This document shows positions 1 to 39,740 of a stretch of DNA of 39,740 nucleotides, piece by piece. A model generated the notes under the pieces. The model was not told the origin of the DNA, searched no databases, and worked only from the letters and a program-made list of their open reading frames with translations. The stretch comes from Campylobacterales bacterium. Its GTDB lineage: Bacteria; Campylobacterota; Campylobacteria; Campylobacterales; QNZT01. Both the position numbers and the translations under genes were made by a program. Position 1 is the stretch's first letter. Each line of letters starts with the position of its first letter. The stretch spans positions 1-39,740 of the forward strand of contig JALWLO010000096.1 of NCBI GenBank assembly GCA_027084135.1, in the 5' to 3' direction.

Positions 1-134
1 TCTTGCTTTCTAAAGAGCACTTCAAGGATCAAACACACTACCTATATATTTTTATCTTTTTTTCTGCCGTTTCAGTTATTCTTTATAAAACGGCTTTAAT
101 CAGCGCACTTTTATTATTATAACCATATCTATAT

Positions 135-154
135 TATAATCTTTTGGATACAAT
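135..154 (+). promoter_or_regulatory. Candidate -10 elements upstream of tatB
   Basis: Two sigma70-like -10 hexamers lie in the A+T-rich leader of tatB: TATAAT at 135-140 and TACAAT at 149-154. Neither has a good -35, which is usual in Campylobacterota, where T-rich stretches replace it. A Shine-Dalgarno AGGAA at 179-183 serves the ATG at 190. The transcription start cannot be chosen between the two by eye. Confidence 0.45.
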
Positions 155-189
155 AGCTTTCATATTTTACAAATGAGCAGGAATAGACA

Positions 190-558
190 ATGTTTGGAAT
201 GAGTCTAGGGGAAATTTTTGTCATTGTGATCATCGCCATACTCTTTGTCGGTCCCGATAAACTACCGACGATGATGGTTGAGATAGCCAAATTTTTCAAA
301 GGTGTAAAGAGAACGATCCACGAAACCAAAGAGTCGATAGAGCAAGAGATACACTTGGCTGAGCTCAAAGAGGAAGCACTCAGTTACAAAGATAGTTTAG
401 AAAAAGTGGTTGAGGATTATAAAAAAGAGACAGATTTTGATATCATCCACGATTTAAATGAGGAAGTGGGAGAGATCTCCCACTCGCTCAAAGAGCTTGA
501 AAAGCCAAAAAAGAAAAAGAAGAAAAAATCGAAAAAGAAGGAAGAGAAGGATGTTTGA
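190..558 (+). CDS. tatB: Sec-independent translocase protein TatB
   Basis: 122 residues. It has the TatA/TatB architecture: one N-terminal membrane helix (residues about 5-21), a hinge with the typical FVGPDKLP motif (about 19-26), then a long amphipathic helix and a charged cytoplasmic tail. With TatC it forms the receptor complex that recognises twin-arginine signal peptides on folded proteins. It overlaps tatC by 8 bases, so the two are translationally coupled; this pairing favours TatB over TatA. The tail ends in a lysine-rich stretch (about residues 105-122) encoded by A-rich DNA. A likely Tat substrate, the M15-type peptidase at 30569-31141, lies in the same window. Confidence 0.9.
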   Translation: MFGMSLGEIFVIVIIAILFVGPDKLPTMMVEIAKFFKGVKRTIHETKESIEQEIHLAELKEEALSYKDSLEKVVEDYKKETDFDIIHDLNEEVGEISHSLKELEKPKKKKKKKSKKKEEKDV

Positions 559-1279
559 GGAGTTAAAACCTCATCTTGAAGAGCTTAGAAAGAGACTGGC
601 TATCAGCGTAGCGGCTGTGATAGTACTCTTTTTTGTAGCGTTTAACTTTTGGGAGCCGCTTCTTGACTGGATGACCGCACCGCTGGTAAAGGTTCTGCCG
701 GAGGGGAGTCATATCATCTTTACAAAGGTACAAGAGACATTTTTTACCGCACTCAAAGTCTCATTTTTTACCGGTTTTTTGGCTGCGCTTCCTATCATAT
801 TTTGGCAGATTTGGCTCTTTATCGCCCCGGGTCTCTATGAACATGAGAAAAAGTTAGTACTGCCCTTTGTAGGTGGAGCGACACTGATGTTTCTGCTTGG
901 AGCGGCATTTTGTTACTATATCGTGATACCCTACGGTTATGCATTTTTGATAAACTTCGGTTCGACCCTCTTTACGGCACTCCCAAGCATCGGTGAATAT
1001 GTAAGCTTCTTTACAAAGCTGATTTTTGGTTTTGGATTGGCGTTTGAGTTACCGGTATTTACATTTTTGTTTGCAAAGATGGGACTTGTAACCGATAGAA
1101 CATTAAAAGATTTTTTCAGATATGCGCTTGTTATCATCTTCCTGCTCTCTGCCCTCTTGACACCTCCGGATGTCTTAACACAATTCCTCATGGCGGGACC
1201 GATGATATTGCTCTATGGTCTCTCGATACTTATCGCTAAAGCGATCAACCCTGAAGAGAAAGAGGCGAATGAGGAGTGA
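551..1279 (+). CDS. tatC: Sec-independent translocase protein TatC
   Basis: 242 residues, a normal TatC length, with six hydrophobic segments. The N terminus MFEELKPHLEELRKRL matches the conserved cytoplasmic start of TatC, which binds twin-arginine signal peptides. The reading frame stays open upstream to 458, but that stretch only reads the lysine-rich end of tatB in another frame; the ATG at 551, preceded by a purine-rich GAGAAGG, gives the family N terminus. Stop at 1277-1279 overlaps the start of queA by 11 bases, so tatB-tatC-queA form one operon. Confidence 0.95.
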   Translation: MFEELKPHLEELRKRLAISVAAVIVLFFVAFNFWEPLLDWMTAPLVKVLPEGSHIIFTKVQETFFTALKVSFFTGFLAALPIIFWQIWLFIAPGLYEHEKKLVLPFVGGATLMFLLGAAFCYYIVIPYGYAFLINFGSTLFTALPSIGEYVSFFTKLIFGFGLAFELPVFTFLFAKMGLVTDRTLKDFFRYALVIIFLLSALLTPPDVLTQFLMAGPMILLYGLSILIAKAINPEEKEANEE

Positions 1280-2294
1280 TCCTTGCAGTATCGATAGCTA
1301 TGACTACTATCTCCCTCCCCATCTCATAGCCTCTCACCCCGCAAATCCAAAAGATAGTGCGAAACTCTTGGTCTATGATAGGCAAAAAGATCGTATCACT
1401 CATGCGATATTTAGAGATATTTTGGAGTTTTTGCCCTCAAACGCAAAGATCATCTTAAATGATACGAAAGTGGTTAAAGCGAGACTCTTTGGACACAAGG
1501 AAAGCGGCGGAAAGGTAGAACTGCTCTTCAATAGCCCGATTGGTGAAGATAGATATCTCGTCTATATCAGAGGGAGAGTCAAAGTTAGTACTAAACTCTT
1601 TTTCGGCGATTCATTAGAGGCGAAAGTCTTAGTGTTAAATCGTGACGGTAGTAGAATCGTCAGATTTTACAGAAACGGAAAAACGGTCGAGCTTGAAGAG
1701 CTTTATCACATACTCGACAAGATCGGTCACATCCCGCTGCCTCCCTACATCAAACGCGAAAATAAGCAAGAGGATGAGAAGGATTATCAAACAATCTTTG
1801 CCAAACAGGAGGGAGCGGTAGCCGCTCCGACTGCTTCACTGCACTTCACCCCTACTCTATTTCAAAAAATGCAAGAGCAGTATGAAACCTTTTTTGTCAC
1901 TTTGCATGTGGGAGCCGGAACCTTTAAACCGGTGGAGGTTGAAAATATCTTAGATCATAAGATGCATAAAGAGTTCTACTCCATACCGCTTAGTACTAAA
2001 AAAATCATAGAGTCTGAAAAGCCCATCGTTGCGGTTGGAACAACCGTAACAAGAACGATAGAGTACTACTATCAACATAGAGAGCTTGAAGGAGAAGCGG
2101 ATATATTTCTACATCCAAACAACCCTCCCAAAAGGGTCAATCACCTACTCACCAACTTTCACCTTCCAAAATCAACCCTCCTTATGCTTGTCGCCTCATT
2201 TGTCGGTATAGAGAAGATGCACCGACTCTACCAAGAAGCGATCGATAGAGAGTATAGATTTTACTCATACGGTGATGCGATGTTGATACTCTAG
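1269..2294 (+). CDS. queA: tRNA preQ1(34) S-adenosylmethionine ribosyltransferase-isomerase QueA
   Basis: 341 residues. QueA transfers the ribosyl part of S-adenosylmethionine to preQ1 at the tRNA wobble base, giving epoxyqueuosine. Family landmarks: YDYYLPPHLIASHPA near the start, NDTKVVKARLFG, the GHIPLPPYIKR segment, VAAPTASLHFT, VTLHVGAGTFKPV, and NFHLPKSTLLMLVASF near the end. The frame is open to 1215, but the ATG at 1269 gives the family-like start MRSDPCSIDSYDYYLP and overlaps the tatC stop, implying coupling. The gene carries three TAGTACTA palindromes: 1586-1593, 1991-1998, and 2292-2299, where the TAG stop codon forms its first three bases. Confidence 0.95.
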   Translation: MRSDPCSIDSYDYYLPPHLIASHPANPKDSAKLLVYDRQKDRITHAIFRDILEFLPSNAKIILNDTKVVKARLFGHKESGGKVELLFNSPIGEDRYLVYIRGRVKVSTKLFFGDSLEAKVLVLNRDGSRIVRFYRNGKTVELEELYHILDKIGHIPLPPYIKRENKQEDEKDYQTIFAKQEGAVAAPTASLHFTPTLFQKMQEQYETFFVTLHVGAGTFKPVEVENILDHKMHKEFYSIPLSTKKIIESEKPIVAVGTTVTRTIEYYYQHRELEGEADIFLHPNNPPKRVNHLLTNFHLPKSTLLMLVASFVGIEKMHRLYQEAIDREYRFYSYGDAMLIL

Positions 2295-2309
2295 TACTAA
2301 AACTAAAGT

Positions 2310-2342
2310 CGGTAAGCTTTAGAGTCACTCTAAAACTTACCG
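2310..2342. terminator. Hairpin between convergent queA and barrel gene
   Basis: An inverted repeat with 16-base arms and one mismatch (left arm CGGTAAGCTTTAGAGT) spans the 36-base gap and the last codons of the barrel gene. No T-run follows on the plus strand; on the minus strand a T-containing stretch (GACTTTAGTTTTAG) follows. It is best read as a terminator for the minus-strand operon, possibly bidirectional. Confidence 0.55.
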
Positions 2343-5300
2343 ATCACATTGATAAACCACCCTTTGGCATCATAATCATCCGCAGATCTTAGATCATCGC
2401 TAAAGTGGCTAAAGTTATATCCCACGCCAAGCTTTAAGTGGGAACCGATATGGCGATAGAGTCCAAGTAGATACCCATCTCTTACACCGTCATCCTTTTG
2501 CTTAAGCCAATGAACCTCAGCCAAGGCATCCCATTTTTTAATAAGATGATAGTTGGCTCTAAGTGCCGCTAAGTAGATATCACTTTTGTGCCACCGATCA
2601 TCATCTCTATCAGTCTTGATCTGCTTATGTTTGTAACCTATTTTAGAACCCAAACTCCACTTGCTAGAGATCTGATAACTATCCTCCAGTGCAAAGATAT
2701 GGCTCTTCTCTATCGGATGGCTCTCTATCTGCTCAAGTGACGGCAGATCATAGAGGTAGATATATTTACCGATGATATTAAGTCTGCTATTTTCAATCGG
2801 TCGATAGGCAAAGCCCACTCCTGATTCAACAAATCTAGCCACCTCTCTATCTAGTACTAAATCATCCGTTTTACTATAGTTAAGCTTCGCCATCACCCTC
2901 CATGAAGGATTGAGAGCGTAGCTGAGATAGTTTGTTGTGAGATACTGCTTCTGTTCAAAGTTTTGGGCACTATCTTCTCTATACTCCAGCTTTGTTCTAG
3001 CCTCGACCTTTTTATTACTATATCTGACTCCTGTTGAAATCGACTCTCGATCTCTTCTATTGATATCATCATAGGCGACTCTATTGTATGTCAATCCGGC
3101 ACTTAAACTTTTGCTAAATGCATAATTCATACCGAAGGTATTGCCGACTCCAGCCATCCTATCTTCGTGGCTAAACTGATGCTCCGAAAAGATAGATAGT
3201 TTATCATTTACCCTACTTCTCTGTCCCAGAGTCAAGGTATCTTTTGAGCCCTCTGTTGAATCTGTCGATAAAATATAGTTGCTATATAGCGATATATCTT
3301 TGGTCACACCATACTCTATACCGACTTTCGTACTATCTCCTCTATCGCCGGTACTCGCTTCGGCATCAAATGTCGTTCGACCGTGATTGTACCTTGTTCC
3401 AAGAGTGTAGAGGTCATTTTTCTCATACTCCCCTTCATTTTCTAGTGTACTTTGCGCTTTTAGATAGAGATCGAGGTTCTCTCTCAACGCATAACTCGCC
3501 CTCACTCCGGCAAGTGTCGCACTTCCAACCTTTGTCTCATCTCTTTGATTCTCTACGGCTCGTAGTTCGGCTCCCACTCTCCACTTACGAGCCACTTGCA
3601 TATCTGCTTCGATACTGGCGGTTTTCTCTTTATTGTTCGCCTCTTTGAGAGAAGTGGCTCTCGCTTTTGCCGTTAACCTTTTACTTAGGTGGGAAGTTGC
3701 CTCTACTCCCATATCTTCAACCTCTTGTGTACCGCCAAGCCTCGCATTTGAGAAGCCGTTCTCTCTCTTTTTGTACCAAAGCGTTGCGACACTCTCATGT
3801 GCTGTCTCTTTAAAGTCAGAGAGTGCAAACTCCGCCTCAATGCCATAAGCGTTTCCATTTGGGTTACTTGCATTGGAGTCGATCTGATCAAAAGTGAGCC
3901 CACCGTCATGCGATCTAAAATTTGCCCCGTTTGACTGCACCGCCTTAGAGTGAGCTATTTCCGCTTTGATATAACTCTTTTTGCCTCCTCTTAGCGTCAC
4001 ATCCATACCGCTCACTTCATAGTCGCTATTACTCCTACCCTCATGACTATAAGTGGCTCCCACTCCGAGATAGTCCGTAAGCCACTCTTTGATCCTACCG
4101 CCGTAAGTGGCTTGATTGGCTTTAAACTCATCCGGTAGATACTCATAATCCACCTTCAACACTACCCTATTCCCATCTAACGGCATATCTTTGATGATGG
4201 ATGGTCCACTCATATCGGAGTATGGTGAGAGTGGTCTTGTAAGGATGATACGCCCTTGGATCTCATCGATCTCATAATCCTGCCCCCTCTTTAGCTCTAC
4301 CTTTTGCGTTACCCTCTCTGAGTTTCGCTCTCTCACCTCTACCCAAACCTTTTCACTCCCCTCTATGATCTCTCTATGTTTGAGGTAGTAAAGACTTCCG
4401 CCGGTCGCCTCAAACTCATTGTGTCCATAGGCACTTTGCGCTTCAGATGCGTAGAGGGTTATATCTCTTTTGTTATCACCGAACTTCGTCTTTTTCATAG
4501 AGCTATGTTGCACTTTTGCTCCATAGAGCGAACGGTTTACATTGGCAAACTCATTCCCCGTGATACCGGTGTTATAGTTACCCCACAATGCTTTTGACTT
4601 ATCCCAAGCCAAACTAAGGTAAAACTTCCCCTGCGTATCCGTATCTTTATAGGAGTGAGAATCATCACCGTATAGATAGTAATACTGATCAGGGTCTAAA
4701 TGTCTAAAGAGCCTTCTAGGATCCTTTTTATCGAGGTTTTTAAAGATATTTTTTATATCATCCTCTTGGGTATCGAGTTGGGCTGTTAAGAGATACTTCC
4801 CTTTGATCTTCCCTTTTAGATAAAACGCCAAACGACCGTCGATAAATAGATCTTCATTAAAGTGTTCATCTGCTTCTAGCGGCTTGATATTTCCACTTAC
4901 ACTATATTTACCCATCGTAAGGTCAGCCAACCCTATCATAAAGATATGGCTATCTTTGACATTTAATGCAAGGGCTTCATCAAATGTTTCACCCTTATCG
5001 GTCATCACCGTAACAGGGATGATATACTCTCCACCCTTTCTTATCTGCTCATAGACAAATTTCCCTTGCGAATCGACTCTTACCTCTTGGTTATCTATCT
5101 TTAGGAGATAGTCAGGATTTAGCCCCTCTCCATAGACACGAACTCTCGCACCCTCTATGGAGATAGATCTCTCTTTTAGATCACTCTTTCCAAATATCTC
5201 TCCGGCAATATCCCTAAAGCCCTCTTGTGGCTCTCCCTTTTCGATAAGAATACGCTTTAGTACTGTCTCATCACTATCACCCGACTTATCAAATACTTTG

Positions 5301-5836
5301 AGTTGATATTTAAGAACTGTTTTCGGACTGAGCTTCAACTTTAATTTACCGATATCAAACACTATCTCATCAGGTAAACCCTCGCCTTTGAGTGTTTTGA
5401 TCTTTTTTAGCTTCTCACCGTTATCTAGGTAGAGATCCACTTCATAGTGATCGATATAGTCGCTATAGTTGTTATATGTATAAAACTTGATCCTTTTGTC
5501 ACCCTTTTTACGTAGATATAAGGTATCTGAAGCGATCGCTAACTTGGGCTTATTGACAAGCGGATCACTTGTAGCCCAAAGTGTGGCGTTTGGATTTAGG
5601 TAGACTCTACTACTGATACGCTCCACCTTCGGTACCTCACGGATCTCCTGCTCTTTTGTCTCCATAAAAAGATCAACCCGTCTATTCTTCTGCATACCGC
5701 CGCTTGGACGGTCATTTTTTGCTACAGGTGCACACTCTGCATGATTGACAATCGTCGCCTTATACTCTCCCTTAGCCATGAGTATGCTTGAAAGAAGAGT
5801 CGATAGTAAAATAGTTTTTGCTTGGATACTTCTCAT
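2330..5836 (-). CDS. Outer-membrane barrel protein with OmpA-tail-like N terminus
   Basis: 1168 residues. There is a signal peptide (about residues 1-21). Residues 29-58 resemble the end of an OmpA-like peptidoglycan-binding domain: APVAKNDRPSGG then KNRRVDL at 50-56. C35, in this segment, is the only cysteine in the protein. Residues about 80-330 look like beta-sandwich domains. From about 330 the chain has alternating amphipathic beta strands rich in aromatic residues, ending GWFINVIGKF with a terminal Phe, as expected for a BAM-inserted beta-barrel. A YGDDSHSYKDTDTQGK stretch precedes the barrel. Its ATG overlaps the stop of the giant repeat protein (ATGA, 5833-5836), so the two are coupled. 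I recognise the overall architecture as that of uncharacterised outer-membrane proteins paired with DUF11/SdrD-type proteins; no function is established. It could be an anchor, a porin or an export channel for its partner. Confidence 0.75.
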   Translation of the reverse strand: MRSIQAKTILLSTLLSSILMAKGEYKATIVNHAECAPVAKNDRPSGGMQKNRRVDLFMETKEQEIREVPKVERISSRVYLNPNATLWATSDPLVNKPKLAIASDTLYLRKKGDKRIKFYTYNNYSDYIDHYEVDLYLDNGEKLKKIKTLKGEGLPDEIVFDIGKLKLKLSPKTVLKYQLKVFDKSGDSDETVLKRILIEKGEPQEGFRDIAGEIFGKSDLKERSISIEGARVRVYGEGLNPDYLLKIDNQEVRVDSQGKFVYEQIRKGGEYIIPVTVMTDKGETFDEALALNVKDSHIFMIGLADLTMGKYSVSGNIKPLEADEHFNEDLFIDGRLAFYLKGKIKGKYLLTAQLDTQEDDIKNIFKNLDKKDPRRLFRHLDPDQYYYLYGDDSHSYKDTDTQGKFYLSLAWDKSKALWGNYNTGITGNEFANVNRSLYGAKVQHSSMKKTKFGDNKRDITLYASEAQSAYGHNEFEATGGSLYYLKHREIIEGSEKVWVEVRERNSERVTQKVELKRGQDYEIDEIQGRIILTRPLSPYSDMSGPSIIKDMPLDGNRVVLKVDYEYLPDEFKANQATYGGRIKEWLTDYLGVGATYSHEGRSNSDYEVSGMDVTLRGGKKSYIKAEIAHSKAVQSNGANFRSHDGGLTFDQIDSNASNPNGNAYGIEAEFALSDFKETAHESVATLWYKKRENGFSNARLGGTQEVEDMGVEATSHLSKRLTAKARATSLKEANNKEKTASIEADMQVARKWRVGAELRAVENQRDETKVGSATLAGVRASYALRENLDLYLKAQSTLENEGEYEKNDLYTLGTRYNHGRTTFDAEASTGDRGDSTKVGIEYGVTKDISLYSNYILSTDSTEGSKDTLTLGQRSRVNDKLSIFSEHQFSHEDRMAGVGNTFGMNYAFSKSLSAGLTYNRVAYDDINRRDRESISTGVRYSNKKVEARTKLEYREDSAQNFEQKQYLTTNYLSYALNPSWRVMAKLNYSKTDDLVLDREVARFVESGVGFAYRPIENSRLNIIGKYIYLYDLPSLEQIESHPIEKSHIFALEDSYQISSKWSLGSKIGYKHKQIKTDRDDDRWHKSDIYLAALRANYHLIKKWDALAEVHWLKQKDDGVRDGYLLGLYRHIGSHLKLGVGYNFSHFSDDLRSADDYDAKGWFINVIGKF

Positions 5837-8800
5837 TGTGCACCTCCTCTATGCTGATTTAAAAGTGTGTGACAATCTTTTTGTTTGATGCCAAATCTCG
5901 TACACTCTTTCGGTGTTCTCGGAATATTTGGTTTACCCCACCAGTCATAGAGCGGGTTAAATTTAACCTCTTTGTCACAACTGTTGTAGATCACATCTAC
6001 CTTATCAATCATCTCATCTCCTAAACGATATTTCAACTCTTTATAGACACTCAGCGCCCTCTTATACGCAAGTTTTTTGTTGTACCACATCGGTGCCCTT
6101 GCATCGGTGTTACCCTCTATCCTGATCGACCCGCTTCCATACGCTTTGATCTTCTTCACTAAGTTCTCAATAACCGGTACTTGATCAGGTCTGATACAAT
6201 CTTGATCCGAATCAAAATAGATTGTTCCAAGTTTTGTGAGTTTGCTTACCCAAACCTTCTCTTTATGCATCACCACTTTGCTAATGGTACGCTTTTTTGC
6301 AAACGGCTTCTTTTCCGGCAGCTTCACACCAAAATCGATCTGATTTAATCCACTTGCCGTCACACGATAGACTCTCGGGTTCTCAGTCGTAAATTTCGCC
6401 CCCTCAGGGAGTGTGGCAGGATCGACTTTGAGGACGATATTTTTTCCTCTCCATCCAAATCCACCGCTATCGTTATCAGCGATATGGTATCGTCCATATG
6501 CGTCGGTTTCGATCACTATTCCCTCAACGGTTGCGATTCTTACACCCGGGATTCCTCTCTCACCCCTATCCTGGATGCCGTTTTCGTTGCTGTCTATAAA
6601 GACTTTTCCAACTACTACGGCATTGTCTACAAACGGATCAGACTCCACTCTCACAGTCGCTTTGGAGAGGTTACTCACCTCTTCATCATTTGAGACCGCG
6701 ATCGCCTTATTGGTATGTTTACCTTGTGATACTCCCACTCCCACTTTAAGTAGGTAGCTGATAGTCACCACCTCTTTTGGTTTTAACTCGAACTTACCAA
6801 ATGTGATCGATTTCGTACCGCTTGCATCAAGTTTCTTAGCCTTTTTATGCTCTCGCTTGATCTTTGCACTACCCTCAACATATCTAAATCCCGCAGGTAT
6901 CAAATCTCTAATCTCAAGTGCGGCGTACCTAAAGGATTTATCCACATTCTCCACACGGATCGAATAGGGAACAAAATCACCTATCTTCACATCTTTTTTA
7001 AGCACTTTTTTGTGGATCTTAACAAACATCGGTGCGATAGCCAGATCCTCAAAATCTTGATCTTTAACATCCTCCATACCATCAAGACTAAGTCTGATGA
7101 TGTTGCTATTTCCACCATCCTTATCTTTTAGTGACTCATAACCTTTTTTGTCGATTTGTACTATTTGATAATCACCAGGTTTCAAGCCCTCAAAGCTATA
7201 ACTACCGTTCTCATCGGTATAGGTTATTGCGATACTACTCTCTTCGGTACAAACAACATTTGATTTACATAATAGGAGTTTACCGTTATGAAGCGGTTCA
7301 TCCACCTTTCTATCACCATCGATATCTACTTTAACCGTACCGCTAACCGTAATCGTCTTTTGGTCATCAAAATTTTGACCGGTAATATCTTTGGTTGAGA
7401 GCGTTATCGATATGTTGTTGTCATTTGCTCCATCAACATCCCTTAATGAATCAAACCCTTTTGGATCACTCTCTACTATAGTGTAGTGCCCCGGTGTGAT
7501 ATCCTCAAAGAGATAGTTACCATCTTTATCACTTCTCGTTGAAGCGATCTCCTTATCTCCCTCATAAAGTGTAACATTGACATCAGCTAGTGCGATATCT
7601 ACACCTTTTCCAAGCTCTATCTTGTTGTCAAAGTCCATATCGGCTCTCACTTGTCCTGAAACTTTGAGTAGCGGCTCATCTAGGAAGTTTTGCCCCGTCA
7701 CATCCTTAGTACTAACTTTGACGGTAATATTATTGTCATTTTTATCGTCGATATCACTCACGGATGTATATCCCTTAGGATCTATCTCCATTACGGTATA
7801 ACAATCTGGAATCAACCCGTCAAACCGATACGCGCCTTTCTCATCCGTTTGAGTCGTTTGTATGATCTTGCCCTCTTGACAACTATAGAGTTGAACCGTT
7901 ACATCCTTAAGCGGAACTTCGCCTTTTTTGTCATTGTCGATATCGCTCTCTACCTTTCCTGAGATAGATTTCAGCGCTATCAGACCCATATCAACTGTAT
8001 GCTCTTTGGTTGCACTACCAATCTCAACCTCATCAGTTGTATTTGTCTCAAAATTTACATCACTATCTTTACTATCATCACCCCTATTTTTGACTGTAAT
8101 GCCATATCCATTTGGAACTCCAAATTTAACTAGGTACCTACCAGGTTTCAATCCTCTAAAAATATAGTTTCCTGAGTGATCAGTTATAGTCTGTGAAACT
8201 ATCTTCTTAGTTACGACTTCAATCAGTGTAACATTGACATCCGCAACACCTTTCTCATCCGGATCTTGAATGCCGTTATCATTACTATCAAACCAGACAA
8301 GATCACCCAACTCATTATCAGTATATAATCCTAAATCTACACGCCTCTCTATCTGATCGCTTACTATTGTAAAACTATCACTTATACCGGTCTCGGGTTT
8401 TACATCACTATCTCTATTCTCATCTCTACCTTGATTTTGTGAGGTAATATGGTAACCATCCGGTATTGTAAACTTAACACGATAACTGCCAGGTTTAATA
8501 CCATTAAAGCTATAAATGCCGTTTGAATCTGTAGTAGTATGAAGATTTGTAGAACTATTATCTTCATTTAATAGTTCTACATCAATACTAGCAACACCAC
8601 CTTCATCAGGATCTTGAATACCGTTTTTATTGATATCTAACCATACTAAATCACCTATCGCACCATCTTTAACAAGTGCAATATCTACATCATCTCTATC
8701 CTCTCCGGAAACAAGGGTGAAAATATCACTACTTCCATCAAGCTTTATATCACTATCTTTACTACTATCTGAACCTTGATGATATTTACCTGGTGTATAG

Positions 8801-11800
8801 TGCTCAGGAAATTCTACAGTAATATAATATTTTCTATTTGGTATCAATTTATCAAACTTATATTGACACTGCTGTGTTGTAACAGCTTTAGTACTATTTA
8901 ACTCATCATGGAGTGTAACTTTAACTTCTATACCGTCACAATCCTCTCCGCTATCTTGGATACCGTTTGAGTTACTATCGATCCAAATCCTATCACCGAT
9001 CGAAGCCTCTTGATAGAGTCCAAGATCCCAGCTCATATCCTCTGTTCCAAGATCGATATGGATACTTGGTGTCATAAGTGTTTGATCTACATCGCTATCT
9101 TTTGTATCATCTCCACTATCTTTAGGCGATAGTTTATACCCGCTAGGCAGGGTAAATTTTACCTTGTAATCTCCCGCTAAGAGGTTCTCAAAACGGTAGT
9201 TTCCATTTGCATCACTCTTAGTACTAAGACCGGTTGCTGTTCCATCTGCTTTCAAAAGCTCGATCGTAACATCCGCAACTCCCTTTTCACCCTGATCCTG
9301 AATACCGTTTGCGTTACTATCTAGCCAGATACGGTCACCAATCGCACTCTTTGTGTAGAAGCCAAGATCCACATCCAACTTATCGATACCGTTATTGATA
9401 AGGATCGCATCGGTTGTATGCGTAGTACTAAAGTCGCTATCTGTACTATCACTACCCTGATCTTTTGGCGAAATCTCAAATCCCTGCGGAAGATCCACTT
9501 TTACTTTATAGGTACCCGGTAGTAGATTTGTAAAGAGATAGTGACAGTTGTGTGTCGTTTGTGTCTGGATCGGATGATCCGCACTATCTAAGAGTGAGAC
9601 ATTGAGATCGATATTTCGACAATCCTCACCGCTCTCTCGAATACCGTTGTGGTTGGTATCGTACCAGATCGTACTTCCGATCGATGAGGGTTTGTAGATA
9701 CCGGCGTCATATTTGAGATCTTCACTCTTTATACCCAAGTGAAATTGTGCCGTTTTGCCTTGTGCATCGATATCGCTATCTTTTTCATCATCACTGCCCA
9801 CATCTTTAGGAGAGATATGAAATCCGCTCGGCGGTGTAATTTGGATATAGTAATCCCCTGAGTGGAGATTGTCAAAGGCGTAGTAACCCGCTTTACCGTC
9901 GGCATCGTTTGCACTCTTTGTCGTTGCAACCAGTGTACCGTCGTTTTTATAGAGTTTGACTTCGATATCGTTGATACCCGACTCTCCCGCATCTTGGACA
10001 CCATTTGCATTAGCGTCAAACCAGATATAGTCTCCCACCTTACTCTTAACAATCACAGTACTCGCTGAATTTGAGAGTACTGGAAGTGTGACACCCGTTG
10101 CAGATGCACCGGCAGAGTTGTTGTAAAAGTCATCCGGTTGGTTGTTTTGCACACGCATACTGATCTGCATCTGACATACCGCATCCTTCTCCATCGATGG
10201 ACCCATAGCTCTAACCGCCGTGACTTCCGCTTTGGTAAATCCACAACTTGCCGCAGGACCATTCTCATCCCCCTCACACCAGATAGATCTGCTTCCCAAT
10301 GCATTTGAGGTATCTTTTGGAGACATATTGATCGTTGTAGGTTCTGCATTGGTGTAGTAGTAGTGAACACCCGGACTCAAATCACAAAGTGCCGGAGATT
10401 TTGGGTGAGCGATGAGTTTGAGCGATTCAAAAGCTCTTGTTCCGTTAAAGTGCGTTCCCGGTCGTCGTTTGAGATTGAGATCACGAAACTTGATAGCACC
10501 GTCATTTCCGTCACCATTGAATGGAAGAATATCGATTATATCAAGCTCTGTTACCTCTACATCTGAACCGTTTCTGGCATCGACCGCATAACGGATCGGC
10601 TCGCCGTTAGTCTCTTGCGGTTCGGTATTGAGAACCGTTTTAGCGAGATTGATGGTAGCCGGTATCGTGATGTTGATATTGACCTCCGATCGTCTTTGAG
10701 ATACGACACTCACATCGGCAGGAGACTCGATATAGGCATAGTTTGTTAGTGTTCCCTGAGAAGCGGTTGACTCTATTTGTGCTTCATAACTAATAGGAGC
10801 AATATCTTCATTAGTAGTTTTAGTTCCTAAATTCCAGATCAAAACTTGATTATCATTCGTACATGTGACACTTGTATCATTGATATCGTTACAAGTTCCG
10901 ATCGTCGGCTCAGGAGCATTTTGAACACTCGAAGGGACATAGTGGAGTCCAACAGGCAACATATCTTTAATGATAACAGTTGATTGTTGCTTAGTTCCAG
11001 TATCATTCGTGTAGGATGGATTGAGCGTAAAGATCGCTTTTTGTCCAAGTTCAAAGTTGTTTTTATTAACACTCTTTTCAATTCTTACCTTACCACCGGA
11101 GTAGGTAACTCTATCCCCTGCCCATCCTTCAGGAGGATTTGGATATTCATGAGGTATATAACTTGTCTGGTACCATGATGTAAAGTAATCATCATCCTTC
11201 ACAGTAGCATAGTTGACAATCTCATCACCGTTTTGCAACGCTTCTCCATCCAAAGTTTTAGCTCGAACTCTGTGGTTTAGCCAAGCATAGATATTCCCTC
11301 CCGGTTCTAAAACTTTTCCGGGCTTTAGCTTAATCCTCACCTTTGTGACCGTACCTAAACCATGCTGTTTCGCCTCTTCTAGAGAGTTATACCAAACTAC
11401 ACTGCTGTCACTGCACTCTCTGACGATATCCGCCGCATGATTTGCGTTAAGATCACCCCCTTTGGAGGGAAGCCAACTATCATTGACATAGGTTGAAGCA
11501 TACTCAAAATCTAAATCCTCCATCTCGACACCGACAACCCTAATATCAAATGCCCCGCTTCTATTAAAGCGTTCACTACCTGCTGGGACATTAATCACCT
11601 CCAGACGATTCGCATCGATAACATCGCATATGATACTATTGTGAAAAGGGATACCACCCTCATTGGTATAACCTAATCGGCTGGCAAAAACGGCACCAGC
11701 ACTTAGGAGTCCGTCACCCGTACGCCATCCGGCAGAACCACCCTCTCTATAACTCCAAACACCATGCTTCTCCGCATACCCTTTACTAAAGCCACCTCTT

Positions 11801-13083
11801 GCATAGTAGAGTGTGAGAGAGTAGCTATTATCCTTTTCACTCTCTGTTAATGAGCCGAAGTTGGAGTTGCCTGAGGGTGCAGTTGGGTCAAAGTTAATCA
11901 ATTTATTTATTGTTTGCAGTTGCCCATCATCATCTGTATCTGGTTGATGATCATTTCCATCTTTTACATCTTGCAACGGAACAAAAACTCTAATCGAACC
12001 GATCGTCGCAATGGCACGATTAACAGGTAACTTTCGTCCAACTTGATCATACCTTGGGATATGATTGAGTGTAGCATCAACATGCTCTAACTTAATATCG
12101 ATCAAAGAGCCGTTTTGATTACAGGTGATCTTTTGTACCCCTTTAGGTGTTGCAATTGAGCGCTCCGGATAATCCGCATTATAGTAGGGATAGGGGTCAT
12201 TACTATTTGCACCGTATTCAACCAAACAATCATAAAGTTTTGCATTTGGAGATACATCACTTAAATCATCTTTGAAAATAAAAGTTGCATCTGCTCCCAT
12301 CGACTCACTACCCAAATAAGCAGGTGCATCATCAGTTTCTCCATCTACCTCATCTACTTCCACATAAAATTTATAGTAGATCAAATACCCTTTTTGACCT
12401 TGAAATTCAACACCTGAACGATGCCAATATCTTGACTTTTGCAGATTCCATCTCGGTGCTGCGGTTACGGTGAGAGAGACTCCTGCGTTGTCACTTTGCG
12501 CAGTAGCGTTTGGTGCGGAGATCTCAAAAGAGATATCTCCCGGTTGCGCACCGTTTGGATTGGAACCCAAAACTCTTACGGTAAATGTTAGATCTTCGGC
12601 AACCGTTCCTACTTGATTTTTATCAAAATCTTTTCTAACACAAACAATACTTCGTCGATCATCACTCAATGAGGAGAGAGAAGCGTTACAACTACCAGGA
12701 AGACCGCTCCACTCATACCCTCGTGGAAGGGTACTCTTGAGTGTGACGGTATCTTCATTGGCATCCGGATCACCGTTCCAACTCCATGCGGCAACAACCT
12801 CAAAGAGATCATTAGTACGAACAATCAGATCACCGCTATAGGTATCATCCGACCCATCGTTGGGCGTACCGTTATCACTCCAGCCTGGATCGTTGGCAAA
12901 GTCACAACCTGGTGTCGGATTATTCTGGCACACTAAACGACCATTGATTTTATCACTTGTGGTATTGAGCCTACCGGCAATACCGCCCGTTTTCCCATAC
13001 TTTGTAATGATCTTTATATTTGCGGCATTTAAGGCTATCGCAAAGAATAGTGAGATCATCAATACTCTAATCATTTTAAACAA
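5833..13083 (-). CDS. Giant modular surface protein: DUF11 and SdrD-B-like repeats, truncated OmpA-like domain
   Basis: 2416 residues. A signal peptide ends near ALNA (about residue 20). Residues about 40-1000 are beta-rich and contain DUF11-like modules, clear at about 660-840. Nine SdrD-B/Cna-B-like modules follow from about 1010: six long ones with a calcium-binding DxNxNGxxD loop, then three shorter ones (about 1700-2010). Next come another DUF11 module (about 2020-2145), a final SdrD-like module (DSNENGIQDRGERGIPGV, about 2155), and an OmpA-like domain (about 2283-2370: GTIYFDSDQDCIRPDQ, GNTDARAPMWYNKKLAYKRA). The OmpA domain lacks the usual NRRV tail; a Cys-rich end replaces it. Start: TTG at 13083 sits 6 bases after GGAG of an AAAGGAG ribosome-binding site, whereas ATG at 13074 would be 15 away. 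Probably an exported adhesive or structural surface protein; the role is inferred from domains only. Confidence 0.8.
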   Translation of the reverse strand: MFKMIRVLMISLFFAIALNAANIKIITKYGKTGGIAGRLNTTSDKINGRLVCQNNPTPGCDFANDPGWSDNGTPNDGSDDTYSGDLIVRTNDLFEVVAAWSWNGDPDANEDTVTLKSTLPRGYEWSGLPGSCNASLSSLSDDRRSIVCVRKDFDKNQVGTVAEDLTFTVRVLGSNPNGAQPGDISFEISAPNATAQSDNAGVSLTVTAAPRWNLQKSRYWHRSGVEFQGQKGYLIYYKFYVEVDEVDGETDDAPAYLGSESMGADATFIFKDDLSDVSPNAKLYDCLVEYGANSNDPYPYYNADYPERSIATPKGVQKITCNQNGSLIDIKLEHVDATLNHIPRYDQVGRKLPVNRAIATIGSIRVFVPLQDVKDGNDHQPDTDDDGQLQTINKLINFDPTAPSGNSNFGSLTESEKDNSYSLTLYYARGGFSKGYAEKHGVWSYREGGSAGWRTGDGLLSAGAVFASRLGYTNEGGIPFHNSIICDVIDANRLEVINVPAGSERFNRSGAFDIRVVGVEMEDLDFEYASTYVNDSWLPSKGGDLNANHAADIVRECSDSSVVWYNSLEEAKQHGLGTVTKVRIKLKPGKVLEPGGNIYAWLNHRVRAKTLDGEALQNGDEIVNYATVKDDDYFTSWYQTSYIPHEYPNPPEGWAGDRVTYSGGKVRIEKSVNKNNFELGQKAIFTLNPSYTNDTGTKQQSTVIIKDMLPVGLHYVPSSVQNAPEPTIGTCNDINDTSVTCTNDNQVLIWNLGTKTTNEDIAPISYEAQIESTASQGTLTNYAYIESPADVSVVSQRRSEVNINITIPATINLAKTVLNTEPQETNGEPIRYAVDARNGSDVEVTELDIIDILPFNGDGNDGAIKFRDLNLKRRPGTHFNGTRAFESLKLIAHPKSPALCDLSPGVHYYYTNAEPTTINMSPKDTSNALGSRSIWCEGDENGPAASCGFTKAEVTAVRAMGPSMEKDAVCQMQISMRVQNNQPDDFYNNSAGASATGVTLPVLSNSASTVIVKSKVGDYIWFDANANGVQDAGESGINDIEVKLYKNDGTLVATTKSANDADGKAGYYAFDNLHSGDYYIQITPPSGFHISPKDVGSDDEKDSDIDAQGKTAQFHLGIKSEDLKYDAGIYKPSSIGSTIWYDTNHNGIRESGEDCRNIDLNVSLLDSADHPIQTQTTHNCHYLFTNLLPGTYKVKVDLPQGFEISPKDQGSDSTDSDFSTTHTTDAILINNGIDKLDVDLGFYTKSAIGDRIWLDSNANGIQDQGEKGVADVTIELLKADGTATGLSTKSDANGNYRFENLLAGDYKVKFTLPSGYKLSPKDSGDDTKDSDVDQTLMTPSIHIDLGTEDMSWDLGLYQEASIGDRIWIDSNSNGIQDSGEDCDGIEVKVTLHDELNSTKAVTTQQCQYKFDKLIPNRKYYITVEFPEHYTPGKYHQGSDSSKDSDIKLDGSSDIFTLVSGEDRDDVDIALVKDGAIGDLVWLDINKNGIQDPDEGGVASIDVELLNEDNSSTNLHTTTDSNGIYSFNGIKPGSYRVKFTIPDGYHITSQNQGRDENRDSDVKPETGISDSFTIVSDQIERRVDLGLYTDNELGDLVWFDSNDNGIQDPDEKGVADVNVTLIEVVTKKIVSQTITDHSGNYIFRGLKPGRYLVKFGVPNGYGITVKNRGDDSKDSDVNFETNTTDEVEIGSATKEHTVDMGLIALKSISGKVESDIDNDKKGEVPLKDVTVQLYSCQEGKIIQTTQTDEKGAYRFDGLIPDCYTVMEIDPKGYTSVSDIDDKNDNNITVKVSTKDVTGQNFLDEPLLKVSGQVRADMDFDNKIELGKGVDIALADVNVTLYEGDKEIASTRSDKDGNYLFEDITPGHYTIVESDPKGFDSLRDVDGANDNNISITLSTKDITGQNFDDQKTITVSGTVKVDIDGDRKVDEPLHNGKLLLCKSNVVCTEESSIAITYTDENGSYSFEGLKPGDYQIVQIDKKGYESLKDKDGGNSNIIRLSLDGMEDVKDQDFEDLAIAPMFVKIHKKVLKKDVKIGDFVPYSIRVENVDKSFRYAALEIRDLIPAGFRYVEGSAKIKREHKKAKKLDASGTKSITFGKFELKPKEVVTISYLLKVGVGVSQGKHTNKAIAVSNDEEVSNLSKATVRVESDPFVDNAVVVGKVFIDSNENGIQDRGERGIPGVRIATVEGIVIETDAYGRYHIADNDSGGFGWRGKNIVLKVDPATLPEGAKFTTENPRVYRVTASGLNQIDFGVKLPEKKPFAKKRTISKVVMHKEKVWVSKLTKLGTIYFDSDQDCIRPDQVPVIENLVKKIKAYGSGSIRIEGNTDARAPMWYNKKLAYKRALSVYKELKYRLGDEMIDKVDVIYNSCDKEVKFNPLYDWWGKPNIPRTPKECTRFGIKQKDCHTLLNQHRGGAQ
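7330..10060 (-). repeat. Tandem SdrD-B-like domain repeats within the giant protein
   Basis: Nine repeat modules are encoded here. Six, about 110-120 residues each, begin IGDxxWxDxNxNGIQDxGE and contain GxYxFxxLxPGxYxVxxxxPxGY and a DSD motif. Three shorter modules begin VSGxVxxDxDxD and contain STKDVTGQNF-like or equivalent ends. Modules 2 and 4 carry an extra Cys pair (GEDC ... C(H/Q)Y) absent from modules 1, 3, 5 and 6. The repeats have diverged at the DNA level, so the array is not a recent amplification. Confidence 0.85.
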
Positions 13084-13263
13084 AAAGCACTCCTTTGTAA
13101 AAATTTAGTAAAAATATTAATTTATTATCGGCAATAAAGAAAAAATATTTAATAGATAAAAGAAAAAGAACTCTAAAAAACTCGAAAGATATATGATTTG
13201 ATCAAAATATTCAAATAAGAAAATGTTAAATGAAGTGATCAGTAAGAGGCTATTGTAAGCAGT
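13084..13263. other. A+T-rich gap between ruvX and the giant surface gene
   Basis: 180 bases. It separates the end of the ilvC-min-dprA-ruvX operon from the start of the surface-protein operon and must hold the promoter of the latter. The ribosome-binding site AAAGGAG (minus strand, 13090-13096) is clear. Several A+T-rich -10-like hexamers exist, but none stands out with a -35. No convincing terminator for ruvX is visible. Confidence 0.5.
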
Positions 13264-13659
13264 TTATTTCAATCTATCTAGCCACCTCTCTAGTATGATT
13301 TTTGCGGCTATAGAGTCAGATTTACCGTCTCGTCTGTTTCTAGTTACACCTCTCATCAACTCCTGTGCTTCAATAGAGCTGCCATGCTCATCCTCAAACG
13401 CTATCTCCCCGCCAAACGCTATGAGAGAGACAAAATGTTTGATACGCCTCTCCATCTCCTCCTCGCTATTACCGCCTTTTGGTAGTCCAACCACCAAAGT
13501 CTCTATCTCCCACTCTCTCAAAAACTCTCTCACATCTCTTGCGGCTTGATCTCTATTTTTTCGGATGATGGCATCTTTTGGAAAAACTATTTTTCCATCG
13601 AGTGTGATAGCCACACCTATGCGCTTAAGTCCTACATCTATGGCAGCTACTTTACGCAA
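13264..13659 (-). CDS. ruvX: RuvX/YqgF family Holliday junction resolvase or pre-16S rRNA nuclease
   Basis: 131 residues, normal for the family, with an RNase H-like fold. Visible motifs are AAIDVGLKRIGVAI with the catalytic Asp at the start, ETLVVGLPKGG in the middle, FEDEHGSS with acidic residues, and DSIAAKIILERWLDRL at the end. Family members process the 5' end of 16S rRNA precursor in E. coli. It is the last gene of its operon and overlaps dprA by 8 bases; dprA-ruvX is a conserved pair in Campylobacterota. Confidence 0.9.
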   Translation of the reverse strand: MRKVAAIDVGLKRIGVAITLDGKIVFPKDAIIRKNRDQAARDVREFLREWEIETLVVGLPKGGNSEEEMERRIKHFVSLIAFGGEIAFEDEHGSSIEAQELMRGVTRNRRDGKSDSIAAKIILERWLDRLK

Positions 13660-14410
13660 GATAGACCCTTAGATCTTTGATAGTGATTTTGCCCTCCAAC
13701 TCCCACTCGTAGATCTTATCGCCAAACTCTCTTAGTGCATCATCAAGCATAGGAGCGTTTTTGAAAAACTCAAGCTCTTTTTCGCTAGTACTAAGCTCTC
13801 CAAAGCTTGAGATAAAGGCATCTATATCTATGATAGGCTTTGCATACCCCTCTAAGAGAAGTTTTTGGGTTCCCAAACTCTCCCCCACTCTATGGCTGAG
13901 TACAAATATCTCTTTACCCATCTCGATAGCGATCTGGGCACTTCTTATCGAGCCGCTATTAAGATCCGCCTCAGTGATGATCAACGCCTCTCCAAGTGCC
14001 ACGACGATCCTATTTCTGTGTACAAATGAGTATTTCGTTGCCCGAGTTGTCGGCTCATACTCACTAATGATAAGTGCCTTTTCTCGCATCTTTTTTATGA
14101 GAGATTCGTTTACTTTTGGATAGACAATATCAAGGGAGTTTGCCATCACCGCTACGGTACTAGGACAAGCGGCTTGATGAGAGAGTGCATCAACCCCCAT
14201 CGCCGCTCCGCTCACTACAACATAACCGATATCTTTAAAAGCTTTGGCTAGTTTTGTTGTCACTGTTTTGGTGTATTGAGAGGGGCGTCTCGTTCCGACG
14301 ATCGATACTCTTGGCTTCTCAAGAAGAGAGATATCTCCCTCATAAAAGAGTTGTTTTGGAGCCTCTTTTAGGATATCTAACTCTTTTGGTAGTAACTCTA
14401 ATCTTTTCAT
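13652..14410 (-). CDS. dprA: DNA processing protein DprA (short form)
   Basis: 252 residues. DprA binds incoming single-stranded DNA and loads RecA during natural transformation. The Rossmann-like core is clear: SIVGTRRPSQYT (about 36-47), VVSGAAMGVDALSHQAA, KYSFVHRNRIVVALGEALIITEA, and GSIRSAQIAIEMGKEIFVL. It is shorter than the 350-380 residues of Gram-positive DprA, as is usual in Campylobacter and Helicobacter, which lack the N-terminal SAM-like domain. The last about 35 residues form a small helical region. It overlaps the deacetylase gene by 4 bases and ruvX by 8, and it carries one TAGTACTA (13786-13793). Its presence implies competence for transformation. Confidence 0.92.
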   Translation of the reverse strand: MKRLELLPKELDILKEAPKQLFYEGDISLLEKPRVSIVGTRRPSQYTKTVTTKLAKAFKDIGYVVVSGAAMGVDALSHQAACPSTVAVMANSLDIVYPKVNESLIKKMREKALIISEYEPTTRATKYSFVHRNRIVVALGEALIITEADLNSGSIRSAQIAIEMGKEIFVLSHRVGESLGTQKLLLEGYAKPIIDIDAFISSFGELSTSEKELEFFKNAPMLDDALREFGDKIYEWELEGKITIKDLRVYLA

Positions 14411-15444
14411 TGCAACAAACTATCTATATAAACCAACTTCACACCCCTAAAAAGCCCCTCTTTTTTAGCCTCCCTCAAAGCCTCAAAAGTCTCCTCTCTC
14501 GGATGACAAATAGCAATAGATAAACCCTTTCTCTTTGCTCTTTTTACACTTTTTAGTATCTGACTTTTGATGTATCTCACATCAGGCTCATTATCCAAAA
14601 ATGTATCTCTCTCAAGCAAATCTCGATGGTGAAGTTTAGATATAGCTCTTGCTTTCGTATCAACCGAAGTTCTGCTATCTACAAAAAATATCCCAAACTT
14701 ATCCAAAGCACAAAAGAGGTTGTCCATCGCTTTGGCATCAGAGGTAAATTTACTGCCGGTGTGATTATTGATCGCTGCCAGTTTTGGAAAATCCTTTTTA
14801 ATCGCTTCTATCTTCTCCTCTATCTCTCTCTTTGAGTCACTCACTTTTAGTGTATTCTCCTCCACTCTTTTAAAATGATACGCCTCCATAGGGGTGTGAA
14901 CCATATAACAAGGAAACCTTTTTGCATACTCTGGGGTATGGAGATGCTTCTGGGTTGAAGGGAATATCGAGGGGGTTATCTTCATCTCTAGTGCAAGCAG
15001 TTTTTCTACCTGCTCCTTTGTACCGATATCATCCATGATGATAGCAAGTATCGGGTGTTTTTTGTCTATCTTTTTGACTCTCTTTAACTGCTTCGCTTTG
15101 ACAGGGCAGGCACTGATTTTGATACTTTCATTACGCTCTTTTTGAAACTTTTTTGAGTTTATAAAGTCCTCTATCTCCGTAGCGATAGAGAGTTTGCTGA
15201 TTGAGGGAGATCTCTTTACCTCAAGTATCGTAGTCTCTAATTTCCTAACCGTACTACTCTTTTCACTCTTTTTAGTACTAGTGTTTCTCTCATTTCTACT
15301 TATGTTTTGATCTATCACTTTAGTACGAGTGGCTTCTCTCTTCTCACTTACTTGAAAGATACTCTCTCTCATAGCGATTAGCGAGAGCATCAAGGCAACA
15401 ATAGCAAGTGTGATAACAAAAGCTTGATAGAGGCTATCTCTCAT
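14407..15444 (-). CDS. Divergent polysaccharide deacetylase family protein (YibQ-like)
   Basis: 345 residues. An N-terminal membrane anchor (about 8-25) is followed by a charged linker to about residue 125, then a DUF610/YibQ-type deacetylase fold: LAIIMDDIG, the PFA-like substitute TPSIFPSTQ, YMVHTPMEAYHF, INNHTGSKFTSD, FFVDSRTS, and ICHPREETFEAL. Members keep some metal-site residues of carbohydrate esterases, but substrates are unknown, so deacetylase activity is by family only. It sits 7 bases after minE and overlaps dprA by 4. One TAGTACTA lies at 15273-15280. Confidence 0.82.
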   Translation of the reverse strand: MRDSLYQAFVITLAIVALMLSLIAMRESIFQVSEKREATRTKVIDQNISRNERNTSTKKSEKSSTVRKLETTILEVKRSPSISKLSIATEIEDFINSKKFQKERNESIKISACPVKAKQLKRVKKIDKKHPILAIIMDDIGTKEQVEKLLALEMKITPSIFPSTQKHLHTPEYAKRFPCYMVHTPMEAYHFKRVEENTLKVSDSKREIEEKIEAIKKDFPKLAAINNHTGSKFTSDAKAMDNLFCALDKFGIFFVDSRTSVDTKARAISKLHHRDLLERDTFLDNEPDVRYIKSQILKSVKRAKRKGLSIAICHPREETFEALREAKKEGLFRGVKLVYIDSLLQ

Positions 15445-15451
15445 CTATATT

Positions 15452-15697
15452 TTAATTTTTTCCTAATGATATCTCAAGCTCAAGCATATCAATATCATTC
15501 TGTTTTTCTGTTTTTATATTAACTTCTGCGGTTTTAGTATATTTTTTAACAACCTCGATAATCTCTTTTTTAAGATCTTCAAGATAGGGTATCTTACAGT
15601 CGGCTCTTTCTGTTGCAAGCATTACTTTGAGTCTAGATTTTGCCTTATCGGCCGAATCCCTCTTTTTTGTACCAAAAATCCTCTCAAACAGCGTCAT
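15452..15697 (-). CDS. minE: Cell division topological specificity factor MinE
   Basis: 81 residues. It stimulates MinD ATPase and drives pole-to-pole oscillation, keeping the Z-ring at midcell. The N terminus [12 protein letters not shown] is a membrane-targeting amphipathic helix. The segment [18 protein letters not shown] is the MinD-binding region, and the C-terminal half ([17 protein letters not shown]...LELEISL) is the topological specificity domain. It overlaps minD by 4 bases. No minC is visible beside it. Confidence 0.95.
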
Positions 15698-16506
15698 CCA
15701 AACAACCTTTTAAAAAATCCCTTTTTCTCCGATTTGATCTCCATAAATGAGACCTCTTCTCCCAATACTCTTTTGGTTATTCTACGATAAGCTTCACCCG
15801 CTTTTGAGTTTTGTTTATAGTATATCGGCTCACCTTCATTTGTCGAGGTGATAATCTCCTCATCATCAGGTATCACGCCGATAAGAGGAAGTGCCAAGAT
15901 ACTCAACACATCATCCACACTTAGCATACTTCCACTCTCTACCATCTCCGGTTTTACCCTATTGATAACAACATGTTTGAGTACCTCTTTCCCCTCTTTC
16001 GCTTTTTGACTTTTGGCATCTATGATACCGATCACTCTATCTGCGTCTCTAACGGCACTCACATCCGGCGTCGTTACGATGATAGCTCTATCGGCTAAAA
16101 ATATGGAGTGTTCAAATCCACTCTCTATACCCGCCGGAGAGTCGAGTATGATAAAATCAAACTCCTCTTTGAGAGAGTTGATCAGCTTCTCAACCTTCTC
16201 TTTATCGAGCACATTTTTGTCACTCGTTTGAGAAGCTGGAAGAAAGTAGAGGTTTTTGCTTCGTTTATCGTTGATAAGCGCTTGTGAGAGGTTACATCTC
16301 CCCTCCATCACATCGATCACATCATAGACGATTCTGTTTTCAAGTCCCAAAATCATATCCAAGTTTCTAAGCCCTATATCAAAATCAACCGCAACGACTT
16401 TTTTCCCTTTTTCAGAAAGTCCTACTGCAAGATTTGCAGATAGGGTCGATTTACCGACTCCTCCTTTACCGGATGTAATGGTTATTACTTCACCATTTTT
16501 AAGCAT
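15694..16506 (-). CDS. minD: Septum site-determining ATPase MinD
   Basis: 270 residues. A membrane-associated ParA/MinD ATPase. The deviant Walker [10 protein letters not shown] is at residues 13-21, followed by [22 protein letters not shown] and the switch [14 protein letters not shown]. The C terminus (GFFKRLFG) is an amphipathic membrane-targeting helix. It lies 11 bases downstream of ilvC, so division-site control is co-transcribed with branched-chain amino acid synthesis, a conserved arrangement in this group without an obvious functional link. Confidence 0.96.
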
Positions 16507-16517
16507 GCTAACCTCTT

Positions 16518-18054
<1,537 letters not shown>

Positions 18055-18194
18055 TTGTTTACCTATGTATTATAGTATACTAGATATCGCTTAAATTGGA
18101 AAAAAATTTATATCACTTTCAAGATTAAAAGATATGAGACAATACTGCCTTTTATTAAAAATAATTTAAATTTTTGCCCTATATTTATTTTTTA

Positions 18195-18223
18195 TTGAAC
18201 AACTTATGCTAAAGCTGTATAAT
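18195..18223 (+). promoter_or_regulatory. Strong sigma70 promoter of the repeat-module protein
   Basis: TTGAAC at 18195-18200 and TATAAT at 18218-18223 are separated by exactly 17 bases, the best promoter match in the window. The -10 starts 40 bases before the ATG at 18258. The ribosome-binding region AAAAGGATGGAG ends one or two bases before the start. The rest of the 203-base divergent gap (18055-18257) is A+T-rich with no other clear signal. Confidence 0.75.
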
Positions 18224-18257
18224 TTGTCCGTCTTTAAAAAATTTAAAAGGATGGAGA

Positions 18258-19634
18258 ATGAAAAATTACAGAATTTCAACAGCTTTGGCAGTTACTTTGG
18301 CTGTTGGTACGACAAGTCTAACAGCTGGTGAGGCAGTGGAAGGCATTTTGCCAAATGCTCAACCTGGTGAGTGTTATGCAAAAGTGATAATTCCCGCAAA
18401 ATTTGAAACTACGACAGAGAAAGTTTTAGTCAAAGAGGCAAGCGAGAGACTTGAAATCATACCTGCAAAATATGGTACTGATACTCAAAAAGTTCTTGTA
18501 AAAGAGGCTTCTACTAGACTAACGGTTATCCCTGCTACTTACAAAACTGTAAGCGAGAAAGTTCAAGTTAGAGATGAAGAGGTTAAGTGGTTAACAAGCC
18601 TCAAAGGCAACATACCTGTATCACCTGAAATCCTTGCAGCTGCAAAAACAGGTGGCGCTGATATAGACGGTATGGCTCCTGGTACTTGTTATAGAGAGTA
18701 CTTTACTCCTGCAAAGTATAAAACTGAGCCACAAACTTATGTTTCAAAAGAGGCGAGTGAGAGATTAGAAGTTGTTCCTGCAAAATATGAGTGGGCGGAA
18801 GAGAAGATCCTTGTAAAAGAGGCAAGTCAGAGAATCGTCAAAGTTCCAGCTACTTACAAAACGGTAACTGAAAAAATCTTGGTTGAGCCTGAAAAAACAA
18901 TTTGGAAAAAGTCTCAGTGTAACGGAAGCGGAGATTGTGGTGTTATGTGTCTTGTAACAATCCCTGCAAAATATAGAACTGTTACAAAAAGAGTTGTGGA
19001 TAAACCGGCTACAACGAAAGTGATAGATATCCCTGCGGTTTATAAAACGATAAAAGTGAGAAAACTTGTTGCTCCAGCAACTGTAAAAAGAATCCCTGTT
19101 CCAGAGCAAACTTCAACTTATACAATTACTACAAAAGTGAGCGATCCTACATTTAGATGGATCAAAGTCGGAGATACTCCGGTAGGTAAATATACCGGTC
19201 ATCAAGTGTGTAAAGTTGTTGTTCCTGCACAATTTAGAACAATCACTAAGCAAGTTGTTGATAAACCGGCTTCAGTCAAAGAGATTGAAATACCTGCAGT
19301 TTACAAAAATGTGACTATCACAAAACTTGTTAAACCTGCAGAGGTTAAGAGGGTACCGATTCCTGAGCAATACTCTACAATCACTAAGAGACAAATGGTA
19401 TCTCCAAGCAAAGTTGTTTGGAAGAGAGTTGTATGTCACTCTAGCTTAGGAAGCTCAACTATTACAAAAGTTCAAAGAGCGCTAAAAGATGCCGGATACT
19501 ACCACGGACCTATCGATGGAATCTTTGGAACTTTAACAAAACAAGCACTAAAAGCTTATGAGAAAGATAAAGGTCTTGCCATCGGTACTGAATTGACTCA
19601 TGAGGTATTAAAATCTCTAGGTGTTGCTTATTAG
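18258..19634 (+). CDS. Secreted protein of four repeat modules plus peptidoglycan-binding domain
   Basis: 458 residues. Signal peptide to about SLTA (residue 23). Four modules of 75-90 residues follow. Each opens at or near a Cys (GECYAKVIIPAKF, GTCYREYFTPAKY, CLVTIPAKY, CKVVVPAQF), holds units of about 20-25 residues of the form (I/V)PAxYxTxxxKxLVxxAxxxR, and closes at a Trp (VKWL, IWKK, FRWI, VVWKR). The last about 60 residues are a PG_binding_1 domain (ITKVQRALKDAGYYHGPIDGIFGTLTKQALKAY). It stands alone with a strong promoter and its own terminator, so it is probably abundant. Similar repeat-plus-PG_binding_1 proteins occur in other proteobacteria without known function; a cell-wall-attached structural role is likely. 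Confidence 0.75.
   Translation: MKNYRISTALAVTLAVGTTSLTAGEAVEGILPNAQPGECYAKVIIPAKFETTTEKVLVKEASERLEIIPAKYGTDTQKVLVKEASTRLTVIPATYKTVSEKVQVRDEEVKWLTSLKGNIPVSPEILAAAKTGGADIDGMAPGTCYREYFTPAKYKTEPQTYVSKEASERLEVVPAKYEWAEEKILVKEASQRIVKVPATYKTVTEKILVEPEKTIWKKSQCNGSGDCGVMCLVTIPAKYRTVTKRVVDKPATTKVIDIPAVYKTIKVRKLVAPATVKRIPVPEQTSTYTITTKVSDPTFRWIKVGDTPVGKYTGHQVCKVVVPAQFRTITKQVVDKPASVKEIEIPAVYKNVTITKLVKPAEVKRVPIPEQYSTITKRQMVSPSKVVWKRVVCHSSLGSSTITKVQRALKDAGYYHGPIDGIFGTLTKQALKAYEKDKGLAIGTELTHEVLKSLGVAY
18375..19440 (+). repeat. Protein-level internal repeats (four Cys-to-Trp modules)
   Basis: Units with the pattern PAxYxTxxxKxLVKEAxxR recur through the region. The first two modules share KVLVKEAS-ERL wording and the last two share VVDKPA ... 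IPAVYK ... LVxPAxVKRxPxPEQ wording. This looks like an ancient duplication of a two-module block after an earlier one. Confidence 0.75.
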
Positions 19635-19650
19635 AGAGTTTACCGCTCCC

Positions 19651-19690
19651 TAGCATAGTTGCAGATGCAACTATGCTATCTCTTTTTGAT
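19651..19690 (+). terminator. Rho-independent terminator after the repeat-module gene
   Basis: A perfect stem with 13-base arms (TAGCATAGTTGCA, 19651-19663, paired with 19666-19678) has a 2-base apparent loop and is followed by TCTCTTTTT. It begins 17 bases after the stop at 19634. The stem overlaps the stop codon of the convergent response-regulator gene. No T-run lies on the other side, so it acts in the plus direction. Confidence 0.8.
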
Positions 19691-20075
19691 ATAATACTCT
19701 GTATATACTTTTTAAGAGCTCTTCCAAGTCTACGGGTTTTGTCAAAAAGAGATCGATATCCAATCTCTTCACTTTTTCCAAATACTCAAACTCCTTGTAC
19801 GCCGATATGACGATACACTTTTGGGTAGGATTTAGCTTTTTTATCTTCTCCACCATCTTTATCCCATCCATGATAGGCATATTGATATCAGTAATCACTA
19901 AATCAAAAGTTCCATTTTTATAACACTTTAAACCATCAAGTCCGTTTGAAGCACTCTCCACCTGACTAAATATATCTTTGAGTAGTTCTGTTTGAGCTTC
20001 TCTAAGCTCTAAATTATCTTCAACATATAAAACTCTAAAATGGTGTATGCTATTTTTTATCTTTTTTAAATCCAT
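19671..20075 (-). CDS. Single-domain (CheY-like) response regulator
   Basis: 134 residues containing only a receiver domain. The acidic pair is E19/D20 (VLYVEDN), the phospho-acceptor D63 (ITDINMP), the signalling Ser S91 (VISAYKE) and the conserved K113 (LTKPV). All key residues are present, so it should be phosphorylated. There is no output domain and no kinase next to it; it may act by protein contact like CheY. A dyad ACCCAAAATTTGGGT lies 31 bases upstream of its start (20106-20120). Confidence 0.88.
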   Translation of the reverse strand: MDLKKIKNSIHHFRVLYVEDNLELREAQTELLKDIFSQVESASNGLDGLKCYKNGTFDLVITDINMPIMDGIKMVEKIKKLNPTQKCIVISAYKEFEYLEKVKRLDIDLFLTKPVDLEELLKSIYRVLYQKEIA

Positions 20076-20307
20076 TTTTATTCCCTCATCCTTGAGTTAT
20101 CATAGACCCAAAATTTGGGTTAAAATTTCTAAAAGTAGTATCGACAATTTTTCAAAAAGTAAAGTAGCAAATCTCACTACTGATTTTATGTTGAATGTTA
20201 GTAGCTTGTATTAAAAGTGCCATAAATGAAATAATATTTTCAAAAAGGTTTTTTTCTCTGTTAGTACTAAGTGTATAAATTTTTTATCTATCTTACAAAA
20301 AGTAGCA
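20076..20307. other. Intergenic region between the response regulator and the PyrC-like gene
   Basis: 232 bases, A+T-rich, no ORF with a ribosome-binding site. It holds the dyad at 20106-20120, a weak minus-strand -10 (TATGAT, 20099-20104), and the only clearly intergenic copy of the full decamer TTAGTACTAA (20261-20270). Confidence 0.55.
20106..20120. promoter_or_regulatory. Dyad ACCCAAAATTTGGGT upstream of the response regulator
   Basis: Perfect 7-base arms around one central A. It lies just upstream of a minus-strand -10-like TATGAT (20099-20104), a position where a repressor or activator could act. A close relative, GTCCAAAATTTGGAC, occurs at 22098-22112. Confidence 0.35.
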
Positions 20308-21522
20308 CTATTTGACTAATCTCCCCTCTTTTATCACCCCTTTTATTTGACCATTTAACTCTAAACCGGCTAAAATGGATTTGTGTTGAACCTTTACATG
20401 AGGGTTTGGATCAAATATCAGCATATCTGCGATATACCCCTCTTTGATCTCACCACGCTTTGGAAGATTGAGAATTTTTGCAGGATTTTTCGAAAGAAGC
20501 TTTGTCAATTCATAAAGCGTGATCTCTCCACTCTTTACCAGATAGGTATAGCAGAGGGAGAGATGATGCTCTAAAATATTGACACCGTCAAGCGCATCGT
20601 TGAACGCAACATCTTTTTTACTGTAACTTACCGCACTCTGCATAGAGGTAATCGTATCTATGAGCCCCTCTTTTAGGGCTAGTACTAACGCTTTTCTCTC
20701 TTTTTTATCTCTCAGTGGAGGTAAAACTTTTGCAAGTGTATTGTAATCTTGACACTTTTCATCACTAAATATAAGGTGTGAGATGGAGACCTCACTATAG
20801 GCTTTATAGCCACTATCTTGATACGCTTTTACCTTTTCTAGAGCACTCTGAGTTGTTAGCGAGTGAAAGAGTAGAGTCGTGTCGTAAAACTCTAAAAAGG
20901 GGAGTATCTTTGAGACTTCAACGACCTCAGAAAGTTTAGATATCCCAGCTAAACCGAGAGCAAAGGAGATTTCCCCCTCATTCATTACTCCACTAGCATC
21001 CATACTCCTGTTTTTCGCTTTGATAAAGATGGGCATATTTAACATGATCGAATACTCAAAGATTCGTTTCAATGCGTTGCCGTCGATATCGCTATCGGTT
21101 TCGATCACTTTTACACCGTCGCTAAACCTTTTTGCTATCTCCTCTAATTTTCCACTCTCTTTATCTACCCCATCTATTGCCAAGATGATCTCATCTTCAT
21201 CAATCTTAGTACTAAGCAACTCTACGAGACCGTCAGAAGAGAGTTTCGGCTTGAAGTTAGGCATCAGAACAAATGTTGTCACTCCGGCATGCAAGGCTTT
21301 TCTTTTCAATCTATTAAGATACTCCAGCTTAAAGACCCTATCTTTGAGTGAAATATTGAGATCGATGATGGATGGTAAAAGATATGCCCCATCTATATCG
21401 ATCATATCCGCTTCATCAGCCTCTATAGCCGGAGCAATCCTCTCTATCTTATCACCGCTAATGAGTAGATCTACAACCTCTTCGCCATCTTCTTTAACAA
21501 TCTTGGCATTTTTTATCAGCAT
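20308..21522 (-). CDS. Dihydroorotase-like protein (PyrC paralogue), probably non-catalytic
   Basis: 404 residues with the full amidohydrolase TIM-barrel layout of class I dihydroorotase: LLPSIIDLNISLKD, HAGVTTFVLMPNFKP, ALGLAGISKLSEVVEVSKIL, KVLPPLRDKKERKALVLALKEGLID, and NPAKILNLPKRGEIKEGYIADMLIFDP. The metal ligands are lost: the HxH after the first Asp is N56-I-S58, and the usual TDHAPH is TSMQSA. Pseudo-dihydroorotases of this type (PyrC' in Pseudomonas) are needed to assemble aspartate transcarbamoylase, which may be its role here. The first codon at 21522 lies 83 bases from the divergent cyclophilin gene. Carries TAGTACTA at 20680-20687 and 21207-21214. Confidence 0.85.
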   Translation of the reverse strand: MLIKNAKIVKEDGEEVVDLLISGDKIERIAPAIEADEADMIDIDGAYLLPSIIDLNISLKDRVFKLEYLNRLKRKALHAGVTTFVLMPNFKPKLSSDGLVELLSTKIDEDEIILAIDGVDKESGKLEEIAKRFSDGVKVIETDSDIDGNALKRIFEYSIMLNMPIFIKAKNRSMDASGVMNEGEISFALGLAGISKLSEVVEVSKILPFLEFYDTTLLFHSLTTQSALEKVKAYQDSGYKAYSEVSISHLIFSDEKCQDYNTLAKVLPPLRDKKERKALVLALKEGLIDTITSMQSAVSYSKKDVAFNDALDGVNILEHHLSLCYTYLVKSGEITLYELTKLLSKNPAKILNLPKRGEIKEGYIADMLIFDPNPHVKVQHKSILAGLELNGQIKGVIKEGRLVK

Positions 21523-21571
21523 CTAACTATCTCCCTCTAGATAAACAGCATATATTTTACTAAAACTTTAC

Positions 21572-21599
21572 TATAATTACTTCCAAATCGAAATAGGAG
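21572..21599 (+). promoter_or_regulatory. Promoter -10 and ribosome-binding site of the cyclophilin gene
   Basis: TATAAT at 21572-21577 lies in the 83-base divergent gap, preceded by T/A-rich DNA without a good -35. AGGAG at 21595-21599 is 6 bases before the ATG at 21606. Confidence 0.5.
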
Positions 21600-21605
21600 A
21601 AGATT

Positions 21606-22097
21606 ATGAGAGAATTAAAAAAGTATGACTTAAGTCCCGAGGAACTAGAGAAGCTAAAATATGCCTATATCACTACAAATAAGGGAACAATGAAGATAAA
21701 ACTCTACCCTGAAGAGGCACCAAATAGTGTGGCAAATTTTGCCCACTTGGCAAATAGCGGTTTTTATAACGGATTGAAATTTCACAGAGTGATCCCCGGC
21801 TTTATGGCTCAAGGCGGATGTCCACACGGTACGGGAACAGGCGGTCCGGGATGGGCGATACCTTGCGAATGTGATAAAAATGTACATAAACATCTAAAAG
21901 GAACCCTCTCGATGGCTCACGCCGGAAGAGATACCGGAGGAAGTCAGTTTTTTATCTGTTTCGCACCTTGTCCACATCTAGACGGCGTTCACACCGTTTT
22001 TGGCGGTATAGAGGAGGGTGACGAGGAGAGCTTTAGGGTACTAGACTCTATAGTCCAAAACGATACGATCGAAAAGATAGAAGTTAAAGAGAGTTAA
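21606..22097 (+). CDS. Cyclophilin-type peptidyl-prolyl cis-trans isomerase
   Basis: 163 residues. Catalyses proline cis-trans isomerisation. Core motifs: [13 protein letters not shown] with the catalytic Arg, [21 protein letters not shown], and [12 protein letters not shown]. There is no signal peptide, so it acts in the cytoplasm. The first 17 residues form a charged N-terminal extension before the usual beta strand. It converges on the S24 repressor gene, with a hairpin between the two stops. Confidence 0.93.
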
Positions 22098-22113
22098 GTC
22101 CAAAATTTGGACT
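22097..22113. terminator. Small hairpin between convergent cyclophilin and repressor genes
   Basis: Perfect 8-base arms (AGTCCAAA and TTTGGACT) around one central A, overlapping the stop codon of the minus-strand gene. There is no T-run after it in either direction, so termination is uncertain. The core CCAAAATTTGG is shared with the dyad at 20106-20120. Confidence 0.35.
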
Positions 22114-22765
22114 AAAAACTCCTCATACTTCCTACAACTCTACCTATGATCTCGACACTATTTGCATCGACACTCTCTACACTATAGAGTGGGTTATCGG
22201 ATATAAGATCGAGTTCACCGTTGCTCTTTAGATTTACCCTTTTGACAAATAGACCGATCGGGGTTGACACCACAAACACACCGCCCTTTTTGATATCTTT
22301 TTGATTTTTATTGATAAAGATGATATCTCCCTCATAAAAGGTAGGTTCCATAGAGTCTCCCAGTACATTGATAGAGTCTATATTTTTCACCTCTCTCGCT
22401 CCCCCCAGCATATCAACCATATGGGGGTCTAGTACTAATGTCTCACCCTCCTCCTCTTCATTAAACGCTCCGCCTCCGGCACTTGCATAGATATCTCTAA
22501 AGTATCTGATATTGGCATACTTGCCGGTCTCCTCTTCCAGAGATTTAGTCGCTTGATCATAAAAGAGCCAATTGATCGATATCTTTCTCTTTGCACAAAA
22601 CTCTATGATCTCTTCATAGGGGAGTTTGCCTCTCTTTTTCATCGTTGCAAATGTAAGCTGGTTGATCCCCAGCGCCTCCGCCACATCTTTGTCAAAAACC
22701 CTCTCTCTATTTTGCTCCTGAGAGATGATCTCCTTGATCTTTGTGAGCACAGAACTAAAGTCCAT
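22112..22765 (-). CDS. LexA/CI-like S24-family transcriptional repressor
   Basis: 217 residues. N-terminal helix-turn-helix (about 22-66: VFDKDVAEALGINQLTFATMKKRGKLPYEEIIEFC) of the type found in phage CI-like repressors. The C-terminal S24 peptidase-like domain has catalytic S138 (VLGDSMEPT) and K175 (FVKRV). The likely self-cleavage site is around A96-G97 (YASAGGGAF). Intact catalytic residues suggest RecA-stimulated or stress-triggered self-cleavage. Campylobacterota generally lack classical LexA, so this could serve a similar role. A perfect dyad at 22782-22802, 17 bases before its start, is a candidate auto-operator shared with the divergent 31-residue ORF. One TAGTACTA lies at 22430-22437. 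Confidence 0.85.
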   Translation of the reverse strand: MDFSSVLTKIKEIISQEQNRERVFDKDVAEALGINQLTFATMKKRGKLPYEEIIEFCAKRKISINWLFYDQATKSLEEETGKYANIRYFRDIYASAGGGAFNEEEEGETLVLDPHMVDMLGGAREVKNIDSINVLGDSMEPTFYEGDIIFINKNQKDIKKGGVFVVSTPIGLFVKRVNLKSNGELDLISDNPLYSVESVDANSVEIIGRVVGSMRSF

Positions 22766-22781
22766 TCAAAACCACCAAAAA

Positions 22782-22802
22782 AATATTTCATATTGAAATA
22801 TT
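22782..22802. promoter_or_regulatory. Candidate operator of the S24 repressor
   Basis: Perfect inverted repeat with 9-base arms, AATATTTCA (22782-22790) and TGAAATATT (22794-22802), separated by TAT. It lies in the 98-base divergent region between the repressor start (22765) and the small ORF (22864), the expected place for an auto-regulatory site of a dimeric CI/LexA-like protein. Confidence 0.5.
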
Positions 22803-22827
22803 ACTAGGATTTTTCTTACAATTTTAT

Positions 22828-22858
22828 TACAATAGAACCAAATAAACTCAAAAGGAGT
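22828..22858 (+). promoter_or_regulatory. Promoter -10 and ribosome-binding site of the 31-residue ORF
   Basis: TACAAT at 22828-22833 and the strong Shine-Dalgarno AAAAGGAG at about 22850-22857 precede the ATG at 22864. The operator-like dyad ends 26 bases upstream of the -10. Confidence 0.5.
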
Positions 22859-22863
22859 AAAAA

Positions 22864-22959
22864 ATGAAATGGTTTATCGTAGAGACAATCGAGTTGATAG
22901 ATAGATTTTTAACAGAGCTTGAAAAGAGCGTTTTGAAGATCAATCGTTTAGTACTCTAG
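22864..22959 (+). CDS. Small ORF of 31 residues divergent from the S24 repressor
   Basis: The ORF starts ATG at 22864 and ends TAG at 22957-22959. Its peptide begins MKWFIVETIELIDRFL, continues with a charged, leucine-rich helix and ends NRLVL. The whole chain can form one amphipathic helix. The ribosome-binding site is better than that of most genes here, and a promoter-like -10 lies upstream. The stop codon overlaps TAGTACTC and is followed at once by a GC-rich hairpin. I do not recognise the peptide. It could be a small repressor-controlled effector or membrane-active peptide, or the leader of a small RNA. Confidence 0.5.
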   Translation: MKWFIVETIELIDRFLTELEKSVLKINRLVL

Positions 22960-22979
22960 GAGAGGGATACCCCTCTCCT
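22958..22979 (+). terminator. GC-rich hairpin after the small ORF
   Basis: Perfect 9-base arms AGGAGAGGG and CCCTCTCCT with the 4-base loop ATAC, starting inside the stop codon. No T-run follows (CACTCATG), so it is either a factor-assisted terminator or a stability element. Confidence 0.5.
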
Positions 22980-22997
22980 CACTCATGCGCAGCTCTA

Positions 22998-23543
22998 CTA
23001 GTAGAGTCCATATTTGTTATCTTTTCTTTTATAAAGAACTCTTAATTTCCCATCCATATCGTTGAAGATAAAGAACTGTTTATTGGAAGATTTTAGCATC
23101 TCAAGTGCCTCTTCTATCGTTAAAGGTTTATAGATATCAAGCTCCATAGGGACAATCTCATCAAAATCCTCTTCCAAACTCTCATCTATATCTTCAGGCT
23201 CTAATAAATTGAGATTTTCAACATCGGTCAACTTCGTCACTCTATGTGTAACCTCTTTATCGTGATGTCTTCTGAGTACCTTTTGTGCTCTATCTGTTGC
23301 CATATCGATAGCGGCATAGAGATCTTTATCTACCTGCTTGATCACGATGGTCTTTTTTTGTGGAAGATTGATAGTAAACTCTACACTAAAGCCTTTTTTA
23401 CCTTTTTTTTCATCCGCACTTACAACCGCTCTAACCGATATGATATCTAGATGATACTTTTTTAGTGATTCGATGGATCTTTCTAAATGCTCTTTGATGC
23501 TATCAGTCATATCCATTGCTCTTGCTACTACACTTACATTCAT
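22998..23543 (-). CDS. hpf: Ribosome hibernation promoting factor, long form
   Basis: 181 residues. The N-terminal domain (1-100: MNVSVVARAMDMTDSIKEHLERSIESLKKY, then AAIDMATDRAQKVLRRH) is the S30AE/YfiA fold that binds the 30S decoding region. An acidic linker (about 110-135) joins it to the C-terminal dimerisation domain (IYKPLTIEEALEMLKSSNKQFFIFNDMDGKLRVLYKRKDNKYGLY), which pairs ribosomes as 100S dimers. Start: AGGAG lies 6 bases before the ATG. It stands alone, convergent with the small ORF, and was presumably expressed in stationary phase. Confidence 0.95.
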   Translation of the reverse strand: MNVSVVARAMDMTDSIKEHLERSIESLKKYHLDIISVRAVVSADEKKGKKGFSVEFTINLPQKKTIVIKQVDKDLYAAIDMATDRAQKVLRRHHDKEVTHRVTKLTDVENLNLLEPEDIDESLEEDFDEIVPMELDIYKPLTIEEALEMLKSSNKQFFIFNDMDGKLRVLYKRKDNKYGLY

Positions 23544-23649
23544 GATTGTCTCCTTAGAAAGATTTAGGATAAATCCTACAAGATAATTATATCAAAAAGT
23601 AAAAAATATAGAGTTAACTTCATAGGATAAAAAAATATGCAAGAAAAGT

Positions 23650-24096
23650 TTATGGTTTTTGGATCGTTCTTCTTGTGAGGACTATATCCTCTGTTGCACC
23701 GGTATTATTTTTATCCACTGAGACTACCGTATCTATGATAACAGTTAAATTTGACTCCCTCGTAGAGATATTATCCTCCAATACACTATTACAGTTATTG
23801 GGTGCCACTCCGGCATAGATATAGTATATGGTAAGATTCATCTCGTGCGTTGGTTTATCTTGATTTGGATAGGTGATATTGATATGCTCTACACAACTTT
23901 GACTATTATCATGTCCCGATATCGCCAGCATTGCATACTCTGTTGCACTCTTGAGCAAGAGTTCCGCTTGCGCCTTGAGATAGATATCACTTGTTGTTTT
24001 AACCGATGAAGTCGTGAGCTTCGTCATGGCTAGCATCAAAAATGAGACTGTCACAACGATAATAATAGCCGTTAATAATCCAAATCCTCTTCTCAT
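23650..24096 (-). CDS. Minor pseudopilin lacking Glu5 (GspK/PilX-like)
   Basis: 148 residues. A short leader MRRG precedes a hydrophobic helix starting F-G-L-L-T, so the usual Glu at mature position 5 is Thr. GspK- and PilX-type minor pilins that sit at the filament tip characteristically lack Glu5. A periplasmic beta-rich part with two cysteines (SQSC, NNC) follows. It is the last of three consecutive pseudopilin genes and starts one base from the previous stop. It is much shorter than true GspK, so the exact class is unsure. Confidence 0.7.
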   Translation of the reverse strand: MRRGFGLLTAIIIVVTVSFLMLAMTKLTTSSVKTTSDIYLKAQAELLLKSATEYAMLAISGHDNSQSCVEHINITYPNQDKPTHEMNLTIYYIYAGVAPNNCNSVLEDNISTRESNLTVIIDTVVSVDKNNTGATEDIVLTRRTIQKP

Positions 24097-25100
24097 TAGT
24101 ATAACACCTTCTCTTTACAAAATCCTAGTTTAGTACCGGTTATATTTCCATCATTGAGACAAAGTTTTATCCTGATATTATCTAGAAATGCCCTCACCCT
24201 AAAAGAGCTCACATGCTCAGCTAAGACAACTTTTTGTGCATCTCTAAATGTGTCGCCATACCAAGGTTGATAGTTGTAGTATAGTACTAACTTAAAGTCG
24301 TGATCATTCCCTCCTGTTCTATCCGGAGCGATAGCATAGGCACTCCAAGTCAAATAGTACTGTTCACACACATCTTTTGGGGTGTTACTCTGATCTAAGA
24401 GTTGATTTCCGACACTTGCTATACCATTTATAGAAACAATATCCAATATATCTTCACTCCCCGCTCTCTTTTCGACAACGAGTGTATTATCGGTATCATT
24501 TGGGTAAGCCGTTCTATTGATATCCCAACCCCATTTTGATCTATTAGCATCTAACAAAGTGGCACCGCATTTAAAGACAAGTGCGGGTCTTCTCAAATTT
24601 GGATCATCTAAACTGACCGTACCGTCCGATAGCGCCTCCATCACGGAAGAGGCGTAACTTAGTTTAGATCCCGGTGTCTTAAATGAACTTCTTGTTGTAT
24701 CAGGAGAGTCAACATCTATCAGTCCACTCCATCCGGGTTTGTTGATGATATCATTGTCACTCGGATCACCCATAAAACTCTCATAGTCTCTACCAAGCCA
24801 CTCTATCATATCGGGATCTATACTTGAGAGGTTTTCATCGATTAAAAATTTATATTTAAAGGCATTTGGTCCTAGACTATGCACATTTCTCGCTATCATG
24901 CTTTTAGGTATTGCGTTTCTCAACCGTTTGACTATCTGATCTAGTACGATATCACTCTCTTTCTCAAGATCATTGGTGATTTTTGCATGAATATTTCCCT
25001 TAAATACCTGTGAGATCACATCACTTCCTATCATCGATACGATACCGAGTATCACGATTACCATCACCATCTCAACAAGTGTAAATGCTACTCTTCTCAT
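24096..25100 (-). CDS. Prepilin-type protein (minor pseudopilin, GspJ/PilW-like)
   Basis: 334 residues from the preferred start. The frame is open to 25127, but starting at the ATG at 25100 (GGAG 4 bases upstream) gives the normal short leader MRRVA before FTLVEMVMVIVILGI. Here the residue before the cleavage point is Ala instead of Gly, which prepilin peptidases tolerate. A large beta-rich periplasmic domain with cysteines follows. Middle gene of the pseudopilin cluster. Carries TAGTACTA at 24282-24289. Confidence 0.75.
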   Translation of the reverse strand: MRRVAFTLVEMVMVIVILGIVSMIGSDVISQVFKGNIHAKITNDLEKESDIVLDQIVKRLRNAIPKSMIARNVHSLGPNAFKYKFLIDENLSSIDPDMIEWLGRDYESFMGDPSDNDIINKPGWSGLIDVDSPDTTRSSFKTPGSKLSYASSVMEALSDGTVSLDDPNLRRPALVFKCGATLLDANRSKWGWDINRTAYPNDTDNTLVVEKRAGSEDILDIVSINGIASVGNQLLDQSNTPKDVCEQYYLTWSAYAIAPDRTGGNDHDFKLVLYYNYQPWYGDTFRDAQKVVLAEHVSSFRVRAFLDNIRIKLCLNDGNITGTKLGFCKEKVLY

Positions 25101-25114
25101 CTCTCTCCTCTTTT

Positions 25115-25843
25115 CTACGGCTTCCAATTGGAATATAGAGATAGCAAATTGCTACCGATATTACAACTAAAACTTCTAAGCGTAAAGTTTTGATCCATAA
25201 AATCGCTATGAACCGTCAACACTACCATTTTGATGTTGGTGCTTTGATTTGCATTTTTTGTTTTATGCGTTGTATCAAAACTAAAAGTTATATTTGAGTC
25301 AGAATAGTTCACACTATCATTGACATAATAGATATCACTCTTCATGAGAAGATTATCACTAATATAGTCGGTATCATTGGTATCTAACCCATTATCGCTG
25401 ATGATCGTAATAGAGCTTGTTTGATTATCAAAATCATCGATATCGTCAGGTTCATTACTATTAGGATCAAAATCAACAGCAAATGTCGCCAATAATTGAT
25501 TTGGTGCAAAATGCCTTTTTCTATCATGATCCGGTTCCCCTCTTCTCCTATTTAATCTAGAACCAGAGCCATTTGTTATACAATCTAACTCATCATCACC
25601 ATTTATTACATCTAAAATATAGCTTCCTTTCAAGCTACCGTTATCATATTCGGGTGAATTTTGATCCCACGGATAGGAGAGTATATTTCCAAGCTTTGTT
25701 CTCGCTGCAAGTAGAGACTCTTGTACTAAAGTATAGGCATTGCTCTTCACACTCTCTCCTAGCAGTGTAGGAATAGTAATGAGAGTGATAGCAATAATCA
25801 CTATCGCAAAAACAAGCTCTATTAAACTAAATCCTCTTCTCAA
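25115..25843 (-). CDS. Prepilin-type protein (minor pseudopilin)
   Basis: 242 residues. Canonical prepilin N terminus MRRG|FSLIELVFAIVIIAITLITIP, with cleavage after Gly4 and Glu at mature position 5. The C-terminal domain is rich in Asp, Asn and Ser. First gene of the three-gene cluster; 178 bases upstream separate it from the LolC/E gene on the same strand. No assembly ATPase, platform protein or secretin lies nearby, so the machinery must be encoded elsewhere. Confidence 0.78.
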   Translation of the reverse strand: MRRGFSLIELVFAIVIIAITLITIPTLLGESVKSNAYTLVQESLLAARTKLGNILSYPWDQNSPEYDNGSLKGSYILDVINGDDELDCITNGSGSRLNRRRGEPDHDRKRHFAPNQLLATFAVDFDPNSNEPDDIDDFDNQTSSITIISDNGLDTNDTDYISDNLLMKSDIYYVNDSVNYSDSNITFSFDTTHKTKNANQSTNIKMVVLTVHSDFMDQNFTLRSFSCNIGSNLLSLYSNWKP

Positions 25844-26021
25844 ATCAACCTACCTTAAAATCATTTAATCTAAAAATTTAGCTATAAAATAGAAAATCTC
25901 TTTAGATACAAAATATTTTCTATTCATCTGTTTATTAATATCGACACTTTTTAAAATATTTGAAGTTATTTTTTATGGATAGGCTCTATGATACAAAAGA
26001 GGCTAAAGGATAGAGACTATT
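25844..26021. other. Gap between the LolC/E and pseudopilin genes
   Basis: 178 bases, strongly A+T-rich, on the path from the secA-lolC/E operon into the pseudopilin cluster. It presumably holds the pseudopilin promoter. I see no convincing terminator hairpin and no ORF with a ribosome-binding site. Confidence 0.4.
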
Positions 26022-27233
26022 TTACTCATTTCTGAGCGTCGCTAAGATATCTATATTTGTCGCTCTCTTTGCAGGATAGTAAGAGGAGATAAAAACGATC
26101 ACAAAGCCACCTATAACGATGGAGATAAAATCACTACTACTAAGATCTAACGGCAACTTACTTGTACCGTATACATCCGCCGGCAGCGTAACGATATCAA
26201 AATGACCCAACAGATAGATACCAAGAAGTCCCAAAAATATTCCAAATACTATCCCCGCACCTCCGATGGTAAATCCGAGCCTAAAAAATGTCCGCTTGAT
26301 CTCCTCTCTTGTTGCCCCAAGTGATAAGAGTAGCGCTATCTCTCTTCTTCTATTCATCACCGTCATCAAGAGTGAAGAGATGATATTAAGTGACGCAACA
26401 AGGATGATAAGCATCAGTACGATAAAAAGCGCTCTCTTCTCCATAGCCATCGCGGAAAAGAGATTTTTGTTCTGCTCCCACCATCCCACTGCACCAAAAT
26501 GGGGTGCAAGAAAGGCTTTTAGCTTTTTGATATCCTCATGCGGGTTGGGGGATTTGACATGTATCCCGTCATACACCCCCTCCTCTCCCCTCAAAACTTT
26601 GGTCAATGCATACAACGAGGTGTAGACATAGGCGTTATCATAAGCTTGCATACCGCTCTCAAAACTACCGACATATCGAAACCTCTTCATAACGGGTAGT
26701 GAACTAAAACCGCCCGGCTCCATCTTGGTAAAAATAAATGTCACTTTATCCCCTTCACTAAGTCCCACTTTATAGGCTAACCCTTTTCCGAGAATCGCTT
26801 CAAACTTTTTGGAGATACTCTTATCTTGCAGAGCCTTTTTGATGATCTTATTAACCCTTATCTCTCTATCAAAATCGACTCCAAATATGACTCCCCCCTC
26901 CATCAACTCACCGTTTTTGATAATCACCTGTGTATCAAGATATGGACTGAAGTTGAAGTTTGGAAACTTCTTCTCAAGTGCTTTTAGATCCCACTTATCA
27001 AGCCTTCTATCGAAACTCACTGGCAAGATCGTAATAGGATAGCTCATCGTCGAGATCTTATCTTTAAACTCTTTTGCGGTACCGTTCATGATCGCCATAG
27101 CGATGATAAGTACCATGATACCGATAGAGACTCCAAGAAATGCCAAGATAGCACTGATGGAGATAAAGGGTTGAGATCTATCAAATCTCAGATATCTTCT
27201 AACAAGATAGGAAACTAAACTTTTTCTCATCAA
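26022..27233 (-). CDS. Lipoprotein-releasing ABC transporter permease (LolC/LolE family)
   Basis: 403 residues. N-terminal membrane segment (about 24-50: FISISAILAFLGVSIGIMVLIIAMAIMNG), a MacB-like periplasmic domain (about 55-260), and three C-terminal FtsX-type membrane segments (about 270-395), with the typical MNRRREIALLLSLGATREEIKRTFF. It extracts outer-membrane lipoproteins from the inner membrane for LolA. Only one permease is present, so the transporter may be a homodimer. It starts 4 bases after the secA stop. lolA lies on the other side of secA, divergent. The LolD ATPase is not in the window. Confidence 0.88.
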   Translation of the reverse strand: MMRKSLVSYLVRRYLRFDRSQPFISISAILAFLGVSIGIMVLIIAMAIMNGTAKEFKDKISTMSYPITILPVSFDRRLDKWDLKALEKKFPNFNFSPYLDTQVIIKNGELMEGGVIFGVDFDREIRVNKIIKKALQDKSISKKFEAILGKGLAYKVGLSEGDKVTFIFTKMEPGGFSSLPVMKRFRYVGSFESGMQAYDNAYVYTSLYALTKVLRGEEGVYDGIHVKSPNPHEDIKKLKAFLAPHFGAVGWWEQNKNLFSAMAMEKRALFIVLMLIILVASLNIISSLLMTVMNRRREIALLLSLGATREEIKRTFFRLGFTIGGAGIVFGIFLGLLGIYLLGHFDIVTLPADVYGTSKLPLDLSSSDFISIVIGGFVIVFISSYYPAKRATNIDILATLRNE

Positions 27234-27237
27234 CTAT

Positions 27238-29874
27238 CTATCTGTTTTCTGCCAAAAGTCCTTTCTTAGGACCGCTTTTGCCGCAACAGTTTTTATACTT
27301 TTTACCGCTACCGCAAGGGCATGGGTCATTTCTTGCCACCTTTTTCTCAACTGTGTCAGCAGGATTTAGCACACTCTCATGCTCCTCAACGATACCTTCA
27401 ATCGCCTCCTCTTGCATCTGCTCGAGCATCTTCATCAATGCCTCTTCTCTCTCCTCTTCATCTCTATCATCTCTTAGCTCTATTTGATGAAGCATTTTGA
27501 TACTCTCGCCTTTTATTCTATTGATAAGATCAACAAAGAGTTCATAACTCTCTCTTTTATACTCTGTGAGCGGATCTTTTTGATTATAGCCTCTAAGTCC
27601 GATACCGGTTTTTAAAATATCCATCTGATAGAGATGTTCTCTCCACTCTTTATCTACGATTTGCAGATAGATCTCTCTCTCGATTAGCTCCTTATGCTCA
27701 GGAGTGGTGATGCTCATCTTCTCTTCATACTCTCTTTTTAACTTATCTAAAAGATACTCAAATATCTCATTGGCATCTTTACCCTCAAACTCCTCTTTGG
27801 TAGCGCTATGGTTGAGATCCTCTTTCAGTTTTATCACTAGTTTGTCCAGATCATACTCTTCGCTTGGAAGCGCTTCGATGATATTACAACTCTCAAGTAA
27901 CATATGCAGATAGTCGGCTCTATTGCTATCAATCTTTTGACTGATATCAAAGTTTTCATCAAGCAAATCATCTCTATAGCTGTAAACTACCTTTCTCTGC
28001 TCATTGGCTATATCATCATACTCCAAGATATGCTTTCTTGACTCATAGTGGAGATTTTCCACCTTCTTTTGAGCATTCTCAACCGCTCTTGTCACCATCT
28101 TCGACTCTATATGCTCACCCTCCTCTATACCAAGCCTCTCCATGATAGCTTTAATCTTATCGCTTCCAAATATTCGCAAAAGATTATCTTCAAGACTGAG
28201 GTAGAATTGGCTCACACCGGGATCTCCCTGCCTTCCGGCACGACCTCTTAGCTGATTGTCGATCCTTCTACTCTCATGCCTCTCGGTTCCTATGATATAA
28301 AGTCCCCCAAGTTCTCTCACCTCATCATCGATCTTGATATCAACTCCCCTACCCGCCATATTGGTAGCAACCGTAACGGCACCTTTAGCACCGGCATTTG
28401 CGATAACTTGAGCCTCTTGCTCATGGTTTTTGGCATTTAGTACTGAGTGTGGTATCTTCTCTTTTTTCAGTAAGCCGTGGAGTTTCTCGCTCTTTTCGAT
28501 TGATGCAGTACCTATTAGTACCGGTTGTCCTTTCTTATGTAGCTCTTTCACCTTTCTGATAACCGCATCAAACTTCTCTTTCTCACTCTTATAGATAAGA
28601 TCATTTTTATCCTCTCTTTTGACAGGGATATTTGTCGGGATCGAGATCACATCGAGTCCATAGATTTGAGCAAACTCCGTCGCCTCTGTTTGAGCGGTAC
28701 CGGTCATTCCGGCTAACTTATCATACATCCTAAAGTAGTTTTGAAATGTGATATCCGCAAGCGTTTGGCTCTCTTCCTGGATCATCACCCCCTCTTTGGC
28801 TTCAAGCGCTTGGTGCAATCCTTCACTATATCTTCTACCTTCGCTTAACCTTCCCGTAAACTCATCGATGATGACTACCTCACCATCCTTTACCACATAA
28901 TCAACATCTTTTGCAAAGAGATAGTTGGCTTTTAGCGCTTGCTCCATATGGTGAGCCAGTATCGCATTTTCAGGGCTATAGAGATTTTCAACACCAAAGC
29001 CTTTCTCAGCCTTCTCTATACCGCTTTCGGTCATATAGACACTTTTGTTCTTCTCATCAACGACAAAATCCCCACTCTCCACTTTGGGTTGCCCCTTCTC
29101 ATCATACTCCTCAACCTTTTTAAGCGTGAGGGCTATCTCGTTTGCCTTTTTATAGTGCTCGAGATTTCTATTTGTCGGACCGGAGATGATCAGCGGTGTT
29201 CTTGCCTCATCAATCAAGATACTATCAACCTCATCTACGATAACATAGTTGTGCCCTCTCTGTACTTTGTCTTTGAGAGAGTATTTCATATTATCTCGCA
29301 GATAGTCAAATCCAAACTCATTATTTGTACCGTAGGTGATATCCGCATCATACTGCGCTTTTCGCTCAGCATCATCTTGGATATCGTTAACGATAATACC
29401 GACACTATAACCCAAAAATTTATAGATCTCTCCCATCTCTGTGGCATCTCTTTTGGCTAAGTAATCATTGACCGTAACAAGATGCACACCTTTACCTGTC
29501 ATCGCGTTTAGTACGATAGGAAGTGTTGCGACAAGAGTTTTACCCTCACCCGTCTTCATCTCGGCAATGTTTCCCTCATGAAGCACCATGCCGCCTATCA
29601 TCTGCACATCAAAGTGTCTCATTCCAAGTACCCTTTTGGATACTTCTCTGGTAATGGCAAAGGAGTCATAAAGCACATCATCAAGCGTTCTTTCGCCTGA
29701 TTTTACAGACTCTTTAAGTGCATTGAAGGCTTGTTTCAATGCTTCGTCGCTCATCTTTTTGTATTTATCTTCAAGAGCGTTGATTATCTCTACTCTCTTT
29801 TGATAAGATTTGACCAATCTATCATTTTTCGTACCGAAAATTTTTGCCGCTATCGAGGATATCATATCCCTCAT
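27238..29874 (-). CDS. secA: Preprotein translocase ATPase SecA
   Basis: 878 residues. Drives post-translational export through SecYEG. Walker A MKTGEGKT at 106-113, the [20 protein letters not shown] segment (about 215), the helicase motif region [37 protein letters not shown], and the C-terminal zinc-binding SEC-C motif [17 protein letters not shown] (about 847-863), which binds SecB and phospholipids. Full length with no internal stop. It contains no TAGTACTA, though TAGTACTG occurs at 28438-28445. The lolC/E permease follows directly; lolA is divergent 164 bases away. Confidence 0.98.
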
Positions 29875-29973
29875 CCTTAGTGTTGGTTTTGGAGCAACTT
29901 TAAGCTACCCTCTGTTTTATAAAGTAATAATATCTACTAATATTTTCCATTTTAACAAACATTTAATTTTGAT

Positions 29974-30003
29974 TTGCTAAAGTCTATATGCTTATGCTAT
30001 AGT
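29974..30003 (+). promoter_or_regulatory. Candidate promoter of lolA
   Basis: TTGCTA (29974-29979) and TATAGT (29998-30003) are 18 bases apart in the divergent secA-lolA gap. A ribosome-binding region AGTAGGAA ends 7 bases before the ATG at 30039. Confidence 0.45.
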
Positions 30004-30038
30004 GTAAACTATATCGACATTATACAGTAGGAATTTAC

Positions 30039-30572
30039 ATGAAGATGAAACTATTTTTAACAACTGCCATTTTAGTTGCAAACTTTGCATACGCAAAAGC
30101 GTTTTACATCAAATCTATTCAATCTAATTTCAAACAAACTATCATCAATGAAAAAAACTCCAAAATCGTCTATCAAGGCAAGATGTCAGCCCTAGCAGAT
30201 AAAAACCTTGCACTCTGGGAGTACACCTCTCCGATACACAAAAAGATCTATTATGAAGGTGACGGTAAAGTTGTGATATTTGAACCGGAGCTTGAGCAGG
30301 TGATATTTGCCAAACTTGGTAAAGTACCAAATGTACTCAAGCTTATCTCTTCAGCTAAAGAGATAGCTCCAAACAGGCTCAAAACAAAGTTTAACGGCAT
30401 TACCTACTATATCAATCTCAATGGAGATAAAATCTCCTCTATCAGCTATACCGATGAGATGAAAAATAGAGTTACGATCGAGTTTTTAAACGAGAGAGTC
30501 AATACAAATATCAATAAAAATATATTTGCCTATATCATACCAAAGGGGTATGATATCTTAGAGCAAAATTAA
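30039..30572 (+). CDS. lolA: Periplasmic lipoprotein carrier LolA
   Basis: 177 residues. Signal peptide to about AYA (residue 19). The mature part matches LolA: FYIKSIQSNFKQTIINEKNSKIVYQGKMSALADKNLALWEYTSPIHKKIYYEGDGKVVIFEPELEQVIF, followed by beta strands that form the open half-barrel binding lipoprotein acyl chains. Receives lipoproteins from the LolC/E complex and carries them across the periplasm. The gene is divergent from secA-lolC/E. Its stop overlaps that of the convergent M15-type peptidase by 4 bases. Confidence 0.88.
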   Translation: MKMKLFLTTAILVANFAYAKAFYIKSIQSNFKQTIINEKNSKIVYQGKMSALADKNLALWEYTSPIHKKIYYEGDGKVVIFEPELEQVIFAKLGKVPNVLKLISSAKEIAPNRLKTKFNGITYYINLNGDKISSISYTDEMKNRVTIEFLNERVNTNINKNIFAYIIPKGYDILEQN

Positions 30573-31141
30573 CCGTGTCTCCAAGTTCTAACCGGTCCCA
30601 CATCTACATGGACAAAGTTAGATCTTGGATAATATCCTACTCCCCCTCTTTTCATACCTATCGCCACATCTCGAAGTCTTCTTAAAGAGACATTTGGCAC
30701 ATAGATATCCACCGCTTTTCCTTTAATATGGTAACTATTTTTTGCAACCCCTTCACTGCGCTTTCTCAACATCTCATTCGTTCTTTTAGACCTATAACCT
30801 GAGAGTATGTTAAATTGTATATCATATCCTAAATGTTGTTTGATATCATAAAGCAGGTTGATAAGCTTTACATCTATTCTTGTCATCTCATGTGCATGAA
30901 AATCAACAAACGCCTTATTGATCTCAAAAAGTCCACTCAGTTTATAGTAGTTTCTCTCAAAAAAGGGCGCATAAAACATCTTTTTGAGATGTACATTATA
31001 GAGCTTCAAAACCTTTCTTTCACCGCTAAACGCTAAAATCTCCTGTGGCGTCAATGCGACCGTAGATGTGATAATCGCAGACTTTTTAAGAAAACTCCTC
31101 CTCGAAATTTCAACACTTTTTGCTTTGGTAATTAAATCCAA
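30569..31141 (-). CDS. Tat-exported YcbK/DUF882-type M15 peptidase
   Basis: 190 residues. The N terminus has a twin-arginine motif SRRSFLKKS (residues 13-21) followed by a hydrophobic stretch, so it should be exported folded by TatBC, which is encoded in this window. The catalytic domain has SGYRSKRTNEMLRKRSEGVAKNSYHIKGKAVDIYVP, with the His/Asp zinc ligands of peptidase_M15_2, and FVHVDVGPVRTW with the last His. Such enzymes trim peptidoglycan peptides. It follows the YcbB-type L,D-transpeptidase by 98 bases; ycbB and ycbK are also neighbours in E. coli. Confidence 0.88.
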   Translation of the reverse strand: MDLITKAKSVEISRRSFLKKSAIITSTVALTPQEILAFSGERKVLKLYNVHLKKMFYAPFFERNYYKLSGLFEINKAFVDFHAHEMTRIDVKLINLLYDIKQHLGYDIQFNILSGYRSKRTNEMLRKRSEGVAKNSYHIKGKAVDIYVPNVSLRRLRDVAIGMKRGGVGYYPRSNFVHVDVGPVRTWRHG

Positions 31142-31239
31142 ATCAACTCTCCTACAATCCTATATATAACTTACTCTATTTAAAACTAACGAATCGAATT
31201 ATATCAAATTTAGATAAATTGCAAAATAATTCTCTTTAA

Positions 31240-33180
31240 TTAATCTATAAGTTCAAGTTGAATTTTATCATATCCGTAGATATCCCCTCTAAAGTTCATC
31301 ACACCGTCTCTGACAAATGCGGTAATATATCTTATATGAACAGGGATAGGATAATCCAACTTAAATGACTCATTTTTTCCGCTTTTTTTCGCTCTCTCAA
31401 CCTCTCTGGCATCGGTAGTCGCATAGTTGTTGACGACATATTCCAGCAACTTATTCGGTCGAGACAATCGAATACAACCGTGACTATATGCTCTCACCCT
31501 TCTTTTAAAATATTGCCGATCCGGAGTATCGTGCATATATACCGCATGTTTATTTGGGAACATAAACTTCACAAACCCCAAAGGATTTCCTCTCCCCGGC
31601 AACCTTACAAAGTTATAAGGAATAGAACTGTTTTCATCATATTGATACCAATCCACATCAAAACTATCTACCTCTTTTTTTTCATTCCATCCATAATACA
31701 TTTTAAATTTTCTAGAGGCTAGATAGTCCGGATCGTCCTGGAGTTTTGGCAACATCTCTTTTTTCACGATAGATTGAGGAACATTCCAGTATGGATTTAA
31801 CTCAAAATAGGTAAAGTTTGCACTAAATATCGGTGTAGGATTTTTTCTTCTACCCACAACCACCTTCATCTTCATCACCTCTTGCCCATCTCGATAAAAG
31901 TGCATCATAAATTCAGGTATATTGACAAATATATACTCCCCGTTGTATGAAGTGATATCGGCTCTTAAGCGAGAGATATTGAGACGAATAAGATTTAACC
32001 GACTTTGAACCGTAATGTTTAGAGATCTTCTTGTCTCATTCGTAAGTATACCTGATGGCCAAAGACCGACTCTTTTTTGATAGCGTTTCAATGCATTGGA
32101 GAGTGACTTTGTCATCTTGATACCGTGAAAATCATACTCATCAAAATCACCGGTAGCCAACAATCTCTTTGCCAAAAGCGGCACTCTTAATTTATCAACT
32201 GAGCCAACTCTAAGCTTTCTACCTCTTGGTATCGGCTCCCAACCACCTTGAAGCTCGATATCTTTATATCGTTGATACTGCTCTTTAAGCGCATTGATCA
32301 TATCGTTTGATGGAGAGAGTCTAAAAAGCTCCTCTTGAAATTTTGATGAGTTTTCTAAGCTCTGCAAAAAGGAGGCATAATCCATACCCTTTAACGGTAA
32401 ATCCCACTTGTAGTTTATCTGCTCCTCTTGTCTCTTTCTCGCTAATATCTCTTTAAATCGAGTAAAATCGATCTCGCCCTCATAAAGATCTCTAGCCATA
32501 AGGAAAAAGGCATCGCTCAATAAAAGATCCAACTTAACCACCAAGAGATTTCTATCTCTATTGGAGAGATCTCCCCCTCTTTTTATCTGACTTAAAACCG
32601 CCGCAATCTCATCTAAATGGTACTTCTCACTCTCAAGCGCCTCAGTCGGAGCCTTTTTAATCGCATCTATCATCTCAAAAAGATTTGGATTTATATCGAA
32701 GTTACTACTTATCCAAAATGTCTCATAATCCCTTTTGGAGTAGAATCGTTTTAGGAGATATCTAAGTTTTATCCCATTTACATTATATTCACCATAGTTT
32801 ACACCCTCTAAAATCCCTTTGAGATAACTCTTTTTGGTTTCAGGCGCATTTTGTATATTGCTTAAATTACTCACCCAATCTTTTGCGTTAGTACTATCGA
32901 TATTAGTACTATTATTTATGGGGTGAGAAACTGATGGCTTTGCCACCGGTGAGTCTATAATCGTCGCTTTTCTCAATCTCTTTGGTATAGATTTAGGCAC
33001 ATTAGGAGCAGGCGTACCTAATCGTTCACTTTTACACTTCTCCTGAAGCCGTCTAGGTACCCTTTCTCTATCATTGGTATTATTTATGGTTAATCCCGTA
33101 GAGATCTCACCATCAACATCAATCGTCGTTGCAGTTAAGGATGATGTAAGTATTACACTAAAAACTAAAATCTTTTTCAT
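31240..33180 (-). CDS. L,D-transpeptidase of the YcbB/LdtD type
   Basis: 646 residues, close to the E. coli YcbB size. Signal peptide to about SSLTA (residue 17), a helical scaffold domain (about 100-330), a PG_binding_1-like domain (about 350-390: FHGIKMTKSLSNALKRYQKRVGLWPSG), and a YkuD catalytic domain with VVGRRKNPTPIFSA and YMHDTP, ending in YSHGCIRLSRPNKL with the catalytic Cys. Makes 3-3 cross-links in peptidoglycan. A 47-base gap follows the upstream ppx gene, so they may be co-transcribed. Two TAGTACTA sites lie only 15 bases apart (32889-32896 and 32904-32911), encoding part of the low-complexity linker after the signal peptide. Confidence 0.92.
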   Translation of the reverse strand: MKKILVFSVILTSSLTATTIDVDGEISTGLTINNTNDRERVPRRLQEKCKSERLGTPAPNVPKSIPKRLRKATIIDSPVAKPSVSHPINNSTNIDSTNAKDWVSNLSNIQNAPETKKSYLKGILEGVNYGEYNVNGIKLRYLLKRFYSKRDYETFWISSNFDINPNLFEMIDAIKKAPTEALESEKYHLDEIAAVLSQIKRGGDLSNRDRNLLVVKLDLLLSDAFFLMARDLYEGEIDFTRFKEILARKRQEEQINYKWDLPLKGMDYASFLQSLENSSKFQEELFRLSPSNDMINALKEQYQRYKDIELQGGWEPIPRGRKLRVGSVDKLRVPLLAKRLLATGDFDEYDFHGIKMTKSLSNALKRYQKRVGLWPSGILTNETRRSLNITVQSRLNLIRLNISRLRADITSYNGEYIFVNIPEFMMHFYRDGQEVMKMKVVVGRRKNPTPIFSANFTYFELNPYWNVPQSIVKKEMLPKLQDDPDYLASRKFKMYYGWNEKKEVDSFDVDWYQYDENSSIPYNFVRLPGRGNPLGFVKFMFPNKHAVYMHDTPDRQYFKRRVRAYSHGCIRLSRPNKLLEYVVNNYATTDAREVERAKKSGKNESFKLDYPIPVHIRYITAFVRDGVMNFRGDIYGYDKIQLELID

Positions 33181-33227
33181 CTTTTCCTTACAAACCTAAA
33201 ATAATATAAATATACTAATCTTTTAAA

Positions 33228-34121
33228 CTAAATAGTTGCTGAAAAGTTACTATCCCCACACATTTTTAGTGCCAACCCCTCTCTTACACCGTCATCAATG
33301 ACAACTATCTCATCAAATCCCGCCATTTGAACAATCTTTAGTACTAACTCTACTCCGGCTATAATCAGATCCTCTCTACCGACTCCAACCCAACGCTTTC
33401 TCTCCTCTACATCCATCTCTAAAAGCCTCTTTAAAACTTCACGCATCTCTGCTATCGAAACTATTTTCCCATTTACTTTTTTATAATCATATTTACGATA
33501 CTCAATCCCCTCCATAAATGAAGCTATCGTTGTCGGCGTACCGGAGTTTCCTACAAATATGAAAGCTCTTTTGGACAAATGTTCTAAAAACTCTTTTATA
33601 GGAGTTAAGATCATATCTATCTCATCAATACCCATCTCAACAGCCGTAACGATCCCTATATCAAAACTTTTAGAGATCACACCGTTTTCATCCTTATAGA
33701 TAAGCTCCGTTGAACCACCTCCTAGATCCATCACCAACATTGAGTCCGATCTTATACCAAGTTTTTTCAGTCTAAACTCCACCGCCCTTAAAGAGAACTC
33801 ACTCTCCTCTTTTGGACTTATGAGATCAAATTTAACACCCGTTCTCTCTTCTATCTCCTTTAGTACTAACTCCCCATTTTGCGCCAATCTAAACGCAGCT
33901 GTTGCTACACCTCTGACTCTATTGTGCTCAAAATCAAAAATCTCTCTAGCCTCATCGATAGCTTCTACTATCCTATCAACCGTTTTAGTACTAATCAATC
34001 CACTCTTTGTAACACCTTCGGCACTCTTTACAATCTTCTCAAACTCTTTTACTCTATGACCGCTTTTACAGTCAAACTCTACAACTCTGAGGGTATTTGA
34101 ACCTAAATCACAAGCTATCAT
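33228..34121 (-). CDS. Ppx/GppA family phosphatase
   Basis: 297 residues. Actin-like ATPase fold of exopolyphosphatase and pppGpp phosphohydrolase: MIACDLGSNTLRVVEFD (phosphate loop 1), GVATAAFRLAQNG, VMDLGGGSTEL (phosphate loop 2), and FVGNSGTPTTIASF. It lacks the C-terminal HD and extra domains of E. coli Ppx (513 residues), as is common in Campylobacterota. Whether polyphosphate or pppGpp is the substrate cannot be told. Carries three TAGTACTA sites (33339-33346, 33861-33868, 33986-33993), the densest of any gene here. Confidence 0.88.
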   Translation of the reverse strand: MIACDLGSNTLRVVEFDCKSGHRVKEFEKIVKSAEGVTKSGLISTKTVDRIVEAIDEAREIFDFEHNRVRGVATAAFRLAQNGELVLKEIEERTGVKFDLISPKEESEFSLRAVEFRLKKLGIRSDSMLVMDLGGGSTELIYKDENGVISKSFDIGIVTAVEMGIDEIDMILTPIKEFLEHLSKRAFIFVGNSGTPTTIASFMEGIEYRKYDYKKVNGKIVSIAEMREVLKRLLEMDVEERKRWVGVGREDLIIAGVELVLKIVQMAGFDEIVVIDDGVREGLALKMCGDSNFSATI

Positions 34122-34131
34122 GTTATAATCC

Positions 34132-34149
34132 TGTCATAAATATATGACA
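34132..34149. promoter_or_regulatory. Dyad between divergent ppx and pdxJ
   Basis: TGTCATA (34132-34138) and TATGACA (34143-34149) form perfect 7-base arms with a 4-base spacer in a 54-base divergent gap. TATATT at 34154-34159 could be the pdxJ -10. An operator controlling one or both genes is possible; the cognate protein is unknown. Confidence 0.35.
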
Positions 34150-34175
34150 CATTATATTCAAAAAAGGTTACCAAA

Positions 34176-34961
34176 ATGATACTTGGTGTAAATATCGATC
34201 ATATCGCAGTACTAAGAGAGGCAAGAGCCATCAATGACCCAGATCCGCTGCAAGCACTAGGCATCGTTGCAAGAGCGGGAGCAGATCAGATCACTATCCA
34301 TCTAAGAGAGGATAGACGACATATCCATGATGATGATGCCAAAAAGATCATCGACTCTTCACCCCTGCCGGTCAATTTGGAGTGCTCCGTAAATCCGGAT
34401 ATCATCGAGATAGTCGCAGGTCTAAAACCTCATCGTGCCACAATAGTACCGGAAAATAGGCAAGAGGTAACAACCGAAGGTGGACTGGATATCAATGAAC
34501 CCAACTTCTCAAATATCGATAAAGCAACCCACTATCTCAAGGCAAGAGAGATAGAGATTTCACTCTTTATCGATCCGACGGTAGAAGCAGTAAGAGCAGC
34601 CAAAACGATAGGTGCCACATGGGTGGAGTTTCACACCGGAAGATATGCCAATATCTATGCGATGCTCTATAGCAACCTACCCAAAACACACCACTCTATA
34701 GAAGAGTTTGAGATGGAGAGGAGCAAACTCCAGAAGTTGCTGTATAGAGAGGTAGAGAGGATAAAGAGGGCATGTGAAGAGGCTGTGGAGTTTGGACTGA
34801 AGGTCGCCGCCGGACATGGGCTCAACTACCAAAATGTAAAAACGATCGCCGCTATTCCTCAAATCGAAGAGTTAAATATCGGTCAAAGCATCATCGCAAG
34901 AAGCGTCTTTACTGGGCTTGAGAGTGCGGTAAGAGAGATGGTTGCATTGGTGAATCGATGA
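34176..34961 (+). CDS. pdxJ: Pyridoxine 5'-phosphate synthase PdxJ
   Basis: 261 residues. Condenses 1-deoxyxylulose 5-phosphate with 3-amino-2-oxopropyl phosphate to give pyridoxine 5'-phosphate. TIM-barrel landmarks: LGVNIDHIAVLREAR with catalytic His, GADQITIHLREDRRHIHDDD, VNLECSVN, VEFHTGRYA, KVAAGHGLNYQN, and NIGQSIIARSVFTGL. It overlaps pdxA by 4 bases, so the two steps of the DXP-dependent B6 pathway are coupled, as is usual in Campylobacterota. Confidence 0.97.
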   Translation: MILGVNIDHIAVLREARAINDPDPLQALGIVARAGADQITIHLREDRRHIHDDDAKKIIDSSPLPVNLECSVNPDIIEIVAGLKPHRATIVPENRQEVTTEGGLDINEPNFSNIDKATHYLKAREIEISLFIDPTVEAVRAAKTIGATWVEFHTGRYANIYAMLYSNLPKTHHSIEEFEMERSKLQKLLYREVERIKRACEEAVEFGLKVAAGHGLNYQNVKTIAAIPQIEELNIGQSIIARSVFTGLESAVREMVALVNR

Positions 34962-35920
34962 AAAAAGTAGCAATCAGTGTCGGTGATCTAAACGGAGTCG
35001 GCATAGAGATAGCACTAAAAGCTCATAAAGAGATAACAGAGTTTGCATCACCGATATATCTCATAAATCAAGAGATGTTAGAGAGAATATCAAAACTTCT
35101 CAATCTAGAGATACCTACAAACTTTCGTACTAAAGATGTCGGAGAAGCGTTTGATATAACACCATCAGTTAGTACTAAAGAGAGCGGAATGGCTTCATAC
35201 CTCTCATTTTTAGAGGCAGTTGATATGGCAAAAAGAGGCAAAGTCGATGCGATAGTGACACTTCCCATCAACAAAGAGGCTTGGGCAAAAGCCGCTATCC
35301 CATATAAAGGGCATACCGATATGCTTGATGCCATTTTTAAAAAGAGTGATGCGATTATGATGATCGGCTCCCCCAAATTATATGCCGCTCTATTTACACA
35401 CCATATACCTCTAAAAAATGTAGCGACTTCAATAAAAAAAGAGTCTTTGTGTAACTTTCTTATTTCGCTTTACAATAGTATCCAACCAAAAGAGATAGCC
35501 GTCTTAGGGCTAAATCCTCACGCCGGAGACGGCGGGGTGCTGGGAGATGAGGAGCGTATCATACAAGAGGCGATAGATGAGGCGAATAGAACTCTAAATA
35601 AGGAGATTTTTATAGGACCGTTAGTACCGGATACCGCTTTTACACCGGCTATGAGAGAGAGATTTAACTACTTTGTAGCGATGTACCATGACCAAGGTTT
35701 GATCCCTGTAAAAACACTCTACTTTGATGAGAGTATCAATGTAACCCTAAATCTACCTATCATTAGAACATCGGTAGATCACGGAACCGCTTATGATATA
35801 GCATACAAAAACAAAAATCCATCAACACAAAGCTACATCAATGCCGTAAAGGAAGCCGTTAGACTCTCTTCACTAAAGAGAAAAAATGTAACAGACTCGA
35901 TAAAGGGTTTTTCGACTTAG
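34958..35920 (+). CDS. pdxA: 4-hydroxythreonine-4-phosphate dehydrogenase PdxA
   Basis: 320 residues. Oxidises 4-phosphohydroxy-L-threonine to supply the partner substrate of PdxJ. Motifs: VAISVGDLNGVGIEIALK, VDAIVTLPINKEAW, GHTDMLDAIF, LGLNPHAGDGGVLGDEE, GPLVPDTAF, VAMYHDQGLIPVKTLYF, and TSVDHGTAYDIA, with metal-binding His residues. Carries TAGTACTA at 35170-35177. Two stem-loops follow the stop. Confidence 0.97.
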   Translation: MKKVAISVGDLNGVGIEIALKAHKEITEFASPIYLINQEMLERISKLLNLEIPTNFRTKDVGEAFDITPSVSTKESGMASYLSFLEAVDMAKRGKVDAIVTLPINKEAWAKAAIPYKGHTDMLDAIFKKSDAIMMIGSPKLYAALFTHHIPLKNVATSIKKESLCNFLISLYNSIQPKEIAVLGLNPHAGDGGVLGDEERIIQEAIDEANRTLNKEIFIGPLVPDTAFTPAMRERFNYFVAMYHDQGLIPVKTLYFDESINVTLNLPIIRTSVDHGTAYDIAYKNKNPSTQSYINAVKEAVRLSSLKRKNVTDSIKGFST

Positions 35921-35962
35921 CTAGGGCTAAGTCTGTAAAGTGCGCTTTGTCTAGAACAAAGC
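35914..35962 (+). terminator. Two consecutive stem-loops after pdxA
   Basis: First: GACTTAGC (35914-35921) with GCTAAGTC (35926-35933), loop TAGG, overlapping the pdxA stop. Second: GCTTTGT (35944-35950) with ACAAAGC (35956-35962), loop CTAGA. Neither is followed by a T-run. They probably end or protect the pdxJ-pdxA mRNA. Confidence 0.4.
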
Positions 35963-36064
35963 TAGTAATGTTATGAGTATCTAGGGTTTTTAGAGGTGCC
36001 CTAAATAAAATATGAAATAATAAAGATAAGTAAATCTACTAACAAAACTCTAACAATAATAGGA

Positions 36065-36070
36065 TATAAT
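36065..36070 (+). promoter_or_regulatory. -10 element of the YeeE/YedE pair
   Basis: TATAAT lies 33 bases before the ATG at 36103 in an A+T-rich 182-base gap. There is no convincing -35. AAGGAA serves as the ribosome-binding site about 6 bases before the start. Confidence 0.5.
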
Positions 36071-36102
36071 CTCTGCTTTATTTTAATATAAAAGGAACTT
36101 TT

Positions 36103-36603
36103 ATGAAAAGAAGATTACCTTGGTGGATGGGTGGCATATTGATGTCACTGCTGCTACTCTTTACCTTCTCCGTTTTTGGAGCAAATAGACCCATAGGAGC
36201 ATCAACCTATGTACCCTACTATGCGGGAATCCTCTTTAACATGGATCCCCAAAAATATCCTTACCTTCAAGAGATCAAAAACCCTGGTGCCTGGGAAGGT
36301 GTGATGCTTTTAGGTGCCTTAGTGGGAGGCTTTTTCACTTCTATCTTCATTACAAAAAGCTTTCGCTTTTCCGTGATGCCGACTGCTTGGAAAGAGTATA
36401 AAAATAGTTCAGTGCTATCAAGACTTATCTGGAGTTTTGTATCGGGCTTCTTTTTGATACTAGGAGCAAGAATAGCAGGTGGTTGTACCTCAGGACACTT
36501 TCTATCCGGCATGAGTCAAGGTGCATTTTCGAGTATGATTTTTGGAGGGGTTGTACTTATCACCCTTTTGGTAACCGGTAAAATATTTTATAGGAGAAAA
36601 TAG
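36103..36603 (+). CDS. YeeE/YedE family half-transporter, first subunit
   Basis: 166 residues with about four membrane segments. The family motif ARIAGGCTSGHFLSGM (about 125-140) contains the conserved Cys that binds thiosulfate or another sulfur compound in YeeE/TsuA-type proteins. It is half the size of full-length YeeE; the second half is the next gene, which overlaps by one base. Paired small YeeE/YedE proteins (PmpA/PmpB-type) are known in other bacteria. Likely role: uptake or export of a sulfur compound, fitting a sulfur-using campylobacterotan, though the substrate is unproven. Confidence 0.85.
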   Translation: MKRRLPWWMGGILMSLLLLFTFSVFGANRPIGASTYVPYYAGILFNMDPQKYPYLQEIKNPGAWEGVMLLGALVGGFFTSIFITKSFRFSVMPTAWKEYKNSSVLSRLIWSFVSGFFLILGARIAGGCTSGHFLSGMSQGAFSSMIFGGVVLITLLVTGKIFYRRK

Positions 36604-37256
36604 TGGGATTTTTTGAGTATATCGACTTAGTACTAAAAAAGAGTGAAGAGATGTTTCAAACCGTGGCAACTCAAGGGCATGGTTCAGTTTGGTTGGTCTT
36701 TTCGATAGGTATCGCTTTTGGTGCCATTATCCAGTATAGTAGGGTGGATAAATTTGAAAAGATAGCCGGATTTGCCATGGGCAAAGATACGATTATTCCA
36801 AAGATGCTCTTTTTTGCGATAGGATTAACGGCAATATTTTTATATTTTGAGATAAAGTTCGGTTACGCTAGCTATCATATTAAGCCGCTAAAATGGGGGG
36901 GATTGATCATTGGTGGAATTATATTTGGCATCTCTATGGCGATACTGGGTAAGTGCCCCGGAACCGGACCGATCTCGATCGCGGAAGGAAGGATAGATGT
37001 TTTGGTCGGTGCGATCGGAGGACTATTTGGCGGCTATGTATTTACAAAATATTATGATAGCTTCTTTAAGCCTCTTATGGGGGAGAGTCACGGCAAAGGT
37101 AAACTGATCGACATTGCCGGTGAGTATCAAACACTAGCTATACTAGGCTTTGGCATCGCTTTGATAGTGATAGCATTTGCCATACCCAAAAAAGAGCTTT
37201 ATGATAAGGCTGATCTTAGTAAGCTAAATGATGAGGAGAGACCTGACAAGATCTAA
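36603..37256 (+). CDS. YeeE/YedE family half-transporter, second subunit
   Basis: 217 residues, starting at a GTG whose first base is the last base of the previous TAG stop, which implies tight coupling. About five membrane segments. The second family Cys motif is ISMAILGKCPGTGPISIAEGRIDVLVGAIGGLFGG (about 108-142). A C-terminal tail of about 25 charged residues faces the cytoplasm. A G7 run occurs at 36895-36901 and a TAGTACTA at 36628-36635. The stop overlaps that of the convergent bpt by 4 bases. Confidence 0.85.
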   Translation: MGFFEYIDLVLKKSEEMFQTVATQGHGSVWLVFSIGIAFGAIIQYSRVDKFEKIAGFAMGKDTIIPKMLFFAIGLTAIFLYFEIKFGYASYHIKPLKWGGLIIGGIIFGISMAILGKCPGTGPISIAEGRIDVLVGAIGGLFGGYVFTKYYDSFFKPLMGESHGKGKLIDIAGEYQTLAILGFGIALIVIAFAIPKKELYDKADLSKLNDEERPDKI

Positions 37257-38020
37257 ATTTTTAGATCATCCTCATCTAAAAATCTCTCCCATGTAGCATC
37301 TTCATCGACATCATAAAACCCCTCTAAGATCTCAAGCGGTTTGAAATTTGTCTTATACTCAAACGCCTTACACCCATCTACCCAATATCCTAGATAGATC
37401 CACCTAAGATTCATCGCTCTTGCGATCTTGATCTGATATAAAAGGGAAAATATCCCAAGAGAAAGCCTCTGGTAATCTGGATCATAAAAAAAGTAGATAG
37501 AGCTGATTCCATCCTCAAGCAGATCGATCAAATCAACGCCAACCAATTTTCCGTCCACAAAGTATAAAACCTCTTTTCCAAAGTCTTCATGCCCATCCAC
37601 AAAGTTTTCTACATACTCATGATAGGTGATACTCTTTTTACCCCAACCATCCTTGCCTGACTTAAAGTCGTGATACTTTTTATAGAGGCTGAGATGTGCT
37701 GATGTTACGGTCGGTTTTTGGATGACAATAGATGTGTCTTTATTTCTCTTTATCGCCTTTTTTTGACTTCTTGAGAGTTGAAAGTTTTCGACATCTATTC
37801 TGAGACTTTTACACTCATTACAACCTTGGCAAGTCGGATAGAAGTAGTATCTCCCAAATCTTCGCCAACCTCGCTGCATCACAGCCGAACTAAACTCTTT
37901 TGAGGGCTCATGTACATACTTATAGCGCATACGCACCATTTTACCCGGAAGATATGCACACTCATAATCAAGTACACTAAAGTCGGTCGATTTTGGATAG
38001 AGCTCTTTTTTCCTATTCAT
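37253..38020 (-). CDS. bpt: Aspartate/glutamate leucyltransferase (arginyltransferase family, Bpt)
   Basis: 255 residues. Transfers leucine from Leu-tRNA to N-terminal Asp or Glu, marking proteins for ClpS/ClpAP in the N-degron pathway. Features of the family: the Cys cluster YFYPTCQGCNECKSLRID (about 60-77), FQLSRSQKKAIKRN, a GNAT-like C-terminal half with SSIYFFYDPDYQRLSLGIFSLLYQIKIA, and YLGYWVDGCKAFEYKTNFKP. Standard family length. It converges on the YeeE/YedE pair. An upstream gap of 67 bases follows the small L,D-transpeptidase gene. Confidence 0.93.
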   Translation of the reverse strand: MNRKKELYPKSTDFSVLDYECAYLPGKMVRMRYKYVHEPSKEFSSAVMQRGWRRFGRYYFYPTCQGCNECKSLRIDVENFQLSRSQKKAIKRNKDTSIVIQKPTVTSAHLSLYKKYHDFKSGKDGWGKKSITYHEYVENFVDGHEDFGKEVLYFVDGKLVGVDLIDLLEDGISSIYFFYDPDYQRLSLGIFSLLYQIKIARAMNLRWIYLGYWVDGCKAFEYKTNFKPLEILEGFYDVDEDATWERFLDEDDLKI

Positions 38021-38087
38021 GGATATATTTTAGCAATATTTTTTTAGGATTAAGCTCTATTATTCCTATGAATGATGTGAAAACTAC

Positions 38088-38600
38088 TTACTTTACATAG
38101 ACTTTATCATTGATCGAGACGAGTTCATAGAGCTGTTTGACATCCCTATTGTACATCCTTATACATCCGTGTGATGCCGCTTTACCGATAGATCTTGGAT
38201 TGTTAGTACCGTGTATTCGATATGCCGTATCTCCCAGATAGAGAGCCCTAGCCCCAAGAGGATTCTCTCTTCCTCCTTTGACAACTTCCGGCAAATCAGG
38301 ATTCTCCTCTAAAATTCTTTTTGTCGGTCTCCACTCCGGCCACTTTGCTTTTTTAGTGATTCTAAATATCCCGTAAAATCTATCTTTTCTCTTTTTTGCA
38401 ACCGCTATCGGAAACTCATACGCTAGATCATCACCTAGAATATAATACAACCTTCTCTTACTCTGATCAACAACGATACTGCCCGGCTCTTTATCCGTAG
38501 GATAGTAGATCGCTTCTCTATCGATACCCCACTCACTAGCATCAAGATTTAAACTGACGATTGAAAAAAGTAGAAAAAATAAAGAGAAGATAGATTTCAT
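38088..38600 (-). CDS. Small L,D-transpeptidase (YkuD domain)
   Basis: 170 residues from the start at 38600. The frame stays open to 38720, but that would overlap the upstream gene and bury the signal peptide; the ATG at 38600 has GGAGG about 8 bases upstream and gives MKSIFSLFFLLFSIVSLNLDA, a normal signal peptide. The YkuD domain covers SIVVDQSKRRLYYILGD to the end, with the active site GTNNPRSIGKAASHGCIRMYNRD containing the catalytic His-Gly-Cys. Cross-links peptidoglycan or attaches proteins to it. The ATP-grasp gene ends 67 bases upstream on the same strand. Confidence 0.9.
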   Translation of the reverse strand: MKSIFSLFFLLFSIVSLNLDASEWGIDREAIYYPTDKEPGSIVVDQSKRRLYYILGDDLAYEFPIAVAKKRKDRFYGIFRITKKAKWPEWRPTKRILEENPDLPEVVKGGRENPLGARALYLGDTAYRIHGTNNPRSIGKAASHGCIRMYNRDVKQLYELVSINDKVYVK

Positions 38601-38667
38601 GTAAAAGCCCTCCATATTTCTATATTGATGAAATATCGGAGAGTTTAAATTTTTTTTTATAACCTCT

Positions 38668-39726
38668 TTACCTAAATAAGCTCTTTTTTCGACTTTCAAG
38701 TAAATTGACAAAATCCTCAATCATAAAATACTCCACCCTAAGTGGTGTTTCAACCCACTCTATATCCTTTGTCCAATACCCCGGAGCATCAGGAAAGCCC
38801 CTCACTGAAGCGGTATAGCTGATCTCCACTATCTTATAGGTATTCCCGTCTAAAACAAAATCAAATGCAATAGATTGGGCTTGGAGTTTTTGAGTAACAT
38901 CAAATGCTATTTTAACACACTCTTTACCCTTTTCACCGATATTCCAACTCATATTACCGCTTCCGCTTGCTCTAAAATCATCCTCTCTCACAAACCTCTT
39001 CTTCGTCGTTGCTCTATCACCGATCACAAAAACTCTGATATCATGATCACACCCCTCTATAAAATCTTGCGCATAGAGATAGTTCTTTTGTACAGGAAGC
39101 TTTGAAGCTTGTTTATGAGGCACTATGATCCTTGCCACTCCTCTGCCTATATCGATAAATTTTTTAAGCGTCTTATCTCGTTTAAAGTGCCAAATCCGCT
39201 CTTTTAAAATCGCTACTCTATCTACCGCTTCAAACCCTTTTCCAAAAGCCTTTTTGACATAACTTTTCGCCTCCTCTTTAGAGTAGATCAGTTTTACATT
39301 GTATGCCCCCGCTCCCCCTCGCAATTTAAATACCTTTGGGAAAGTAGTACGCTCTATCCACTCTAAAGCTCTCTCCTCCTCATAGAAGGCATAACTTTTT
39401 ACCATCGGCGCATCGATAGCCTCTAGGAGATATTTTTGCCCAAGCTTATCATCAAAGTGCCAAGAAGTCTTTAAGTTTGGATAGACTGGGTAGTCTATCA
39501 AATCGAGAGAGGCTATGAGCTGCCTAGCAAAAAGTTGCGCACGATAATCTAAATGCAACCAGTGCCACATAAGCCCATCACAATCTTTTAACTGATCGAT
39601 AATATCATTATCATAACAATTCACTATCTTGTACTCTATACCGTGCTTATCACAATATTCCACCCATTTTGGCGAGTATGAATCCTCTTCATTATGATGA
39701 TGTATCGCCAATCTTATACTACCCAT
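38668..39726 (-). CDS. ATP-grasp domain protein of unknown substrate
   Basis: 352 residues. The N-terminal third (MGSIRLAIHHHNEEDSYSPKWVEYCDKHGIEYKIVNCYD) is a pre-ATP-grasp Rossmann-like domain. The ATP-grasp core shows FPKVFKLRGGAGAYNVKLI (glycine-rich loop, about 130-148), QDFIEGCDHDIRVFVIGDRA, and IAFDFVLDGNTYKIVEISYTA with the acidic magnesium ligands. ATP-grasp enzymes ligate a carboxylate to an amine or thiol. No precise family is recognised; RimK-like proteins in polysaccharide clusters look similar, so surface polymer modification is possible. It is the first gene of this operon inside the window, and the true operon start may lie beyond 39740. Confidence 0.75.
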   Translation of the reverse strand: MGSIRLAIHHHNEEDSYSPKWVEYCDKHGIEYKIVNCYDNDIIDQLKDCDGLMWHWLHLDYRAQLFARQLIASLDLIDYPVYPNLKTSWHFDDKLGQKYLLEAIDAPMVKSYAFYEEERALEWIERTTFPKVFKLRGGAGAYNVKLIYSKEEAKSYVKKAFGKGFEAVDRVAILKERIWHFKRDKTLKKFIDIGRGVARIIVPHKQASKLPVQKNYLYAQDFIEGCDHDIRVFVIGDRATTKKRFVREDDFRASGSGNMSWNIGEKGKECVKIAFDVTQKLQAQSIAFDFVLDGNTYKIVEISYTASVRGFPDAPGYWTKDIEWVETPLRVEYFMIEDFVNLLESRKKSLFR

Positions 39727-39740
39727 TGTATGCCTTTGAT

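Follow-up and report, generated by a model that had tools for sequence, protein, structure and literature searches.

An OmpA-like domain divided between two overlapping genes for a giant repeat protein and an outer-membrane barrel in Campylobacterales

The window analysed here, the whole stretch of 39,740 nucleotides from a Campylobacterales bacterium, carries two overlapping genes on its minus strand. The first gene encodes a giant protein in which a signal peptide is followed by DUF11 and SdrD_B repeats (Pfam SdrD_B, E 1e-206, in ten stretches; DUF11 was also matched) and then by the N-terminal half of an OmpA-like domain. The second encodes an outer-membrane protein in which two Ig-like stretches (residues 79-296) precede the β-barrel region. 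The features of this gene pair are listed in Table 1.

Table 1. Features of the giant-barrel gene pair in the window
Feature	Position	Strand	Description and basis
Giant gene	5833..13083	-	2416 aa from TTG at 13083; 2413 aa if begun at ATG 13074, the likelier start; translation
Giant signal-peptide-like N-terminus	13024..13074	-	MIRVLMISLFFAIALNA; judged by eye
Giant OmpA N-half	5986..6228	-	Residues 2286-2366: β1, α1, β2, α2, β3a; profile, AF2, PDB relatives
Giant tail past β3a	5836..5985	-	YDWWGKPN..P..KEC..C; alignment, AF2
AGGAGGT Shine-Dalgarno-like stretch for barrel gene	5842..5848	-	Within the last codons of the giant gene
ATGA overlap	5833..5836	-	Giant stop and barrel start; identical in six orthologous pairs
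Barrel gene	2330..5836	-	1168 aa, outer-membrane protein; OMP_b-brl Pfam match
Barrel signal-peptide-like N-terminus	5771..5836	-	Residues ~1-22; judged by eye
Barrel OmpA tail	5663..5767	-	Residues 24-58: β3-like strand, loop, β4 (NRRVDLF)
Barrel C35 codon	5732..5734	-	Sole cysteine in the barrel; unchanged in all six orthologues
β-barrel region	2333..4948	-	Residues ~297-1168; Pfam and barrel profile; limits approximate

The end of the giant protein reads ...GTIYFDSDQDC (2286-2296)...GNTDARAPMWYNKKLAYKRA...VDVIYNSC...KECTRFGIKQKDC...GGAQ. The region from β1 to α2 with the signature TD...N..L..RA is present, a PDB search with the giant protein returned OmpA/Pal relatives with E down to 1e-17, and D2327 and R2342 occupy the places of the diaminopimelate-binding Asp and Arg, both positions being conserved across the giants. 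According to the original prediction, this domain lacks its usual end; translation and Pfam agree on this point, as no NRRV occurs in the domain, which stops after β3, and the Pfam OmpA match covers profile positions 1-64 of 98 only. The closing β3-loop-β4 segment with N-R-R-V is found in the barrel protein instead, whose residues 36-58 are APVAKNDRPSGGMQKNRRVDLFM. The NRRV segment had thus been placed correctly at residues 36-58, but the missing part proved to be longer, since residues 24-33 add a β3-like strand and the whole of residues 24-58 corresponds to the OmpA end that is absent from the giant protein.

The Pfam OmpA profile gave no match past position 66, either with the barrel tail alone or with the joined halves. 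Because it is blind to the tail, we made a test profile of our own from 36 full-length, uninterrupted OmpA domains; thirty of these came from the contigs of relatives and the other six from the host order. The results showed that this profile matched the giant protein over positions 4-84 (34.7 bits) and the barrel N-terminus over positions 91-119 (16.4 bits). The top tail-type score was 5.2 bits among 8,800 shuffled barrel N-termini and 0.6 bits among the N-termini of 780 other ORFs. Translation, Pfam, the 36-domain profile and the orthologues described below all bear out the central claim of the original prediction, that an OmpA-like domain is split over two overlapping genes.

The giant-barrel pair is present in five more genomes of the family, with barrels 55-82% identical; together with the window's genome, these are the six which, in a 299-genome sample of the order, have a full-length match to the giant C-terminus and an adjacent barrel N-terminus. 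In all six orthologous pairs, the same ATGA overlap, the same cut and a giant protein without NRRV were observed, so the overlap noted in the window recurs in its orthologues. The barrels share the pattern ...EC.P...NDRPS.GM..NRRVD. Another genome of the Campylobacterota (G442) has a giant-barrel pair with neither OmpA half. The window's genome also harbors a one-chain paralogue of 1527 aa (G000:C86, L026, 2531-7114) with a distantly related barrel and no OmpA domain; it adjoins an exported protein of ~370 aa, and this neighbourhood recurs among family members.

The four-base overlap, together with the existence of fused relatives, invites the reading that the two frames encode a single protein, so that the split would be only apparent and would reflect either programmed frameshifting or a frameshift error made in sequencing or assembly. 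Assembly error and chance were ruled out as the cause of the split by the ATGA and the shared cut in the six genomes, which excludes the assembly-error form of this reading. As for its remaining form, the identical ATGA occurs in six independent genomes, the AGGAGGT stretch lies 5-6 bases ahead of the barrel ATG, and the barrel protein begins with a signal peptide of its own; because of this Shine-Dalgarno-like stretch and signal-peptide-like start, we regard the barrel as a separate gene. Moreover, some split pairs have no gene overlap at all, and closed or isolate records show similar separate genes. A single protein read in two frames is therefore extremely improbable.

The original prediction proposed that the halves complement each other by strand donation and that modelling the chains would bear on it. 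When the C-terminus of the window's giant protein was modelled alone with AF2, α1, β2, α2 and β3 were formed (pLDDT 76, pTM 0.57) and neither β1 nor β4 was; the predicted fold is thus incomplete. A Foldseek search with this half gave a best E of 4.8e-4 and target TM values of 0.39-0.63 among the top OmpA/Pal matches. L095, a natural single chain, was modelled with an alignment in which the C-termini of giants and the N-termini of barrels stood in rows of their own. In this model all the strands were formed (β1 3-15, β2 42-50, β3a 84-91, β3b 146-155, β4 174-184; pTM 0.70), and Foldseek aligned it with OprF (E 4.6e-10, target TM 0.81) and with Pal (target TM 0.86) over both halves. A complete OmpA fold is thus predicted when both halves are present, as they are in the single chain L095, whereas the giant half alone stays incomplete, a contrast that is indicative rather than controlled, since the query and the alignment depth differ.

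In the fold class that includes the OmpA-like domain of RmpM, the sheet order is 1423 with β4 antiparallel (PMC2954203). The NRRV strand is therefore central in the sheet 1-4-2-3, which would explain why β1 is left without a partner in the half modelled alone; and since this central strand is absent from the giant protein, its domain should not close without the barrel. Both chains hold a β3-like strand, and either could take the canonical place.

The giant half might instead be completed by its own tail or by a second copy of the giant protein through a domain swap. The tail past β3a, ~50 residues with conservation limited to the Campylobacterota, and the tandem N-halves of relatives in Lysobacter, Kangiella and Luteimonas speak for such self-completion. 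However, when AF2 modelled half and tail together, the tail came out mostly helical, with no substitute β4, and β1 was missing as well; moreover, the tail is absent from other split pairs, such as that of Propionigenium. We consider completion without the barrel very improbable.

Homologous pairs and fused forms had both been suggested as informative, and both were found. When the giant C-terminus was searched against one genome per species, 79 loci in many phyla were retrieved, comprising two-gene pairs with the same split as well as single chains. The split pairs come from Cocleimonas, Lysobacter, Pseudoxanthomonas, Kangiella, Luteimonas, Rhodanobacter, Propionigenium and others; a plasmid collection added a split pair of Croceibacterium, with the giant protein annotated 'OmpA family protein' and the barrel 'hypothetical protein'. 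Among the carriers of the split are Gammaproteobacteria, Alphaproteobacteria and Fusobacteria. The single-chain relatives carry both OmpA halves in order, contiguous in some and separated by a linker in others. One barrel profile matches all relatives; in the barrel tree, split members are interspersed with fused ones and several changes are implied, with uncertainty at the root and in several long branches. The 36-domain profile was tiled by the two chains, the giants covering positions 3-88 (a few to 101) and the barrels 83-121; in the window and ~35 other adjacent pairs, the halves tile it without overlap.

Several members of the family depart from the window's layout. Tandem OmpA N-halves, the first of them degenerate, occur in giants of Lysobacter, Kangiella, Luteimonas and Croceibacterium (L092, L093, L105, L113, L139 and L155), and the barrel there has one tail. 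At L115 (giant at 1-4602, barrel at 4596-9065), the split N-half of the giant protein encloses a complete OmpA domain, and the barrel protein contains another complete OmpA domain further in and a tail that reads NERAD. Second copies in Cocleimonas and Leucothrix (L102, L110, L111, L137 and L143) have giants whose N-half fold scores 28-46 bits and has lost the peptidoglycan loop, and barrels with no recognisable NRRV. In the public plasmid records NZ_CP029209.1, NZ_CP050303.1 and NZ_CP011453.2, barrels of the family are annotated as TonB-dependent receptor or hypothetical protein. A degraded half suspected in alphaproteobacterial giants, for example in Phyllobacterium, was rejected as not significant (5.6 bits, against up to 12.9 bits for shuffles).

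Twelve single chains (L085, L088, L090, L091, L094, L095, L097, L101, L107, L116, L121 and L136) have in the OmpA-barrel linker a hydrophobic stretch that closes with A-x-A and in most cases separates the OmpA halves; examples are LLLSAVVGTAHA-AS, GLIVSTAHA-DS and GLVIGTAQA-DG. Their sequence suggests that the stretch is a relic or a working internal signal peptide. If it works, the split joint might be the general assembly mode of the family, with single-ORF members also cut at A-x-A and their chains rejoined in the periplasm, though we think this extension rather unlikely.

The two halves were compared over 45 two-gene pairs in which no chain holds a whole OmpA domain. Both halves were present in 36 pairs and neither in eight, including that of G442; the one exception is a pair of Leucothrix (L153), in which the giant N-half is kept and the barrel tail falls below recognition at the cut-offs used. 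Since pairs with neither half exist, in Vibrio, G442 and some Pseudoxanthomonas, the OmpA domain is not essential to the giant-barrel pair. On the tree, four independent contrasts stand behind the co-occurrence: in 3.8 of 4 the tail follows the giant half (p = 0.125), and the reverse direction never occurs; four contrasts are too few for significance, and the distribution on the tree is consistent with joint presence and joint loss of the halves. Pairs in which the giant protein keeps its own NRRV had been named beforehand as refuting the idea; among the pairs, none was found that combines a complete OmpA domain in the giant protein with a tail in the barrel. Where the whole domain lies in one chain (L119 and L150), no separate tail was detected in the partner; at L119, the giant protein has its own NRRV, and the partner without a detected tail is a fragment broken in the contig.

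These data also bear on whether the barrel segment is merely a leftover of an ancestral fusion, homologous to the OmpA end and by now out of contact with the giant protein. Such an origin would fit the single-chain relatives, which place both halves in one ancestral module, and the pairs that manage without either half. Decay would, however, be easy directly behind a signal peptide, where the tail lies, and yet 15 of the 22 residues at barrel positions 34-55 (68%) are invariant over the six orthologues, in contrast to none of the 20 in the neighbouring linker (59-78); the tail is also kept in distant phyla and lost along with the giant half. A segment that has lost its contact is improbable on this evidence.

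The original prediction added a possible intermolecular disulfide. Its cysteine counts were right: C35 is the lone cysteine of the 1168-aa barrel protein, and four cysteines (2296, 2369, 2394 and 2404) lie in the last 131 residues of the giant protein. None of these five cysteines varies among the six Campylobacterota pairs, which would suit a bond from C35 to a cysteine of the giant tail on top of the split-OmpA contact. On the other hand, the giant's four cysteines could bond with one another, and most other split pairs lack both a giant-tail cysteine and a counterpart of C35, their barrel proteins having a C-x4-C pair instead. Giant-tail cysteines are missing from the split pairs of Cocleimonas, Kangiella, Fusobacteria and most Lysobacter relatives, so the disulfide would be a clade-specific extra at most. 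We hold it to be a doubtful though possible addition.

Chaperone-usher pili provide a precedent for donor-strand complementation, in which one chain supplies a strand to the incomplete fold of another. As in those pili, the strand missing from one chain of the giant-barrel pair comes from another; the fold here, however, is alpha/beta OmpA-like and not an Ig-like pilin, no homology is implied, and the link is between a passenger and its barrel, not between subunits. Autotransporters and two-partner (type V) secretion likewise pair a large exported repeat protein with an outer-membrane barrel, and the giant-barrel family shares with them that it comes in two forms, passenger and barrel being fused in some relatives and encoded by neighbouring genes in the rest. 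Unlike in type V systems, the joint is an OmpA domain; Pfam and NCBIfam scans gave no match to type V families, translocator barrels or POTRA domains, and the barrel has no PDB relative by sequence. The single-chain DUF11/SdrD_B-OmpA-barrel relatives (for example L085, L095 and L100), whose layout may be said to resemble that of autotransporters, are homologous to the window's pair in the C-terminal region of the giant, in the OmpA domain and in the barrel, and differ from it in having one reading frame, with the A-x-A hydrophobic stretch kept in several. With the OmpA-like peptidoglycan-binding domains (PF00691; Pal, OprF, A. baumannii OmpA and RmpM), the profile, the fold and the diaminopimelate Asp/Arg positions are shared. 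The solved OmpA-like examples matched are single chains, whereas in the window's pair two proteins, each with a signal peptide, share the domain.

We conclude that the giant protein and the barrel are very probably joined by strand complementation through one split OmpA domain. The profile tiling, the single-chain relatives and the L095 fold as against the incomplete giant half support this conclusion, and the two-chain assembly itself is what we infer from these sequences and models. In the mechanism that we propose, the pair would be co-translated and each chain, to judge from its signal peptide, exported separately by Sec. The giant protein would contribute β1-α1-β2-α2-β3 and the peptidoglycan-binding Asp and Arg, and the barrel, right behind its signal peptide, a β3-like strand and the NRRV strand β4, a central strand. 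The N-terminal segment of the barrel would then close the giant half, presumably in the periplasm, and the closed domain would dock the giant protein onto the barrel and could hold peptidoglycan. Asp and Arg at these places bind diaminopimelate (PMC5974059), and their conservation in the giants suggests that the reassembled domain may bind peptidoglycan.

In a literature search, with subscription papers mostly outside it, neither a divided OmpA domain nor this pair of genes was found to be described. The OmpA domain and strand donation are already known; their combination in a natural division between passenger and barrel appears new. If the proposal is correct, a naturally split domain would lock a giant exported protein specifically to its own membrane barrel, and the cell-wall-binding module of the giant protein would work only when correctly paired, with the barrel giving the central strand. 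It would also offer a function for the start of a family of barrels annotated as hypothetical protein or TonB-dependent receptor, and may provide a ready-made split tag for the periplasm.
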